Source: Streptomyces venezuelae (GTDB lineage: Bacteria; Actinomycetota; Actinomycetes; Streptomycetales; Streptomycetaceae). Taken from it: a stretch of DNA of 64,000 bases. Positions 1 through 64,000 of the stretch are shown in pieces. Position 1 is the stretch's first letter, and each line of letters begins with the position of its first letter. A program made the position numbers and the translations under genes. The DNA is taken from positions 7,068,001-7,132,000 of the forward strand of contig NZ_CP029192.1 of the NCBI RefSeq assembly GCF_008642315.1, written 5' to 3'. Under the pieces are notes generated by a model. The model was not told the DNA's origin, made no database searches, and saw only the letters and a list, made by a program, of their open reading frames with translations.

Positions 1-813
1 CCCGGCCACGATCCGCAGATCGCGCTCGGCCACGGCGGCGGACATCCGCTCGTCCGGGTTCTTGCGGAGCAGCCCCTCGATGACCGACGTGAGAGGACCG
101 GCGCGGCGGGCGGGCGGCAACTCCTCGTCCACCACCGCGCGCAGCGTGCTCAACGGCGTGTCCTGACGGAAGGGCGAGCTGCCCTCCACCGCGGCGTACA
201 GCAGCACACCGAGCGACCACAGGTCGGACGCGGGCCCCGGACGCTGCCCCAACGCCCGCTCCGGGGCGAGGAATTCGGGCGACCCGACGACCTCGCCGGT
301 CATCGTCAGCGCGGAACTCCCCTCGACCAGCGCGATCCCGAAGTCCGTCAGGACGACACGGCCGTCGTTCGCGATCAGTACGTTGCCGGGCTTCACGTCG
401 CGGTGCAGGACACCGGCGTCGTGGGCGGCGCGCAGGGCGCCGAGAATCTCGGCGCCGATCTCCGCGGTCCGCTGCGGGGTCAGCGCGCCCTCCGCCTCCA
501 GCACGTCGGAGAGGGACAGGCCGCGCACCAGCTCCATGACGATCCAGGGGCGGCCGTGCTCGCTCGCGACGTCGTAGACCGTCACCACGTTCCGGTGCGG
601 GATGCGGGCGGCCGCCCACGCCTCCCGCTCCAGGCGCACGTACAGCCGGTCCACCTCGGGCGCCGGGAGCCCGGCGGGGGCGCGCACCTCCTTGACGGCC
701 ACCTCGCGGCCGAGCACCTCGTCCCTGGCACGCCACACGGTGCCCATGCCGCCCTCGCCCAACGGGGCAAGGAGGCGGTACCGCCCGGCGATCACGCGCT
801 CTGGCCGGCTCAC
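1..813 (-). CDS. Serine/threonine protein kinase (3' end outside window)
   Basis: Hanks-type protein kinase that phosphorylates Ser/Thr on unknown substrates. The window edge cuts off the C-terminus; 271 codons are visible from a GTG start at 813, with a GGGGGG stretch about 5 bases upstream. Visible motifs are the glycine loop LGEGGMG (about residues 18-24), AVK with the ATP-binding Lys near 41, catalytic HRDVKPGN (137-144), TDFG (156-159) and APE (184-186). These make a complete catalytic core. Whether the missing part holds PASTA repeats, a membrane anchor or another sensor cannot be seen. The next gene in the same direction (NicO) lies 44 bp upstream of its start, so co-transcription is possible. 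Confidence 0.93.
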   Translation of the reverse strand, partial: MSRPERVIAGRYRLLAPLGEGGMGTVWRARDEVLGREVAVKEVRAPAGLPAPEVDRLYVRLEREAWAAARIPHRNVVTVYDVASEHGRPWIVMELVRGLSLSDVLEAEGALTPQRTAEIGAEILGALRAAHDAGVLHRDVKPGNVLIANDGRVVLTDFGIALVEGSSALTMTGEVVGSPEFLAPERALGQRPGPASDLWSLGVLLYAAVEGSSPFRQDTPLSTLRAVVDEELPPARRAGPLTSVIEGLLRKNPDERMSAAVAERDLRIVAG

Positions 814-857
814 GGGCGCCCCCCATCTGCAGCGGTGCGATTCTCCACAAAAGTAGC

Positions 858-2318
858 TCAACCGAGCGCCGTTGCAGCCCCCTTGAACACCAATCCGCAT
901 CCAAGGGCGAGAACCACGCAGGCCGAACCGAGCGGCAGGAACCGCCGGGTGCCCCGGCGCACCCACTCCGGCCCCGCGCGCCGCCCCGCGAACGACCCCA
1001 CGCGCACGACGAGGAATCCGGCGGCCGTCAGCGTGGCGGCGAGCCCCGCCCCGTACGCCACCACGAGCAGCAGCCCGAACCACGCCTCGCCGAGAGCGGC
1101 GGCGCCGACGAGCACGACGACGGCGGAGGGGCTCGGCACCAGACCCCCGGCGAAACCGAGGAAGAGCGTGCCGCGAAGGCTGGTTCCGGGGGAGCGGTGG
1201 TCGTGCGTGTGGTGGTGGCCGTGGCTGTGGGAGTGCGTGTGGTCGTGGTCGTGCGCGTGACCGTGGTCGTGGTCCGTCCCGCGCCGTCGCTGCCACGCCC
1301 TGCGTACGAGCAGCACGCCCGCCCCCGTGACGAGCAGCCCGCTGACCACGCCGAGCCAGGCGACCACCGAAGGACCCGCGGCGGAGCCCCCGCTCACCAG
1401 CAGGCCGAGGGCGAGCACGCCCAGGGTGTGCGTGACGGTCACGGACGCGGCGAGCGGCAGCACGTCGCGTACGGAGGCACGGCCGCGGGCGGCGGCGGTG
1501 GCGGCCATGAGGGTCTTCCCGTGGCCCGGCGCGAGCGCGTGCAGGGCGCCGAGGAGCACGGCGGTGCCGAGGGCGAGCGCCGCGAAGGCCGGGGTGAGCG
1601 GATGCCGGCCGACGAGGCCGGTGAGGGCCCGCGCCCAGCGGTCGGCACCACGGGGCAGCACGGAAGCCACGCCGCTCTCCGGTTCCGCGGGGCGGTCGTC
1701 CGCGAGGGCGGGGCCGCCCGGCGTGATCCGCAGTGACGCGGACGCGGTGTCGGGCGGGGCGGCGAGCAGCCGCTTCGGGTAGCGGGTGAGGCGCTGCGAC
1801 GCGGAGGTCTCCGGCACGTCGGAGCGGGTGAGGGCCATCCGGTCGCCGCGGGCGGTGATCTCCCGCCAGCCGGTGCCGTCCCGCGCGCCGCTCCGGAACC
1901 CGACGCTCACCCGGTCCTTCCGCGGCAGGGGAGCGGTGAGGGTGCATTCGACGCGGAGGGTGTCGAGCCCCGCCTGGCCGGGACGGACGCGGGCCCGCGC
2001 GGCGCGCACCGTCAGCTCCGCGTCCCGTCCGGAGACGGTGACGCGGGCGTCGTCGGCGGCGGCCCGGCAGCGCTGCTCCGCCCAGGCGGCGCGGCCGGTC
2101 TCGCGGATGCGCGGGGCGGCCTGGGCGGCGGGGATCTCGGCGAGGTCCTCCACGTGCTCGACCGTCAGCTTCCCCGGCGCGGCGACGAGTCCGTCGTACC
2201 GGCTGACGGTGAAGTTGCCCAGCGGGTGCGCGTGCGCGGTCCCGCCGAGGCCGCCGAGCGCGACGACCACCCCGAGCACGAGGCAGACCCAGAACCCCCA
2301 CAGCTTGCGGCGCCTCAC
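858..2318 (-). CDS. NicO/RcnA-like nickel/cobalt transporter with His-rich loop
   Basis: Predicted membrane transporter of the NicO (RcnA/HoxN-like) group for Ni2+ or Co2+, 486 aa from a GTG. The N-terminus has a signal or first membrane segment ending at an AHAHPLGN motif, followed by an extracytoplasmic domain of about 200 residues. A multi-helix region follows, beginning with the family motif HALAPGHGKT. Between helices lies a very His/Asp-rich loop (roughly residues 345-380, repeated H-D-H and H-S-H pairs), a likely metal-binding site. The start overlaps the TPR gene stop by four bases (GTGA), so it is translationally coupled and the last gene of the DUF4331-TPR-NicO set. Metal specificity and direction of transport are not determined by the sequence. 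Confidence 0.88.
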   Translation of the reverse strand: MRRRKLWGFWVCLVLGVVVALGGLGGTAHAHPLGNFTVSRYDGLVAAPGKLTVEHVEDLAEIPAAQAAPRIRETGRAAWAEQRCRAAADDARVTVSGRDAELTVRAARARVRPGQAGLDTLRVECTLTAPLPRKDRVSVGFRSGARDGTGWREITARGDRMALTRSDVPETSASQRLTRYPKRLLAAPPDTASASLRITPGGPALADDRPAEPESGVASVLPRGADRWARALTGLVGRHPLTPAFAALALGTAVLLGALHALAPGHGKTLMAATAAARGRASVRDVLPLAASVTVTHTLGVLALGLLVSGGSAAGPSVVAWLGVVSGLLVTGAGVLLVRRAWQRRRGTDHDHGHAHDHDHTHSHSHGHHHTHDHRSPGTSLRGTLFLGFAGGLVPSPSAVVVLVGAAALGEAWFGLLLVVAYGAGLAATLTAAGFLVVRVGSFAGRRAGPEWVRRGTRRFLPLGSACVVLALGCGLVFKGAATALG

Positions 2319-3652
2319 GACGCGTCACCTCCGAGCGACCGCAGCGCCTCCCGCGCCTCGCGCGCACCCACCGGCGAGAAACCGGGGTTCAGACGCAGGG
2401 CCGACGTCAGCGACCCGCGCGCCGCCGCCTCGTCCCCGACGGCCCGCTCGATCATCCCGCGGTGATAGCGGAACGCCGCCTCCTTGAACCCCGTGGCGGT
2501 GGCGCGTCGCGCGTACCTGAGCGCCTCCTCGTCCCGCCCGTTCACGTGCAATGCCCAGCCGAGCGCGTCCGCCGTGTGCACGGTCCTGCGCCGCTCCCAC
2601 TCGGCGCGCGCCGCCCGCAGCGCCTCCGCCCTGTCCCCGTGGTCGGCCTCGGCGAGAGCCGTGTCCAGGTCGGGGTCGACCCCGTTGGCCCGGGCCAGCG
2701 CGGCCCACACGTCCACGAGGCGGTACTGCTCACGGGCCCGCCCCAGGTCGCCCTTCGCCTCGTAGAGCTCGCCGAGCGCCACCAGGGGACCGGGCAGCGG
2801 CTGCCGTCCGACGACGTCCCGCAGCCCGGCCAGCGCCGCGGCCGTCCCGCCCCGCGCCGCCCGCGCCCGGGCCCGGCACTCCAGGGCGGGCAGATACGTG
2901 GAGTCGGCGCGCAGCGCGGCCCCGCAGTGGCGCAGCGCGGCCTTGTACTCGCCTTGCCGCCACGCCAGTTGCCCGAGGGAGGTCGCCACGTACGCGACGT
3001 CGCCGGGCGCGGTCGCCCCGTCGAGTGCCCGCTCCAGGACGCGCCGCGCCGACGCCGTGTCGCCGCGCAGCTCACGTACGTACGCGTACCGCGTGAAGAC
3101 GGGGACGCCGGGCCGCCGCTCGTCCGCCTCGTCGGCCGCGCGGGACGCCGCGCCGTAGCGCCCGAGTTCGACGAGGGCGTCGATGCGGGTGGCCAGGGCC
3201 CGTTCGCTGTACGGGTTCTCGGCTAGGGCGGCCTCGGCGTGGCGCAGTGCGCCACGGAAGTCGTGCCGGGCGGCGGCGACGGCGGCGCGCCCCGCGAGCG
3301 CCGCGTCGTAGCCGGGGCGCAGCTCCAGCGAGCGGTCCAGGGCGCGGTCGGCGGCGCGGTAGAGGGCGGGGTCGCCGCGCGTGCGGGCCTGCTCGACGTA
3401 GGCCGTGCCGAGCGTGGCCCAGGACGTGAAGTCCTTCGGCTGCTCGCGCAGCCTGGTGCGGAGCGCCTCCACGCCCCGGTCGAGGTCGCCGCCGCGCAGA
3501 CCGTCGAGCGGCGCCGCGGGCCCGACCGCGGCGGGCGTCGAGCGCCCCGCCCCGTCGTCGCCCGGGCCGCCGCCGACGACGAGGGCGCCCGAGGTGAGCG
3601 CGAGGGCCAGCGCGACGACGGCCACCGCGCTCCGTACGGAGATGCGTGCCAT
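2315..3652 (-). CDS. Tetratricopeptide repeat lipoprotein-like/secreted protein
   Basis: 445-aa TPR protein. I chose the ATG at 3652 (MARISVRS) because it is followed by a clear hydrophobic N-terminal segment (AVAVVALALALTSGALVVGG) and preceded by AAGGA about 12 bases upstream; the open frame extends further but that part is low-complexity. Successive helix pairs with alanine/leucine spacing and motifs such as YDAALAGRAAVA, NPYSERALATRID and YLPALECRARARA indicate many TPR units, so it is probably an exported or membrane-anchored scaffold. It lies 136 bp downstream of DUF4331 and overlaps the NicO start. The partner protein is not known; co-expression with DUF4331 and NicO is inferred from layout. 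Confidence 0.85.
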   Translation of the reverse strand: MARISVRSAVAVVALALALTSGALVVGGGPGDDGAGRSTPAAVGPAAPLDGLRGGDLDRGVEALRTRLREQPKDFTSWATLGTAYVEQARTRGDPALYRAADRALDRSLELRPGYDAALAGRAAVAAARHDFRGALRHAEAALAENPYSERALATRIDALVELGRYGAASRAADEADERRPGVPVFTRYAYVRELRGDTASARRVLERALDGATAPGDVAYVATSLGQLAWRQGEYKAALRHCGAALRADSTYLPALECRARARAARGGTAAALAGLRDVVGRQPLPGPLVALGELYEAKGDLGRAREQYRLVDVWAALARANGVDPDLDTALAEADHGDRAEALRAARAEWERRRTVHTADALGWALHVNGRDEEALRYARRATATGFKEAAFRYHRGMIERAVGDEAAARGSLTSALRLNPGFSPVGAREAREALRSLGGDAS

Positions 3653-3788
3653 GGAGAGGGCCAATCCTTCGAAGGAGCGGAAGCAGAGCGGGACAGGAGG
3701 GGAGAGGCGCGGCCCGCAGGGGGATGTGGTGCGGACCGCGCCCGTTCGGGGAGGAGCCGTGAGGAGGCCCGGTACGGGCCCGAGGGGA

Positions 3789-5339
3789 TCAGAGGACCCC
3801 GCCGGCCCCCCGCCTCCGCGCCCGCCACCACGCGAGCCCGAGCCCGACGAGCAGCACACCCGCGGCTCCGGCCGCCGCGGAGGCGATCAGCACCGCGTCG
3901 GACCCGCCGGACCCGTCGGACGACGGGGCCCGGACCTCCGACCCGCCCCCGAGCGCCCCGCGCATCGAGGTGTTGTCGCCGCCGCCCTTGGCCGCCGGAG
4001 CGTGCGTCGGTGACGTGGGCAGCGCCAGGTACGGGAACGCCTTGCCGAACGCCCGGTCGTTCGCGTCCACCGCGTCGCCCAAGTCGTTCTTGGCGCCGAC
4101 GAGTTCACCCGCGACGGCCTGCAGCTCGATGTCGACGACGTCGTCGGCGAGCCGCCGCCCGTTCGGGAATCCCGCGGTGTCCCCGTCGAGGACGCCGAGC
4201 CGCTTGGGGTCGGCCGACGGCTTGATGGAGGTGTTGAGCCGCAGGGCCTCCGCCGGGCGCACGTTCGGCGGCTGGTTGAGGTCCTTCACGCCGGTCAGGA
4301 AGACGGAGACCAGGTCCTTCCTGGGCTCGGCCGGTGCCTTGATGCCGTAGACCTTCTCCAGCAGCTTCGGCAGCTCGGGCTTCTGCACGTACGGCAGGAA
4401 GTCCGCGTCGTTCCACGGTGAGGACGCGTTGAACTTGTCCTTGTCCTTCAGCGGCACCACGAGCTCGTTGACCAGCGGGTTGCCGAGCCGCGACACCTGC
4501 GTGTAGCCGCCCTTGGCGTTCTTGCGCTGGGTCGTCGACCAGACGCCGACCGTCGGCTGCTTCTCCGACTGGCGTATCTCGGCGGTCGGGACCTGGAGCG
4601 CGACCGAGTTCACGCTGTACCCCTTGAGGGTGTCGTCGCCGACCTGCGAGAGGTCGCCCCCGTACAGCGAGTCGAACACCTGCAGGTCGAGGAAGAACGG
4701 GTCGTCGGCCTGCCCCACGTACGACGTGCCGCCGCCCGCGACCTTCCGCACCGCCTGGTCGCGGAGCTTCTTGTAGTCGGGCATCGAGGCGTCGCCCACC
4801 CGCGACGGCGCGACCGGCAGGTCGTTCGCGAGCTTCTTGGTGGAGACGACCTTCTGGTCCTTCAGCTTCAGCAGGTCGATGTCGTACGTCTGCGTGAAGT
4901 TGAGGTCGGGGTCGTCGAGGCTCGTCACCTGGCCGGTGTTGTAAAGGAAGGTGTTGCCGTTCTTGACCTTGCTGTCGAACGTCCAGCGATAGAGCAGATC
5001 GCCCTGTGCGTCGCCGTCGCTGTCGATGTGGATGTCGTACTGGGCGTCCTCAGGGAAGGGGTAGAAGTTGGGCCCGCCCGCGGGCTCCTCGAACGGGGTC
5101 CAGTTCGCCACGAGGGTCGTGGTGTCCGGCTTGTCGGGGCTGACGAACGCGTACACGTCCGTGTTGTCGTACTGGGGCTGACCCGAGATCAGCGGGGCCT
5201 CCCGGTGGCTGGAGGCCCGCGCCGAGCCCGGCTCCAGCGCACTCGCCCCGGCGGCTGCGAGCCCCCCGGCGGCGAGTGCGCCGCAGACCAGCGCGGCGAG
5301 GCCGCGACGCCCCTGCCGGCTCCTGGCATGTGCTGTCAT
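3789..5339 (-). CDS. DUF4331 family secreted protein with C-terminal membrane anchor
   Basis: 516 aa, ATG at 5339 (MTAHARSR), chosen because a basic n-region and hydrophobic core (LAALVCGALAAGGLAAAGASA) follow at once. The mature part begins ASSHREAPLISGQPQYDNTD, the characteristic start of DUF4331 proteins. It continues with YAFVSPD, FYPFPEDAQYDIHIDSDGDA and a late DVVDIELQAVAG segment. The extreme C-terminus is a single hydrophobic helix (VLIASAAAGAAGVLLVGLGLAWW) followed by RARRR, so the protein is likely anchored outside the membrane; no LPXTG sortase motif is visible. The DUF4331 function is unknown. It is the first gene of a leftward set with TPR and NicO and is divergent from the sigma factor gene. 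Confidence 0.9.
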   Translation of the reverse strand: MTAHARSRQGRRGLAALVCGALAAGGLAAAGASALEPGSARASSHREAPLISGQPQYDNTDVYAFVSPDKPDTTTLVANWTPFEEPAGGPNFYPFPEDAQYDIHIDSDGDAQGDLLYRWTFDSKVKNGNTFLYNTGQVTSLDDPDLNFTQTYDIDLLKLKDQKVVSTKKLANDLPVAPSRVGDASMPDYKKLRDQAVRKVAGGGTSYVGQADDPFFLDLQVFDSLYGGDLSQVGDDTLKGYSVNSVALQVPTAEIRQSEKQPTVGVWSTTQRKNAKGGYTQVSRLGNPLVNELVVPLKDKDKFNASSPWNDADFLPYVQKPELPKLLEKVYGIKAPAEPRKDLVSVFLTGVKDLNQPPNVRPAEALRLNTSIKPSADPKRLGVLDGDTAGFPNGRRLADDVVDIELQAVAGELVGAKNDLGDAVDANDRAFGKAFPYLALPTSPTHAPAAKGGGDNTSMRGALGGGSEVRAPSSDGSGGSDAVLIASAAAGAAGVLLVGLGLAWWRARRRGAGGVL

Positions 5340-5415
5340 CGCATCCGTCCTTGCGTGTCCGATGCACCTGGTCCGACCCGGCCGACTGGTGCGCACGGGT
5401 CGACTGACACAGGCC

Positions 5416-5443
5416 ATTCGGGGCCGCCGCACGGGCGGATTGG
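5416..5443 (-). promoter_or_regulatory. Possible SigK-type promoter for DUF4331 operon
   Basis: Read on the minus strand: CCAATCC (5443-5437), then CCGAAT (5421-5416), with a 15-16 base spacer depending on how the -35 is framed. The -10 is a perfect match to the mycobacterial SigK consensus (CCATCC-N16/17-CCGAAT), while the -35 has one extra A. It would start transcription about 70 bases before the DUF4331 ATG. This is weaker than the divergent match for the sigma gene itself. Confidence 0.45.
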
Positions 5444-5452
5444 CGCGGGTTT

Positions 5453-5480
5453 CCATCCGCCCCGGGCCCCCGCGCCGAAT
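5453..5480 (+). promoter_or_regulatory. SigK-type autoregulatory promoter
   Basis: CCATCC at 5453-5458, a 16-base spacer, and CCGAAT at 5475-5480. This is an exact match to the consensus known for mycobacterial SigK. It lies about 50 bases before the ATG of the sigma factor gene and on its strand. Autoregulation is the natural reading; a transcript start has not been shown. Confidence 0.7.
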
Positions 5481-5530
5481 GCCGGGCAGCCGCACGAGCG
5501 GCCGTCAGGTGTCGGGGGACGGGGGAGCGG

Positions 5531-6073
5531 ATGGAAGCGGACGAACTGCTGCCGAGGGTGGCGAAGGGAGACCAGGAGGCGTTCGAGGAGCTGTACGGAC
5601 TGGTGTCGGGGCAGGTGTTCGGCCTGGTGCGCAGAGTCCTGCGCGACCACGCGCAGTCCGAGGAGGTGGCGCAGGAGGTGCTCGTCGAACTCTGGCGCTC
5701 CGCTCCCCGCTTCGACCCGGCGCGCGGCCGCGCCCTGCCGTGGATCCTCACGCTGGCGCACCGCAGGGCGGTGGACCGGGTGCGCAGCGTGCGGGCGGCG
5801 GCCGACCGGGAGGCGCGTGCGGCGCGGCACGGCGAGGGCCCCGCCTTCGACCAGGTCGCCGAGGCGGTCGAGGCGGGTCTTGAGCGCGAGTCGGTGCGCG
5901 GCTGTCTCGGCAGCCTCACCGAGCTCCAGCGCCAGGCGGTCGTGCTCGCCTATTACGACGGCCGCACCTACCGCGAGGTGGCCCGGCACCTCTGCGTGCC
6001 GCTGGGCACGGTCAAGACCCGCATGCGGGACGGGCTGCTGCGGCTGCGGGACTGCCTGGAGGCCGTCCTGTGA
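5531..6073 (+). CDS. sigK: RNA polymerase ECF sigma factor, SigK-like
   Basis: 180-aa sigma-70 family protein of ECF size. Region 2 spans about residues 15-80 (GDQEAFEELYGLV, VLRDHAQSEEVAQEVLVELW, LAHRRAVDRVRS). Region 4 spans about 115-175 (LTELQRQAVVLAYYDGRTYREVARHL, TVKTRMRDGLLRLRDCL). The pattern AHRRAVDRVR plus AYY.G.TY.EV and SRMRDAL-like end resembles Mycobacterium SigK. The ATG follows GGGGGAGCGG. In mycobacteria SigK is paired with anti-sigma RskA, but no anti-sigma gene follows here; the next 480 bp are non-coding. A perfect SigK-type promoter lies upstream and the DUF4331 set is divergent, so these genes are the obvious candidate regulon. The symbol is by similarity from memory. 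Confidence 0.85.
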   Translation: MEADELLPRVAKGDQEAFEELYGLVSGQVFGLVRRVLRDHAQSEEVAQEVLVELWRSAPRFDPARGRALPWILTLAHRRAVDRVRSVRAAADREARAARHGEGPAFDQVAEAVEAGLERESVRGCLGSLTELQRQAVVLAYYDGRTYREVARHLCVPLGTVKTRMRDGLLRLRDCLEAVL

Positions 6074-6554
6074 GGCCGCCCCGTGACGGAGGGCGTGGGG
6101 GCCGAGGGGGTGGGAGGCCCGCCGTACGCCTGGCGTGCGCGGCCTCCGCCCCGGCGCCGCCCGCCGCGCGGGGACGGGGGCGGGCTGCCGTACGCCGAAC
6201 GCCCCGGGCGGGGGCCGTCGGGCGTACGTGCCCGAGTCGGTCCCTTATCCCCGTCTCTGTCACCGTCGACGCGCCACAAGGGGCGGAAACCGCACGTGAG
6301 ATAGCCCACGTCCGGGTCCTCCCGCAGGCGCGGGACGGCCGGGCCGGGCCCGCACCGGCAGGGCGATCGGGCTCCCTCCGACCCACTGTCGAACCCTTTG
6401 TCCAACTCGCCCTGGAATCAGTTGGATTCGGAGAGTAATCGTCAACCTCCTTACGGGGTAGGTGAATCCTGTGACCGGGATACACGCGTGTACCGATGGG
6501 GCGATAGGGTTAACCTGCCCTGGGCCGGGTGCCCTCGTACGGGTGGGGAGTGAC
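6074..6554. other. 481-bp non-coding region between sigK and small gene
   Basis: I see no credible gene here. Reading frames exist only as high-GC shadows with arginine/glycine-rich composition. The right third is less GC-rich and holds a perfect 12-bp palindrome and a TAGGGT hexamer, so it is probably the promoter and leader of the small gene at 6555. No known riboswitch core could be recognised by eye. Confidence 0.6.
6481..6492. promoter_or_regulatory. Perfect 12-bp palindrome TACACGCGTGTA
   Basis: TACACGCGTGTA is its own reverse complement and sits 63 bases before the start of the small conserved gene, just upstream of a Streptomyces-like -10 hexamer (TAGGGT, 6505-6510). The position suits a repressor or activator site. 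No regulator gene nearby is an obvious partner. Confidence 0.4.
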
Positions 6555-6824
6555 ATGGAACAGATAACAGTGCGCAGCAGGGCGCGTGTCCCTGCGATCA
6601 CTTGTGGCAGCAGCGCGAGCAGCTCGCGTCTCGATCGTCACCTCTCGGTGCTGGGCGGCCCCGCCGTCCCGCAGCGTGAGGCGCACGAGGCGACGTTGCT
6701 GATGCGTGAGCTGACCTCACGTGACGCCGCGCACGCCCGCAGCAGCAGGGGTGCCCGAGTGAGCCGTGTCTCGCTCTTCGCGCCGCTGCGCCGGTTGCGG
6801 CGTTCGCTGTTCGGCGGACGCTGA
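6555..6824 (+). CDS. Small conserved actinobacterial protein, function unknown
   Basis: 89 aa, ATG at 6555 with GGGGAG four bases before it. The sequence is basic and Ser/Arg-rich: ARVPAITCGSSASSSRLDRHLSVLGG in the first half, then EATLLMRELTSRDAAHARSSRG, and a basic tail FAPLRRLRRSLFGGR. From memory, near-identical small proteins occur in many Streptomyces, but no function is known to me. There is one cysteine, no clear membrane segment and no signal peptide. It is monocistronic: a non-coding region precedes it, and a hairpin at 6849-6865 followed by ATCTTT ends it before the convergent ABC permease gene. A precursor peptide or regulator are both possible. Confidence 0.7.
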   Translation: MEQITVRSRARVPAITCGSSASSSRLDRHLSVLGGPAVPQREAHEATLLMRELTSRDAAHARSSRGARVSRVSLFAPLRRLRRSLFGGR

Positions 6825-6848
6825 CCGCGGGTGGTCCCCGGGACTGAA

Positions 6849-6870
6849 CCGCCGCTCCGCGGCGGATCTT
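6849..6870 (+). terminator. Factor-independent terminator of small gene
   Basis: CCGCCGC-TCC-GCGGCGG forms a perfect 7-bp stem with a 3-base loop, followed by ATCTTT. It starts 24 bases after the stop of the 89-aa gene. Confidence 0.7.
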
Positions 6871-7045
6871 TCCCCCCACTCCGCTCCGCTCCGTAGTCAC
6901 CCATCGCCCCCCGCACGCATCACCCGTGCCGTGTGCACCCGTCACACCGCAAGGTTTCAGCCAGAACCGCATCGACCGCCGGGCCGAATCGCCCAAACTC
7001 CCCCGGTCGGTGCGGTTTTGCTGTACTTGCTCCCCTGTCGGTGGT

Positions 7046-7828
7046 TCAGCGTGGGCCGCGCGCGTAGCGCCGGACGGCGAGCGGGACGCACACCGCTAGC
7101 AGCGCGAGCGACCACAGGACCGCCCCCGCCACCGGGTGTGCGACCGGCCATGCCGCGTCCGCCGGGACCGGGGCGTTGCCGAACAGGTCGCGCACCGCCG
7201 TCGCCACCGCGCTGATCGGATTCCACTCGGCGACGACACGCAGCCAGGACGGCAGCCCGTCGGTCGGGAGGTACGCGTTCGAGAGCAGCGGCAGCATGAA
7301 CGTCGCGCTCCCCAGCTGGCCCGCCGCCTCCTCGCTCCGCGACGCGAGCCCGAGCAGGATGCCGACCCAGGTGGTCGCGCACCGGAAGAGCAGCAGAAGC
7401 CCGAACGCGCCCGCGGCGGCGAACGGCCCGCCCTCGATCCGCCACCCCATGGCGAGCCCGACGAGCACCAGCGGCACGAGCCCCGCCGCTGTCGTCACCA
7501 GATCGGCGAGCGCCTGCCCGAGCGGCACGGCCGCCCTGCTCATCGGCAGCGTCCGCAGCCGGTCCATCACACCCCGGTGGGTGTCCTGGGCGGCGGTGAA
7601 CATGCCGGTCATGATGCCGTTGGCGGCAGTCGCGACGAGCATCCCGGGCACCAGGAAGGCCCGGTAGTCGGAGCCCGGCATCGCGAGGGCGCTGCCGAAG
7701 ACGTAGCCGAAGAAGAGCAGGAAGACGATGGGCATGGTCTGGGTCATGACGAGGATCGCGGGGGCGTGCCGGACGCGTTGCAGGTGACGGCCGAGCATGG
7801 TGGTGCCGTCGAGGAGGATGGCGCTCAT
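7046..7828 (-). CDS. ABC-2 type transporter permease (DrrB-like)
   Basis: 260-aa membrane permease of the ABC-2 type, as in drug and polyketide exporters. The cytoplasmic N-terminus (HLQRVRHAPAILVMTQTMPIVFLLFFGYVFGSAL) leads into the first helix; GSDYRAFLVPGMLV, the FTAAQDTHRGVMDRLRTLPMSRAAV coupling segment and later helices follow the DrrB pattern. About six membrane helices are visible. The ATG at 7828 is 79 bp after the ATPase gene stop, so the two form one leftward operon. Together they should export a hydrophobic compound under control of the divergent TetR. The substrate cannot be inferred. Confidence 0.92.
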   Translation of the reverse strand: MSAILLDGTTMLGRHLQRVRHAPAILVMTQTMPIVFLLFFGYVFGSALAMPGSDYRAFLVPGMLVATAANGIMTGMFTAAQDTHRGVMDRLRTLPMSRAAVPLGQALADLVTTAAGLVPLVLVGLAMGWRIEGGPFAAAGAFGLLLLFRCATTWVGILLGLASRSEEAAGQLGSATFMLPLLSNAYLPTDGLPSWLRVVAEWNPISAVATAVRDLFGNAPVPADAAWPVAHPVAGAVLWSLALLAVCVPLAVRRYARGPR

Positions 7829-7907
7829 GGGGGAGGCCTCCGGGGGTCGGGAGCCGGGTTTCGTGCCGGGTGTCGTGCCGGGTTTCGGGGGCGGCCGGAA
7901 GGCCGGT

Positions 7908-8849
7908 TCACGCGGTGAGGCGCAGGAAGACGTCGTCCAGAGAGGGCCGCCGCAGGCTCACGTCGACGACGGGCACCCCTGCCGCGTCCAGTTCGCGGAC
8001 GAGCCGCGGGAGCGTGAGCGCGGGATCGAGGGCGACCACTCCGGCGGTACGGGTCTCCGCGTCGAGCACGGACTCCGCTCCCGTCAACTGGTCGAGGACC
8101 ACCGCCGCCGCGGGCAGCGCCGCGTCCTCGGCGACGACGACCTCCGCGTAGCTCCCGATGCGCGCCTTGAGCTCCGCGGGCGTGCCGCGGTGGGCTGCGC
8201 GGCCCCCGTCGATCAGCACGATGTCGTCGGCCAGCCGATCGGCCTCCTCCAGGTACTGGGTCGTGAGGAGGACCGTCGTGCCCTCGCCGGCCAGCTTCCG
8301 CACGGACTCCCAGATGGCGTTCCTGCTGTGCGGGTCCAGGCCCGTGGTGGGCTCGTCGAGGAAGAGCACGGCGGGCCGGGTGATCAGTCCGACCGCGAGG
8401 TCCAGGCGGCGCCGCATGCCGCCCGAGTACGTGCGGGCGGCCCGCTCCGCCGCCCCGGTGAGCCCGAACCGCTCCAGGAGCTCGTCGGCGCGGCCGCGCG
8501 GCGCCCGCAGCAGGCGGGCGAAGAGGCGCAGGTTCTCGCGGCCCGTCAGATCGCCGTCGACCGACGCGTACTGGCCGATGACGCCGATGTGCCCGCGGAC
8601 GGCCGCCGCGTCCCGCACCACGTCGTACCCCGCCACCCGTGCGGTCCCGGCATCCGGTGTCTGCAGGGTCGTCAGGACCCGGACCGCCGTGGTCTTGCCC
8701 GCGCCGTTGGGCCCGAGGAGCCCGCAGACGGAGCCCTCGGGGATGGCCAGGTCCAGGCCGCGCAGCGCGCTGACGGCGGTGTCGCCGGATCCGAAGCGCT
8801 TCTCCAGACCTTCACTAAGTACAGCGTACGTAGAAGTCATGTGCCGCAC
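7908..8849 (-). CDS. ABC transporter ATP-binding protein (DrrA-like)
   Basis: 313-aa ATPase. It has Walker A GPNGAGKTT, the Q-loop near GVIGQYASVD, signature YSGGMRRRLDLA, Walker B AVLFLDEPTTGLD and switch His in LLTTQYLEEADRL. After the nucleotide-binding domain it carries the DrrA-type C-terminal extension of about 90 residues, ending RRPSLDDVFLRLT. Two starts are possible: GTG at 8849, five bases after GAGG, and ATG at 8840. I keep 8849 because of spacing. It is the first gene of the exporter operon, starting 11 bp from a perfect palindrome shared with the divergent TetR gene. Confidence 0.93.
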   Translation of the reverse strand: MRHMTSTYAVLSEGLEKRFGSGDTAVSALRGLDLAIPEGSVCGLLGPNGAGKTTAVRVLTTLQTPDAGTARVAGYDVVRDAAAVRGHIGVIGQYASVDGDLTGRENLRLFARLLRAPRGRADELLERFGLTGAAERAARTYSGGMRRRLDLAVGLITRPAVLFLDEPTTGLDPHSRNAIWESVRKLAGEGTTVLLTTQYLEEADRLADDIVLIDGGRAAHRGTPAELKARIGSYAEVVVAEDAALPAAAVVLDQLTGAESVLDAETRTAGVVALDPALTLPRLVRELDAAGVPVVDVSLRRPSLDDVFLRLTA

Positions 8850-8859
8850 GGTACCTCAC

Positions 8860-8876
8860 TACGTACGCCGTACGTA
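8860..8876. promoter_or_regulatory. TetR operator, perfect 8-1-8 inverted repeat
   Basis: TACGTACG-C-CGTACGTA is a perfect 17-bp palindrome between the divergent ABC-exporter and TetR genes, 28 bp from the TetR start and about 11 bp from the ATPase start. A further GTACGTA half-site lies at 8826-8832 inside the ATPase 5' end. It is the expected binding site of the adjacent TetR, repressing both directions. Confidence 0.8.
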
Positions 8877-8904
8877 ACTAACATGGTGGTCGAGGTGATG
8901 ATCA

Positions 8905-9624
8905 ATGGCGGGCCGAGCGGCCACTCCCGAAGTGATCTGGGCGCGCCCCGAGCGTGCGGGCCGCGGCCCCAAGCCCGCGTACAACAGGGCCGACATCGCG
9001 GCGGCGGCCGTCCGCATCGCCGACGCGGACGGCATCGACGCGGTGTCCATGCGGCGGGTGGCGGGTGCGCTGGGCTGCGGCACGATGTCGCTGTACAACT
9101 ACGTGCCCCGCAAGGAGGACCTGTACGAGCTGATGGTCGACGCGGTCAGCGGGGAGTACGAACTGGCCGAGGACGCCGTGGGCGGCGACTGGCACGCGGG
9201 GATGCTCGCCATCGGCCGGCAGACCCGGGCGATCCTGCACCGGCACCCCTGGCTCGTGCGCGTGATGTCGACGGTCTACGGCCTCAGCCCGAACGCGCTG
9301 CGCTACCTGGAGCACTGCCTCGGCGTCCTGGAGCGCCTCGACGCGCCCTACGGCACGAAGATGGAGCTCATCGCCCTGGTCAACGGCACGGCCATGACGA
9401 CCGTGGCCAACGAGATCGCGGCCGCCGAGCGCGCGCGGGGTCTGCCCTGGTCGCCGGAGCAGGAGCAGCAGGTCCGGTCCGCCTACCTGGCCGGGCAGCT
9501 CGCGGGCGGCGCGTATCCGCGACTCGCGGGGATGGTGGCGCAGGCGCCGCCGCCCGGCGACGCGGACGAGAGCTTCGAGCGGGCGCTGCGCAGGCTCCTC
9601 GACTCTTTCCGCCCGGGAGCCTGA
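8905..9624 (+). CDS. TetR/AcrR family regulator of the ABC exporter
   Basis: 239 aa. The N-terminal helix-turn-helix (about residues 25-75: NRADIAAAAVRIADADGIDAVSMRRVAGALGCGTMSLYNYVPRKEDLYELM) is followed by the C-terminal ligand domain typical of the TetR_C group (LHRHPWLV, ERLDAPYG, ELIALVNG). The ATG at 8905 has GAGGTG seven bases upstream. Its divergent position to the DrrAB-like exporter and the perfect palindrome between them make it the probable repressor, released by the exported compound. The stop codon lies inside a 12-bp direct repeat. Confidence 0.93.
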   Translation: MAGRAATPEVIWARPERAGRGPKPAYNRADIAAAAVRIADADGIDAVSMRRVAGALGCGTMSLYNYVPRKEDLYELMVDAVSGEYELAEDAVGGDWHAGMLAIGRQTRAILHRHPWLVRVMSTVYGLSPNALRYLEHCLGVLERLDAPYGTKMELIALVNGTAMTTVANEIAAAERARGLPWSPEQEQQVRSAYLAGQLAGGAYPRLAGMVAQAPPPGDADESFERALRRLLDSFRPGA

Positions 9625-9661
9625 TTCCGGGAACGATTCCGGGAGCCTGACTCCGGGAGCC
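9613..9661. repeat. CCGGGAGCCTGA direct repeats between convergent genes
   Basis: CCGGGAGCCTGA occurs exactly at 9613-9624 and 9639-9650, with a third partial copy (CCGGGAGCC) at 9653-9661. The first copy supplies the TetR stop codon. The last copy also folds as CTCCGGG-AG-CCCGGAG, a possible short bidirectional terminator. Confidence 0.6.
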
Positions 9662-9667
9662 CGGAGG

Positions 9668-10876
9668 TCAGAGCAGGGCGAACTGGCCGTCCGGGCCCTC
9701 TTCGTGGTGGTCGAGGACGGATGCGGGCCGCCGTGCGGCGTCGGGTACGGGCAGGATGCCCGCGTCGTGCAGCGCGGCGGCCCCGATGGCCTCGTCCCCC
9801 AAGAACGACGCCAACTCCTCCTGCTCGGGGGAGAGTTCCGCGAGCAGGGCGAGCACCGTGATGAGTTCGAGGAGTTCGGACGTCCACGTCTGGGGCCACG
9901 TCGTGGGGCGGATCGCCTCCAGCGTGCCCGCCTCGGCCGCCTCCGTGCGCAGCGCGAACCAGCGCTCGACGACGCGCACCCCGCTCACCCCGTACTCCCA
10001 CGCCTCCCTCGGCACCGGCGAGATGACGCCCTCGTCACCGACGTGGAGGATCTCCTCCTCCACGTCGTACGACAGGGCGGCCGGCCGGGCGGGCAGCGGT
10101 GCCCGGACGTACGGCCTGCGGCCGCCGGGCAGCTTCGGACGCTCGCCGTTGCCGCGCAGGTGAAGCCGGAGGAGCCGCCTGCCGAGCGCCACGCCCCGCG
10201 TCCAGACGTCGGCGTCGCGGGTGAGCGGCACCCGGCAGCCCGCAGCGGAACCGGTGCCGACGGCGAGGACCCATGCCAGCAGGTCGCGTGCGCCGACCTC
10301 CTGGCCGCCGAGGACGTCCGAGAGGTGGGCGAGCAGGCCCGGCGCCACGTTGGGCTCGTGGCCGCCGGGGCGCCGGAACAGCGGCCGTATCCGCCCCGGG
10401 CGCCCCGCGGGGGAGCGGCCGTCCGGGAGGACGCCGGACGCGAGGACGGCGGGTCCCGGGGCCCCGGGAACGTACCCTTGCTCGACGGCGAACAGCTGGC
10501 CCTCGCCCGCCACCCGCCACAGCTCGGGGCGGGCGACGTCGATGAGGCGGTGGTCGGGGATCAGCCACTGCTCGTCGAACGGGCCGTGCAGGACGCGCAC
10601 GGGTTCGGGGCAGGGCCCTGTCTCCCTGGCCAGGCGGCCCGTCGCGCCGCCGTGGCCGGGCAGCTGGGCGACCGCGGTGTGCAGGGTGCGGGCACGGGTG
10701 GGGCGGAACAGGGCCTCGCGGTCCGGCCCCTCGGCGCGGACGAAGGCGGTCCAACGGGCCCGCAGGGAAGCCGGATCCGGGCCCATCGGCCACCCCCGGC
10801 CCGGCCGGAGCGGTGCGACGGACCACGGCATGAGGTCCGCGAGCAGCGGCGCTTCGTCGTGCGTCACGCCCGGCAT
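9668..10876 (-). CDS. Stand-alone Type ISP restriction-modification specificity-domain protein
   Basis: 402 aa. The C-terminal two thirds resemble the specificity (C-terminal) domain of Type ISP enzymes such as LlaBIII: AWVLAVG near 205, the segment VEEEILHVGDEGVISPVPREA near 265-290, WEYGVSGVRVVERWFALR near 293, then LLELITVLALLAEL. No SAM-binding or DPPY methylase motif, no helicase P-loop and no nuclease motif is present, so this is a free-standing target-recognition-like domain. Such proteins are, from memory, common in Streptomyces and often labelled Type ISP R/M enzyme or DNA methyltransferase. No partner methylase or nuclease lies nearby. Its real role (orphan DNA binding, remnant, regulator) is open. 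The ATG at 10876 is internal to a well-used frame. Confidence 0.72.
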   Translation of the reverse strand: MPGVTHDEAPLLADLMPWSVAPLRPGRGWPMGPDPASLRARWTAFVRAEGPDREALFRPTRARTLHTAVAQLPGHGGATGRLARETGPCPEPVRVLHGPFDEQWLIPDHRLIDVARPELWRVAGEGQLFAVEQGYVPGAPGPAVLASGVLPDGRSPAGRPGRIRPLFRRPGGHEPNVAPGLLAHLSDVLGGQEVGARDLLAWVLAVGTGSAAGCRVPLTRDADVWTRGVALGRRLLRLHLRGNGERPKLPGGRRPYVRAPLPARPAALSYDVEEEILHVGDEGVISPVPREAWEYGVSGVRVVERWFALRTEAAEAGTLEAIRPTTWPQTWTSELLELITVLALLAELSPEQEELASFLGDEAIGAAALHDAGILPVPDAARRPASVLDHHEEGPDGQFALL

Positions 10877-10901
10877 CGTACGACGTGGCCGCCCGGTCCC
10901 G

Positions 10902-11651
10902 TCACGTCGCGTCGAGCGTGACCGAGAACGAGAAGCGGTCGCCGCGGTAGTGGATGCGGGCCACGTCCAGCGTGCGGCCCTCCTCGTCGTAGGTGACGCC
11001 GGTGTAGTGCAGGATCGGGCTGAGCAGCGGCACTTCGAGGAGCCGCGCGGTCTCCGGGTCGGCGAGCGTGGCCTCGACGGTGTCCGTGATGCGGCTGATG
11101 CGGACGCCCACCACGTCGCGCAGGACCTTCGTCATGGGCCAGCGCACGAGGTCGTCCAGGTCGATGCGGGACGCCAGTTCGGGCCGGACGTAGTTGCGGG
11201 CGTGGTTGGTGGGCTCGCCCGTCTTCTCGTCGCAGCGCAGCCGATGGTACGTCGCGACCTCCGAGGAATCCGGGAAGTGCCCGACGAGGTCGGCGGGGGG
11301 CGGGGCGGCACCGTGGTCGAGGAGGCGGGTGGTCATGCCCGACTGCTGGGCCACGATCGCGTCGACCGAGCCGAGCAGGCGGACGGGGGCGCCGCGCCGC
11401 GCGCTCGGCTCGATGAAGGTGCCGCGCCGCCGGTGGCGGGTGATCAGCCCCTCGTCCTCCAGCTCCTTGAGCGCCTGTCGCATGGTCAGCACGCTCACCC
11501 CGTAATGCCCCGCCAGCTGCTCCTCGGTGGGCAGCCGGAGCGGGGCATCGGGGGAGCGGCCCAGTATCGAGGCACGCAGGGACTGCGACACCTGATACCA
11601 GAGCGGAAGCTTCCGATTCAGGACGATCGAGTCCGGGGCGAAAGCGGTCAC
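10902..11651 (-). CDS. GntR/HutC family transcriptional regulator
   Basis: 249 aa, GTG at 11651 with GGAGAG about four bases upstream. N-terminal winged helix at about residues 13-80 (LPLWYQVSQSLRASIL, LPTEEQLAGHYGVSVLTMRQALKELEDEGLI, RRRGTFI), then a UTRA-type effector domain (TRLLDHG, YHRLRCDE, YTGVTYDEEGRTLDVARIHYRGDRFSF). It sits 27 bp downstream of homogentisate dioxygenase in the same direction and is therefore probably co-transcribed. A role in aromatic amino acid catabolism is likely, with an acid intermediate as effector, but this rests only on position. Confidence 0.88.
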   Translation of the reverse strand: MTAFAPDSIVLNRKLPLWYQVSQSLRASILGRSPDAPLRLPTEEQLAGHYGVSVLTMRQALKELEDEGLITRHRRRGTFIEPSARRGAPVRLLGSVDAIVAQQSGMTTRLLDHGAAPPPADLVGHFPDSSEVATYHRLRCDEKTGEPTNHARNYVRPELASRIDLDDLVRWPMTKVLRDVVGVRISRITDTVEATLADPETARLLEVPLLSPILHYTGVTYDEEGRTLDVARIHYRGDRFSFSVTLDAT

Positions 11652-11678
11652 AATCTCTCCGAATCAGGTGGTGTCGCG

Positions 11679-13043
11679 TCAGTTGCGGAAGTGACGCTCC
11701 AGACCCTGCCACACGTCGTCGTAGCCGCGCTGCAGGTGGGACGCCCCGGCCGCCTGTTCCGTCGCCGTCACCGGCCACCGCGTCTCGAACATGAAGGCGA
11801 GGCCGTCGTCGATCTTCTGCGGCTTCAGCTCGGCGGCGGACGCCTTCTCGAACGTCCCGCGGTCCGGGCCGTGCGCCGACATCATGTTGTGCAGCGAGCC
11901 GCCGCCGGGGACGAAACCTTCCGCCTTCGCGTCGTACGCGCCCTCGATCAGGCCCATGTACTCGCTCATCACGTTCCGGTGGAAGTAGGGCGGACGGAAG
12001 GTGTCCTCGCCCACCAGCCAGCGCGGCGCGAACACCACGAAGTCGACGCCCGCGAGGCCCGGGGTGTCGGACGGCGAGGTGAGCACGGTGAAGATCGACG
12101 GGTCCGGGTGGTCGTAGCTGATCGAGCCGATCACGTTGAAGCGGTGCAGGTCGTAGACGTACGGGACGTGGTTGCCGTGCCAGGCGACCACGTCGAGCGG
12201 CGAGTGGTCGTAGGTGGCGCGCCACAGGTTGCCGCAGAACTTGTTCACCACCTCGACCGGGCCCTCGACGTCCTCGTACGCGGCCACGGGCGCCCGGAAG
12301 TCGCGCGCGTTGGCGAGGCCGTTGGCGCCGATCGGGCCGAGGTCGGGGAGCTGGAACGGGGCGCCGTAGTTCTCGCACACGTACCCGCGGGCGGTCTCGT
12401 CGAGGAGCTCCACGCGGAAGCGGACGCCGCGCGGGATCAGCGCGACCTCGCCGGGCTCGGCGTGCAGCAGCCCGAACTCGGTGCGCAGGAGCAGCCCGCC
12501 GCGCTCGGGCACGATGAGCAGTTCACCGTCCGCGTCGCTGAACACCCTCTGCCGCATCGAGGAGTTGGCGTGGTAGAGGTGGATGCCCATGCCGGTGCGC
12601 TGGGTCGCGTCGCCGTTGCCGCCCAGCGTCCACAGGCCCGCCAGGAAGTCCGTGCCGGGCGCGGGATCGGGGAGCGGGTTCCAGCGCAGCCGGTTCGGGT
12701 CGGGCACCGACTCGGTGAAGGGGGCCGTGCGGAGCGCGCCGTTGTCGGCGCGGGTGAACCGCGGGTGCGCGGCCGAGGGGCGGATGCGGTACAGCCACGA
12801 GCGGCGGTTGTGCGCGCGGGGCTCGGTGAAGGCGCTGCCGCTCAGCTGCTCGGCGTAGAGGCCGAGGGGAGCGCGCTGCGGGGAGTTGCGGCCGTGCGGC
12901 AGGGCGCCGGGCACGGCTTCGGAGCTGTGTTCGTTGCCGAAGCCGGAGAGGTAGGTGAGCCCCTCGGCGGTCTTGCGTGCGTCGTACGCGCCCGTTCCGT
13001 TCGCATCCGCGCGGTCCGCGTCGCCTGCGTGGTCCCCACTCAT
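11679..13043 (-). CDS. hmgA: Homogentisate 1,2-dioxygenase
   Basis: 454-455 aa iron(II) dioxygenase that opens homogentisate to maleylacetoacetate in tyrosine and phenylalanine degradation. Family signatures are [13 protein letters not shown] near the N-terminus, [24 protein letters not shown] and the C-terminal metal-binding region [18 protein letters not shown]...[10 protein letters not shown], which holds the His and Glu ligands. I prefer the ATG at 13043 (GGGAG eight bases upstream) over an overlapping in-frame GTG at 13046. It is divergent from a TetR gene, with an inverted repeat between them, and followed by a GntR gene. The later pathway enzymes (maleylacetoacetate isomerase, fumarylacetoacetase) are not in the window. 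Confidence 0.97.
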
Positions 13044-13066
13044 CACACCGCTCCCTCATCAGTGAT

Positions 13067-13086
13067 TCCTATGGGACACCGTAGGA
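13067..13086. promoter_or_regulatory. Inverted repeat TCCTA-N10-TAGGA between hmgA and TetR
   Basis: TCCTA (13067-13071) and TAGGA (13082-13086) flank a 10-base centre in the 84-bp divergent intergenic region. A second small inverted repeat, CTTCC-N6-GGAAG, lies a little to the right. Either could be the site for the TetR or GntR gene next to it. Confidence 0.45.
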
Positions 13087-13127
13087 TTCGCTTTTTCCTT
13101 CCGCAAGAGGAAGCGGGAATGTGAGCG

Positions 13128-13811
13128 ATGCTCTACTCTCCCGGAATGCCCCACCGGAACTCGCCCGAAGGCCACCCGGACCCGCCCCAGGACCCGCGCC
13201 CCGGCCCCCGCCCCCCGTCCTCCATGCGCCGCCTCCCCGTGCAGGAGCGCAGCGCGGAGCGCCTGACACGGATCCTCGACGCCTGCGCCGCCGTCCTGGA
13301 CGAGACCGGCTACGACGGCCTCACCACCCGCGCCGTCGCCCAGCGCGCCGGCGTCCCCATCGGCTCGGTCTACCGCTTCTTCGGCAACAAGCGAGCGCTC
13401 ACGGACGCGCTGGCCCACCGCAACCTGGACGCGTACGCGGAACGGGTGGCGGCCCGCGTCACCGGCATCGAGCACGGCGACTGGCGCGGCGCCGTCGACG
13501 CGGCGTTCGACGAGTACCTGGTGATGATGCGCACCGTCCCCGGCTTCGGCCTGGTCGACTTCGGCGTCCCCTCCGCACCGGACGCCATGCCGGACGCCAA
13601 CTCCCAGGTCGCCGACCGGGTGGCCGCCCTCCTCGCCCTCCACCTGAACCGCCCCCTGGACGCGGCCCTGCGCCGCACCATCCTCGTCGGCGTCGAGGCG
13701 GTCGACGCGGTCCTCCAACTGGCCTTCCGCGCCGACCCGACGGGTGACCCGGCACTCGTCGACGAGGCGCGGATCCTGCTGCACGCCTACTTCGCGCGGT
13801 CCCTGGACTGA
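13128..13811 (+). CDS. TetR family transcriptional regulator
   Basis: 227 aa. An unstructured proline-rich N-terminus (about 35 residues) precedes the helix-turn-helix (ERLTRILDACAAVLDETGYDGLTTRAVAQRAGVPIGSVYRFFGNKRALTDAL, about 43-95). The C-terminal part is the usual all-helical ligand domain. Two in-frame ATGs (13128 and 13146) are possible; neither has a strong ribosome site, and I keep the first because GCGGGA lies about 10 bases before it. Divergent from hmgA and upstream of the CitMHS transporter, it could control either; the inverted repeat before hmgA favours hmgA. Confidence 0.88.
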   Translation: MLYSPGMPHRNSPEGHPDPPQDPRPGPRPPSSMRRLPVQERSAERLTRILDACAAVLDETGYDGLTTRAVAQRAGVPIGSVYRFFGNKRALTDALAHRNLDAYAERVAARVTGIEHGDWRGAVDAAFDEYLVMMRTVPGFGLVDFGVPSAPDAMPDANSQVADRVAALLALHLNRPLDAALRRTILVGVEAVDAVLQLAFRADPTGDPALVDEARILLHAYFARSLD

Positions 13812-13896
13812 GAGGGGGTCCCGGCCCACGCCCGTGACCAGGAGTTTTGCGCTTATTGCTCGCGCGTCAACATCTTGTTAACGCTGGATAGCGAGT

Positions 13897-13950
13897 CCTA
13901 ACGTCGTCCGGACCGCCAGACCTGGTGGGAGTTCGATGGTGAACGTTAGG
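13897..13950. promoter_or_regulatory. Spaced inverted repeat upstream of citrate transporter
   Basis: CCTAACGT (13897-13904) and ACGTTAGG (13943-13950) are perfect inverse copies separated by 38 bases, directly before the transporter ATG at 13959. The right arm occupies the place of the ribosome binding site. Pairing in RNA would therefore hide the start region; paired repressor binding is the other option. The upstream part holds GTTAAC and TGGATA-like promoter sequence. Confidence 0.5.
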
Positions 13951-13958
13951 TAGCCCCC

Positions 13959-15392
13959 ATGCTGACAATCCTCGGATTCGTCATGATCGCCACCTTCCTG
14001 GTGCTGATCATGATGAAGAAGATGTCGCCGATCGCGGCACTGGTGCTGATCCCCGCGCTCTTCTGCGTGTTCGTAGGAAAGGGAGCCCATCTCGGGGACT
14101 ACGTCCTCGAAGGCGTCGGCAATCTGGCGCCCACGGCGGCCATGCTCATGTTCGCCATCGTGTACTTCGGCGTCATGATCGACGTCGGCCTCTTCGACCC
14201 GATCGTCCGGGGCATCCTGCGCTTCTGCAAGGCGGACCCGGTGCGCATCGTCGTCGGCACCGCCGTGCTCGCCGCGATCGTCTCGCTCGACGGCGACGGC
14301 TCGACGACCTTCATGATCACGGTCTCGGCGATGTATCCGCTGTACAAGCGCCTCAAGATGAGCCTCGTCGTGATGACGGGCGTCGCCGCGACCGCCAACG
14401 GCGTCATGAACACGCTGCCCTGGGGCGGCCCGACGGCCCGCGCCGCGACCGCGCTCAAGGTCGACGCCTCCGACATCTTCGTGCCGATGATCCCGGCGCT
14501 CGGCATGGGGCTCGTCGCCGTCTTCGTCCTCGCGTACGCACTGGGTCTGCGCGAGCGCAAGCGGCTCGGCGTGCTGTCGCTGGACGAGGTCCTGGAGAGG
14601 GAGACGGCCGACGAGACCGTTCTCGTCGGCGCCGGGGGCGACGGCGACAGCCGTACGTCGCTCACGAAGAAGGCCACCGGGGGCGCGGGCGACGGCACGG
14701 ACGCGGACGCACCCGAGAGCGAGGGGGCGACCGGAGGCGACGACGACGGGTTCCAGGGGCTCGACCCGAACCGGCCCACCCTGCGCCCCAAGCTCTACTG
14801 GTTCAACGCGGCCCTCACCATCCTGCTGCTCACCGCCATGATCATGGAGTGGCTGCCGATCCCGGTCCTCTTCCTGCTCGGCGCCGCGCTCGCCCTCACC
14901 GTCAACTTCCCGCACATGCCCGACCAGAAGGCGCGCATCGGCGCCCACGCCGAGAACGTCCTCAACGTCACCGGCATGGTCTTCGCCGCCGCCGTGTTCA
15001 CCGGGGTGCTCCAGGGCACCGGCATGGTCGACCACATGGCCGACTGGCTCGTCGACGCCATCCCCGAGGGCATGGGACCGCAGATGGGCCTCGTCACCGG
15101 GCTGCTCTCCATCCCGCTCACCTACTTCATGTCCAACGACGGCTTCTACTTCGGCGTCCTGCCGGTCCTCGCCGAGGCAGGCCAGGCGCACGGCGTCGGC
15201 ACCCTGGAGATCGCCCGCGCCTCCATCGCGGGCCAGGCCCTGCACATGTCGAGCCCGCTCGTGCCCGCCGTGTACGTCCTCGTCGGCATGGCCAAGGTCG
15301 AGTTCGGCGACCACACCAAGTTCACCGTCAAGTGGGCCGTGCTCACCTCGCTGGTCGTGCTCGGCGCCGGAATCCTCTTCGGCATCATCTGA
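13959..15392 (+). CDS. CitMHS family citrate/metal-citrate:H+ symporter
   Basis: 477-aa membrane transporter of the CitMHS family (Bacillus CitM/CitH type), importing citrate, usually as a divalent-metal complex. About 12 helices are visible. Family-like segments include IVYFGVMIDVGLFDP, VSLDGDGSTTFMITVSAMYPLYK near 105-127, NTLPWGGPTARA near 150 and MSNDGFYFGVLPV near 395. A hydrophilic Asp/Glu/Gly-rich loop at about 215-265 separates the two halves. The ribosome site is weak (TTAGG) and overlaps an inverted repeat. The stop overlaps the start of the next MFS gene (ATGA), so the two are coupled. Confidence 0.93.
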   Translation: MLTILGFVMIATFLVLIMMKKMSPIAALVLIPALFCVFVGKGAHLGDYVLEGVGNLAPTAAMLMFAIVYFGVMIDVGLFDPIVRGILRFCKADPVRIVVGTAVLAAIVSLDGDGSTTFMITVSAMYPLYKRLKMSLVVMTGVAATANGVMNTLPWGGPTARAATALKVDASDIFVPMIPALGMGLVAVFVLAYALGLRERKRLGVLSLDEVLERETADETVLVGAGGDGDSRTSLTKKATGGAGDGTDADAPESEGATGGDDDGFQGLDPNRPTLRPKLYWFNAALTILLLTAMIMEWLPIPVLFLLGAALALTVNFPHMPDQKARIGAHAENVLNVTGMVFAAAVFTGVLQGTGMVDHMADWLVDAIPEGMGPQMGLVTGLLSIPLTYFMSNDGFYFGVLPVLAEAGQAHGVGTLEIARASIAGQALHMSSPLVPAVYVLVGMAKVEFGDHTKFTVKWAVLTSLVVLGAGILFGII

Positions 15393-16639
15393 TGTCGAAT
15401 GCCGCATCGTCGGGGTCCTGGCCCGGTGGCAGGGGCTGGCTGCTCCGTCTCGTCATCGCCTTCAGCTTCGCGCAGGGGGCGGTGTCGATGGCGCGGCCCG
15501 CCGTCTCCTACCGGGCCCTCGCCCTTGGCGCCGACGAGCGCGCCATCGGCGTCATCGCGGGCGTCTACGCCCTGCTGCCGCTCTTCGCGGCCGTACCGCT
15601 CGGGCGCAGGACGGACCACGGCCGGTGCGCGCCGCTGCTGCCCGTCGGTGTCGTGCTCATCTCCGGGGGCTGCGCCCTCAGCGGCGTCGCGGACTCGCTC
15701 GCCGCGATGGCGGCCTGGAGCGGCGTGATGGGGCTCGGCCATCTCTGCTTCGTGATCGGCGCGCAGTCGATCGTCGCCCGGCAGTCCGCGCCCGCCGAAC
15801 AGGACCGCAACTTCGGACACTTCACCATCGGCGCCTCCCTCGGCCAGCTGATCGGACCGATCGCCGCCGGAGCGCTGATCGGTGGCGACATGGACCGCAC
15901 CAGCGCGCTCGCCCTCCTCGTCTCGGCGGCGGTCGCCGCGGTCTCCCTCGGCTCGCTGTGGCGCATCGAGCACAAGCGGCCGCGGTCCGCCGCCCCGGCA
16001 CGTGCCGGCCGCGTGCCGGTCCTCGGCATCCTGCGCACCCGGGGCGTGCCCGCGGGCATCTTCATCAGCCTCGCCGTGCTCTCCGCGACGGACATCCTCA
16101 CGGCCTACCTGCCGGTGGTCGGCGAACACCGGGGCATCGCGCCCGCCACGGTGGGGCTGCTCCTGTCCCTGCGGGCGGCGGCGACCATCGCCTGCCGCCT
16201 GGTGATGACGCCGCTCATCCGGCTCCTGGGCAGGACGGCCCTGCTGACCGTCACCTGTCTCCTTGCCGGGCTGCTCTGCGCGGGCATCGCGCTGCCCCTG
16301 CCGGTGTGGGGCCTCGCGCTGGTGCTCGCGGTGCTCGGCTTCTGTCTCGGCGTCGGTCAGCCGCTCTCCATGACGACCGTCGTCCAGGCGGCACCGGACG
16401 GCGCGCGCTCCACGGCGCTCGCGCTGCGGCTCACCGGCAACCGGCTCGGGCAGGTCGCGGCGCCCGCGGCGGCGGGCCTGATCGCGGGGGTCGCGGGGGT
16501 GGCGGCCCCGTTCGTGATGCTGGGCGGGCTGCTGTTCGCGGCGGCGGCGCTGGGCGTACGGAAGCGCCCCGGAGGCGGCGCCGAATGCCCCCGGGGCACT
16601 GCTGACCGTACTGAGCGCAGACTTACTGGACGATCTTGA
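15392..16639 (+). CDS. MFS transporter
   Basis: 415-aa major facilitator protein. It starts at the ATG overlapping the CitMHS stop (ATGA at 15392) and has about 12 hydrophobic helices. The loop 2-3 motif appears as PLGRRTDHGRCAPLL. The second half begins near RVPVLGILRTRGVPAGIFISLAVLSATDILTAYLPVVGEHRG. Substrate unknown; co-translation with a citrate transporter suggests an efflux or organic-acid role. The last 17 bases overlap the 3' end of the convergent protease gene, so mRNA from the two could pair. Confidence 0.9.
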   Translation: MSNAASSGSWPGGRGWLLRLVIAFSFAQGAVSMARPAVSYRALALGADERAIGVIAGVYALLPLFAAVPLGRRTDHGRCAPLLPVGVVLISGGCALSGVADSLAAMAAWSGVMGLGHLCFVIGAQSIVARQSAPAEQDRNFGHFTIGASLGQLIGPIAAGALIGGDMDRTSALALLVSAAVAAVSLGSLWRIEHKRPRSAAPARAGRVPVLGILRTRGVPAGIFISLAVLSATDILTAYLPVVGEHRGIAPATVGLLLSLRAAATIACRLVMTPLIRLLGRTALLTVTCLLAGLLCAGIALPLPVWGLALVLAVLGFCLGVGQPLSMTTVVQAAPDGARSTALALRLTGNRLGQVAAPAAAGLIAGVAGVAAPFVMLGGLLFAAAALGVRKRPGGGAECPRGTADRTERRLTGRS

Positions 16640-17837
16640 GCAGCTTGTTCGGCGAACCCGAGCCGGGGCTGGTCACCACGTTCGGCGTGGCACCGTTCAC
16701 CAGCGCCGAGGAGACCTGCGCGGGCGTGGCCGAGGTGTGGCCGGCCAGGTAGACGGCCGCGGCGCCCGCGACGTGCGGGGTGGCCATCGACGTACCGGAG
16801 ATGGTGTTGGTCGCCGTGTCGCCGGTGTTCCAGCCCGCCTTGATGTTCACGCCGGGCGCGAAGATGTCCAGGACCGAGCCGTAGTTGGAGAAGCTGGCGC
16901 GGGCGTCCGTGTTGCTGGTGGCGCCGACCGTGATCGCCGCCGGGACACGGGCGGGCGAGGTGTTGGCGGCGTTGGTGTTGGCGTTGCCCGCCGCGACCGC
17001 GTAGGAGACGCCGTCGGCGATGGACTTCTGCACCGCGTTGTCGAGCGTGGTGGACGCGCCGCCGCCGAGCGACATGTTGGCCACGGCGGGGGCACCCGCG
17101 GCGTGGTTGCTCGTCACCCAGTCGATGCCCGCGACGACACCGGCGGTGGTGCCCGAGCCGTTGTTGTCGAGGACGCGGACGGCCACGATCTTGGCCTTCT
17201 TCGCGACGCCGTACGTCTTGCCCGCGATGGTCGTGGCGACGTGCGTGCCGTGACCGTTGCCGTCCTGGGCGGTGTTGTCGCCGTCGACGGCGTCGTAGCC
17301 GTTCACCGCGCGGCCGCTGATCTCGGAGTGCGTGATGCGCACGCCGGTGTCGATGACGTACGCGGTGACGCCGGACCCGGCGCTGTCCGGGTAGGTGTAG
17401 GTGCCGGACAGCGGCAGCTTCGCCTGGTCGATGCGGTCCAGGCCCCAGGGGGCGTTGGACTGGGTCGCGTCGACGCGGAGTCTCTGGTTCTGCTCGACCG
17501 AGGCGACCGCGGGGTCGGCGGCGAGTCTCCTCGCCTCCGCCGCGCTCAGCTTCGCGGAGTAGCCGTTCAGCGCGGACTTGAAGGTCTTCTGCACCGAGCC
17601 GCCGTACTCGGCTATGAGGTCCTTGCCCTGGCTCGTGGCGGCCTTGAGGCCGGAGCCCTCCTTCAGCGTGACGAGGTAGCTGCCCTTGACCGCGTCGGCG
17701 GAACCCGCCGCGATCACGTGGCCCTCGGCGGGCGCGGCCTGGGCGGGCAGGGTGGTGACCGCACCGAGGACGGCGGCGGCGGTGGCGGTCGAGATCGCGG
17801 CGGCGATCACGGTCTTCTTGCTGCGAAGCATGGCCAT
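16623..17837 (-). CDS. Secreted S8 family (proteinase K-like) serine protease
   Basis: 404-aa preproenzyme. The signal peptide is residues 1 to about 35 (KKTVIAAAISTATAAAVLGAVTTLPAQAA), followed by an inhibitor I9-like propeptide (about 50-122, SYLVTLKEGSG, VASVEQNQ). The mature catalytic domain has Asp163 in VIDTG, His196 in NGHGTHVA and Ser350 in ISGTSMATPHVAG, plus the oxyanion Asn in AAGNAN. The arrangement matches fungal/proteinase K-type subtilases common in Streptomyces. The ATG at 17837 is followed by another in-frame ATG; GAGGAGG lies about 11 bases upstream. It is secreted and self-processing, and presumably a general extracellular protease. Confidence 0.97.
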   Translation of the reverse strand: MAMLRSKKTVIAAAISTATAAAVLGAVTTLPAQAAPAEGHVIAAGSADAVKGSYLVTLKEGSGLKAATSQGKDLIAEYGGSVQKTFKSALNGYSAKLSAAEARRLAADPAVASVEQNQRLRVDATQSNAPWGLDRIDQAKLPLSGTYTYPDSAGSGVTAYVIDTGVRITHSEISGRAVNGYDAVDGDNTAQDGNGHGTHVATTIAGKTYGVAKKAKIVAVRVLDNNGSGTTAGVVAGIDWVTSNHAAGAPAVANMSLGGGASTTLDNAVQKSIADGVSYAVAAGNANTNAANTSPARVPAAITVGATSNTDARASFSNYGSVLDIFAPGVNIKAGWNTGDTATNTISGTSMATPHVAGAAAVYLAGHTSATPAQVSSALVNGATPNVVTSPGSGSPNKLLKIVQ

Positions 17838-18272
17838 TACGAGGGAGTCCTCCTCATAGGCGGCGTGCCCGGGGTGGGGCTACGCGACTGTGGGGGGTGC
17901 GCGCGGGGATCGCACACACAGATGGGAGCGGTGTGTGCCGCTCCCGTCGCGAGCAGTAGCGTGGCCGCTCCACCCGTACGGAGCAAGAGAGTTGACGCCT
18001 TGTCATGCCACTTTCATGTTTCTGAAATCGAATACGGGCTGAATGGGTGGGGTGTGTCCGGAAAACAGATCGCGGCGGCGCGGGGTGCGTGTGCCGCGCA
18101 CGCACCCCGTCATGTCCGCTGAGCGGACAAAGCGCTGGTGGGAGGCCTTGCGCGGTTCTTGAGGCGGACTGGAGCCGGGGTCGGGGTGGGCTTGAGTGCG
18201 TCGCGGGGCGGGCGTCGGGCGGGGGCGCGGGTGCGGGGCAAGCGGAATGGCGCGGGGCGCCGGGGGAGGGGA
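17838..18272. other. 435-bp intergenic region upstream of protease
   Basis: No gene is evident. The 17.95-18.05 kb part is noticeably less GC-rich (TTGACGCCTTGTCATGCCAC and TTTCATGTTTCTGAAATCG on the plus strand) and should hold the leftward protease promoter. The 18.18-18.30 kb part is G-rich and contains a 20-base direct repeat. Confidence 0.5.
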
Positions 18273-18293
18273 TCAAGCGGAATGGTGCGGGGC
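18239..18293. repeat. Direct repeat of CAAGCGGAATGG(C/T)GCGGGGC
   Basis: Two 20-base copies with one mismatch, at 18239-18258 and 18274-18293. The second copy overlaps the last codons and stop of the sulfotransferase gene, the first lies just beyond it. A recent local duplication at the 3' end is the simplest reading. Confidence 0.65.
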
Positions 18294-19388
18294 CTCACGC
18301 GGCGTGGTGCACGGCGTGGTTGAGTCGGCTTCGGTGTCGGCTTCGGCTTGGTGGGGCGTCGTCCGAAGAAGGGCTCGGGTGCCCTCCGTACAGGCCTCCC
18401 GCAGGGCGTCGTACTCCGCGGGCGTCAGCTGCGTCCGTGCGGAGCCGCGGCGGCTGTGGTCGAGTCCGTCGCACGCGCTCTTCAGCCAGCCCGGGTCCGG
18501 CTCGATCCCGACGAACGCGGCTAGCCGGGCGAGTTCGTCGTGCGGGGCGTCGAGCAGATCCTCGTAGCCGAGCGTCATGCGCTGACCCGGCGGCACGCCG
18601 TCGAGGAAACGTACGCCCTGGACGACGAGTTCGGACCACAGGTCGCCGAACGGACGCACGGGGAAGGCGCGGTCCCGCACGAGAGCGGGGTCGAAGCGCT
18701 CGCCGAGCAGCGGCGCGAGCTCCGGCGGCAGGGAGCGCACCTGCTCCTCCGTGAGGTCGCCGAGGCTCTCGACGCCCGTCCGCTCCGCGATCTCCCGCAG
18801 CAGGGTGATCACGCGGTACCCGGAGTGGCGGCTCATGGAGAGCGCGCAGTCCGGCCCGTCCCGGAAGAGGTGCACGAACTTCGCGTACGGGAAGGCGGTG
18901 CGCAGCCGGGGCGCCCACCCCGTCGAGTACCCGGAGCGCTCCACGACGGCGGAGCGGCCGAACCGGGCGGCGAGGAGGTCGAACAGCGCCTCGTGGTGCG
19001 CGGCGGCGGCGCGGACCGGCCACTCGACGACCGCCGCGCGGACCTCGTCGAGCAGGCCGTCGGGGTCGTCCGTGAGGTGGGGCAGCACCATGAGGGAGAG
19101 GGCGGGGATGCCGGTGGTATCGGGGGCGTACCGGCCGCCGGGCGTGCGGGTGTAGAGGAACTCCGGCATCGGCACGCCGCTGCGGAGCATGCCCGCGAAG
19201 TACGAGGTGGGGCGGAAGAGGGTCTCCCAGAACTCCGCGCCCGACAGCACGCCTTCGGGAAAGGCCGCGTCGCCGACGGAGGCCATGTACTCGTTGAGGC
19301 TGAGCACGTCGGGGTGGCTGTTGAGGATGCGGGACAGCGCGGTGGAGCCGCTGCGGCCGGTGCCGATGACGAAGGTCAGATTGCGCAA
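18273..19388 (-). CDS. PAPS-dependent sulfotransferase family protein
   Basis: About 371 aa. The N-terminus FVIGTGRSGSTALSRILNSHPD is the phosphosulfate-binding loop of the sulfotransferase superfamily. VERSGYSTGWAPRL and AKFVHLFRDGPDCALSMSRHSGYR resemble the 3'-phosphate-binding region, and GQRMTLGYEDLLDAP with the later RRGSARTQLTPAEYDALRE complete the fold. I place the start at TTG 19388 because GGAGAG sits five bases before it; an in-frame GTG at 19394 would have no spacing to that site. The substrate is unknown. The last 25 residues are a Thr/Glu/His-rich tail that may not be conserved. No PAPS synthesis gene is nearby. Confidence 0.82.
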   Translation of the reverse strand: MRNLTFVIGTGRSGSTALSRILNSHPDVLSLNEYMASVGDAAFPEGVLSGAEFWETLFRPTSYFAGMLRSGVPMPEFLYTRTPGGRYAPDTTGIPALSLMVLPHLTDDPDGLLDEVRAAVVEWPVRAAAAHHEALFDLLAARFGRSAVVERSGYSTGWAPRLRTAFPYAKFVHLFRDGPDCALSMSRHSGYRVITLLREIAERTGVESLGDLTEEQVRSLPPELAPLLGERFDPALVRDRAFPVRPFGDLWSELVVQGVRFLDGVPPGQRMTLGYEDLLDAPHDELARLAAFVGIEPDPGWLKSACDGLDHSRRGSARTQLTPAEYDALREACTEGTRALLRTTPHQAEADTEADSTTPCTTPREAPHHSA

Positions 19389-19838
19389 GGTCACTCTCCG
19401 GGGGTGGGGCGGGTCGGGCCGGATGGGCTGGAGGTGGCGGCCCGGGGGGTGCCGGACCGACGGTGATGGGTCGACTGTGCCGGGCCGACTGCGCCGGTTC
19501 GGGTGTACCGGCCAGGCATGTCGACCCTGTACACCTCAGCACAGCGCGGCGACCGGTGTCCCGGGACCGGCAGGAGTTGGCTGCGCGCCTGCCGTCTTCA
19601 CAGGGGCGGGCAGAGGATGACGGCGTCGGCCCTGGGTCGGTATTCGATACCGGGGTACTGAGGGAGTTCGGCCTGCCGAGGGTCGCTGCCGCTTTCAGCG
19701 TTCCGCGGTCACCAGGACGCCCTTTGCGTGCTCATGACTGAGTGAATGGATTCCGCTTACCCGTGACGGCTACTGTTTGCCGTTGGCTTATGCACATCGC
19801 AACGCGCAGTATCGGGACGTATCGGGGGACACGCGACC
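19389..19838. other. 450-bp intergenic region upstream of RHS module
   Basis: No convincing gene. It contains a perfect 15-bp palindrome at 19638-19652 and a possible promoter (TTGGCT at 19783-19788, 18 bases, CAGTAT at 19807-19812) just before the WXG100-like gene. The left half is the leader of the sulfotransferase gene. Confidence 0.5.
19638..19652. promoter_or_regulatory. Perfect palindrome CGGTAT-TCG-ATACCG
   Basis: A 6-3-6 inverted repeat about 200 bp before the toxin module and 250 bp before the sulfotransferase gene. It is too short and lacks a T-run for a terminator, so an operator is more likely. No adjacent regulator gene is present. Confidence 0.4.
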
Positions 19839-20153
19839 GTGGGGGACCTGGGCAAGGACTCGGAGTCGATAGCGAAGGCGGCGCCGCTGCTGCGCAAGGC
19901 GCCGCATCACATCGCAAAGCCGCTGCGTGATTTCAAGGCGGCCTCGCACGACCTGTCGGCGCTGGGCGCGCTCGGCGCGCTCATGAGCGCGACCGACGAC
20001 GTGCGCGAGGGCATGGAGACACTCGCCGAGGTGGCGGAGGACCTCGTCGACGAGTGGCACGGCGAGGCGAAGCTGATGACCGACCTCTCCGAGGCGTTCG
20101 ACGTCCTCGACGTGCTGCTCGAAGCCGCCGCCCGCGGCAAGAAGCAGGGCTGA
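19839..20153 (+). CDS. WXG100-like small helical protein, partner of RHS protein
   Basis: 104 aa, GTG at 19839 with GGGGGA about nine bases upstream. The sequence is almost entirely amphipathic helix, with a W-H-G triplet at 73-75 (DEWHGEAKL) between two helices. This matches the size and layout of WXG100/ESX secreted proteins. It ends four bases before the RHS gene, which itself has a WXG motif, so the pair may form a heterodimer for type VII-like export. The family assignment rests on length, helix pattern and the WXG triplet, not on a named match. No EccC or other secretion gene is in the window. Confidence 0.65.
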   Translation: MGDLGKDSESIAKAAPLLRKAPHHIAKPLRDFKAASHDLSALGALGALMSATDDVREGMETLAEVAEDLVDEWHGEAKLMTDLSEAFDVLDVLLEAAARGKKQG

Positions 20154-20157
20154 GCCC

Positions 20158-23100
20158 GTGGTCGACCTCAACCCTCTGCACTACATCAACAAGTTCAACC
20201 ACATGGCCGGCGACAACATGGCCAGCATGATGGAGTTCCTCGGGATCTCCGACCCGGCCGTGGACCCTGACGGGGTCCGGGAGATCGCCAAGAAGTGGCG
20301 CTCCCTGGCCAAGGCCGTGGACGCCTCCGTCAAGGACGCGGAAGCCGCGCTGCGGGACGTGACCTGGGAAGGCAAAACCGCCACCGCCTTCAACAAGCGG
20401 GCCAGGAAAACCCGTTCGCAAGCGACGAGGATGGCGGACTCGCTGCGCGACGGCGCCGATGCCCTGGACAAGTACGCCGACGAAGCACACGAACTGCTCA
20501 CCGAACTCAACGTCATCATCGTCGAGATCATCGAAGTGGAGATGGCGGGCCTGGCGCTCTCCGTCCTCACCGGAGGCGCCTCCGCGGTCGTCGGGAGCCT
20601 CGCGGCGGGCGCGCGCTTCGCGAAGGTCATGGCCCTCATCGGCCGTATCGAACACGCCGGCACCGCGATGGCCCGCACCATCCGCGCGGTCCTGGAGGTC
20701 ATCCGCGGCCTGCGCCGGGCCCTGAAGGCCCTCAAGGAGATCAAGACGATCGCGCGGATCGGCAAGATGGCGGGCGAGGGCGCGAAGTTCGCCGCGCTGG
20801 ACACGCTGCTGCAGGATCCGTCCACCTTCAAGGACCCCGGGAAACTGGCGGAGACCCTCGCGCTGGGCGCGGCACTCGGTGTCGGTCTGGGCAGCCTCGG
20901 CACGCTGCTCGGCAAGGGCCTCGGCAAACTCAAGCCCAAGGACCTGTCGAAACTGCGCAGTGCCATGAAGCTCAACTGCGCCTCCTTCGAACGGCTTTCC
21001 CTCCGCCCCGGCTTCGACAAGCTGCCCGCCTCGGTGCGCAACGCGCTCAAGAAGTTCGTCCGCGACCCGATCGACGTGGCGACCGGCGACATGGCGCTGA
21101 CCCGCACCGACGTCCGCCTTCCCGGTGTCCTCCCCCTCCTCCTGGAGCGCACCCACGTCTCCTCCTACCGCTACGGCGGCTGGTTCGGCCCGTCCTGGGC
21201 CTCCACCCTGGACCAGCGGATCCAGGCGGATGAGGACGGTTTCGTCTATGCCGCCGCCGACGGCGCCCGACTCTGTTTCCCCGTGCCCGACGCGGACACC
21301 GGCGAGGCGGTGCGCCCCGAGACGCCGGGCTCACGCCTGACCCTGTCCTGGGCGGACGGATTCGACGGCGCGATATGCGTCACCGATCCCGACAGCGGCC
21401 TCGTCCAGGTCTTCCACAGCCCGGTCCCCGCCGCCGCGGGCGAAGCGGTCGACGTCCCGCTCCAGTACGTCCAGGACCGCAACGGCAACCGGATCACCAT
21501 CGAGTACGACGAGGGCGACATCCCCGTGGCGGTGTCCCACTCCGGCGGCTACCGCATCGCCCTCGACCGTGATGAGAGCGACTCCCGCATCACGTCCCTG
21601 CGCCTCCTCGATCCCGCGGAGCCGTCCGCCCCCGGCACGACCCTCCTCACCTTCGGCTACGACGAGTCCGGCCACCTCACCGAGGAGACCAACTCGTCAG
21701 GCCTCCCGATGCGTTACACCTACGACCCCGAGGGCCGCATCACCTCCTGGACCGACCGCAACGACACCACGTACTGGTACGAGTACGACACCCACGGCCG
21801 TGTGACCGCCACCGGCGGCACAGGCAACGCCCTCGCCTCCACACTCACCTACGAGACCGCGACACGCACCACACGCGTGACGGACTCACTGGGCCATGTC
21901 CGCGTCTACGAGCACAACGACGCGTTCCGGCTGATCAGGGAGACGGATCCGTTGGGTCACGTCAGCCACCGCGAGTGGGATGAGGACCACCAGATCCGCT
22001 CGGTGACCGATGGCCTCGGCCACGTCACCCGCTACCGCTACGACCGGGACGGCCGGATCATCGGCGTCACGCGCCCGGACGGCCACGAGCTCACCTCTGA
22101 GTACAACGAACTGGGACTGCCCACCACCATCACCGGGCCGGCCGGTGATGTCTGGAGTCAGGAGTACGACGAACGCGGGAACCGTGTCGCTGTGACCGAT
22201 CCGGCCGGCGCCACCACCCGATTCACCTACACATCAGCGGGCTTCCCGGACACCGTGGTCGACGCGCTTGGCAACGTCACGCGTATCCGCTGCGACGCCG
22301 CGGGCCTTCCGCTCGTCATCACCGATCCGCTCGGTGCGCGCACGCGGTACGTCCGTGACTCCTTCGGGCTCCCCGTGACCATCACGGACCCCCTGGACCA
22401 CACGACCCGCCTGGAGTGGACCGTCGAGGGGAAGCCGACACGGCGGACCGCGCCGGACGGCACCGAGGAGATGTGGGTATACGACAGCGAGGGCAACTGC
22501 CTCACGCACAGCGACGCCCACGGTTCCGTTACCCGGTACGAATACACGCACTTCGATCTGATCTCGGCCCGCACGGACCCGGACGGCGCCCGGCACGCCT
22601 TCCGCTACGACACGGAACTGCGTCTGACTGAAGTCGTCGACCCGCGGAACCTGACGTGGAAATACCATCACGACGCGGCGGGACGCCTGGTCGCCGAGAC
22701 GGACTTCGACGGCCGTACCCTCTCCTACACCCTGGACGCGGCGGGTCGCCTCATCGCCCGCACCGACGCGCTCGGCCGGACCGTCCGCTTCGAGCGTGAC
22801 GCCGCGGGCCAGACCGTCCGGAAGACGACCGACGACGGAGTCACCACTTTCACCCATACCGCGACCGGGCGACTGGTCATGGCCGAGAGCCCCGGAGCGT
22901 CGCTCCGCCTCGAGCACGACGCGCTGGGCCGCGTCCTTTCCGAGACGGTCAACGGCCTCACCACCCGCTACCAGTACGACGTGCTCGGGCAGCGCACGCA
23001 CCGCACCACCCCGTCCGGCGCCCACAGCAGGTGGAGCCATGATGCGGCGGGACACGCCGCACAGTTGGACAGCGGCGGCCACACCATCACCTTCACACGT

Positions 23101-24579
23101 GATGCGGCGGGACAGGAACTGACCCGTGCCATCGACGCCTTCACGACTCTGCACCACACCTTCGACCAACTTGGCCGCCTCACGTCGCAGTCCGTTCTCG
23201 ACGGCAGCGGGCGCAGCGTCCAGCGACGCGATTTCACGTATCGGCCGGACGGCCACCTGACCGCTCTCGACGATCAGTTGAACGGCGCCGCGCTCTTCAC
23301 ATTCGACCGGGCGGGCCGTGTCACGTCCGTCGATGCTCAGGGCTGGACCGAGCGCTATGCGTATGACACGGCGGGCAACCAGACCGACGCCTCGTGGTCC
23401 TCCACCCACCTCGGCCAAGAGGCAACCGGGGAGCGCGTCTACACCGGTACGCGCCTCACCCGCGCCGGACGTGTCCGCTACGCATACGATGCCCTGGGCC
23501 GCATCACACTGCGGCAGCGCACCAGGCTGTCCCACAAGCCGGACACCTGGCACTACACGTGGGACGCCGAGGACCGTCTCTCCTGTGTCGTCACACCGGG
23601 CGGGCAACGGTGGCGCTATCGGTACGACGCCCTGGGACGCCGCATCGCCAAGCAGCGGATGGGCCCGGACGGCACGACCCCCGTCGAGGAGACCCGTTTC
23701 ACCTGGGACGGTTCGACTCTCTGCGAACAGACCACCCACGCTTGTGACGGGCGCCTCCCGGTCACACTGACCTGGGACCACGACGGGCTGCGGCCGCTCA
23801 CTCAGTCCGAGCGCAGGGCGACGGCCGACGTACCCCAGGACAGCGTCGACGCACGGTTCTTCGCCATCGTCACCGACCTGGTCGGCGCCCCGGCGGAACT
23901 CGTCGACGAGACGGGTTCGGTCGCCTGGCGCGCCCGCTCCACGCTCTGGGGCAGCACCGCCTGGACAGACGATGCCACGGCCTACACGCCGCTGCGATTT
24001 CCCGGCCAGTACTGCGACCCGGAGACCGGCCTCCACTACAACAACCAGCGGTACTACGACCCCGAGGCGGCCCGCTATGTGAGCCCGGACCCCCTGGGGC
24101 TCGCCGCCGCCCCCGATCCATCGGCCTACGTCCACAATCCGCACCGCTGGGCCGACCCGCTGGGTCTCGCCCCGGAGTGCACGGTCGACGGCTACCGCAA
24201 GCAGACCGACCATCCGCTGAGCCGGCGCATCCACATCGGCGAGGGCGGACAAGTGACCATCACCGGCAAGGGATCGCTCTACGTGAACCTGAGCGGAGAC
24301 ATCCGGCACACCGTCGAATTCCGCGGGGAAGGCGGCCAGATCGTCCAGTTCAAGATCTCGGAGGAATTCCGCGACAAAATCAGGAAGCTGGCAGTTCCGC
24401 AGAAACAGCCGGAGGGTCTCGGCTTCACGGATGCGGAATGGAAACAGCTCAAGAAGTTCTACCCCGAGATCTCGGATCCGACCAAGGGGCCGGATCTCTA
24501 CGGCATCCCCAGCGGCATGCTCGACGAGTTCAGGAGAGAAGTTTCCAAGTATCCTGGACGGGTTGTGCAGGAGGGCTGA
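20158..24579 (+). CDS. RHS-repeat polymorphic toxin with WXG-like N-terminus and C-terminal toxin domain
   Basis: 1473 aa, GTG at 20158. The order is: helical WXG-like region (1-115, W70-E-G72); a hydrophobic/helical segment (about 130-220, AGLALSVLTGGASAVVGSLAAG) that may cross membranes; a DUF6531-type start of the shell (RDPIDVATGDMALTRTDV near 303); about 25 RHS/YD repeats (GRVTSV..., YRYDALGRR); and the RHS core (about 1285-1340, PETGLHYNNQRYYDPEAARY, SPDPLGL, a second DPLGL). The final 135 residues are a different domain (RRIHIGEGGQVTITG, LYVNLSG, IVQFKISEEFRDKIRKLAVPQ, ISDPTKGPDLYGIP). From memory this tip resembles the TreTu type of ADP-ribosyltransferase toxins acting on EF-Tu; I hold that loosely. 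No signal peptide. A putative immunity gene follows 16 bp later. Confidence 0.93.
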   Translation: MVDLNPLHYINKFNHMAGDNMASMMEFLGISDPAVDPDGVREIAKKWRSLAKAVDASVKDAEAALRDVTWEGKTATAFNKRARKTRSQATRMADSLRDGADALDKYADEAHELLTELNVIIVEIIEVEMAGLALSVLTGGASAVVGSLAAGARFAKVMALIGRIEHAGTAMARTIRAVLEVIRGLRRALKALKEIKTIARIGKMAGEGAKFAALDTLLQDPSTFKDPGKLAETLALGAALGVGLGSLGTLLGKGLGKLKPKDLSKLRSAMKLNCASFERLSLRPGFDKLPASVRNALKKFVRDPIDVATGDMALTRTDVRLPGVLPLLLERTHVSSYRYGGWFGPSWASTLDQRIQADEDGFVYAAADGARLCFPVPDADTGEAVRPETPGSRLTLSWADGFDGAICVTDPDSGLVQVFHSPVPAAAGEAVDVPLQYVQDRNGNRITIEYDEGDIPVAVSHSGGYRIALDRDESDSRITSLRLLDPAEPSAPGTTLLTFGYDESGHLTEETNSSGLPMRYTYDPEGRITSWTDRNDTTYWYEYDTHGRVTATGGTGNALASTLTYETATRTTRVTDSLGHVRVYEHNDAFRLIRETDPLGHVSHREWDEDHQIRSVTDGLGHVTRYRYDRDGRIIGVTRPDGHELTSEYNELGLPTTITGPAGDVWSQEYDERGNRVAVTDPAGATTRFTYTSAGFPDTVVDALGNVTRIRCDAAGLPLVITDPLGARTRYVRDSFGLPVTITDPLDHTTRLEWTVEGKPTRRTAPDGTEEMWVYDSEGNCLTHSDAHGSVTRYEYTHFDLISARTDPDGARHAFRYDTELRLTEVVDPRNLTWKYHHDAAGRLVAETDFDGRTLSYTLDAAGRLIARTDALGRTVRFERDAAGQTVRKTTDDGVTTFTHTATGRLVMAESPGASLRLEHDALGRVLSETVNGLTTRYQYDVLGQRTHRTTPSGAHSRWSHDAAGHAAQLDSGGHTITFTRDAAGQELTRAIDAFTTLHHTFDQLGRLTSQSVLDGSGRSVQRRDFTYRPDGHLTALDDQLNGAALFTFDRAGRVTSVDAQGWTERYAYDTAGNQTDASWSSTHLGQEATGERVYTGTRLTRAGRVRYAYDALGRITLRQRTRLSHKPDTWHYTWDAEDRLSCVVTPGGQRWRYRYDALGRRIAKQRMGPDGTTPVEETRFTWDGSTLCEQTTHACDGRLPVTLTWDHDGLRPLTQSERRATADVPQDSVDARFFAIVTDLVGAPAELVDETGSVAWRARSTLWGSTAWTDDATAYTPLRFPGQYCDPETGLHYNNQRYYDPEAARYVSPDPLGLAAAPDPSAYVHNPHRWADPLGLAPECTVDGYRKQTDHPLSRRIHIGEGGQVTITGKGSLYVNLSGDIRHTVEFRGEGGQIVQFKISEEFRDKIRKLAVPQKQPEGLGFTDAEWKQLKKFYPEISDPTKGPDLYGIPSGMLDEFRREVSKYPGRVVQEG

Positions 24580-24595
24580 CGAGGAGACCGGCGAC

Positions 24596-25159
24596 ATGAT
24601 GCATGAGATCGAGGACATCGAGCAGGAGAGGCTCCGCGTCGCCCGGCGGCCCTCCGCCCAGGACGCGCCGCCCGTGCTGTGCTGGTTCGACGTCACACCC
24701 ACGGTGCCCCTCGGCGCGTACGCGGACCGCATGCGGTCCCTGCTCGACGCGGCGCTGGGTCTTGCCCTCACCGAGGAGTTCGACGACACGCTGCCCGAGG
24801 ACTCCATCCCCGAATGGTTCGCCGCCGTGTGCGAACCCCTGTCCGCGGATGCGCCGGATTTCGCGCGGAGGGGCAGGGAATCGTACGCCGCCGCAATTCA
24901 GGGAGGGCCCTGGAGACTTCAGGGATGGCTTTACGAATTCGACCCCGAGTCGGAGACCCGGGGCTGGGCGTGGTGGGACCTGACGCGCTCGGCGGACGGC
25001 ACCGCCCAGATCTGGGTCGACACCTGGGGCGAGTCATTCTTCGCCTGTGACGAACTGCGCTGGCTCGCCTACGTCGCGGGCGCCGCCGAAGTGAGCGGCC
25101 CGCATCTTGCCAAGGTCGAGAGGTGGCACGAGGCGCTCGTCGGTGACGGCCGCTCCTGA
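24596..25159 (+). CDS. Putative immunity protein for the RHS toxin
   Basis: 187 aa, ATG at 24596 (two ATGs in tandem) with GAGGAGA eight bases upstream. It starts 16 bp after the RHS stop in the same direction. The protein is acidic, soluble, without signal or membrane helix; notable segments are PPVLCWFDVTPTVPLGAYADRMRSLLDAALG, PEWFAAVCEPL, WRLQGWLYEFDP, and GWAWWDLTRS near 130-140. I do not recognise the family. Position directly after a polymorphic toxin is the standard place of a cognate immunity gene, and its acidity fits binding to a basic toxin tip. Confidence 0.7.
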   Translation: MMHEIEDIEQERLRVARRPSAQDAPPVLCWFDVTPTVPLGAYADRMRSLLDAALGLALTEEFDDTLPEDSIPEWFAAVCEPLSADAPDFARRGRESYAAAIQGGPWRLQGWLYEFDPESETRGWAWWDLTRSADGTAQIWVDTWGESFFACDELRWLAYVAGAAEVSGPHLAKVERWHEALVGDGRS

Positions 25160-25333
25160 GCGCAGGGTCCCCGGGACGATGAAGTCGTACTGTGTGGTTC
25201 TGAACGGCCAAGGCACGTAGGACCAGCGGAACACCCACGCCCAAGAGCATGCGGACGCACACGCAACGCCCCGGGGGCGTATGCCCGCCAGATCGCCGAC
25301 CTGGAACGCTGACGCCCTTTCACCTCGTGGCCG

Positions 25334-26146
25334 CTACGGCTTGCGCCCCACCGCCCCGTACGCGTCGACGGTCGTCGTGTCCTCTGTGTCCGGGCGCCAG
25401 CGGGTGACCTGGGTGACGCCCGGGGTCAGCAGGTCGAGGCCCTCGAAGAAGCTGCCGACCTCCCCGACGCTGCGTACGTAGTAGGGGATCGCGCCGCTCT
25501 TGTTGTACTCGTTCGACGCCGCGATCATTCCCTCGCTGGTGGCCGTGGAGTCGCTGATGACCAGGTAACTCCCGGACGGCAGGCCCGCCATGAGGCGGGA
25601 CACCAGGTCCCGGGCGTGGTCGAGGTCGGCGACGTGGCCGAGCGTGTTCAGGATGATCAGGGCGACCGGGCGGGACAGGTCGAGGGTCTTGGCCGCCTCG
25701 GCCAGGATCGCCTCGGGCTCGTAGAGGTTCGCGTCGATGTACGCCGTCTCACCCTCGGGCGTACTGCTCAGCAGGGCCCGCGCGTGGGCGAGGACCAGCG
25801 GGTCGTTGTCGACGTAGACGATGCGCGAGTCCGGAGCGGCCCGCTGCGCCACCTCATGCGTGTTGTCCGCCGTCGGCAGCCCCGTGCCGATGTCCAGGAA
25901 CTGCCGCACGCCCTGCTCCGTGGCCAGGTGGCTCACCGCGCGGCCCAGGAAGAGGCGGCTCGTGCGCGCCACGTCGACCAGGCCGGGGAAGATCTCCTTG
26001 ATGTGGTCGCCGAGCTCCCGGTCCTTCTCGTAGTTGTCCTTGCCGCCCACGAAGTAGTTCCAGAAACGCGCGGAGTGCGGCGTACTGGTGTCGATGCGCG
26101 CGCGTATGTCGGCGGCTGAGCCGCGCTGGGGGTCACTGTCTGGCAC
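25334..26146 (-). CDS. SAM-dependent methyltransferase (Methyltransf_19/DUF574 type)
   Basis: 270 aa, GTG at 26146. It belongs to the large actinomycete group of S-adenosylmethionine methyltransferases: IDTSTPHSARFWNYFVGGKDNYEKDR at the N-terminus, FLDIGTGLPTADNTHEVAQ (SAM-binding motif I, about 84-102), IVYVDNDPLVLAHARALL, and VALIILNTLGHVAD. These proteins are abundant in Streptomyces and have no well-established substrate. It stands alone; upstream (25160-25333) the plus strand is non-coding apart from a short frame ending GAYARQIADLER that might be a remnant of another gene. Confidence 0.93.
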   Translation of the reverse strand: MPDSDPQRGSAADIRARIDTSTPHSARFWNYFVGGKDNYEKDRELGDHIKEIFPGLVDVARTSRLFLGRAVSHLATEQGVRQFLDIGTGLPTADNTHEVAQRAAPDSRIVYVDNDPLVLAHARALLSSTPEGETAYIDANLYEPEAILAEAAKTLDLSRPVALIILNTLGHVADLDHARDLVSRLMAGLPSGSYLVISDSTATSEGMIAASNEYNKSGAIPYYVRSVGEVGSFFEGLDLLTPGVTQVTRWRPDTEDTTTVDAYGAVGRKP

Positions 26147-26289
26147 GGGGCCTCCTGGACGATCAAGTGTTCACCGACCAAGTGACAATGTAGACCGCCC
26201 CGAGCGTGATTCCTCCACGCCTTCCTCGGGTCGCCACCGGACGCCCCTGGTCGTCCCCCCGGCCGCCCTCGAACACCCCTGGTGCCCGA

Positions 26290-26308
26290 AAACTATCAGC
26301 GCTAGTTT
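26290..26308. promoter_or_regulatory. Operator AAACTATCAGCGCTAGTTT upstream of aldehyde dehydrogenase
   Basis: An inverted repeat with AAACTA/TAGTTT arms around TCAGCGC, 40 bases before the aldehyde dehydrogenase start. It is 16/19 identical to the element at 32804-32822 between the TetR and acyl-CoA dehydrogenase genes, so the same TetR probably binds both. Confidence 0.7.
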
Positions 26309-26347
26309 GTATGGGTCGTCTACCGGTCGTCCACCTGGAGGAATGCC

Positions 26348-27742
26348 ATGAAGGCCCATGACGGGATGTACATCGACGGCGCCTGGCGGGCGGCCGTCGG
26401 CGCCGACACCATCACGGTCCTGAACCCGGCCGACGAGCAGCCCGTCGGCCGGGTCCCGGCCGGCACCGCGGAGGACGTCGACGCCGCGGTCCGGGCCGCC
26501 CGCGCCGCCCTGCCCGGCTGGGCCGCCACCCCGCCCGCCGAGCGCGCCGCCCTGATCGGCGCGCTCCGCGACCGTCTCGTCGCCCGCAAGGACGAGGTCG
26601 CCGAGACCGTCACCGCCGAGCTGGGCGCGCCGCTGCCCTTCTCGCAGGCCGTGCACGCGGGCGTACCGATCCTGGTCTCCGGTTCGTACGCCGAACTCGC
26701 CGCGGCGCACCCCTTCGAGGAGAGGGTCGGCAACTCCACCGTCTATCTGGAGCCGGTCGGCGTGGTCGGCGCGATCACCCCGTGGAACTATCCGCTCCAC
26801 CAGATCGTGAACAAGGTGGCCCCCGCGCTCGCCGCGGGCTGCACCGTCGTCCTCAAGCCCGCCGAGGACACGCCCCTCACCGCCCAGCTCTTCGCCGAGG
26901 CGGTGGACGAAGCGGGCGTGCCCGCGGGCGTGTTCAACCTCGTCACCGGCCTCGGCCCGGTCGCGGGGCAGGCCCTCGCCGAGCACGAGGGCGTCGACCT
27001 CGTCTCGTTCACCGGGTCGACGGCGGTCGGCAAGCAGATCGGCGCCACCGCGGGCGCGGCCGTCAAGCGCGTGGCCCTGGAGCTCGGCGGCAAGTCCGCC
27101 AACGTCATCCTGCCGAGCGCCGACCTCGCCAAGGCCGTCAACGTGGGCGTCGCCAACGTCATGTCCAACTCCGGCCAGACGTGCAGCGCGTGGACCCGCA
27201 TGCTGGTGCACACCGACCGGTACGACGAGGCGGTGGAGCTCGCCGCGGCCGCGGCCGCCAAGTACGGCGACCGCATCGGCCCCGTCGTCAACGCCAAGCA
27301 GCAGGCGCGCGTGCGCGGTTACATCGAGAAGGGTGTCGAGGAGGGTGCCCGGATCGTCGCGGGCGGCCCCGAAGCGCCCGAGGGCAAGGACAAGGGCTAC
27401 TTCGTCCGGCCGACCGTCTTCGCCGACGTCACGCCCGGGATGACCATCGCCCAAGAGGAGATCTTCGGGCCGGTGGTCTCGATCATCCGGTACGAGGACG
27501 AGGACGACGCCCTGCGCATCGCCAACGGCACCGTGTACGGGCTCGCGGGCGCGGTCTGGGCGGCCGACGACGCGGAGGCCGTGGCGTTCGCCCGCCGCAT
27601 GGACACCGGCCAGGTCGACATCAACGGCGGCAGCTTCAACCCGCTCGCGCCCTTCGGTGGGTACAAGCAGTCGGGCGTCGGCCGCGAACTGGGCGCGCAC
27701 GGCCTGACCGAGTACCTCCAGACGAAGTCCCTGCAGTTCTGA
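26348..27742 (+). CDS. NAD(P)-dependent aldehyde dehydrogenase
   Basis: 464-aa aldehyde dehydrogenase that oxidises an aldehyde to the acid. Active-site features are [13 protein letters not shown]-loop [12 protein letters not shown], catalytic Glu in [10 protein letters not shown] (about 237-246), catalytic Cys in [11 protein letters not shown] (near 279), and the closing EEIFGPVVS and [12 protein letters not shown] motifs. The ATG at 26348 follows CTGGAGGAATGCC, a good ribosome site. Next on the same strand, 80 bp away across a pyrimidine-rich spacer, is a zinc alcohol dehydrogenase; together they can oxidise an alcohol to the acid. Control by the distant TetR at 32130 is likely from the shared operator. 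Confidence 0.95.
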
Positions 27743-27824
27743 CCCGCTCGACGCGTCCTTCCCACCCGTCCCTTCCTGCCCCTTCCGTCCTGCCCACCCT
27801 TTCCGACCCAAGGAGTACGTGAAC

Positions 27825-28904
27825 GTGGTCCGCGCCGCCATCCTGCCCGCCGTCGGCTCCCCGCTGGAGATCGCGGAGATAGACCTCCCGGAGCCGGGCC
27901 CCGGCCAGGTCCGGGTGCGTCTCGCAGCCGCCGGGGTCTGCCACTCCGACCTGTCCCTGTCCAACGGCACGATGCGCGTGCCGGTGCCCGCGGTCCTCGG
28001 CCACGAGGGGGCGGGCACCGTCGTCTCCGTCGGCGAGGGCGTCACGCACGTCGCGCCCGGCGACGGGGTCGTCCTGAACTGGGCTCCTTCCTGCGGGAGT
28101 TGCCATGCCTGTTCCCTCGGCGAGGTGTGGCTCTGCGTCAACGCCCTCGCGGGCGCCGCGGACGTCTACGCCCGGCGCCCGGACGGCAGCGACCTCCACC
28201 CCGGCCTGAACGTGGCCGCGTTCGCCGAGGAGACGGTGGTCGCCGCCAACGCCGTCCTGCCGGTGCCGGACGGCGTCCCGCTCACCGACGCGGCGCTGCT
28301 CGGCTGCGCCGTCCTGACCGGATACGGCGCCGTGCACCACTCGGCGCGGGTCCGCGCGGGCGAGAGCGTCGCGGTCTTCGGCGTCGGCGGGGTGGGCCTC
28401 GCCACGCTGCAGGCGGCGCGCATCGCGGGCGCCGGGCGGATCGTCGCCGTCGACGTCTCACCGGAGAAGGAGGCGCTGGCCCGCTCGGCCGGCGCCACGG
28501 ACTACGTGGTCGCCTCGGAGACGACGGCCCGCGACATCCGCAAGCTCACCGGCGGCCAGGGCGTCGACGTGGCGGTGGAGTGCGTGGGCCGCGCGGTGAC
28601 GATCCGTACGGCCTGGGAGTCGACGCGGCGCGGCGGACGCACGACGGTCGTCGGCATCGGCGGCAAGGACCAGCAGGTCACCTTCAACGCCCTGGAGCTC
28701 TTCCACTGGGGCAGGACCCTGTCCGGCTGCGTGTACGGCAACTGCGACCCGACGGTGGACCTGCCGGTCCTCGCGGAACACATCAGGGCGGGCCGCCTGG
28801 ACCTGGACGTCCTGGTGACCGACCGGATCGGCCTCGACGGCATCCCGGCGGCGTTCGAGAACATGCTGGCGGGAAAGGGGGGACGGGCGCTGGTGGTGTT
28901 CTGA
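27825..28904 (+). CDS. Zinc-dependent alcohol dehydrogenase
   Basis: About 359-aa medium-chain dehydrogenase. Catalytic zinc ligands are in VCHSDLS and GHEGAG. The structural zinc is bound by four cysteines in CGSCHACSLGEVWLC. The nucleotide fold carries FGVGGVGLATLQAARIAGAG and VDVSPEK, which suggests NAD use. Start choice: AGGAG precedes both GTG 27819 (three bases) and GTG 27825 (nine bases); I prefer 27825 (MVRAAILPAVG), the usual start of this family. It forms an operon with the preceding aldehyde dehydrogenase. The enzyme is of the class III/NDMA-dependent-like group; the exact alcohol is unknown. Confidence 0.94.
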   Translation: MVRAAILPAVGSPLEIAEIDLPEPGPGQVRVRLAAAGVCHSDLSLSNGTMRVPVPAVLGHEGAGTVVSVGEGVTHVAPGDGVVLNWAPSCGSCHACSLGEVWLCVNALAGAADVYARRPDGSDLHPGLNVAAFAEETVVAANAVLPVPDGVPLTDAALLGCAVLTGYGAVHHSARVRAGESVAVFGVGGVGLATLQAARIAGAGRIVAVDVSPEKEALARSAGATDYVVASETTARDIRKLTGGQGVDVAVECVGRAVTIRTAWESTRRGGRTTVVGIGGKDQQVTFNALELFHWGRTLSGCVYGNCDPTVDLPVLAEHIRAGRLDLDVLVTDRIGLDGIPAAFENMLAGKGGRALVVF

Positions 28905-28915
28905 TCAGTGCCCGT

Positions 28916-29974
<1,059 letters not shown>

Positions 29975-30050
29975 CGCGTGCCCCACGGCCGCCCCCACGT
30001 CCCTCAACCGTCCGACTCATACCGTCCGACGAGACGGGTGCAGATTACAT

Positions 30051-30656
30051 CTACCGGACCGCTTCGAACCACGTCATCAGGACGTCGTTGTCGAACGCCT
30101 CGCGGGCTGTGACGCGGAACCGCGTGGGGTCGAACTTGCCGCCGAAGACGGGGATTCCGGCGCCCGCGACGACGGGGTAGCTCTTGATGATCAGCTCGTC
30201 GAGCTCGGGGAGCAGCGCGGCCGCGACCCGGCCGCCGCCGCACAGCCAGATGTCCTGCCCCGGTTGCCGCTTGAGGTCGCGGACCAGGGTGAGCGGATCA
30301 CCGGAGGCGACGGTCACCGCCGGGTCGGTCGTCGCCGGGCCGGGGGAGGTGTCGAGCGAGTTCGACAGGACGAACTGGCGCAGGTGCGCGTACGGGCTCG
30401 GGGTGCCGTGGTCCAGCGCCTGCCGGTAGGTTCCGTGGCCCATCAGGACCGTGTCGAAGCGGAGGGCGGGGGCGTCCGTGAGGCCTGCGTGCGGGCGCAG
30501 GGCCGTGGGGACGGTCTCCGGGTAGCGGGCGTTGACCCGGGCGGCGTAGTCGGCGGCCTGGTCCACATCGCCCACGGGGTAGAAGTCGAACTCGCCCTCG
30601 GGGCCCGCGATGTACCCGTCGATGGAGACGCCGATGTAGTAGACCAGCTTGCGCAT
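30051..30656 (-). CDS. Dihydrofolate reductase family protein (RibD C-terminal domain)
   Basis: 201-aa reductase of the DHFR/RibD-C superfamily: LVYYIGVSIDGYIAGPEGEFDFY at the N-terminus, DTVLMGHGTYRQAL near 70-80, and LKRQPGQDIWLCGGGRVAAALLPELDELIIKSYPVV (NADPH-binding GGG). Such stand-alone proteins reduce small pteridine-like or other heterocyclic substrates, but the substrate here is unknown. It is divergent from a TetR gene across a 69-bp region with two GTAGTACT sites, a common pairing in actinomycetes where the TetR represses the reductase. Confidence 0.93.
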   Translation of the reverse strand: MRKLVYYIGVSIDGYIAGPEGEFDFYPVGDVDQAADYAARVNARYPETVPTALRPHAGLTDAPALRFDTVLMGHGTYRQALDHGTPSPYAHLRQFVLSNSLDTSPGPATTDPAVTVASGDPLTLVRDLKRQPGQDIWLCGGGRVAAALLPELDELIIKSYPVVAGAGIPVFGGKFDPTRFRVTAREAFDNDVLMTWFEAVR

Positions 30657-30671
30657 ATGGTCACTCCCCCT

Positions 30672-30707
30672 GTAGTACTCATGTTGTAGTGGTCGGAACG
30701 TAGTACT
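30672..30707. promoter_or_regulatory. Paired GTAGTACT operator sites
   Basis: GTAGTACT at 30672-30679 and again at 30700-30707, 28 bases apart, each with the palindromic core AGTACT. A related GTAGTGG sits between them. They fill the divergent region between the reductase and TetR genes and are the likely TetR binding sites. Confidence 0.65.
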
Positions 30708-30725
30708 GCGAATGGAGTGGTGTCA

Positions 30726-31301
30726 ATGGTGCGCAGGAATGACGGGCGGCGGGCGGCCCTGGTCGACGCCGCCATCGAGGTGCTGGCCAGGGAGGGTGCC
30801 CGGGGGCTGACCTTCCGGGCCGTGGACACCGAGGCGGGCGTGCCCACCGGCACCGCGTCCAACTACTTCGGCAACCGCGACGACCTGCTCACCCAGGCGG
30901 GCGCCCGCGTCTACGAACGGCTGACGCCGGACCAGGCGGAGGTCGAGCGGCAGCGCACGGCCACGCCGGACAAGGAGACGTACGTCCAGTTGATGCGCGA
31001 GGTCGTGGGCCGCGTCAGCGGCTTCCGTACGGGCTATCTGGCGCTGCTCGAACTGCGTCTCGAGGCCACCCGGCGCCCGGAGCTGCGGGCCGTGCTGACC
31101 GAGCGCGTCCGGGCCGACCTGGAGGCGAACCTCTCGTACCACGAGGCGTCGGGGCTCCCCGGTGACGCCACGGCCGTCAAACTGCTGTACCTGGCCTTCA
31201 ACTGGCTCATCGTCGAACAGCTCACGCTGCCGGACTTCCTCTCGGACGCCGAGCGCGACGCCCTCGTCGCGGCCGCCGTGGAGCGCGTCGTCACGGAGTG
31301 A
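30726..31301 (+). CDS. TetR family transcriptional regulator
   Basis: 191 aa. The ATG at 30726 has GGAG eight bases upstream, better than the in-frame GTG at 30717. The helix-turn-helix (RRAALVDAAIEVLAREGARGLTFRAVDTEAGVPTGTASNYFGNRDDLLTQ) occupies residues 6-56. The C-terminal domain contains FRTGYLALLELRLEATRRPELR and FNWLIVEQLTLPDFLS, the pattern of small TetR proteins that regulate a neighbouring reductase. Its last 11 bases overlap the 3' end of the convergent ArsR-type gene. Confidence 0.93.
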   Translation: MVRRNDGRRAALVDAAIEVLAREGARGLTFRAVDTEAGVPTGTASNYFGNRDDLLTQAGARVYERLTPDQAEVERQRTATPDKETYVQLMREVVGRVSGFRTGYLALLELRLEATRRPELRAVLTERVRADLEANLSYHEASGLPGDATAVKLLYLAFNWLIVEQLTLPDFLSDAERDALVAAAVERVVTE

Positions 31302-32061
31302 CGCGGTCCCCGAAGTCGTCGATGCCGAGGTGCGCGGCGAAGGCCCGCGCCCCGGCGGGGGTGACCCGCACGGCCCGCTCCGAACCGATCCGCTCGCACC
31401 AGCCCACGGCCAGCGCGTGCCCGCACAGCGCCGCGCCCGCGACCCCGGCGAGGTGCGGCTTGCGCTCCGTCCAGTCCACGCAGGCCCGGGCCAGCGGACG
31501 GCGTCCGCCGCGCGCGAGGTCGATCCCCAACTCCCCGAACCAGGCCACGCCCCGGTCGGTCAGGGCGAACCCGGTGTCCTGTCGCAGCAGCCCGCGCTCC
31601 GTCATCGCTCCGGTGACGATGATCCCGAGCCGCCCCGCGAGGTGGTCGTAGCAGGTGCGGCCCCGCGCCATCGCTCCGGCGGCGCCCGCCTCGCGCAGCG
31701 TGCGGGGCCGGATGTCGGCGCCGGGCGCCGCGTGGGCGGCGAGGTCCTCGACGAGCTGGGCGACCCGTGCGTCGGCGAGGCGTACGTAGCGGTGCCTGCC
31801 CTGGCGGGCCTCGGTGAGCAGGCCCCCGGCGACGAGCCGGCCCAGGTGTTCGCTGGCGGTCGAGGGCGCGACGCCCGCGTGCCGGGCCAGCTCACCGGCC
31901 GTCCAGGCCCGCCCGTCGAGCAGCGCGAGCAGACAGGCCGCCCGTGTCTCGTCCGCGAACAGCCCGGCGAGGGAGGCGAGGGCGGGGGCCGTGGCGGACG
32001 TGGTGGCGGAGGCGGTGGCGTTCTTCGTGGGGCCCGGCTTCATGCCTCCAGGGTGCGCCAT
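31291..32061 (-). CDS. ArsR-type winged-helix regulator
   Basis: 256 aa from ATG 32061; in-frame GTG 32079 and ATG 32043 are alternatives, and none has a well-spaced ribosome site. The DNA-binding domain (LASLAGLFADETRAACLLALLDGRAWTAGELARHAGVAPSTASEHLGRLVAGGLLTEARQGRHRYVRLADARV) is a clear ArsR fold. It is followed by an extra region of about 140 residues containing GRTCYDHLAGRLGIIVTGAM with a cysteine. Longer than plain ArsR metal sensors; the ligand is unknown. A GTTCGG-N6-CCGAAC repeat overlaps the 5' end and could be its own operator. Confidence 0.88.
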   Translation of the reverse strand: MAHPGGMKPGPTKNATASATTSATAPALASLAGLFADETRAACLLALLDGRAWTAGELARHAGVAPSTASEHLGRLVAGGLLTEARQGRHRYVRLADARVAQLVEDLAAHAAPGADIRPRTLREAGAAGAMARGRTCYDHLAGRLGIIVTGAMTERGLLRQDTGFALTDRGVAWFGELGIDLARGGRRPLARACVDWTERKPHLAGVAGAALCGHALAVGWCERIGSERAVRVTPAGARAFAAHLGIDDFGDRVTP

Positions 32062-32066
32062 GGACA

Positions 32067-32084
32067 GTTCGGCCCGCACCGAAC
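32067..32084. promoter_or_regulatory. Inverted repeat GTTCGG-N6-CCGAAC at ArsR gene start
   Basis: Perfect six-base arms (32067-32072 and 32079-32084) around CCCGCA. It covers the most upstream possible start codon (32079), so true translation probably begins downstream, and the repeat may serve as an autoregulatory operator. Confidence 0.5.
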
Positions 32085-32129
32085 CATGTCAAGCTCACAC
32101 CTGCACCTGCACCTGCACCCGCGCAAAGC

Positions 32130-32777
32130 TCACGCCCGCGCCGCCACCTGCTCGTACTGCAGCGCGAGCCCGTCGAGCAGGGCCCGCAGGCCCGCATCGA
32201 AGGCCCGCTCGTCGATGACCTGCTGGCGGTCGGCGAGGAGGTGGGCCTGGCCGAGGTGGGGGTAGTCGGCGGGGTCGTACGCCGCCTCGTCGTCGACGAA
32301 GCCCCCGGCGAACGAGCCGATCGCGGAGCCCATGACGAAGTACCGCATCAGGGCGCCGATCGACGTGGCCTGTGCGGCGGGCCAGCCCGCGTCGACCATC
32401 GCCCCGAACACCGCGTCCGCGAGCCGCAGCCCGGCCGGCCTGCGCCCGGGGCCGCGCGCGAGCACCGGCACGATGTTCGGGTGCAGGGTGAGGGCCGCCC
32501 GGTAGGAGACCGCCCAGTCGTGCAGCGCCGTGCGCCAGTCCCGCGCGTCGTCGGCGTCGAACATCGACAAGTCGACCTGTGCGCTCACCGAGTCCGCGAC
32601 CGCCTCCAGGATCTGGTCCTTGGTGCGGAAGTGGTTGTAGAGAGAGGGCCCGCTGACGCCGAGTTCGGCGGCGAGGCGGCGCGTCGAGACGGCCGCGAGC
32701 CCCTCGGCGTCCACGAGAGCGCGCGCCGTGTCGACGATGCGTTCTCGGCTGAGGAGGGGCTTGCGCGGTCGGGCCAT
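32130..32777 (-). CDS. TetR family regulator of acyl-CoA/aldehyde metabolism
   Basis: 215 aa from ATG 32777 (another ATG at 32786 is in frame). The helix-turn-helix MARPRKPLLSRERIVDTARALVDAEGLAAVSTRRLAAELGVSGPSLYNHFRTKDQILEAVADSV is followed by a TetR_C-like ligand domain (RTALHDWAVSYRAALTLHPNIVPVLARGPG, GALMRYFVMGSAIGSFAGG). Divergent from an acyl-CoA dehydrogenase gene with the operator AAACTAGCAGTGCTAATTT between them. The same element lies before the aldehyde/alcohol dehydrogenase operon, so its regulon spans both. Its ligand is likely an acyl-CoA or aldehyde. Confidence 0.93.
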   Translation of the reverse strand: MARPRKPLLSRERIVDTARALVDAEGLAAVSTRRLAAELGVSGPSLYNHFRTKDQILEAVADSVSAQVDLSMFDADDARDWRTALHDWAVSYRAALTLHPNIVPVLARGPGRRPAGLRLADAVFGAMVDAGWPAAQATSIGALMRYFVMGSAIGSFAGGFVDDEAAYDPADYPHLGQAHLLADRQQVIDERAFDAGLRALLDGLALQYEQVAARA

Positions 32778-32803
32778 GCGGCACATAGTAGGGCTGCCGG
32801 AAC

Positions 32804-32822
32804 AAACTAGCAGTGCTAATTT
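32804..32822. promoter_or_regulatory. Operator AAACTAGCAGTGCTAATTT between TetR and acyl-CoA dehydrogenase
   Basis: Contains the perfect palindrome TAGCA-G-TGCTA. It is 27 bases from the TetR ATG and 35 bases from the acyl-CoA dehydrogenase ATG, and 16/19 identical to the element at 26290-26308. Confidence 0.75.
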
Positions 32823-32856
32823 AAATCTCGACTTCAAACTCCGAAGAGGTGCCCCG

Positions 32857-34008
32857 ATGAACCTGGAGCTCAGCGACGAGCAGACCGCCGTCCGGGAGCT
32901 GGCCGAGGACTTCGTCGCGCGCGAGATCGCACCGCACGTCATCGAGTGGGACCGCGCGGAGAGCGTCGACCGCGCCCTCGTGAAGAAGCTCGGCGAGGTC
33001 GGCTTCCTGGGGCTCACCATCGACGAGGAGTACGGCGGCTCGGGCGGCGACCACCTCGCGTACTGCCTGGTGACCGAGGAGCTCGGGCGCGGGGACTCCT
33101 CCGTGCGCGGCATCGTCTCCGTCTCGCTCGGCCTGGTCGCCAAGACCATCGCGCACTGGGGCAGCGAGGAGCAGAAGCGGCAGTGGCTGCCGGGGCTCAC
33201 CTCCGGCGAGTACGTCGGATGCTTCGGGCTCACCGAACCGGGCACCGGCTCCGACGCGGGCAGCCTCACCACCAGGGCGGTGCGCGACGGCGACTCGTAC
33301 GTCATCAACGGCACCAAGATGTTCATCACGAACGGCACCTGGGCCGACGTCGTGCTCCTCTTCGCCCGCACCGGCGACGCGCCCGGCCACAAGGGCGTCT
33401 CCGCCTTCCTGGTCCCCACCGACACCCCCGGTCTCACTCGCCGTACCCTCCACGGCAAGCTCGGCCTGCGCGGCCAGGCCACCGCCGAACTCGTCCTGGA
33501 GGACGTGCGCGTCCCCGCGTCGGCCATGATGGCGCCCGAGGGCAAGGGCTTCTCCGTCGCCATGTCGGCCCTCGCGAAGGGGCGCATGTCGGTGGCGGCG
33601 GGCTGCGTGGGCATCGCGCGGGCCGCCCTGGACGCGGCGGTGCGGTACGCCACCGAGCGCGAGCAGTTCGGCAAGACCATCGCCCATCACCAGCTGGTGC
33701 AGGAGCTGATCAGCGACATCGCGGTCGACGTGGACGCCGCGCGCCTGCTGACCTGGCGGGTCGCCGACCTCATCGACCGGGGGCAGCCGTTCGCCACGGA
33801 GTCCTCCAAGGCCAAGCTGTTCGCCTCCGAGGCCGCCGTGCGCGCCGCGAACAACGCCCTTCAGGTCTTCGGCGGTTACGGCTACATCGACGAGTACCCG
33901 GCGGGCAAGCTGCTGCGCGACGCCCGCGTGATGACCCTCTACGAAGGCACCAGCCAGATACAGAAGCTGGTCATCGGCCGTGCGCTGACGGGGGTTTCGG
34001 CCTTCTGA
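32857..34008 (+). CDS. Acyl-CoA dehydrogenase
   Basis: 383-aa FAD enzyme introducing the 2,3-double bond into acyl-CoA. The ATG at 32857 follows GAAGAGGT at six-base spacing. Motifs are CFGLTEPGTGSDAGSL (about 123-138), INGTKMFITNG, the C-terminal LQVFGGYGYIDEYPAGKLLRDARV and the catalytic-base region LYEGTSQIQKLVIGR (Glu near 367). Length and motifs match short/medium- or branched-chain acyl-CoA dehydrogenases. Monocistronic, under the divergent TetR with an operator directly upstream. Confidence 0.96.
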   Translation: MNLELSDEQTAVRELAEDFVAREIAPHVIEWDRAESVDRALVKKLGEVGFLGLTIDEEYGGSGGDHLAYCLVTEELGRGDSSVRGIVSVSLGLVAKTIAHWGSEEQKRQWLPGLTSGEYVGCFGLTEPGTGSDAGSLTTRAVRDGDSYVINGTKMFITNGTWADVVLLFARTGDAPGHKGVSAFLVPTDTPGLTRRTLHGKLGLRGQATAELVLEDVRVPASAMMAPEGKGFSVAMSALAKGRMSVAAGCVGIARAALDAAVRYATEREQFGKTIAHHQLVQELISDIAVDVDAARLLTWRVADLIDRGQPFATESSKAKLFASEAAVRAANNALQVFGGYGYIDEYPAGKLLRDARVMTLYEGTSQIQKLVIGRALTGVSAF

Positions 34009-34068
34009 GTACCCGCCTGAGTACGTGAGCGGATACCGGCCCCGCCGCCCCTCGCCGAAGCTGTCGGC

Positions 34069-34284
34069 ATGACCCAGTCCCTCGTCAAACCGCAGAACAC
34101 CAACGCCTTCTACGGCCAGGCCGTGGCCTCCTTCGCGGTCTCCCTCGGCGCCGTCGCCGTCGGCATCGGCTACCTGGACGCCTCGGCGTGGGTGCGGGGC
34201 TTCCTCGCCATCGCCGTGCTCTACCTGACGACCTCCGCGTTCACCCTCGCCAAGGTGATCAGGGACCGGCAGGAGGCCCCCTGA
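34069..34284 (+). CDS. YiaA/YiaB family two-helix inner membrane protein
   Basis: 71 aa. Two hydrophobic helices (AVASFAVSLGAVAVGIGYL and FLAIAVLYLTTSAFTLAKVI) separated by DASAWVRG, preceded by NTNAFYGQ. This matches the small YiaA/YiaB domain proteins of unknown function. It sits alone between the acyl-CoA dehydrogenase and a TetR gene. No clear ribosome site other than the weak AAGCTG upstream. Confidence 0.85.
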   Translation: MTQSLVKPQNTNAFYGQAVASFAVSLGAVAVGIGYLDASAWVRGFLAIAVLYLTTSAFTLAKVIRDRQEAP

Positions 34285-34296
34285 GCCGCCCGGCGC

Positions 34297-34312
34297 GCTA
34301 AGCGCTTGCTCA
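34297..34312. promoter_or_regulatory. TetR operator GCTAAGCGCTTGCTCA (copy 1)
   Basis: CTAAGCGCTTGCTCA (34298-34312) lies 45 bases before the TetR ATG at 34357. An exact 15-base copy lies 45 bases before the MaoC gene. The core AAGCGCTT is palindromic. Confidence 0.75.
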
Positions 34313-34356
34313 CCGTCAGGGGTATGGTGTCCCTCCCGAACGGTGAAGGAGTGGAC

Positions 34357-34995
34357 ATGGGTACGGCGGAGGAGACGCCCGGCGAGGAGCAGCCGTGGGG
34401 CGAGGTCAGCCCCGACGCGGCCAGGCGGCTGCTGGTCGCCGCCGTCGAGGCCTTCGCCGAGCGCGGGTACCACGCGACGACGACCCGGGACATCGCGGGC
34501 CGCGCCGGCATGAGCCCCGCCGCGCTCTACATCCACTACAAGACGAAGGAAGAGCTGCTCCACCGCATCAGCAGGATCGGCCACGACAAGGCCCTGGCGA
34601 TCCTGCGGACCGCGGCGGACGGCGAGGGCGGCCCCGCCGAGCGCCTGGAGGCGGCCGTGCGGTCCTTCGTCGGCTGGCACGCCGCGCACCACACGACCGC
34701 CCGCGTCGTGCAGTACGAGCTGGACGCGCTCGGCGACGAGCACCGCACGGAGATCGTGGCGCTGCGCCGCAAGTCGGACGCGGCGGTGCGGGACATCATC
34801 AACGACGGTGTGCGGACGGGGGAGTTCGACGTACCCGACGTGCCGGGCACCACGCTCGCCGTCCTGTCGCTCTGCATCGACGTCGCCCGCTGGTTCAACG
34901 TGGCGGGGCACCGGACGCCCGACGAGGTCGGCGCGCTCTACGCCGACCTCGTGCTGCGGATGGTGGGCGCCCGGCCCGCGGAGCCTCAGAAGTAG
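34357..34995 (+). CDS. TetR family transcriptional regulator
   Basis: 212 aa. The ATG at 34357 (MGTAEETPG) has GAAGGAG with six-base spacing, better than the upstream in-frame starts at 34306 and 34324. The helix-turn-helix AARRLLVAAVEAFAERGYHATTTRDIAGRAGMSPAALYIHYKTKEELLHRIS is followed by the C-terminal ligand domain (RLEAAVRSFVGWHAAHHTTARVVQYELDAL). It converges with a MaoC dehydratase gene (10-bp overlap) that has the same operator, so it should regulate itself and the MaoC gene, probably responding to an acyl-CoA. Confidence 0.93.
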   Translation: MGTAEETPGEEQPWGEVSPDAARRLLVAAVEAFAERGYHATTTRDIAGRAGMSPAALYIHYKTKEELLHRISRIGHDKALAILRTAADGEGGPAERLEAAVRSFVGWHAAHHTTARVVQYELDALGDEHRTEIVALRRKSDAAVRDIINDGVRTGEFDVPDVPGTTLAVLSLCIDVARWFNVAGHRTPDEVGALYADLVLRMVGARPAEPQK

Positions 34996-35450
34996 TAGCG
35001 CGACACCGACTCCGCCACGCACGCGGGCTTGTCGCCGCCCTCGCGCTCCACGGTGACCTTGGCCGTCACCTGCACGCCGCCGTCCTTGGTCGGCGTGACG
35101 TCCGTGAGCACGGCGCTCGCGCGCAGCCTCGAGCCGACCGGCACGGGGGAGGGGAAGCGGACCTTCTCCGTGCCGTAGTTGAGGCCCATCTTCATGCCCT
35201 CGACCCGCATCGTCTGCGGCACCAGGATCGGCAGCAGCGACAGGGTCAGGTAGCCGTGCGCGATGGTCGTCCCGAAGGGGCCCTGCGCGGCCTTCTCCGC
35301 GTCCACGTGGATCCACTGGTGATCGCCGGTCGCCTCCGCGAAGAGGTCGATCCGCTTCTGGTCGATCTCCAGCCAGTCGCTGTACCCGAGCTGCTCGCCG
35401 ACACCGGCGCGCAGCTCCTCGGGCGACGTGAAGATCCTCGGCTCCGCCAT
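34986..35450 (-). CDS. MaoC family (R)-specific enoyl-CoA hydratase/dehydratase
   Basis: 154-aa hot-dog-fold protein. It carries the hydratase signature FAEATGDHQWIHVDAEKAAQGPFGTTIAHGYLTLSLLP (about 36-74) with the catalytic Asp and His. ATG at 35450. It hydrates trans-2-enoyl-CoA in beta-oxidation or polyester metabolism. Its promoter region carries TGAGCAAGCGCTTAG 45 bases upstream on its strand, the same element as before the convergent TetR gene. Confidence 0.94.
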   Translation of the reverse strand: MAEPRIFTSPEELRAGVGEQLGYSDWLEIDQKRIDLFAEATGDHQWIHVDAEKAAQGPFGTTIAHGYLTLSLLPILVPQTMRVEGMKMGLNYGTEKVRFPSPVPVGSRLRASAVLTDVTPTKDGGVQVTAKVTVEREGGDKPACVAESVSRYYF

Positions 35451-35466
35451 GTCCCTGGCCTCCTAG

Positions 35467-35496
35467 ACGTATGCAGACTCAGCACGTATGCAGACT
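35467..35496. repeat. Direct repeat ACGTATGCAGACT before MaoC and soxR
   Basis: The 13-mer ACGTATGCAGACT occurs exactly at 35467-35479 and 35484-35496 (period 17), ending at the CTAAGCG operator. It lies in the promoter region of the MaoC gene and could be a second regulatory site or a slippage product. Confidence 0.7.
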
Positions 35497-35509
35497 AAGC
35501 GCTTGCTCA
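35494..35509. promoter_or_regulatory. TetR operator CTAAGCGCTTGCTCA (copy 2)
   Basis: An exact copy (35495-35509) of the 15-base element at 34298-34312, 45 bases from the MaoC start. It is also 53 bases before the divergent soxR-type gene, which might be affected too. Confidence 0.75.
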
Positions 35510-35561
35510 GCATGGTGTGTGGGCCGACGCGTGTCAACGGACCAGCCAGTAGGTTTGGAGC

Positions 35562-36032
35562 GTGCATCAGATACCGGAGAAGGTTCACGAACTCACGGTC
35601 GGCCAGCTCGCCGACCGCAGCGGCGTCGCCGTGTCCGCCCTGCACTTCTACGAGTCCAAAGGCCTCATCACCAGCCGCCGCACCTCCGGCAACCAGCGCC
35701 GCTACCACCGGGACACGCTCCGCCGCGTCGCCTTCATCCGCGCCTCCCAGCGCGTCGGCATCCCGCTCTCCACGATCCGCGAGGCCCTGGACTCGCTCCC
35801 CGAGGAGCGCACGCCCAACCGCGAGGACTGGGCGCGCCTCTCGGAGGGCTGGCGCTCCGAGCTGGACAAGCGCATCAAGCAACTCGGCAGGCTGCGCGAC
35901 CACCTCACGGACTGCATCGGCTGCGGCTGTCTCTCCCTGGACACCTGCGTGCTCTCCAACCCCGACGACGTCTTCGGCGAGCGGCACAGCGGCTCCCGGC
36001 TCCTGGTGGACCGCGGCCCCCGGGACAAGTGA
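35562..36032 (+). CDS. soxR: Redox-sensitive MerR-type regulator SoxR
   Basis: 156 aa, GTG at 35562. The MerR helix-turn-helix ([56 protein letters not shown]) is followed by a dimerisation helix and the iron-sulfur cluster signature C118-X2-C121-X-C123-X5-C129 ([12 protein letters not shown]). This is the [2Fe-2S] SoxR pattern. In Streptomyces SoxR senses redox-active antibiotics rather than superoxide. No obvious target gene is next to it; targets are probably elsewhere. Confidence 0.96.
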
Positions 36033-36178
36033 CGTCCGCGGGGCCCCGTACATCCGGAGCTCACAAAACGGCGTGACCCCCGGAATTTCCCTGTGCTACG
36101 TCTGGCCGCAACCCGGCCCGGAGTACCAACGTGTGTTCTACGTAAGGAAGTACGTCGACGCAGAACGGGGGAGAGCCG

Positions 36179-36697
36179 ATGTCCGTCGCCATTTGCTCAT
36201 TGCTGTGGGACGCCGCCCGCCACGGACGGCAGACCGTCAAGTACGACAGTGACGGCTACCACCTGGTGCGCTTCCCGTACGCCGCGGGTGCCGAGTCCTA
36301 CGATCCGTGGCACATGCACGACCCGGCGAAGGGGTTCACGACCCCTTCGGAGTACCCGGACGCGCGCTCGGGGCTGATATGGCCCAGCCACGAGGGGTGG
36401 GGCCTGCTGTCCGCGATGGTCTTCTGGGAGCCCGACGCGAAGGCGACCGAGTTCCGCTCGCGGTACGTCCGTGACCCGCTCGGCCTCTCGACCGGGTACG
36501 ACTCGACCGCGACGACCGACTCCGCGCCGACCAGGGGAGGGCAGTACAGGACCTACCTCTGGCAGATGTTCGTGCACCCGGGCACGCCGCTCGGGCTGAA
36601 GGTCTCGGCACGCGGCGCGGGAGACGTGAAGCTCCGCACGCCGCTGATCCACGCCCAGTTCAAGCTGGCGATCCACACGGATGTGGTCACGCCCTGA
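36179..36697 (+). CDS. Hypothetical protein
   Basis: 172 aa, ATG at 36179 with GGGGGAGA six bases upstream. I do not recognise the family. It starts MSVAICSLLWDAARHGRQTVKYDSDGYHLVRFPYAAGAESYDPWHMHDP, then SGLIWPSHEGWGLLSAMVFWEPDA, and ends QFKLAIHTDVVTP. It is aromatic-rich, without a signal peptide or membrane helix, and has the look of a beta-rich soluble protein. It converges on the next gene with 12 bp between. Good codon usage and ribosome site support it as real. Confidence 0.75.
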   Translation: MSVAICSLLWDAARHGRQTVKYDSDGYHLVRFPYAAGAESYDPWHMHDPAKGFTTPSEYPDARSGLIWPSHEGWGLLSAMVFWEPDAKATEFRSRYVRDPLGLSTGYDSTATTDSAPTRGGQYRTYLWQMFVHPGTPLGLKVSARGAGDVKLRTPLIHAQFKLAIHTDVVTP

Positions 36698-36709
36698 CCG
36701 CGCCTTTCC

Positions 36710-37318
36710 TCACGCCGACACCAGCGGACGCAGCCGCCTCGCGCGCGCCCGGTCCACGGCGTCGGCCGTGAGGACCGGGCCGGGCACGACGATGCCGCAG
36801 CCCGTGCAGACCGCTCCCGACGACGGCTCGTGGGCCAGGCCGTGCTTCCAGGTGAGGGCGGTGTCCGCACAGACGGGGCAGGTCGTGCCCGGCTCCCTCT
36901 CCAGCGCCGCGATGAGCCGGCGAAGGACCTCGGCGAGGGGTTCGTCCGGGTGGATGTCGGGGTCGTCGCACCAGGCCACGCCGCATCCGCCCCAGGTGCA
37001 GCGGTGCCAGTCGTCGACGCTGCCCGGGCGCCTGAGCCCGTCGTGCTTCTCCTTGCGGCGGCGTTCGGCGAAGCCCGCCTCGTAGGCGAGCCACACCGCC
37101 CGTGCCGCTTCCAGTTCGTTCAGTGCCGCCACCAGCCGCACCGGGTCGGGCGACCTGTCCTCGGGCCCGAACCCCGCCCGGGCGCACAGATGGTCCCAGG
37201 TCGCCCGGTGGCCGTAGGGGGCGAACCTCTCCAGGCACTTGCGCAGCGAGTACCGCCGCAGTGCCAGGTCGCTCTTCGGATCACGCACCTGTCTCGCGAG
37301 ACTCCGGAATCCGGCCAT
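36710..37318 (-). CDS. Hypothetical zinc-ribbon-like protein
   Basis: 202 aa, ATG at 37318. Family not recognised. Helical N-terminal half (LARQVRDPKSDLALRRYSLRKCLERFAPYG, RLVAALNELEAARAVWLAYEAGFAERRRKEKHD). The C-terminal half holds several cysteine/histidine groups: HRCTWGGCGVAWCDDPDIH, then CPVCADTALTW and CTGCGIVVPG. The last two CXXC pairs could bind one zinc ion. A nucleic-acid- or protein-binding role is possible. Confidence 0.75.
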   Translation of the reverse strand: MAGFRSLARQVRDPKSDLALRRYSLRKCLERFAPYGHRATWDHLCARAGFGPEDRSPDPVRLVAALNELEAARAVWLAYEAGFAERRRKEKHDGLRRPGSVDDWHRCTWGGCGVAWCDDPDIHPDEPLAEVLRRLIAALEREPGTTCPVCADTALTWKHGLAHEPSSGAVCTGCGIVVPGPVLTADAVDRARARRLRPLVSA

Positions 37319-37621
37319 CGCCCTGCACCTCCGTCACACGTACTTCCGTACTGGTACCCGTGTTCCGCATTCCGCGGCGTCGATGTCGAACCGAGTCCAT
37401 CGAGTTCGTCACGACGTCGCCGAGTAGACGTATCGACACGCGATTCGGCTCCCTCATCGCGCGACCGTTTTTCGCCTGCCCGCACGAGCTGGGGTGATGC
37501 AGGCGCATGGGGGGCGCGTTGTGGTGATTCGGAAAAGGCGACGCTTGTTCATCTTTCACGATGGGCAACCCGCCAGTAGCCTCCGCCGCATCGGTCTTCC
37601 GCAGGAACCGGAGGAGCACCC
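37319..37621. other. 303-bp intergenic region before penicillin acylase
   Basis: No gene seen. It holds divergent promoter space for the zinc-ribbon-like gene and the acylase gene. Immediately before the acylase is TTCACG (about 37555) and, 16 bases on, TAGCCT, a weak promoter candidate. CAGGAACCGGAGGAGCACCC is its strong ribosome site. Confidence 0.5.
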
Positions 37622-40462
37622 ATGCGACGACGCATCGTCAGGCTCAGAACACTCACCGCGGGGGCGGCGCTCGCGCTCGGCGCCTCCCTGCTCGCGCCTC
37701 TGCCGGGCGCCGTCGCCGGCCCGAGGGAGCCGGCCCCGAAGGAGCGGTCCGCAGCCGAGGACACGGATTTCTGCGGGGGCCAGTGCGCGGACGTGCTGCC
37801 CCCCGGCGCCAACGGCAACGCCACGCTCGCCGAGATCCTCGCCCACCGTGTCTTCGGCACCCGACCCGCGCACGCCGACGACCAGTTGGGCCCCTACGAC
37901 AAACTCTCCTCCGGCTATCCGTCGCTCACCGACGACAAGCTCACCGAGTTCTTCGACGACGCCTCCTTCGGGGTGCCCGGCGACCAGGTCGCCTCGGTGA
38001 CCAAGCCGCGCGACGACGTGACGATCACCCGGGACAAGAAGTACGGCGTCCCGCACATCAAGGGCACCACGCGCTACGGCACCGAGTTCGGCGCGGGCTT
38101 CGCCGCCGGGCAGGACCGGCTCTGGCTCATCGACCTGTTCCGGCACATCGGGCGCGGCCGGCTCACCTCGTTCGCGGGCGGCGCCCCCGCCAACCAGGGC
38201 CTCGAACAGCAGTTCTGGCCGCAGGCCCCGTACACGGAGAAGGACCTGGAGAAGCAGGTCGAGTACATCAGGACGACCCAGGGCGAGCGCGGCAAGCAGG
38301 CCATGGAGGACGCGCAGGCCTACATCGACGGCCTCAACGCGTACCGCACCAAGTCGAAGAACGGCCGCTACTTCCCCGGTGAGTACGTCCTGACCGGCAA
38401 GATAGACGCGATCACCAACGTCGGCGAGATCGAACCCTTCAAGATCACCGACATGATCGCGCTGGCCTCCGTGGTCGGCGGGCTCTTCGGCAACGGCGGC
38501 GGCGGAGAGGTCGAGTCCGCCCTCTCCCTCCTGGAGTCCCAGAAGAAGTACGGCGTCGAGAAGGGCACGAAGGTCTGGGAGTCCTTCCGCGCCCGCAACG
38601 ACCCCGAGGCCGTCCAGACCATCCACGACGGCACGAGCTTCCCGTACGCGGGCAAGCCGGAGAAGGCGCGCGGCACCGCCATGCCCGACCCGGGCTCGGT
38701 CGAGCGCGAGCAGCTCGTGTACGACAAGGAGGGCGGCGCGAGGACCGGGGCCAAGGACCCGGTGAAGGCGCCGAAGAAGCTGAAGCCGGCGCAGGGCATG
38801 TACGACAAGGGCGTCCTGCCCGCGGACCTGTTCCGGGCCGACGGCCATAAGAAGGGCATGTCCAACGCCCTGCTCGTCTCCGGGAAGCACACCGCGAGCG
38901 GCAACCCCGTCGCCGTCTTCGGCCCGCAGACCGGCTACTTCGCACCGCAGCTCCTCATGCAGCAGGAGCTCCAGGGTCCCGGCATCAGCGCGCGAGGCGT
39001 CTCCTTCGCGGGCGTCGGCATGTACGTCCAGCTGGGGCGCGGCCAGGACTACGCCTGGTCGGCCACGTCAGCCGGGCAGGACATCACCGACACGTACGCC
39101 GTGGAGCTGTGCGAGCCGGGCGGGGGAGCCCCCACGAAGCAGTCGGCCGGTTACCTGTACCGCGGCACCTGCACACCCATGGAGAAGATGGAGCGCGAGA
39201 ACGCCTGGAAGCCGACCGTCGCCGACTCCACGGCCGCGGGCTCCTACCGCATGCAGGTCTTCCGCACGAAGTACGGCATCGTCACGCACCGCGCGAGCGT
39301 CGACGGCAAACCCGTCGCGTACGTCTCGCTGCGTTCCACCTACCGCCACGAGGCCGACTCCATCATCGGCTTCCAGATGCTGAACGACCCCACGTACGTC
39401 AAGGACTCCGCGACGTTCAAGAAGGCCGCGCAGAACATCAGCTACGCCTTCAACTGGTTCTACGCCGACTCGCGCGACATCGCGTACTACAACAGCGGCG
39501 CCAACCCCGAGCGCGCCGAAAGCGTCGATCCGGCCCTGCCGGTCAGGGCCCAACAGGACCTCGAATGGAGCGACTTCGACCCCGAGGACAACACCTCGGC
39601 GCAGACCCCGCCCGCCGAGCACCCGCAGTCCGTCAACCAGGACTACTACATCTCCTGGAACAACAAGCAGGCCAAGGACTTCAGCACGGCCGGTCTCGGC
39701 GTCAGCGCGGTGCACCGCGGCGACCTGCTCGACGGGCGCGTCAAGAAGCTCACCGAGGAGGGCGGCGTCACCCGCGCCTCGCTCACCCAGGCCATGTCCG
39801 AGGCCGCCGTCACCGACCTGCGCGGCGAACAGGTGCTGCCGGAGCTCCTGAAGGTGCTGCGCAGCAAGCCGGTCACCGACCCGCAGCTGGCCAAGGCCGT
39901 CCAGCAGCTGGAGGCCTGGCGGGCCGCGGGTGCCCAGCGCAACCAGACGGCGGCGGGCTCCAAGACGTACGCCCACCCCGACGCCGTGCGCATCATGGAC
40001 GCCTGGTGGCCGCGGCTGGTCCGGGCCGAGTTCGAGCCGGGCCTCGGCAAGGAGCTGTACGCCGCCCTCACCTCCCAGCTCGCCACCGACGAGGCACCCT
40101 CCGCCGGGCACGGGCCGACGGGGGCGCACGCCGGATCGGCGTTCCAGTACGGCTGGTGGGGCTATGCCGACAAGGACCTGCGCAAGGTCCTCGGGCAGCC
40201 GGTGAAGGGCGAGCTCGCCGACACCTACTGCGGCGGCGGCAAGCTCGACGCCTGCCGCGACGCCCTGCTCACCGCCCTCGGGCAGGCCGTCGCCGAGCCG
40301 GCCGCCGAGGTCTATCCCGGTGACGACTCGTGCAAGGCGGGCGACCAGTGGTGCGCGGACTCCGTCATCCACCGGGCGCTCGGCGGCATCACGCACAAGC
40401 CGATCCAGTGGCAGAACCGCCCGACGTACCAGCAGGTCGTCGAGTTCCCCCGCCACCGGTAG
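37622..40462 (+). CDS. Secreted penicillin acylase family N-terminal nucleophile hydrolase
   Basis: 946-aa precursor. The signal peptide is about residues 1-33 (LTAGAALALGASLLAPLPGAVAG). The alpha-subunit region starts near VTITRDKKYGVPHIKG and GAGFAAGQDRLWLIDLFRH. Self-cleavage is expected before Ser414 (HKKGM-SNALLVSGKHTASGNPVAVFGPQTGY), which becomes the beta-subunit N-terminal nucleophile. FNWFYADSRDIAYYNSGANPERA and ISWNNKQAKDF are family-typical beta-subunit segments. Family members hydrolyse amide bonds in beta-lactams, acyl-homoserine lactones or lipopeptides; the substrate here is unknown. Ribosome site GGAGGAG is well placed. Four cysteines near the N-terminus and C-terminus fit an exported protein. 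Confidence 0.95.
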   Translation: MRRRIVRLRTLTAGAALALGASLLAPLPGAVAGPREPAPKERSAAEDTDFCGGQCADVLPPGANGNATLAEILAHRVFGTRPAHADDQLGPYDKLSSGYPSLTDDKLTEFFDDASFGVPGDQVASVTKPRDDVTITRDKKYGVPHIKGTTRYGTEFGAGFAAGQDRLWLIDLFRHIGRGRLTSFAGGAPANQGLEQQFWPQAPYTEKDLEKQVEYIRTTQGERGKQAMEDAQAYIDGLNAYRTKSKNGRYFPGEYVLTGKIDAITNVGEIEPFKITDMIALASVVGGLFGNGGGGEVESALSLLESQKKYGVEKGTKVWESFRARNDPEAVQTIHDGTSFPYAGKPEKARGTAMPDPGSVEREQLVYDKEGGARTGAKDPVKAPKKLKPAQGMYDKGVLPADLFRADGHKKGMSNALLVSGKHTASGNPVAVFGPQTGYFAPQLLMQQELQGPGISARGVSFAGVGMYVQLGRGQDYAWSATSAGQDITDTYAVELCEPGGGAPTKQSAGYLYRGTCTPMEKMERENAWKPTVADSTAAGSYRMQVFRTKYGIVTHRASVDGKPVAYVSLRSTYRHEADSIIGFQMLNDPTYVKDSATFKKAAQNISYAFNWFYADSRDIAYYNSGANPERAESVDPALPVRAQQDLEWSDFDPEDNTSAQTPPAEHPQSVNQDYYISWNNKQAKDFSTAGLGVSAVHRGDLLDGRVKKLTEEGGVTRASLTQAMSEAAVTDLRGEQVLPELLKVLRSKPVTDPQLAKAVQQLEAWRAAGAQRNQTAAGSKTYAHPDAVRIMDAWWPRLVRAEFEPGLGKELYAALTSQLATDEAPSAGHGPTGAHAGSAFQYGWWGYADKDLRKVLGQPVKGELADTYCGGGKLDACRDALLTALGQAVAEPAAEVYPGDDSCKAGDQWCADSVIHRALGGITHKPIQWQNRPTYQQVVEFPRHR

Positions 40463-40474
40463 GCCGCATGCGCG

Positions 40475-41740
40475 TCAGGACCGGGCGATCCGCCCCGCGG
40501 CGAACACGACGCGTGCCAGCTCCTCGTGGCACACGTCGCTGTGCGCGCCGGAGGGCGGACCGCCCCGGCGCACCACCGACGCCGCGTCGATGCTGACGCA
40601 GCCCTTGGCCGGCACCTTCTCGCCGAGCTTGATGCGCTTGGTGCCGGCCACGGACCGGACGCCGTTGTAGCCGATGGCGCCCCACCGCTCCCACAGGTTC
40701 AGGAAGCTCGACGAGTCCCCGGCCAGTTTCGACGCGAGGGGGTACATGCGGCCGAGGGCGTCGTCGTGGTGCGAGTAGCAGGAGACCAGCGGCCCGTCGA
40801 TCCGCTTCTGCATGCCGTGCAGCGCCCCGCCGCGTGACTTGTCGTGCGGCAGCCGCTCGGCGAACGTGTAGTGCGAGAAGGCGCCTTGCAGGAGCGTCAC
40901 CGACTTCACCGCGCGCACGTCGGCGGGCATCCCGCGCAGCGCGTACGACACGAGCCTGCCGCCGAAGCTGTGGCCGATGAGGTGCACCCGCACCCTCGGC
41001 ACGTCCGCGGCGAGCAGACCGATGGCGGGCCCGAGCCCCAGCTGGCCGACGGCGCCCGCACGGCGCTTCATCGCGTAGTACGTGCCTTGGCGCAGCAGTT
41101 CGTACGCGCCGTCCCACAGTCGGTTGCGCAGGTCGCTGAGGAGCAGGGGCCGGCCGGTGTCCGCGCGTGCGGCGGCGAACACCTCGCAGACCTTGACCGC
41201 GTCGTCGGTGAGCATGGCGGGCTCGCCCGCCCCGGTGTCCTGGCCGAAGTGCCGGGCCGGATGGGTCTCGCGCAGGGACACCAGCTCGCGCACGTGGCGC
41301 CCGAACTCATAGACGCGGGTCGGTACTTCGGAGCGCTCGGCGAGCAGTTCGGCGATCCGGTCGAGGGTCGTGGCGTGGTCGGGGAAGGCGCGGTCGAGCG
41401 CCTCCCGGGTGGTCGCGTCGAGGACGGGCTCGCCCGGCGGGGTGGCGGCGACGGGCGCGGCCGACGGGTCGAAGTCGGGGATGGGTTCGTCGGGGAAGCG
41501 GATCGCGGGCCACAGCACTCCCACGTAGCCGAGGCGCACGTCCGTGCCCGCGAGATCCTGGCAGGGGCCGAAGAAACGCCCGTACAGCTTCCGGGCGTCC
41601 TTCTTCTCGTTGTTCCAGCCGTGCGCGAAGACCAGCAGATCGGTGACGCGTTCGCGTTCCGTGCCGGACAGCAGCTGCGCGCGCTGCTCGGTGTCGACGT
41701 CGCCGTCGGCGTCGAAGGTCAATTCCCAGTAGGGCTCCAC
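40475..41740 (-). CDS. Alpha/beta-hydrolase fold protein (putative serine hydrolase)
   Basis: 421 aa, GTG at 41740. The nucleophile elbow GHSFGGRLVSYALRG lies near residue 260 (VRVHLIGHSFGG). LLVFAHGWNNEKKDARKLYGRFFG near 35-58 is the oxyanion-region segment of a cytosolic hydrolase. The acid and His of the triad are probably in the C-terminal third (CYSHHDDALGRM). No signal peptide. It converges on the penicillin acylase gene with 12 bp between. Substrate unknown. Confidence 0.85.
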   Translation of the reverse strand: MEPYWELTFDADGDVDTEQRAQLLSGTERERVTDLLVFAHGWNNEKKDARKLYGRFFGPCQDLAGTDVRLGYVGVLWPAIRFPDEPIPDFDPSAAPVAATPPGEPVLDATTREALDRAFPDHATTLDRIAELLAERSEVPTRVYEFGRHVRELVSLRETHPARHFGQDTGAGEPAMLTDDAVKVCEVFAAARADTGRPLLLSDLRNRLWDGAYELLRQGTYYAMKRRAGAVGQLGLGPAIGLLAADVPRVRVHLIGHSFGGRLVSYALRGMPADVRAVKSVTLLQGAFSHYTFAERLPHDKSRGGALHGMQKRIDGPLVSCYSHHDDALGRMYPLASKLAGDSSSFLNLWERWGAIGYNGVRSVAGTKRIKLGEKVPAKGCVSIDAASVVRRGGPPSGAHSDVCHEELARVVFAAGRIARS

Positions 41741-41795
41741 GCCGGTATGGTCCTGCCGCCCGGGCCACCTGGCCAGATGCGCGGCAGGGGCGCGT

Positions 41796-43157
41796 TCACG
41801 CGAGTTCCCGCTCCCGCGTCTCGGGCAGGGCGAGGACGCACAGCAGCGACACCACCGCCATCGCGCTCACGTACCAGCCCACCGACGACGAACCGAACGC
41901 CGACTGCAGCCGGGTCGCGACCAGCGGCGAGACCGCGCCGCCGAGGACACCACCCAGGTTGTACGCGAGCGAGGCGCCCGAGTAGCGCACGTTCGCCCCG
42001 AACAGCTCGGGCAGGTAGGCGCCCATCGGGCCGTACACCACGCCCATGCAGAACAGCGCGCCGCCGATCGCCAGGGCGACGAGCACCGGCTGCTCGGTGT
42101 CCAGGAGCGGGAAGAGCACGAGCCCCCACACCACCGCGAGCGCCGAGCCCACGAGGACCAGCCTGCGGCGGCCCGCCCCGTCGGAGCGCGTCGCGGCGAG
42201 CCAGGTGCCCGCGGCGAGGAAGAGGCAGGCCACGAGGGAGAGGCCGAGCATGGTGTCGCGGGAGATGCGCAGGGTGCCGGTGGCGTACGAGAGGCAGTAC
42301 GTCGTGGCCGTGTAGAAGAGGCCGTACGCGACGACCATGCCGCCCGCGCCGAGCAGCAGTTCGCGCGGGTGGCGGCGGAGCACGTCGAGCGTCGGGACCT
42401 TGCTCGCCTCCTGCGCTGCCATGACCTTCGCGAACACCGGTGTCTCGCTGATCCGCAGCCGCACGAAGAGGCCGACGCCGACCAGCAGGAAGGAGAGCAG
42501 GAACGGCACGCGCCAGCCCCACGAGCGGAACGCGTCGTCGGAGAGCGTCGACGAGAGCAGCCAGAAGACGCCGGTCGCCGCGAAGAACCCGACGGACGGG
42601 CCGAGTTGGGGGAACGCCGCGTACATCCCGCGCTTCTTCCGCGGCGCGTGCTCCACCGCGAGGAGCGCCGCGCCGCCCCACTCGCCGCCGAGCCCGATGC
42701 CCTGCAGGAAGCGGAGCAGGATGAGCAGCAGCGGCGCCCAGACGCCCCACGTGCCGTAGCCGGGCAGGAGGCCGACTAGGGCGGTCGAGAGGCCCATCAG
42801 GAGCAGCGAGGCGACCAGGACGGACTTGCGGCCCACGCGGTCGCCGAAGTGCCCGAAGATCACCGAGCCGATGGGGCGGGCCGCGAACGCCACCGCGTAG
42901 GTGGAGAACGACGCGAGGGTGGCGTTGACCGGGTCGAGGGTCGGGAAGAACGCCTCGTTGAGGACGAGGGCGGCGGCCGTGCCGTAGATGTAGAAGTCGT
43001 AGAACTCGATGGCGGTTCCGATGAACGAGGCCACGGCCACACGGCGCATGCTCTCGCCGCCGCCGTCCCCGCCGCTCCCGGTGTCGTCCGTGCCCACGTC
43101 GACGGCGCGGACCTGCTGTTTCGGTGTCTGAGTCGCTTCGCTGTGCACGAGCGGCAC
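41796..43157 (-). CDS. MFS transporter, metabolite:H+ symporter (MHS/ProP-like) family
   Basis: 453 aa, GTG at 43157. A hydrophilic N-terminus of about 38 residues precedes the family signature IGTAIEFYDFYIYGTAAALVLNEAFFP, typical of the sugar-porter-related MHS group. RPIGSVIFGHFGDRVGRKSVL (loop 2-3) and LLRFLQGIGLGGEWGGAALLAVEHAP (helix 4) are clear. Twelve helices. Members import organic acids such as shikimate, alpha-ketoglutarate or proline/betaine; substrate unknown here. Divergent from a hydrolase gene. Confidence 0.94.
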   Translation of the reverse strand: MPLVHSEATQTPKQQVRAVDVGTDDTGSGGDGGGESMRRVAVASFIGTAIEFYDFYIYGTAAALVLNEAFFPTLDPVNATLASFSTYAVAFAARPIGSVIFGHFGDRVGRKSVLVASLLLMGLSTALVGLLPGYGTWGVWAPLLLILLRFLQGIGLGGEWGGAALLAVEHAPRKKRGMYAAFPQLGPSVGFFAATGVFWLLSSTLSDDAFRSWGWRVPFLLSFLLVGVGLFVRLRISETPVFAKVMAAQEASKVPTLDVLRRHPRELLLGAGGMVVAYGLFYTATTYCLSYATGTLRISRDTMLGLSLVACLFLAAGTWLAATRSDGAGRRRLVLVGSALAVVWGLVLFPLLDTEQPVLVALAIGGALFCMGVVYGPMGAYLPELFGANVRYSGASLAYNLGGVLGGAVSPLVATRLQSAFGSSSVGWYVSAMAVVSLLCVLALPETRERELA

Positions 43158-43283
43158 TCTTGTGGTGGGTGTAGGGGGCAGTCAATAGCTGATACGGCTG
43201 GTCTCGGTCACTGAGACGTACGTGCGACGAGGGCCACCGGAGGGGTCTGCCCCGTTTCGCCCCGAGCGTGTACGTTCTCCGCC

Positions 43284-43985
43284 ATGGCGGAATACATACT
43301 GGTGGCAGGCGCGTGGCTCGGCTCCTGGGTATGGGAGGACGTGGCGCGGGACCTGCGGGCCGCCGGACACGGCGCCCACCCCCTGACCCTCTCCGGCCTC
43401 GCCGACAAGCAGGACGTCCCCGCCGGGCAGCAGACCCACGTGCGCGACATCGTCGACGAGGTCGAACGCCTCGATCTGCGCGACGTCGTCCTCGTCGGGC
43501 ACAGCTACGCCGGCATCCCCGTCGGCCAGGCGGCCGAGCGGATCGGCGACCGGCTGGCCCGCGTCGTGTTCGTGGACGCGGTCGTGCCCGTCGACGGCGA
43601 GTCGTTCGCCTCCCTGTGGTGGCAGGGCCGGCAGGCGTTCGAGGGCATCCTCGACGACGGCGACGGCTGGTGGCTGCTGAACGCGGCGGAGTTCGACGGG
43701 CAGGGGCTCGACAGCGAGCAGGTCGCCAGAATCGCGAGCGGCGGGACACCGCATCCGGGCGCCACCCTGACCGAGTCCGCCGTCCTGGAGCGCTCGCTCG
43801 GCGAGCTCCCCGCGACGTACGTCAAGTGCCTGCTGGACGGCGAGGAGCCGTCCGACGACGTGACCGACCTGCTCAAGAGCGAGCGCTGGCGGCTCGTCGA
43901 GATGGACACCGGGCACTGGCCGATGTTCTCCCAGCCGCGCGAACTGGCCCGCATCCTGCACGCGAGCGCGACCGGCAGGCCCTAG
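43284..43985 (+). CDS. Alpha/beta-hydrolase (methylesterase/pyrethroid-hydrolase type)
   Basis: 233-aa soluble hydrolase. Starts YILVAGAWLGSWVWEDVARDLRAAGHGAHPLTLSGL, the pattern of plant-like methyl esterase and EstC-type hydrolases. Nucleophile Ser in VLVGHSYAGIPVGQAAERI (near 74), acid in VVFVDAVVPVDG, and catalytic His in EMDTGHWPMFSQPRELARIL (near 216). ATG at 43284. Likely cleaves a small ester. A CCGGACCGCGGTCCGG palindrome after it may end transcription. Confidence 0.9.
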   Translation: MAEYILVAGAWLGSWVWEDVARDLRAAGHGAHPLTLSGLADKQDVPAGQQTHVRDIVDEVERLDLRDVVLVGHSYAGIPVGQAAERIGDRLARVVFVDAVVPVDGESFASLWWQGRQAFEGILDDGDGWWLLNAAEFDGQGLDSEQVARIASGGTPHPGATLTESAVLERSLGELPATYVKCLLDGEEPSDDVTDLLKSERWRLVEMDTGHWPMFSQPRELARILHASATGRP

Positions 43986-44000
43986 GCCTGCCGGGGCTTC

Positions 44001-44016
44001 CCGGACCGCGGTCCGG
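44001..44016. terminator. Perfect 16-bp palindrome, possible terminator
   Basis: CCGGACCGCGGTCCGG, 15 bases after the hydrolase stop and upstream of the SDR operon. GC-rich without a T-run, as usual for Streptomyces terminators. Confidence 0.45.
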
Positions 44017-44040
44017 CCCTCCGCCCCTCTTTCGCCGCGA

Positions 44041-44058
44041 CATACCGACTGGTTAGTC
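44041..44058. promoter_or_regulatory. TetR-type operator CATACCGACTGGTTAG (copy 1)
   Basis: CATACCGACTGGT at 44041-44053 is exactly repeated (opposite strand) at 49608-49620. Both sit about 64 bases before the first gene of an outward-lying operon of the acyl-CoA cluster. The TetR gene at 46581 lies between them. Confidence 0.75.
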
Positions 44059-44115
44059 TGCTGGCGTAGCCAGCTGAGGCGAGCCGGTCCGAGCCGCGGG
44101 CGAAGGAGAACGATC

Positions 44116-44880
44116 GTGGAAACCCTGCACGACAAGGGAGTCGTCGTCACAGGCGGGGGAGGCGGCATCGGGGCGGCGCTCGCCCGCCGCTTCGCCGCCG
44201 AAGGGGCGCGCGTCGTGGTCAACGACCTCGACGGCACCAAGGCGAAGGCCGTCGCCGACGAGATCGGCGGCATCGCCGTGCCCGGCGACGCGTCCGCGGT
44301 CGTGCCCGAGGCCCGCGAGGCGCTCGGCGGCACCGTCGACGTGTACTGCGCCAACGCCGGGCTCGGCTCCGGCGGCAGCGAGGCCGCGCCCGAGGAGGTC
44401 TGGGCCGCGGCCTGGGACGTCAACGTCATGGCCCACGTACGGGCGGCCCACGCGCTGCTGCCCGACTGGCTGGAGCGCGGCAGCGGCCGCTTCGTCTCGA
44501 CCGTCTCCGCGGCCGGCCTGCTCACCATGATCGGCGCCGCGCCCTACAGCGTCACCAAGCACGGCGCGTACGCCTTCGCCGAGTGGCTCTCCCTCACGTA
44601 CCGCCACCGCGGCGTCAAGGTCCACGCGATCTGCCCGCAGGGCGTCCGCACCGACATGCTCGCCGCCACCGGCACCGCGGGCGACCTCGTGCTCACCCCC
44701 ACCGCCATCGAGCCGGACGACGTCGCCGCCGCGCTCTTCGCCGGCATGGCGGAGGACCGCTTCCTGATCCTGCCGCACCCCGAGGTGGCCGCGTTCTACC
44801 GGGCCCGCGCCGAGACCCCCGACAAGTGGCTGAAGGGCATGAACCACATCCAGCGGAAGTGGGAGGAGAACGAGCGGTGA
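44116..44880 (+). CDS. Short-chain dehydrogenase/reductase
   Basis: 254-aa SDR. Cofactor loop VVTGGGGGIGAAL (about 10-22), VNDLDGTKAKAV after beta-2, CANAG (NAG motif) and the catalytic triad Ser in VSAAGL with Tyr-X3-Lys in YSVTKHGAYAFAEW (near 152). GTG at 44116 with GAAGGAGA upstream. Stop overlaps the acyl-CoA ligase start (GTGA). Probably a 3-hydroxyacyl-CoA or alcohol dehydrogenase of a catabolic operon SDR-ligase-TetR. Confidence 0.94.
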   Translation: METLHDKGVVVTGGGGGIGAALARRFAAEGARVVVNDLDGTKAKAVADEIGGIAVPGDASAVVPEAREALGGTVDVYCANAGLGSGGSEAAPEEVWAAAWDVNVMAHVRAAHALLPDWLERGSGRFVSTVSAAGLLTMIGAAPYSVTKHGAYAFAEWLSLTYRHRGVKVHAICPQGVRTDMLAATGTAGDLVLTPTAIEPDDVAAALFAGMAEDRFLILPHPEVAAFYRARAETPDKWLKGMNHIQRKWEENER

Positions 44881-46559
44881 ACGACTCCATGCCCACCGGG
44901 TCCCCGTACGCCGCCAAGCCCTGGCTGGCCCGGCTCAACGACGCCCAGCGCGCCCCCGTCCACCCCGCGCCCTCCGTGCCCGACGCGTTCCGTGCCGCCG
45001 TCGAGCGGGCCCCCGAACACACCGCGCTCGCCTACTTCGACGGACGCCTGACCTACCGCGAGACCGACGCCCTCAGCGACTCCGTCGCGGGACACCTCGC
45101 CGCGCGGGGCGTCGCACGCGGCGACCGCGTCGCGATCCTCCTGCAGAACACCCCGCACTTCGTGCTCGCGCTCCTCGGCGCCTGGAAGGCCGGCGCCACC
45201 GTCGTCCCCGTCAACCCCATGTACCGCACGGCGGAGGTGCGCCACGTCCTCGCCGACGCCGGAGCGACCGCACTGATCTGCTCCGACCGCGCCTGGGAGA
45301 CGTACCTGCGCGACACCGTCGCCGAATCGCCGGTCCGCGTCGTCCTCACCGCCTGCCAGCTCGACCTCCAAACCCGGAACGACACCCGGGTCCTCGACTT
45401 CGAGCGCCTGCCCGTCGCCGACGACGCCGACGACCTCGTCGCCGTCGCACGCCGGGGACTCCCCGCCCCGGCCGACCGCGCCCTCGCCCCCTTTGACGTG
45501 GCGCTGATCAGCTATACCTCGGGCACCAGCGGCACCCCCAAGGGCGCCATGAACACCCACGGCAACATCACCTACAACGCGGAACGCCAGCGCACCGGAT
45601 CCGGCATACCGGAAGGCGCCTGCTACTTCGCGATGGCGCCGCTCTTCCACATCACCGGCATGGTCGCGCAGGTCGCCGCCTGCATCGCCAACGCCGGAAC
45701 GCTCGCGCTCGCCTACCGCTTCGAGGCCGGCGTGGTCCTCGACGCCTTCGCCGAGCACCGGCCCGCGTACACCGTCGGCCCCTCCACCGCCTTCATGGCG
45801 CTCGCCGCCCACCCCTCGGTGACCCGCGCCCACTTCGACTCCTTCGCGATGATCTCCTCCGGCGGCGCGCCGCTGCCCCCGGCCCTCGTCGAGAAGTTCC
45901 GCGCCTCCTTCGGCCCCTACCTCCACAACGGGTACGGCCTCACCGAGTGCACCGCCCCCTGCGCATCCGTGCCGCCCGGCCAGGAGGCCCCGGTCGACCC
46001 GGTCTCGGGCACCCTCGCCGTCGGCGTCCCGGGTCCCGAGACGGTCGTGCGCATCCTGGATGACCTCGGCGCTGAGGTGCCGTTCGGGGAGCACGGCGAG
46101 ATCGTCGTCCGCGGCCCCCAGGTCGTCCCCGGCTACTGGCAGCGCCCCGACGCCACCGCCGAGGCCTTCCCCGACGGGGAACTGCGCACCGGCGACATCG
46201 GGTTCATGGACCCGGCGGGCTGGCTCTACGTCGTCGACCGCAAGAAGGACATGATCAACGCGTCCGGCTTCAAGGTGTGGCCCCGCGAGGTCGAGGACGT
46301 CCTCTATACCCACCCCGCGGTCCGCGAGGCGGCCGTCGTCGGTGTCCCCGACAGCTACCGCGGCGAGACCGTGAAGGCGTACGTCAGCCTCCGCCCCGGC
46401 AGCGACACAGGGCCCGACGACCTGACCGCGTACTGCAAGGAACGGCTCGCCGCGTACAAGTATCCGCGCGCGGTCGAGGTACTGGAGGAGTTGCCGAAGA
46501 CGACAAGTGGGAAGATCCTCCGGCGGGAACTGCGTTCCCGCCCGACCGACAGCAAGTGA
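44877..46559 (+). CDS. Acyl-CoA ligase (fatty-acid-CoA ligase/AMP-binding enzyme)
   Basis: 560 aa, GTG at 44877 overlapping the SDR stop. It is an ANL-superfamily enzyme: the ATP-binding loop ISYTSGTSGTPKGAM (about 210-224), AMAPLFHITGMV, NGYGLTECTAP (about 350), GELRTGDIGFMDPAGW with the adenylate-binding Asp, DRKKDMINASGFKVWPREVE (hinge), and the C-terminal TSGKILRREL with catalytic Lys. It activates a fatty or aromatic acid as the acyl-AMP, then the CoA thioester. The acid is probably oxidised by the acyl-CoA dehydrogenase encoded 0.7 kb further on the other strand. Confidence 0.95.
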   Translation: MNDSMPTGSPYAAKPWLARLNDAQRAPVHPAPSVPDAFRAAVERAPEHTALAYFDGRLTYRETDALSDSVAGHLAARGVARGDRVAILLQNTPHFVLALLGAWKAGATVVPVNPMYRTAEVRHVLADAGATALICSDRAWETYLRDTVAESPVRVVLTACQLDLQTRNDTRVLDFERLPVADDADDLVAVARRGLPAPADRALAPFDVALISYTSGTSGTPKGAMNTHGNITYNAERQRTGSGIPEGACYFAMAPLFHITGMVAQVAACIANAGTLALAYRFEAGVVLDAFAEHRPAYTVGPSTAFMALAAHPSVTRAHFDSFAMISSGGAPLPPALVEKFRASFGPYLHNGYGLTECTAPCASVPPGQEAPVDPVSGTLAVGVPGPETVVRILDDLGAEVPFGEHGEIVVRGPQVVPGYWQRPDATAEAFPDGELRTGDIGFMDPAGWLYVVDRKKDMINASGFKVWPREVEDVLYTHPAVREAAVVGVPDSYRGETVKAYVSLRPGSDTGPDDLTAYCKERLAAYKYPRAVEVLEELPKTTSGKILRRELRSRPTDSK

Positions 46560-46580
46560 CGCGAAAGGCAGGTGGCGGCA

Positions 46581-47177
46581 GTGGCCAGAACGACGGACGG
46601 TGACGGCACGCCCGTCCCGCAGCGACTCCTCGCCGCCGCCACCAGGCTCTTCGCCGACCAGGGCTACGACCGCACGTCGGTCCAGGAGATCGTGGAGGCC
46701 GCCGGCGTCACCAAGGGCGCGCTCTACCACTACTTCGGCTCCAAGGACGACCTGCTCCACGAGGTCTACGCCCGGCTGCTCCGCGTCCAGCAGGAGCGGC
46801 TCGACGCCATCGCCGACGCGGACGCGCCGGTCGCCGACCGGGTGCGCGACGCGGCGGCGGACGTCGTGGTCAGCACGATCGACAACCTCGACGACGCGTC
46901 GATCTTCTTCCGCTCCATGCACCATCTCGGACCGGAGAAGAACAAGCAGGTCCGGGCGGAGCGGCGCCGCTACCACGAGCGGTTCCGGGCGCTGATCGAG
47001 GAGGGCCAGGAGTCGGGCGTCTTCTCCACGGCGACGCCGGCCGACCTGGTGGTGGACTACCACTTCGGCTCCGTCCACCACCTGTCCACGTGGTATCGCC
47101 CGGAGGGCCCGCTCTCTCCTCAACAGGTGGCCGACCACCTGGCCGACCTCCTCCTGAGGGCGCTGCGCGCCCCTTGA
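46581..47177 (+). CDS. TetR family regulator of the acyl-CoA cluster
   Basis: 198 aa from GTG 46581; GTG 46572 is also in frame and lacks a well-spaced site. The helix-turn-helix QRLLAAATRLFADQGYDRTSVQEIVEAAGVTKGALYHYFGSKDDLLHEVYAR is followed by the TetR_C domain with IDNLDDASIFFRSMHHLGPEKNKQVRAERRRYHERF, resembling FadR-like acyl-CoA-sensing TetRs of actinobacteria. It lies 21 bp after the ligase in one operon. Identical 13-base sites before the SDR operon and before the divergent-facing kinase/dehydrogenase operon suggest that it controls the whole cluster. Confidence 0.93.
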   Translation: MARTTDGDGTPVPQRLLAAATRLFADQGYDRTSVQEIVEAAGVTKGALYHYFGSKDDLLHEVYARLLRVQQERLDAIADADAPVADRVRDAAADVVVSTIDNLDDASIFFRSMHHLGPEKNKQVRAERRRYHERFRALIEEGQESGVFSTATPADLVVDYHFGSVHHLSTWYRPEGPLSPQQVADHLADLLLRALRAP

Positions 47178-47179
47178 GG

Positions 47180-47289
47180 GGCGCGGGGAACTGCGCGAGC
47201 GGCCCTCGACGAGCCGCACTCGCCGCAGGACCTGCCGCGGCAGAGGCGACCGCGCCCCGGCGGGGGCTGAGCGCGCAGTTCCCCGCGCC
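47180..47289. terminator. Long-arm inverted repeat, bidirectional terminator (Streptomyces repeat)
   Basis: GGCGCGGGGAACTGCGCG (47180-47197) and CGCGCAGTTCCCCGCGCC (47272-47289) are perfect 18-base inverse copies 74 bases apart. They lie between the convergent TetR and acyl-CoA dehydrogenase genes. This GGGGCGCGGGGAACTGCGCG element is familiar from many Streptomyces intergenic regions. It should end transcription from both sides. Confidence 0.8.
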
Positions 47290-47300
47290 ACTTGGGCGCG

Positions 47301-48515
<1,215 letters not shown>

Positions 48516-48521
48516 GGAGGA

Positions 48522-49544
48522 TCAGCCTTCCTGAAGGGTCGTCAGCCCGTGCCGGACGAACACGGGCACCAGCTCGCCGATCCGGTCGAAGCCCGCGCCG
48601 ACCGTCTGGCCGAGTGTGTAGCGGTAGTGGATGCCCTCCAGGATCACGGCGAGCTTGAACCACGCGAACGCCGTGTACCAGGAGACGGCCGACACGTCGC
48701 GCCCCGAGCGTGCGGCGTACCGCTCGATCAGCTCGGCCGGGTCCGGGTGGCCCGGCGCGCCCGCCGTGGTGCTGACGGGGGATTCGGGCACCTCCAGCTT
48801 CGCGCTGTACATCACGAGCAGGCCCAGGTCGGTGAGCGGATCGCCGAGCGTGGACATCTCCCAGTCGAGGATGGCCCTGATCCGGCCGTCGTCGCCCATG
48901 AGGACGTTGTCCAGGCGGTAGTCGCCGTGGATGACGGTGGGCGCGGGGGAGTCGGGGAGCGAGCGTCCGAGCGCCGCGTGCAGTTCGTCGATGCCGGCGA
49001 GCTCGCGGTTGCGGGAGGCGTCGAGCTGCTTGCCCCAACGGCGCAGCTGCCGGTCGAGGAAGCCCTCCGGCCGACCGAAGTCGCCGAGCCCGACGGCCGC
49101 CGGGTCGACGGCGTGCAGGTCGACGAGGGTGTCGACGAGGCCGAGCACCGCCTCACGGGTGCGCTCGGGGCCGAGCGGCGCCAGCTCCTCCGCGGTGCGG
49201 TACGGGGTTCCGTCCACGAACTCCATCACGTAGAACGGCGACCCGATGACCGTCTCGTCCTCGCAGAGCAGGACGGGCGCGGGCACCGGCACGTCCGTGG
49301 GATGCAGTGCCGCGATCACCCGGTGCTCGCGCTTCATGTCGTGCGCGGTCGCGAGGACGTGGCCAAGCGGCGGGCGCCGGACCACCCAGCGGGAGGTGCC
49401 GTCCGTGACGGCGTACGTGAGGTTGGACCGGCCGCCCTCGATGAGCCGGGCGGAGAGCGGGCCGCCGACCAGGCCGGGCCGCTCGCGGTCGAGGTGGCCG
49501 CGCAACTGGTCGAGGTCGAGGCCCGGCGGGTGGTCTGAGCTCAT
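48522..49544 (-). CDS. APH-like phosphotransferase (ACAD10 N-domain type)
   Basis: 340-aa kinase-fold protein. ATG at 49544. Motifs are the N-lobe RLIEGGRSNLTYAVTDG, PFYVMEFVDGTPYR, the catalytic loop VIHGDYRLDNVLMG (about 213-226) and the metal-binding AILDWEMSTLGDPLTDLG. It resembles the aminoglycoside-phosphotransferase-like domain that in mammals is fused to ACAD10/11 and phosphorylates 4-hydroxyacyl-CoA. It is followed immediately by its acyl-CoA dehydrogenase partner. The substrate in this organism is inferred only by analogy. Confidence 0.92.
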   Translation of the reverse strand: MSSDHPPGLDLDQLRGHLDRERPGLVGGPLSARLIEGGRSNLTYAVTDGTSRWVVRRPPLGHVLATAHDMKREHRVIAALHPTDVPVPAPVLLCEDETVIGSPFYVMEFVDGTPYRTAEELAPLGPERTREAVLGLVDTLVDLHAVDPAAVGLGDFGRPEGFLDRQLRRWGKQLDASRNRELAGIDELHAALGRSLPDSPAPTVIHGDYRLDNVLMGDDGRIRAILDWEMSTLGDPLTDLGLLVMYSAKLEVPESPVSTTAGAPGHPDPAELIERYAARSGRDVSAVSWYTAFAWFKLAVILEGIHYRYTLGQTVGAGFDRIGELVPVFVRHGLTTLQEG

Positions 49545-49601
49545 CTTCGCTCCTGATCGGCGTGGTGGTGGCGTGCCACTGCTTGCTGGCTGCCCTACAT
49601 G

Positions 49602-49620
49602 ATGCCGACCAGTCGGTATG
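49602..49620. promoter_or_regulatory. TetR-type operator (copy 2), with perfect CCGAC-CA-GTCGG core
   Basis: CCGACCAGTCGG (49605-49616) is a 5-2-5 palindrome; on the minus strand it reads CATACCGACTGGTCGG, whose first 13 bases equal those at 44041-44053. It lies 64 bases before the start of the phosphotransferase/acyl-CoA dehydrogenase operon. Confidence 0.75.
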
Positions 49621-49678
49621 CCGTCCAGAGGCTACCGCGCCCCGTCGCGGGGCGCGGGCGGGAGGTGGGGGAGTGATC

Positions 49679-49975
49679 TCAGTGGTCGTCCCAGTGCCCG
49701 TCGTGCGACGCGTGCCGGTGGCCGTCGTGCAGATAGTCGACGTGGTCGCCGTGGGTCACGGAGTCGTGGCCGCAGCCGTCGCCATGCTGGTGGTCGTGGC
49801 CCTGGTGGGCGGTGTGGCCGGTCGGCTCGCACTCGTCGTAGTGGTCGGAGTGCAGGCGGTGCATGTGTCCGTCGTGCGCGTAGTCGACGTGGTCGCCGTG
49901 CGGCACCTCCGGATGGCCGCAGGCCGGGCCGTGGACGTGGTCGTGCACCGGGTGTTCGTGGTGGAGGGTGGTCAT
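49679..49975 (-). CDS. Histidine-rich metal-binding protein with duplicated unit
   Basis: 98 aa from ATG 49975 (AAGG eight bases upstream). About one third is histidine. It consists of two copies of a unit of the form HGxxCGHxxVxHGDHVDYxHDGHxH (about residues 14-44 and 64-90), joined by SDHYDECEPTGHTAHQG. Each copy has one CGH and a HGDHVDYxHDGH core, likely a metal site. No signal peptide or membrane helix, so probably a cytoplasmic zinc, nickel or copper binding protein. No metal transporter or Zur-type box is obvious next to it. Confidence 0.8.
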   Translation of the reverse strand: MTTLHHEHPVHDHVHGPACGHPEVPHGDHVDYAHDGHMHRLHSDHYDECEPTGHTAHQGHDHQHGDGCGHDSVTHGDHVDYLHDGHRHASHDGHWDDH

Positions 49976-50106
49976 GGCGCGCACCTTCTGTGGCTTCGGG
50001 GAGGGGTGACCCTCTCAGGCTAGCCCCCGATGCCCCTTTATTTCCTTTATGCGAGTCTTGTCAGTCTCGTCGGTGTTTCCCCTGACCTCCGCGAAGGCGA
50101 CCCCTC

Positions 50107-51042
50107 ATGAAGGCGATCAGTTACCGCAGCTACGGCGGGCCCGAAGTCCTCGAGTACGGAGAGGTGCGCGACCCGAAGGTCGGCCCCGACTCCGTCCTGG
50201 TGAAGGTCCGTGCCGCCGCAGTGAACCCCGTCGACTGGAAGTGCAGGGAGGGCCACCTCGACGGCCTCCTCGACCCCGTCTTCCCCGTGATCCCCGGCTG
50301 GGACGTCTCCGGCGTCGTGGTCCAACCGGGCGCGGCGGCACCGGAGTTCGCGGTGGGCGACGAGGTCATCGGCTACGTGCGCGAGGACTTCCTCTCCCGC
50401 GGCACGTTCGCGGAGTACGTCGCCGCGCCGATCCGCACCCTCGCCCGCAAGCCGCGCAACCTCACCTTCGAGGAGGCCGCGGGGCTGCCGCTCGCCGGGC
50501 TGACCGCGTACCAGGTCGTCAACCAGGCCCTTGAGGTCACCGAGGGCGACGTCGTCCTCGTGCACGCGGCGGCGGGCGGCGTCGGCTCGATCGCCGTGCA
50601 GCTGGCCCGGCACGCGGGCGCCCGCGTCATCGGCACCGCGAGCGAACGCAACCACGACTACCTGCGCGAGCTGGGCGCCGAGCCGATCACGTACGGGGAC
50701 GGCCTGGTGGACCGGGTCCGCGGGCTCGCCCCGGAGGGCGTCGACGCGGCGTTCGACACGGTGGGCGGCGACACGCTGAAGGCGTCCGCCGAACTCCTCT
50801 CGCCCGGCGGCCGCCTCGCGTCCATCGCGGACGGCGGGGTGATCGGCCTCGGCGGCCACTACTGCTTCGTACGCCCCGTCGCCGCGGACCTCCAGCGCCT
50901 GTCCGAACTCGCCGAGCAGGACGTCGTGACCGTCCACGTGGACAAGACGTTCCCGCTGGAGCGGGCGGCCGAGGCGCACCGGCTGAGCGAGGAGGGGCGG
51001 ACCAGGGGGAAGATCGTGGTGACGGTGGAGTGGGCGGACTGA
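50107..51042 (+). CDS. NADP-dependent oxidoreductase (quinone oxidoreductase-like)
   Basis: 311-aa medium-chain reductase without zinc cysteines. MKAISYRSYGGPEVLEYGEV at the N-terminus, VVPNPVDWK-type motif as AAAVNPVDWKCREG, the family segment AAGLPLAGLTAYQVV, the cofactor loop VHAAAGGVGSIAVQLARHAGARVIGTASERN (about 157-187), and the QOR-type end GKIVVTVEW. Reduces quinones or enones. Monocistronic; ends with a strong hairpin at 51056-51086. Confidence 0.94.
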   Translation: MKAISYRSYGGPEVLEYGEVRDPKVGPDSVLVKVRAAAVNPVDWKCREGHLDGLLDPVFPVIPGWDVSGVVVQPGAAAPEFAVGDEVIGYVREDFLSRGTFAEYVAAPIRTLARKPRNLTFEEAAGLPLAGLTAYQVVNQALEVTEGDVVLVHAAAGGVGSIAVQLARHAGARVIGTASERNHDYLRELGAEPITYGDGLVDRVRGLAPEGVDAAFDTVGGDTLKASAELLSPGGRLASIADGGVIGLGGHYCFVRPVAADLQRLSELAEQDVVTVHVDKTFPLERAAEAHRLSEEGRTRGKIVVTVEWAD

Positions 51043-51055
51043 AGGCAGGCTTCGC

Positions 51056-51086
51056 GTGGTGATGCTCCTCAGAGGAGCATCACCAC
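51056..51086. terminator. Bidirectional hairpin terminator
   Basis: GTGGTGATGCTCCT (51056-51069), loop CAG, AGGAGCATCACCAC (51073-51086): a perfect 14-bp stem between the convergent oxidoreductase and DUF202 genes. The right arm codes for the last residues (VVMLL) of the DUF202 protein. Confidence 0.85.
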
Positions 51087-51401
51087 GGCGCACAGCGCCA
51101 GCGCCACCGTGCACAGTGCCGCCCCCCGTGCCGCCCGCAGCGACATCGTCCGGGGCCGGGGCGCCGTCAGCGTGACCATCCGGCGGTGCGCCACCGCCAG
51201 GAAGCCGAGCCAGAGCAGCAGGCACAGCGCGCACGCGAGCACGCCGAACGCCGTGGCCCCGCCGTGCAGAACCGCGCGGGCCGCGAGCACCGCGGCCACC
51301 GTGCACGACAGGGTCGTACGCCGCCACGCGAGACGGGTGCGCTCCGGCTGCAGTCCGGGATCACGGACCCGCGAGGCCCCGGACCCGGCCCCCTCCGTCA
51401 C
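51069..51401 (-). CDS. DUF202 family membrane protein, short form
   Basis: 110 aa, GTG at 51401 overlapping the stop of the upstream DUF202 gene (GTGA). DPGLQPERTRLAWRRTTLS is the DUF202 signature. Three hydrophobic segments follow (VAAVLAARAVLHGG, GVLACALCLLLWLGFLAV, ALCTVALALCAVVMLL). Function of DUF202 proteins is unknown. Last of a coupled pair with the YidH-like gene; such pairs are common in actinomycetes. The gene end forms a terminator arm. Confidence 0.87.
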   Translation of the reverse strand: MTEGAGSGASRVRDPGLQPERTRLAWRRTTLSCTVAAVLAARAVLHGGATAFGVLACALCLLLWLGFLAVAHRRMVTLTAPRPRTMSLRAARGAALCTVALALCAVVMLL

Positions 51402-51790
51402 CCCTCCCACCCGAACAGCACGACCACCACCATGGCGACCGCGACCACCGCGACGGCCAGGCTCAGCACCGTCGGGAAGCGGCTGGACGGCAGGTCCTCG
51501 CCGCGCCGCATGGCCCGCTCGCACCGCACCCAGTGGTTGACCGCGCGCAGCGAGCACAGGACGCCCGAGACGAGCAGCGCGAGCGCGAGCCCGATCCGCC
51601 ACCCCCAGCGCAGGTCCGGCAGGAACTGGTCCACGGCGAAGCCGCCGCCGATCAGCGCGAGCGCGGTGCGCAGCCAGGCGAGGAAGGTGCGTTCGTTGGC
51701 GAGGGAGAAGCGGTAGTCGGGGGTGTCGCCGTCCTCGCGGATCCGCTCTGGCGCGAACCACAGCCTCAGGCTCTGTACGAAATTGCTCAC
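51398..51790 (-). CDS. DUF202 family (YidH-like) membrane protein
   Basis: 130 aa. The signature DYRFSLANERTFLAWLRTALALIGGGFAV (about 25-53) is typical of YidH/DUF202 proteins, with helices around 40-58, 65-82 and 108-127. Function unknown. ATG at 51790. Overlaps and is coupled to the second DUF202 gene, and the two may form a hetero-oligomer. Confidence 0.9.
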   Translation of the reverse strand: MSNFVQSLRLWFAPERIREDGDTPDYRFSLANERTFLAWLRTALALIGGGFAVDQFLPDLRWGWRIGLALALLVSGVLCSLRAVNHWVRCERAMRRGEDLPSSRFPTVLSLAVAVVAVAMVVVVLFGWEG

Positions 51791-51842
51791 GGCCGCACCC
51801 TAGGCGGTCTCGATCAAGCCGCGCCGATCCGCACCGCGTCGG

Positions 51843-52379
51843 TCACGCCGCCCGAAAGGCCCGCAGCCGGTGGTAGGCGTCGAGTCCGTCCGGTACCCAC
51901 TCCCACTCGTCGAGCCGTCGCTCCAGCTCCTCCTCCGGGACGAAGGCGTGCCAGGCGACCTCCTCGACCTGCGGCCGCACGGGCAGCTCGCAGCGGACTT
52001 CGTAGAGGTACGACCACCAGGACTTCCCGGCGCCGTCGTCGTACAGGAACTTGAACAGCGGGGTCGGGCGCGGCAGTCCGTGCACGCCGAGCTCCTCCTC
52101 CGCCTCGCGCAGCGCCGCGTCGTCGTAGGACTCCCCGGCCCCGACCACGCCGCCGACGAACATGTCGTACAGCGAGGGGAAGACGAGCTTGGTCGGGGTG
52201 CGGCGGTGCACGAAGACGCGGCCCTCGGCGTCGCGCGCCAGGATGAACGTGCACCGGTGGCGCAGCCCGCGCGCGTACGCCTCGCCGCGCCGGGCCTCGC
52301 CGACCACCTCGTCGTGCTCGTCGACGATGGTGATCAGCTCTTCGCTGGGGTCGGGCGCGGGCCCGCTGTCGGCGGTCAT
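51843..52379 (-). CDS. NUDIX hydrolase
   Basis: 178 aa from ATG 52379 (52388 is an alternative in-frame ATG). It carries the NUDIX box GAGESYDDAALREAEEELGV (about 82-101) with all catalytic Glu residues. The preceding EHDEVVGEARRGEAYARGLRHRCTFIL and following WWSYLYEVRCE pattern resembles isopentenyl-diphosphate isomerase-related/YfcD-type NUDIX proteins. The compound hydrolysed is not known. Confidence 0.93.
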   Translation of the reverse strand: MTADSGPAPDPSEELITIVDEHDEVVGEARRGEAYARGLRHRCTFILARDAEGRVFVHRRTPTKLVFPSLYDMFVGGVVGAGESYDDAALREAEEELGVHGLPRPTPLFKFLYDDGAGKSWWSYLYEVRCELPVRPQVEEVAWHAFVPEEELERRLDEWEWVPDGLDAYHRLRAFRAA

Positions 52380-52425
52380 GCGCCCCATCCAACCCCACCC
52401 CCGTGCGACGGGACCGGAGGGGCGG

Positions 52426-53880
<1,455 letters not shown>

Positions 53881-53933
53881 TTAAAAAGCGAGCGAAACGG
53901 CATCCGCGATGGCAGCAGCCCGTCGGGCAGGTG

Positions 53934-53961
53934 TTTCAGCCTGTCCGGCGTTTGAGGACGA
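53934..53961. repeat. Streptomyces intergenic repeat (CCGGCGTTTGAGGAC type)
   Basis: TTTCAGC, CTGTCCGGCGTTTGAGGACGA: a sequence familiar from many Streptomyces intergenic regions. A diverged inverse copy (22 of 27 bases) is at 59568-59595 in this window. Here it lies between the TetR gene and the 3' end of the DMT gene. Confidence 0.75.
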
Positions 53962-54001
53962 GCCAGGCGGAGCCGGCGATCGACGGGGCCTCGGCCGGAG
54001 G

Positions 54002-54895
54002 TCAGTCCCGCACGGTGACGTGAGGAATCCGCTCGGGCCGCCCGGCACCAGGCATCGCCGGATGCAGCCCCAAGAGCACCACCCCCGCCACGATCGCCGC
54101 GAGCCCCGCCGCCTCCCAGGCGAGCGCCCCCGTGTCCGCGCGCAGCCGGTCGCCGAGGAAGCCGACGCCGCAGGCGATGCCGGCCAGCGGCTGCGCGGCC
54201 GTCAGCGCGGGCAGCGACATCCGCAGCGGCGCCGTCTCGAACGCGCTCTGCACCAGGACGAGGCCCACCACGCCGAGCACGAGCACCCCGTACGGCTGCC
54301 ATCCGCCGAACAGCTCCGCGAACCCGCCCTCGGAGAACCGCTGTCCGCTGACCCGCGTCAACGCGTCCTGCACCCCGTACAGCAGCCCGGCCGCGACCGC
54401 GAGCAGCACGGGGGCGGCATGGAGACGGGACTTCTTCGCGTACGCCGTCAGGAGCAGCGCCCCGCCGATCATCGCGCCGACGATCAGCCAGTGCCGCGCA
54501 GGATCGGTCACCGCCTCGCCGCCGCGTGGCTCACCGGCCACGATGAACGCCGTGACGCCGCCCGCGAGCAGCGCGAGGCCAGCCCAGCCCTGGCGGCCCA
54601 GCGGCTGCTTGGTCTGCAGGCGGGAGAGGCCGAGGGCGAAGAGCAGATTCGTGGCGAGGAGCGGTTCGACGAGCGAGATCTCGCCGCGCCCGAGGGCGAC
54701 CGCGCCGAGCGCCATGCCGCACACCATCAGGCCGATCCCGGCGAGCCACCGCGGCACCCGCACCAGGTCGAGGAGCAGCCGCGGCGAGAGGAAGTCGCCC
54801 AGCGGGGCGTGGCGCGCCGCGTTCTGCTGGAGGACGAAGCCGACGCCGAGGCAGCAGGCGGCGCCGACGGCTAGGACGAGAACCAGGAGCGACAC
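54002..54895 (-). CDS. DMT superfamily transporter (EamA/NIPA-like)
   Basis: 297-aa membrane protein with about ten helices in two repeats. GTG at 54895 (AGGTGAC before it). GVGFVLQQNAARHAPLGDFLSP at the N-terminus, RVPRWLAGIGLMVCGMALGAVALGRGEISLVEPLLATNLLFALGLSR, and the second repeat beginning LPALTAAQPLAGIACGVGFLGDRLR. The LVEPLLA...LFAL pattern resembles NIPA-like/DMT transporters. Substrate unknown. Confidence 0.9.
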   Translation of the reverse strand: MSLLVLVLAVGAACCLGVGFVLQQNAARHAPLGDFLSPRLLLDLVRVPRWLAGIGLMVCGMALGAVALGRGEISLVEPLLATNLLFALGLSRLQTKQPLGRQGWAGLALLAGGVTAFIVAGEPRGGEAVTDPARHWLIVGAMIGGALLLTAYAKKSRLHAAPVLLAVAAGLLYGVQDALTRVSGQRFSEGGFAELFGGWQPYGVLVLGVVGLVLVQSAFETAPLRMSLPALTAAQPLAGIACGVGFLGDRLRADTGALAWEAAGLAAIVAGVVLLGLHPAMPGAGRPERIPHVTVRD

Positions 54896-55103
54896 GTCAC
54901 CTACCGGACCGACGAGCGGAGCTTGGATGAGGGCAAGGGATCAGGCCGACGATAACCGCCGCCCGCAGACCCCGCGTACCGGAGCTTGACGAACTTCCCC
55001 GCCCTGTCGGTTGACGTCCGTCACTCCGCTATCCAGGATCTGACCTGGGTGCGAGATGACCCACCAGTAACCTTGCGGGACCTTGTCGAGGAGGACGACC
55101 TCA

Positions 55104-56759
55104 ATGGCGTACGACGCAGATGTGATCGTGATCGGGGCAGGGCTCGCCGGACTCGCGGCGACCGCGGAGCTCGTCGACGCGGGCCGCCGGGTCGTCCTCG
55201 TCGACCAGGAGCCCGAGCACGCGATCGGCGGTCAGGCGCACTGGTCCTTCGGCGGTCTGTTCTTCGTCGACTCGCCCGAGCAGCGGCGGATGCGGATCAA
55301 GGACTCGCACGCCCTCGCCCTCCAGGACTGGATGGGGGCGGCGGCGTTCGACCGCCCGGAGGACCACTGGCCGCGCAAGTGGGCCCAGGCGTACGTCGAC
55401 TTCGCGTCCGGCGAGAAGCGGTCCTGGCTGCACGGGCAGGGCGTCAGGTTCTTCCCCGTCGTGGGCTGGGCGGAGCGCGGCGGCTACGACGCCCAGGGCC
55501 ACGGCAACTCGGTGCCCCGCTTCCACATCACCTGGGGCACGGGCCCGGGACTGCTCGCCCCGTTCGTGCGGCGGGTGCGGGCCGGGGTCGACCGCGGTCT
55601 CGTCCAGCTGCGGTTCCGGCACCGCGTCACGGGTCTCTCGCGCAGCGCGGGCGATGTCGACACGGTCACCGGCGAGGTGCTCGAACCGTCGGCCGTCGAG
55701 CGCGGCGAGGCGAGCAGCCGCGTGGTGACCGGCGACTTCGAGTTCCGTGCGCAGGCGGTGATCGTCACCTCCGGCGGCATCGGCGGCAACCACGACCTCG
55801 TCCGCGCCAACTGGCCCGAGCGCCTCGGCACCCCGCCCCGGAGGATGATCTCCGGCGTGCCGGCCCATGTGGACGGCAGGATGCTCGGCATCGCCGAGGA
55901 CGCGGGAGCGCACCTCATCAACCGCGACCGCATGTGGCACTACACCGAGGGCATCCAGAACTGGAACCCCATCTGGGACCGGCACGGCATCCGCATCCTG
56001 CCGGGCCCCTCCTCGCTCTGGCTCGACGCGCGCGGCGACCGCCTGCCCGTGCCGCTGTTCCCCGGGTTCGACACGCTCGGCACCCTCGAACACATCATGG
56101 GCACCGGGCACGACTACACGTGGTTCGTGCTCAACCAGCGCATCATCGGCAAGGAGTTCACCCTCAGCGGGTCGGAGCAGAACCCCGATCTGACCGGCAA
56201 GTCCGTGCGCGGCGTCATCGACCGGGCCCGCTCCGAAGTGCCGGGCCCCGTCAAGGCGTTCATGGACCACGGTGTCGACTTCGTCGTGGAAAAGGACCTG
56301 GGCGCCCTCGTGCGCGGCATGAACGCCCTCACGGAGAAGCCCCTCATCGACGAGGACACCCTGCGCCGCACCATCGCCGCGCGCGACCGCGAGATCGCCA
56401 ACCCCTTCACCAAGGACCTCCAGGTGATGGCCGTACGGGGCGCCCGCAAGTTCCTCGGCGACCGGCTCATCCGGGCCGCCGCCCCGCACCGCATCCTCGA
56501 CCCGAAGGCGGGCCCGCTCGTCGCCGTCCGCCTCAACATCCTCACCCGCAAGACGCTCGGCGGCCTGGAGACCGACCTCTCCTCGCGCGTCCTGACCGAG
56601 GGCGGCGAGCCCCTGCCGGGTGTGTACGCGGCCGGGGAGGCCGCCGGATTCGGCGGCGGGGGAGTGCACGGCTACCGCTCGCTCGAAGGGACCTTCCTCG
56701 GCGGCTGCCTCTTCTCGGGCCGCACGGCGGGCCGCGCCGCCGCCCGCGCGGTGCGGTGA
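55104..56759 (+). CDS. FAD-binding dehydrogenase (FAD-dependent oxidoreductase 2 family)
   Basis: 551 aa. ATG at 55104 with GGAGGAC upstream (the frame is open seven codons further). The FAD-binding Rossmann motif DVIVIGAGLAGLAATAELVDAG is at residues 5-26, followed by VVLVDQEPEHAIGGQAHWSFGGLF. The C-terminal flavin segment is GVYAAGEAAGFGGGGVHGYRSLEGTFLGGCLFSGRTAGRAAA. The whole resembles 3-ketosteroid-delta-1-dehydrogenase-like and FAD-dependent fumarate-reductase-type proteins annotated as FAD-binding dehydrogenase in Streptomyces. Substrate unknown; monocistronic. Confidence 0.94.
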   Translation: MAYDADVIVIGAGLAGLAATAELVDAGRRVVLVDQEPEHAIGGQAHWSFGGLFFVDSPEQRRMRIKDSHALALQDWMGAAAFDRPEDHWPRKWAQAYVDFASGEKRSWLHGQGVRFFPVVGWAERGGYDAQGHGNSVPRFHITWGTGPGLLAPFVRRVRAGVDRGLVQLRFRHRVTGLSRSAGDVDTVTGEVLEPSAVERGEASSRVVTGDFEFRAQAVIVTSGGIGGNHDLVRANWPERLGTPPRRMISGVPAHVDGRMLGIAEDAGAHLINRDRMWHYTEGIQNWNPIWDRHGIRILPGPSSLWLDARGDRLPVPLFPGFDTLGTLEHIMGTGHDYTWFVLNQRIIGKEFTLSGSEQNPDLTGKSVRGVIDRARSEVPGPVKAFMDHGVDFVVEKDLGALVRGMNALTEKPLIDEDTLRRTIAARDREIANPFTKDLQVMAVRGARKFLGDRLIRAAAPHRILDPKAGPLVAVRLNILTRKTLGGLETDLSSRVLTEGGEPLPGVYAAGEAAGFGGGGVHGYRSLEGTFLGGCLFSGRTAGRAAARAVR

Positions 56760-56957
56760 GCGCGGTCCAGCACGCTTCGAGCGTTTCTCCAGTACGGGGT
56801 GGTAGGGGAGTTCGCCCAGGTGAAGGATGAAGTCTGCACATTCTGAGACGAGTTGGTGAAGGCGCTGAGACCACCGGGCCTTGACGGGGGGCAGTGCCTA
56901 CCGCTTTGCTGTGCGTGATCATCCGTACGCAAGCCGCCTCGGGGAGGACGTCCCGCG

Positions 56958-57920
56958 GTGTCACCACCCCCGCCCCCACTGGGCCGTTCCCGCAAGAAGG
57001 CCGCAGGGCACGCCTTCGACGCCGCACTCGACGACGCCGAACTCGTCGCCGCCCGCGCGGCCTTGGCGCAGGGCCGCTGGACCGAGGTCCGGGCGCTGCT
57101 CGCCGCCACCGGCGACGACTGGGACCGCAGGGGGCACCGCTTCGACGTCCTCGCGCAGGAACCCACCACCACCGCGTGGGCGCGCGACTGGCGGCTCGCC
57201 GAGCCCGAGAGCCACGACGCCGAGGTGCTGCTCGCCTTCGCCGCCGTGCACAAGGCGCTGCGCGGGAAGGAACGTTCGGGCAAGGTGCGCGAGCGGTGCC
57301 GCGAAGCCGCCGCCCGCGTGCCCGCCGACCCCACGCCGTGGCTCGCGCTGCTCATGCTCGAACGCGCGCTGGGCCACGAGGAGGACGTCGTCCGCCTCTT
57401 CGACGAGATCAGGCACCGCCACCCCGAACACCACCACGCCCACCACCTGATGGTGGCCCGCCTCGCCGAGCGCCGCCCCGGCGCGGGCCAGGACCCCATG
57501 CACGAGGTGTACGACTTCGCGTCCTGGGCCGCCGAACAGGCCCCCGCCGACTCGCCGCTCGCCGTCCTGCCCGTCGTCGCGCACGCCGAGCGCTACCGCG
57601 TCCTCGCCCACGCGGGCCTCGAACCCGCCGACCCGGCCGCGTCCGGGCACTGGGTCGGGCGCCGCGCCCGTGGCGTCATGAAAGCCGCCTTCGACTGGTG
57701 GCTGGAGTGGGAGGCACCCGACGAGCCCGGCCACCCCCGCTGCCACGTCGACCTCAACTTCCTTGCCCACGCGAAGTCCTGCGAGGGCAGGGCGGCCGAA
57801 GCCGCCGCGCTCTTCCACCGCATCGGACGGCACGCGACCCCGGCCCCCTGGTCGTACCCGGACCGGGACCCGTACCCGGCGTTCACCGCCGCACGGGCCG
57901 CCGCGTACGGCTCGGCCTGA
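56958..57920 (+). CDS. Hypothetical protein with TPR-like helices
   Basis: 320 aa, GTG at 56958, GGGAGG about ten bases upstream. A helical repeat protein: DAALDDAELVAARAALAQGRWTEVRALLAATGDDWDRRGHRFDVLA, VPADPTPWLALLMLERALGHEEDVVRLFDEIRHRHPEHHHAHHLM, then FDWWLEWEAPDEPGHPRCHVDLNFLAHAKSCEGRAAEAAALFHRIG. Looks TPR-like. From memory, related hypothetical proteins are widespread in Streptomyces. It is upstream of an APC permease by 43 bp and probably co-transcribed; no function is known. Confidence 0.8.
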   Translation: MSPPPPPLGRSRKKAAGHAFDAALDDAELVAARAALAQGRWTEVRALLAATGDDWDRRGHRFDVLAQEPTTTAWARDWRLAEPESHDAEVLLAFAAVHKALRGKERSGKVRERCREAAARVPADPTPWLALLMLERALGHEEDVVRLFDEIRHRHPEHHHAHHLMVARLAERRPGAGQDPMHEVYDFASWAAEQAPADSPLAVLPVVAHAERYRVLAHAGLEPADPAASGHWVGRRARGVMKAAFDWWLEWEAPDEPGHPRCHVDLNFLAHAKSCEGRAAEAAALFHRIGRHATPAPWSYPDRDPYPAFTAARAAAYGSA

Positions 57921-57963
57921 AGCCTGAAGCTTTCTCCGCAACCCCTGAAAGGACAACCGCGCC

Positions 57964-59529
57964 ATGGCGACGGGAAGTTCGACCCCGAGCGGCACCAGAT
58001 CCCCCGGCGAACCGGCGGGCGCCACCGGGATCAGCACGTACAAGGGACAGGAGCAGGCCCTCCGCGCGGGCCGGCTCGGCACCGCGGGGCTGCTGCTCTC
58101 CGTGCTCGCCGCGACCGGCCCCCTGATGGTCGTCGCCGGCGTCATGCCCACCACGTACGGCGTGATGGGCATCGTCGGACAGCCGCTCCTCTTCCTCATC
58201 CTCGGCGTCGTCCTCGCCCTCTTCAGCCTCGGGTACGCCGAGATGAGCCGCCACGTGCACAACGCCGGCGCGTTCTACGCGTACATATCCCGCGGCCTCG
58301 GCGGCACGGCGGGCGCGGGCGCCGCGCTGGTCGCGCTCGTCGCCTACAGCGCCCTGCAGGCGGGGCTGTACGGGCTGCTCGGCTTCGAGGTGTCCGGTCT
58401 CCTCCAGACGTACTTCGAGGTCGAGGTCGCCTGGTGGGTTCCCGCGCTCGTCGCCGTCGCCGTCGTCGCGGTCCTCGCCTGGATGAAGATCGACCTCAAC
58501 GCGCGCGTGCTCGGCGTGCTGCTCCTCATCGAGGTCGCGCTCGTCGTCATCTTCGACATCGCCGCCGTCGTCGACCCGGCCAAGGAAGGCCTGTCGCTGC
58601 ACGCGTTCAACCCGGACACGCTCACCGGCGCGGGCGTCGCCACCTCGCTCTGCTTCTGCATCGCGGCCTTCACCGGCTTCGAGCAGGCCCCCGTGTACGC
58701 GGAGGAGACCAGCCGCCCGCAGGTCGTCGTCGCCCGCGTGATGTTCTTCGCCGTCGGCTTCGTCGCCGTCTTCTTCGCCCTCAGCTCCTGGGCGCTCACG
58801 GTCGCCGCGGGCCCCTCCGGCATCGTGCCCGCCGCACAGGAACAGAGCGCGGGGCTGCTCTTCGGCCTCACCGAGTCCCGGCTCGGCGGCACGTTCACCG
58901 ACGTGCTCCACGTCCTCTTCGTCACCGGCATGTTCGCGGCGATCCTCAGCTTCCACAACGTCGTCGCGCGGTACGCGTTCGCGATGGGCCGCGAGGGGCT
59001 GCTGCCCGCCGCGTTCGGCCGCACGAACACGTCCACGGGCGCGCCGGGCACGGGCTCGCTGCTCCAGACCGTCGTCTCCGTCGTGGTGGTGATCGGCTTC
59101 GCACTCGCCGACGACGGGAAGGCGGGCGATCCGACCGCGCCCGTCCTGCACCTGTTCACGTGGGGCGGCAACATCGGCGCGCTCGGCGTGATCCTGCTGA
59201 TGGCCACGGCGTCCGTCGCCGTCATCGTCTTCTTCGCCCGCAGGGGCGCGGCCCGCGCCCAGGCCTGGCGCATCACGGCCTCCGCGCTCGCCGCGATCGG
59301 CCTCCTGATCATCGCCGGCTACACCGTCAAGGACTTCGACGTCCTGGTCGGCGCGGGCCCCGACTCGGCGCTGAGCTGGGCGCTGCCGGGGATCATCTTC
59401 CTGGCGGCCGTGGTGGGCGTGGTCTACGGGGCGGTCCTGCGGGCCAGGAACCCGGCGGCGCACGCGCGGATCGGCCTCGGCAACGAGGCGTTCCAGCTGG
59501 AGAAGGCGCGCTCCTCGCCGGGGGCGTAG
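57964..59529 (+). CDS. APC family amino acid permease
   Basis: 521-aa transporter with 12 or more helices. ATG at 57964 after AAGGACAACC. First helix region LGTAGLLLSVLAATGPLMVVAGVMPTTYGVMG, then FSLGYAEMSRHVHNAGAFYAYISRGLGGTAGAG (the APC family motif), TGFEQAPVYAEETSRPQ (conserved gating segment) and FVTGMFAAILSFHNVVARYAFAMGREGLLP. Transports amino acids or polyamines; substrate unknown. Ends at a strong shared terminator. Confidence 0.95.
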   Translation: MATGSSTPSGTRSPGEPAGATGISTYKGQEQALRAGRLGTAGLLLSVLAATGPLMVVAGVMPTTYGVMGIVGQPLLFLILGVVLALFSLGYAEMSRHVHNAGAFYAYISRGLGGTAGAGAALVALVAYSALQAGLYGLLGFEVSGLLQTYFEVEVAWWVPALVAVAVVAVLAWMKIDLNARVLGVLLLIEVALVVIFDIAAVVDPAKEGLSLHAFNPDTLTGAGVATSLCFCIAAFTGFEQAPVYAEETSRPQVVVARVMFFAVGFVAVFFALSSWALTVAAGPSGIVPAAQEQSAGLLFGLTESRLGGTFTDVLHVLFVTGMFAAILSFHNVVARYAFAMGREGLLPAAFGRTNTSTGAPGTGSLLQTVVSVVVVIGFALADDGKAGDPTAPVLHLFTWGGNIGALGVILLMATASVAVIVFFARRGAARAQAWRITASALAAIGLLIIAGYTVKDFDVLVGAGPDSALSWALPGIIFLAAVVGVVYGAVLRARNPAAHARIGLGNEAFQLEKARSSPGA

Positions 59530-59567
59530 CGGTCCCACGGGGCTCGGTGATCACCGGCTCCGCCGAG

Positions 59568-59595
59568 TTCGTCCTCCATCGCCGGACGGGCCGAA
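59568..59595. repeat. Diverged copy of the Streptomyces intergenic repeat
   Basis: TTCGTCCTC, CGCCGGACGGGCCGAA: the inverse of the element at 53934-53961. About 22 of 27 bases agree. It lies immediately before the 16-bp-stem terminator at 59600. Confidence 0.65.
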
Positions 59596-59599
59596 CTCG

Positions 59600-59634
59600 C
59601 TGCGGCCGCGCTGGAATCTCCAGCGCGGCCGCAG
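59600..59634. terminator. Bidirectional terminator, 16-bp perfect stem
   Basis: CTGCGGCCGCGCTGGA (59600-59615), loop ATC, TCCAGCGCGGCCGCAG (59619-59634): a perfect 16-bp GC-rich stem between the convergent APC permease and GntP genes. GTCGTGTTCC follows, without a long T-run. Confidence 0.88.
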
Positions 59635-59660
59635 TCGTGTTCCGGTGTTCCCCGGCGCAG

Positions 59661-61058
59661 CTAAATGATCAGTGAAAGCAGCAGCACCAGGCCGCCCGCC
59701 ACCACGGAGATGATCGTCTCCATCACGGACCACGTCTTGATCGTCTGGCCGACGTCCAGGCCGAAGTACTCCTTGACCAGCCAGAATCCCGCGTCGTTGA
59801 CGTGCGAGAAGAACAGCGAGCCCGCACCGATGGCGAGGACGAGCAGGGCCGTGTGCGACGTCGACATGTCCGCGGCCAGCGGAGCCACCAGGCCCGCCGC
59901 CGAGATCGTCGCCACCGTCGCGGAACCCGTAGCGAGCCGGATCGCCACCGCGATCAGCCAGGCCAGGAGCAGCGCCGGGATCGACCAGTCCTTGGAGAAG
60001 TCCAGGATCATCTGGCCCACGCCCACGTCGATGAGCGTCTGCTTGAAGCCGCCGCCCGCGCCCACGATCATCAGGACGCCCGCGATCGGGGCGAGCGACT
60101 TCTCGACGGTCGTCGACAGGCGGTCCTTGGTGAACCCGGCCGCGCGGCCCAGCGTGAACATGCCCACGATCACCGCGGCGAGCAGCGCGATCAGCGGCGA
60201 CCCGATGACGTCGAAGACCCGCTGCACGGTGGCCTCGGGGTCGTCGACCACGATGTCCACCAGCGCCTTGGCCAGCATCAGGACGACGGGCAGCAGCACG
60301 GTGGCCACGGTCGCGCCGAAGCCGGGGCGCTTCTCCAGGTCCTCCGAGGGACGCTGCGGGATCATCTTCTCGGGGGCGGGGACGTCCACCCAGCGCGCCG
60401 CGACCTTCGAGAACAGCGGCCCGGCGATGACCACCGTCGGAATGGCGACGAGGACACCGAGCGCCAGCGTCACGCCGAGATTGGCCTTGACCGCGTCGAT
60501 CGCGACGAGCGGGCCGGGGTGCGGCGGGATGAGCCCGTGCATCACGGAGAGACCGGCGAGGGCCGGGATGCCGATCCGCATCAGCGAGTAGTTGCCGCGC
60601 TTGGCGACCATCAGGACGACCGGGATCAGCAGCACGATGCCGACCTCGAAGAAGAGCGGCAGGCCGATGACGGAGGCGATGAGGACCATCGCCCACGGCA
60701 TGGCGCGCCCGCCCGCCTTCGCGAGGATCGTGTCGACGATCTGGTCGGCGCCCCCGGAGTCCGCGAGCAGCTTGCCGAGGATCGCGCCGAGCGCGATGAG
60801 CACGCCGACGCCCGCGACCGTCGAGCCGAGCCCGGCGGTGAAGCTGGTGATGGCCTTGTCGAGCGGCGCGCCCGCGAAGGCCCCGAGCGCGAGCGACCCG
60901 ACGGTCAGCGCGAGGAACGCGTGCAGCTTGAACTTGGTGATGAGCAGGACGATGACGGCGATGCCCGCGAGGACGGCGATCCCCAGCTGGGCATGGCCCG
61001 CCGAGGTGATCGGCTCGACGGGGTCCGCTGCCAACATCTCGACGCTGAGATGGGTCAC
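59661..61058 (-). CDS. gntP: GntP family gluconate:H+ symporter
   Basis: 465 aa from GTG 61058 (MTHLSVEML), with AAGGAAAG upstream; the frame is open further but without support. Typical GntP family: GSTVAGVGVLIALGAILGKLLADSGGADQIVD, MSVMHGLIPPHPGPLVAIDAVKANLG, GSATVATISAAGLVAPL, ANDAGF-like SHVNDAGFWLVKEYFGL. About 12-14 helices. Imports gluconate. It lies 113 bp downstream of gluconokinase in the same direction; the FadR-type regulator gene is divergent. Together they form a gluconate-use module. Confidence 0.93.
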   Translation of the reverse strand: MTHLSVEMLAADPVEPITSAGHAQLGIAVLAGIAVIVLLITKFKLHAFLALTVGSLALGAFAGAPLDKAITSFTAGLGSTVAGVGVLIALGAILGKLLADSGGADQIVDTILAKAGGRAMPWAMVLIASVIGLPLFFEVGIVLLIPVVLMVAKRGNYSLMRIGIPALAGLSVMHGLIPPHPGPLVAIDAVKANLGVTLALGVLVAIPTVVIAGPLFSKVAARWVDVPAPEKMIPQRPSEDLEKRPGFGATVATVLLPVVLMLAKALVDIVVDDPEATVQRVFDVIGSPLIALLAAVIVGMFTLGRAAGFTKDRLSTTVEKSLAPIAGVLMIVGAGGGFKQTLIDVGVGQMILDFSKDWSIPALLLAWLIAVAIRLATGSATVATISAAGLVAPLAADMSTSHTALLVLAIGAGSLFFSHVNDAGFWLVKEYFGLDVGQTIKTWSVMETIISVVAGGLVLLLSLII

Positions 61059-61078
61059 GGTGCTTTCCTTGTACGTGG

Positions 61079-61160
61079 GTGGGTCGTGCCCCGATAGGGG
61101 CGCGGGGCTGTTACATATGCGGCTCCGCCGCGTGGGCGCGACCAGCCACATGCGGCCCGC
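61079..61160. repeat. Streptomyces intergenic repeat between gntK and gntP
   Basis: GGGGCGCGGGGCTGTTACATATGCGGCTCCGCCGCGTGGGCGCGACCAGCCACATGCGGCCCGCAGAC-type sequence: a well-known mosaic element in Streptomyces, with a CGGC-rich hairpin (GCGGCTCCGCCGC). It splits gntK from gntP and may reduce transcription into gntP. Confidence 0.7.
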
Positions 61161-61171
61161 AGACGAAGTGC

Positions 61172-61696
61172 CTAGTCGAGGTCCCTCAAGGCCACGACGG
61201 CCCGGTCGGCAATCTCCTCCGGGGACCCGGCGACGTCGACGCCGACGCCCACCTCATCCGCCCCGAGAGGCTCCAACGTGGCGAACTGCGAGTCGAGCAG
61301 CGCCGTCGGCATGAAGTGACCCTGCCGATGCGACATCCGGTCCTCGATGAGGGCCCGGTCACCGGTGAGGTGTACGAAGACGAGGCTGTCGACGTCGGGC
61401 GCGGCCGCCCGCAGCCGGTCGCGATAGCTGCGCTTCAGTGCGGAGCTGCTGACCACCCCGCCGAGCCCGGCACGCCCGTGCGCCCAGGACCCGATCGCGT
61501 CGAGCCAGGGCCACCGGTCGTCGTCGGTGAGCGGCGTGCCGGACGACATCTTCTGGATGTTCTCCGGCGGGTGGAAGTCGTCCCCCTCGGCGTACGGAAC
61601 GCCGAGTCGGTCCGCGAGCAGGGGGCCGATCGTGGTCTTGCCGGTCCCTGCCACGCCCATGACTACGACGACGTGGGGGGTGCGCCGTTCCTGCAT
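61172..61696 (-). CDS. gntK: Gluconokinase
   Basis: 174 aa from ATG 61696 (MQERRTPHVVVVMGVAG; GGCAGGA five bases upstream); in-frame ATGs further up extend a poorly conserved tail. P-loop VVMGVAGTGKTTIGPLLADRLG near residue 10, then YAEGDDFHPPENIQKMSSGTPLTDDDRWPWLDAIG (the classic gluconate-kinase motif), SSSALKRSYRDRLR, and HFMPTALLDSQFATLEPLG. Phosphorylates gluconate to 6-phosphogluconate for the pentose-phosphate pathway. Divergent from the FadR-type regulator. Confidence 0.95.
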   Translation of the reverse strand: MQERRTPHVVVVMGVAGTGKTTIGPLLADRLGVPYAEGDDFHPPENIQKMSSGTPLTDDDRWPWLDAIGSWAHGRAGLGGVVSSSALKRSYRDRLRAAAPDVDSLVFVHLTGDRALIEDRMSHRQGHFMPTALLDSQFATLEPLGADEVGVGVDVAGSPEEIADRAVVALRDLD

Positions 61697-61757
61697 CGCG
61701 TCCTGCCTCGCTGTCTTCATCGACATCGGTCGGTTGTTCACGTCACTGAAACCCATT

Positions 61758-61800
61758 AGGTCTGACAAATTCAAGAGCCTGTGACATAAAAGTCTGACTT
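61758..61800. promoter_or_regulatory. Paired operators for the gluconate regulator
   Basis: AAGTCTGACTT (61790-61800) is a perfect 5-1-5 palindrome; AGGTCTGACAA (61758-61768) is an imperfect copy sharing GTCTGAC. They lie 35 bases before the regulator start and 62 bases before gluconokinase, so the regulator probably controls both and itself. Confidence 0.7.
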
Positions 61801-61834
61801 ATTGTTCGCGGCGTGCTCCTCGTAGGCTTCCGTC

Positions 61835-62536
61835 ATGACCGCACTGGCCCGAGGGCTGCACTCCCGCGTACTGGAAAGCCTCGGGCCCGCCATCACCGCG
61901 GGCGAGTACCCGCCGGGCAGCGTGTTGCGCACCGACGAGCTGGCCCAGCGCTTCGAGGTGTCCCGCTCCGTGATGCGGGAGGCCGTCCGGGTCCTCGAGT
62001 CCATGCACCTCGTCGCGTCCCGCCGCCGCGTGGGCGTCACCGTGCTGCCCGCCGAGGAGTGGAACGTCTACGACCCGCAGGTCATCCGGTGGCGGCTGGC
62101 CGGCGCCGACCGGCCGCGACAGCTGCGCTCCCTGACCGTCCTGCGGTCCGCCGTCGAGCCGGTCGCCGCCGGACTCGCCGCGCGGTACGCCACGGCGGCG
62201 CAGTGCGCGGAGCTCACCGAGTGCGCGCTCGGCATGGTCGCCCACTCCCGGGGACACCAGCTGGAGGGCTACCTCAAGCACGACGTCGCCTTCCACCGGG
62301 TGATCCTCAACGCGTCCGGCAACGAGATGTTCGCCCGGCTCGGGGACGTCGTCGCCGAGGTCCTGACGGGACGTACCGCGCATCAGGTGATGTTCGAGGA
62401 CCCGGACCCGCCCGCCGTCACCCTGCACGTGCGGGTCGCCGAGGCGGTCAGGGAGGGCGACGCGGTCCGCGCGGAGGCCCTCACACGGGAGATCGCGCTC
62501 GGCGCCCTGGAGGAGCTGGACATCCTCGCGCCCTGA
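61835..62536 (+). CDS. FadR-subfamily GntR regulator of gluconate genes
   Basis: 233 aa, ATG at 61835. Winged helix at about 7-70 (LHSRVLESLGPAITAGEYPPGSVLRTDELAQRFEVSRSVMREAVRVLESMHLVASRRRVGVTVL), followed by the all-helical FCD effector domain (VLRSAVEPVAAGLAARYATAAQCAELTECA, HDVAFHRVILNASGNEMFARLGDVV). This is the GntR/FadR type. Divergent from gluconokinase with paired operators; gluconate or 6-phosphogluconate is the likely effector. Confidence 0.94.
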   Translation: MTALARGLHSRVLESLGPAITAGEYPPGSVLRTDELAQRFEVSRSVMREAVRVLESMHLVASRRRVGVTVLPAEEWNVYDPQVIRWRLAGADRPRQLRSLTVLRSAVEPVAAGLAARYATAAQCAELTECALGMVAHSRGHQLEGYLKHDVAFHRVILNASGNEMFARLGDVVAEVLTGRTAHQVMFEDPDPPAVTLHVRVAEAVREGDAVRAEALTREIALGALEELDILAP

Positions 62537-62595
62537 GGCACGGGGACCGTCCCCTGAGGTCGGGGGCGCGCCACGCGTCGGCGACAATGGGCGCC

Positions 62596-63003
62596 ATGTC
62601 CCGACGCGCCCGCCGCCCCGCCGCCACGTCCTGCCCCTGCGGGCACCCCCAGCCGTACGACAAGTGCTGCGGAAGGCTCCACCGGGGCGAGAGCGCCGCG
62701 AGCACCCCCGAAGAGCTGATGCGCTCCCGCTACAGCGCCTTCGCCGTACAGGACGAGGGGTACCTGCTCCGCACCTGGCACCCCCGCACCCGGCCGCCCC
62801 GCGTCGAGTTCGACCCGGCGATGCGCTGGGTCGGCCTGGAGATCGAGGACACCACCGAGGGCTCGGCGTTCCACACCACCGCAACCGTGACGTTCCGGGC
62901 CCGGTACACCGACAGCGGCCGCCCGGACGCCCTGCACGAGAAGAGCAGGTTCGAGCGCGTGGACGGCTCGTGGCTGTACGTGGACGGCGACTTCATCGAC
63001 TGA
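62596..63003 (+). CDS. YchJ-like SEC-C/NTF2-like protein
   Basis: 135 aa from ATG 62596 (an in-frame ATG lies three codons upstream). The N-terminal CPCGHPQPYDKCCGRLH zinc-binding segment resembles the SEC-C motif. PEELMRSRYSAFAVQDEGYLLRTWHP, RWVGLEIEDTTEG, VTFRARYTD and HEKSRFERVDGSWLYVDG match YchJ-family proteins. Function unknown. A GGGGAC-C-GTCCCC hairpin separates it from the regulator gene. Confidence 0.92.
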   Translation: MSRRARRPAATSCPCGHPQPYDKCCGRLHRGESAASTPEELMRSRYSAFAVQDEGYLLRTWHPRTRPPRVEFDPAMRWVGLEIEDTTEGSAFHTTATVTFRARYTDSGRPDALHEKSRFERVDGSWLYVDGDFID

Positions 63004-63044
63004 GCAAGGATCGGCCCGCGACCGGGACGTTCACAGCACGGCGG

Positions 63045-64000
63045 TCACAGCACGTCCCCGTACTCGCTGACGGCCCCTTCCGGAGCCAGCGCGTTGACGT
63101 AGTGGCCGGGCCCGTGGTCCTCGAAGGAGTACGTGAACGGGATCGTCCGCGTCAGCGCCAGACGCGCCGCGAAGAACGCGAGCGGCGCCACCACCGCGAG
63201 CCCCGCGAGGCTGTCCATCTGCGGATAGTGCAGGCCCGGGTCGTGCACCTCGGCCCAGCCGCCCGCCCGGGGCCCCCGCGCGAGCTCGGACAGCGAGCGC
63301 CCCGCGGCCCGCGCCCTGCGCCCCGCGTTGCGGCGCAGCTGCCCGCGGAGCAGGTCGCCCGGCAGCGAGACCGCGTCGATCGCCGTCTCCGCGGCGAGGG
63401 CCAGCGCCCCCTCCGGTACGCCGCGCGGCCTGCGGTAGTGGAACTCCCGGCCGAAGGGGGCGTAAGGGCCGACGGGCCGGGGCGGCAGCGCGGGCACGAC
63501 GTCGCGGTCGAAGATGTAGCGCAGGAGCCGGTCGCGCAGGACGTGCTCGCCGCGGTGGTCGGTCGCCGCCGCGCACGCCTCGGCGAACTCGGGGCCGCCG
63601 AGCAGCGGCTGGCCGAAGGTGTAGACGGCCCGCAGACGTTCGGCGATGAGCCGGTATCGCTTCTCGTGGGTCAGGACCACGCCCATCAGCGCGGCCATCG
63701 CGCCGCCCAGGCTGTGCCCGGTGATGTACAGCGCCTCCATGCCGTCGCCGCGCACGCCCGTCTCCGAGGGGTCGACCGACTCGCCGCGCGCGGCCCGCTC
63801 CAGGGCCTGCATGATGAGGTGACGGGTGGCGCGCATGTTGCGGTAGAAACCGGCGTGGACCTGGTGGCGCGTGCCGGCCAGCTCCACGGAGAGTGTCTCG
63901 GGGCGCACGTCGGCATCGGTGAGGATGCTGATGATGTCCTCGGGCTGAGTGCCGCGGTAGCAGAGGATCACCACCCGCCGGTCCTTGTCCTGGATCAGAT
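63045..64000 (-). CDS. Lipase family (class 3) protein, 5' end outside window
   Basis: 318 codons are visible and the frame remains open to the window edge, so the N-terminus is missing. VVILCYRGTQPEDIISILTDADV is the entry to the class 3 lipase core, followed by VHAGFYRNMRA and the nucleophile elbow YITGHSLGGAMAALMGVVL. YTFGQPLLGGPEFAEAC and a late FDRDVVPALPP segment contain the candidate acid; His candidates are in the C-terminal EVHDPGLHYPQMDS. The lipid or ester substrate is unknown. Secretion cannot be judged without the N-terminus. Confidence 0.9.
   Translation of the reverse strand, partial: LIQDKDRRVVILCYRGTQPEDIISILTDADVRPETLSVELAGTRHQVHAGFYRNMRATRHLIMQALERAARGESVDPSETGVRGDGMEALYITGHSLGGAMAALMGVVLTHEKRYRLIAERLRAVYTFGQPLLGGPEFAEACAAATDHRGEHVLRDRLLRYIFDRDVVPALPPRPVGPYAPFGREFHYRRPRGVPEGALALAAETAIDAVSLPGDLLRGQLRRNAGRRARAAGRSLSELARGPRAGGWAEVHDPGLHYPQMDSLAGLAVVAPLAFFAARLALTRTIPFTYSFEDHGPGHYVNALAPEGAVSEYGDVL

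Follow-up and report, generated by a model that had tools for sequence, protein, structure and literature searches.

Among the closest known systems to the locus described here are RhsP2-RhsI2 of Pseudomonas aeruginosa, in which the toxin is an RNA 2'-OH ADP-ribosyltransferase delivered by type VI secretion (T6SS), and RhsF-RhsFi of Chromobacterium violaceum. TreTu of Salmonella is an Rhs ADP-ribosyltransferase (ART) acting on EF-Tu. RHS repeats in WXG-type toxins of type VII secretion systems (T7SS) were tabulated in 2012 by Zhang et al. (PMC3482391, as excerpted). In the LXG systems of Firmicutes, export requires an FxxxD motif in Lap1, a small targeting protein, and this motif is likened in the accessible part of that report to the YxxxD/E export arm that works with the partner's WXG (PMC9600955).

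Here we describe a three-gene module in a 64,000-nucleotide stretch of Streptomyces venezuelae DNA, the whole of which is called the window below. We consider it likely to encode an antibacterial polymorphic toxin with split-signal T7SS export, release of the tip at a DPLGL motif, an R-Y-E ART tip and an immunity protein.

Results

Module layout

A sequence-only reading had proposed three open reading frames of 104, 1473 and 187 aa on the + strand, and all three lie where it placed them (Table 1). Their third-position GC (0.92, 0.88 and 0.87, respectively) is that of coding genes here, at the low end within the window, and their start codons are consistent with homologues. Only 4 bp separate the partner from the RHS gene and 16 bp the RHS gene from the 187-aa gene. 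The 1-kb windows of the module have ~67-70% GC, slightly under much of the surrounding sequence. The 187-aa product is acidic, as proposed (net charge -18), and a tip does follow the second DPLGL, although it spans 136 aa and not 135. PADLOC returned 0 matches for the three proteins.

Table 1. Features of the module, with positions in the window
Feature	Position	Strand	Basis
104-aa helical protein, probable export partner	19839..20153	+	without Pfam or NCBIfam match over cut-off
FxxxD/E motif FDVLD, partner residues 87-91, candidate export arm	20097..20111	+	50/50 distinct rows
1473-aa WXG-RHS polymorphic toxin	20158..24579	+	Pfam, NCBIfam, solved-structure homology
WXG100_2 domain PF25547, residues 33-151, putative T7SS targeting	20254..20610	+	37.7 bits, cut-off 27
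W-E-G, residues 70-72	20365..20373	+	W70, G72 in 24/24 carrier rows
Hydrophobic stretch, residues 112-162, overlaps WXG domain end	20491..20643	+	Kyte-Doolittle
Second hydrophobic stretch, residues 229-253	20842..20916	+	Kyte-Doolittle
RHS core shell: DUF6531 303-374, RHS repeats, Rhs_assc_core 1263-1337	21064..24168	+	Pfam, NCBIfam, solved shells
DPLGL-X17-DPLGL, residues 1311-1337, presumed autoproteolysis site	24088..24168	+	motif
Toxin tip, residues 1338-1473, predicted ADP-ribosyltransferase (R1347, Y1375, E1437)	24169..24579	+	
187-aa putative cognate immunity protein	24596..25159	+	homologue adjoins tip in public loci

The RHS carrier and its exchangeable tips

The RHS protein begins with a WXG100-like helical domain and a conserved WxG, confirming the W-E-G claimed for this N-terminus; the 24 carrier rows behind the motif include L050 and L101, one locus drawn from two collections. 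Besides WXG100_2, PF06013 scored 25.6 bits, under its cut-off of 27.3 (31.6 bits in the genome search), and TIGR03930 scored 26.6, under 44.85. The protein has no hydrophobic N-terminal signal. Its two hydrophobic stretches (Kyte-Doolittle 19-residue windows >1.2) both sit between the WxG and the RHS shell, a place similar to that of the transmembrane part of T6SS PAAR-Rhs proteins, and could help entry into the target cell. PAAR, FIX and DUF4157 mark eCIS and T6SS toxins; none of the three matched the RHS protein in Pfam, and export by eCIS or T6SS was rejected.

The RHS/YD core is matched by PF05593 (1.4e-93) and TIGR03696 (Rhs_assc_core, 1.3e-21), and solved Rhs shells are homologous over ~1,000 residues (best E 2.9e-118). 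The DPLGL copies occupy residues 1311-1315 and 1333-1337, a spacing of exactly 17 residues; the excerpted text of PMC13285283 describes DPhGL-X17-DPhGL as canonical for autoproteolysis.

Of 19 relatives of the partner-carrier pair, 18 had an RHS core and a tip, and the tip is variable on a conserved carrier: the window's own recurred in two (L101, L102) and the other 16 carried different ones. Ten of these 16 were scanned, four matching Pfam toxin families (Tox-HNH-EHHH, Scabin-like ART, Ntox28 and Endonuclea_NS_2) and six matching none. Within the same genome, a paralogue with 63% identity over residues 3-1350 bears a Col-Pyo_DNase tip, and two further RHS proteins with T7SS_signal N-termini end in TreTu_C and Endonuclea_NS_2 tips. 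The loci of these additional RHS toxins, whose N-termini are WXG100_2 or T7SS_signal, are L009 (8.81 Mb), L012 (3.87 Mb) and L010 (2.89 Mb), respectively, a small arsenal of different killing modes. L106, the relative without a core, retains a broken partner and N-terminus of the carrier; the next gene is similar to that after the tip of L098, and we read the locus as a decayed toxin that kept its immunity gene.

The window's tip is rare: in a phylum-wide sample of 296 genomes it occurred only in its own. Its 59 homologues in the protein collection were all from Streptomyces where named and sat on carriers with two different T7SS-type N-termini; some bear the NCBI name 'putative T7SS-secreted protein'. 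Scanning genome contigs gave 39 tip loci, nearly all from Streptomyces and Kitasatospora, plus Nocardiopsis and Niastella, and a plasmid search placed the tip also on a HINT-type giant toxin of Streptomyces and a 713-aa Chryseobacterium protein. Alignment and inspection by eye sorted the tip's carriers into at least four N-terminal classes plus the HINT type. Among tip-bearing ORFs of at least 3,000 bases, carriers of the T7SS_signal class had their own upstream gene of 185-231 aa in 6/6 complete cases (L030, L041, L049, L051, L053, L055). This gene, in which an RWEWG motif occurs, probably represents another partner family, unrelated to the first. Tip copies are incomplete or broken at L060, L061, L063 and L066, of which L061 and L063 keep a match to the immunity gene and L060 and L066 do not.

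A predicted ADP-ribosyltransferase tip

The sequence-only reading had left the identity of the tip blank; we find it ART-like. Its structural model (pLDDT 91.3) has the ART fold, with ARTs as the leading structural matches. The first of these was RhsP2, at a Foldseek E of only 0.013 and 13% identity. In the model's numbering R1347, Y1375 and E1437 are R8, Y36 and E98; R8 fits R1490 of RhsP2 by alignment start, the triad mapping being positional, without residue pairs. All three residues were invariant in the 28 rows of the tip alignment (the window's tip and 27 of the 59 homologues). Sequence searches were queried with 24175-24579. Neither the tip nor its alignment gave anything meaningful against the sequences of solved structures, no NCBIfam model matched the tip or the 187-aa protein, and the tip was absent from phage records. 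A viral structure search returned weak rows only, some named ART.

Outside the alignment, E98 is replaced by D in L026, and the distant tip on the Chryseobacterium plasmid (L027, 4001-4339) has H for Y36 and Q for E98. Because E98 is D or Q in these two distant relatives, the invariant D101 could be the catalytic acid, or the L026 and Chryseobacterium copies may be inactive. ART triads include H-Y-[QED] (PMC13285283, as excerpted), so Q and D have precedent.

The tip is probably an enzyme that transfers ADP-ribose to some vital component of the target cell, and three readings of its activity were weighed. Modification of a protein, for example EF-Tu as by TreTu, in place of RNA is the strongest alternative, somewhat unlikely overall. 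R-Y-E alone does not imply an RNA target, because the protein-modifying EcPltA has R9-Y67-E118 (PMC13324451, in the available text), which also lowers the probability of the RNA-killing reading. Nor does the net charge of the tip hint at RNA binding, as it spans -8 to +5 over the 28 rows (+1 in the window). Set against TreTu itself, the window's tip had no match to the TreTu_C profile.

Slightly less probable, and doubtful in our judgement, is that the tip resembles Tne5: an ART-fold NAD(P) glycohydrolase that modifies no macromolecule and kills through exhaustion of cellular NAD. NADase activity is on record for Rhs toxins of the ART fold (PMC13285283, in the part available), and the conserved glutamate is not fully invariant in distant relatives. 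In Tne5, however, activity relies on a lysine, with the glutamate hardly needed according to the same excerpt, whereas here R, Y and E are kept throughout the alignment; moreover, the leading structural match, RhsP2, is a transferase. No NAD glycohydrolase was among the structural matches listed for the tip, an absence that excludes nothing.

The putative immunity gene downstream

The AF2 model of the 187-aa protein had a pLDDT of 93, and neither Pfam nor NCBIfam gave a match over cut-off. The family alignment took in the window's protein and 44 of 80 homologues, and an HMM of the family matched an ORF directly after the tip in 36 of the 39 public loci (not L060, L065 and L066). This recurrence of one gene family points to a cognate immunity gene directly downstream. 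The HMM also matched in the HINT-type plasmid locus and not in Chryseobacterium, and no relation to the family was seen for the gene downstream of the Niastella tip. As a candidate homologue we considered the Chryseobacterium downstream gene, on PxWF and AWxWW patterns seen by eye, and rejected it (hhalign probability 1.3%, E 0.04; E 0.39 and 0.17 in other comparisons). The family alignment gave nothing meaningful against the sequences of solved structures, and no RhsI2 or ADP-ribose hydrolase was among the structural matches listed for the immunity model, an absence that excludes nothing.

Tip and immunity gene are under purifying selection: relative to L031, dN and dS were 0.15 and 1.7 for the tip and 0.34 and 1.7 for the immunity gene, and three other pairs pointed in the same direction. 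Their distances correlate across loci (r 0.84 over 35 loci and 0.81 over 30, the sets left after dropping loci with short alignments), but co-divergence is no proof of a cognate pair because the core correlates nearly as well (tip-core 0.74, immunity-core 0.80, 30 loci). The close linkage suggests that the 187-aa protein would bind to the tip and guard producer cells and their kin against it.

The probable 104-aa partner and export route

The sequence-only reading had taken the 104-aa protein for a WXG100 partner and spoken of a double WXG pattern. The RHS half of that pattern stands; the 104-aa half finds no support as a family feature. PF06013 and TIGR03930 left this protein unmatched, its two Pfam rows were both far below cut-off and NCBIfam had none over cut-off. 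Its W-H-G (residues 73-75) is a kind of triplet, W-x-G, that arises in 7% of shuffles of the sequence, and in the family alignment (54 rows, 52 distinct, two of them without the motif columns, hence n=50) W73 was kept in 49 rows and G75 in 8, so the WxG is no family feature. F87, by contrast with G75, was present in 50/50, and position 91 was D in 47 and E in 3. The invariant FxxxD/E is the more likely export feature of the partner, rather than its WxG, and by analogy a Lap1-like split of FxxxD and WXG between two proteins would fit here. The 104-aa helper probably guides export of the toxin.

The partner follows the carrier. Among 392 genomes sampled from the genus Streptomyces, a search with the 104-aa protein gave 24 rows, equal to 23 places in 18 genomes. 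At 21 of these it lies directly upstream of an N-terminus of the window's RHS type; the remaining two (L082, L083) are short weak matches with no carrier beside them. Nineteen of the 21 match over nearly full length. The two incomplete ones are G095, which is fragmented and has a broken carrier, and G023:4699086, with ~40 residues matched. The reverse search with RHS residues 1-160 returned the same 21 places at 54% identity or more. It also gave 21 more distant rows (28-35% identity), which lie in genomes without a 104-aa match near them and, in 20 cases, in ORFs of ~370-700 aa. Across the 39 public tip loci, several of which end at contig edges where an absent partner is uninformative, the partner was found only beside window-type carriers (L031, L032, L050), so it belongs to the carrier and not to the tip. 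L028 (S. atriruber) lacks part of the 5' end of its carrier and gave no partner match.

Two T7SS loci lie in this genome, both megabases away from the module. The first (~2.49 Mb) has EccC, EccD, a subtilase and two Esx proteins, with both EccC halves over cut-off (TIGR03924 and TIGR03925). The second, a T7SS-like cluster at 3,880,400-3,903,500 (L012, L024, L025), has an EssC-like ATPase, a WXG100 gene and several ~100-aa genes, with two RHS genes within ~25 kb; this ATPase scored best with TIGR03928, though under cut-off in both scanned pieces. Five ~100-aa proteins of the second cluster, hand-picked as Esx-like, end in [FY]xxx[DE]xx[LIV] within their last 30 residues, a pattern chosen after the sequences were seen. 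The 104-aa protein and its paralogue share this tail. It was absent from EsxA and EsxB of the first T7SS, from two other small proteins compared and, by eye, from a hydrophobic 102-aa ORF of the second cluster; among other genes it occurred in 4 of 143, and in 2 of 20 in the 60-130 aa class. In the second cluster one small gene directly precedes a WXG100_2 protein (26.4 bits, cut-off 27; 29.1 in the genome search), another a T7SS_signal protein (40.9 bits), and two others precede larger genes with no T7SS match over cut-off. A small gene followed by a larger one is the same layout as in the window, and the shared tail favours the second T7SS, rather than the first, as the candidate exporter.

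These observations also bear on whether the 104-aa protein is instead a chaperone or regulator of the carrier, with export via Sec or lysis, which we judge quite improbable. An [FY]xxx[DE] arises in 33% of shuffles of one sequence, the tail pattern was picked post hoc, and EsxA and EsxB of the first T7SS do without it. On the other side stand the missing hydrophobic N-terminal signal, a WXG100_2 score above cut-off, an FxxxD/E in every row of the family, and the same-tail small proteins that precede larger genes in the second cluster, two with WXG100_2 or T7SS_signal.

Discussion

The claims of a polymorphic-toxin module and of a type VII-like route both gain support, the first as a set of partner, WXG-RHS carrier, exchangeable tip and immunity gene, the second as probable export by type VII secretion. 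In the mechanism that we propose, the partner and the WXG-like RHS N-terminus would form a helical export complex, the RHS protein supplying the WxG and the partner the FxxxD/E, and the pair would direct the toxin to a type VII ATPase. The RHS core would enclose the tip, and motif and homology suggest that a cut at the second DPLGL frees it. In the target cell the tip would be an R-Y-E enzyme that transfers ADP-ribose from NAD, perhaps to RNA; the model shows its ART fold, and the chemistry and target are inferred. The acidic downstream protein, closely linked to the tip, would bind it and shield producer and kin. That the module instead targets non-bacterial cells or serves signalling in development, with a third gene that is not an immunity gene, is very improbable, the dedicated downstream gene in 36/39 loci and the exchange with DNase tips both being the pattern of inter-bacterial polymorphic toxins.

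More tentatively, and with distinct doubt about the whole combination, the locus may mean that T7SS exports whole RHS shells, that the WxG and FxxxD/E signals are split, that more than one carrier class has its own partner, and that tip and immunity protein are new families, the tip an RNA-modifying R-Y-E ART. No Pfam or NCBIfam model reached cut-off for the partner, tip or immunity families, and the locus adds an uncatalogued, predicted ART toxin family with a paired putative immunity family. The tip-immunity pair moves among several Streptomyces carrier types and reaches Nocardiopsis; the tip reaches Bacteroidota without a confirmed immunity match. The module is a test case for how type VII secretion handles an RHS shell of ~1,000 residues and for whether actinobacterial toxins use small targeting partners like Firmicute LXG toxins. 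Should the likeness to RhsP2 extend to the RNA target, soil bacteria would have in this toxin a weapon that ADP-ribosylates RNA; S. coelicolor, of the same genus, has an enzyme that removes RNA ADP-ribose marks, SCO0909 (PMC11833690, as excerpted).

The type VII-like route had been called little described for RHS proteins in Streptomyces. This holds for experiment, since among the open-licence papers listed none studied an RHS T7SS toxin of Streptomyces experimentally, and fails for description, given the 2012 table and the NCBI name borne by some tip homologues. The toxins tabulated there share a WXG N-terminus, RHS repeats, exchangeable tips and immunity genes with the one in the window; unlike here, the excerpted text of Zhang et al. 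(PMC3482391) names no 104-aa partner and no such tip family. The likeness to LXG toxins with Lap1 and Lap2 (Firmicutes T7SSb; PMC9600955, in its accessible part) is that the gene for a small helical protein adjoins that of a polymorphic toxin whose N-terminus is helical and, as in Lap1, that the small protein has an FxxxD and is carrier-specific, lying beside its toxin in 21 places. Up to E 1 in Pfam, the partner and the RHS protein matched neither Lap1/DUF3130 nor Lap2/DUF3958 nor LXG. Unlike LXG-Lap systems, the module has one partner instead of two, WXG100_2 in place of LXG and a large RHS shell. In contrast to RhsP2 and RhsF, which are type VI effectors (with FIX in RhsF), the toxin has a WXG N-terminus and comes from a Gram-positive producer.
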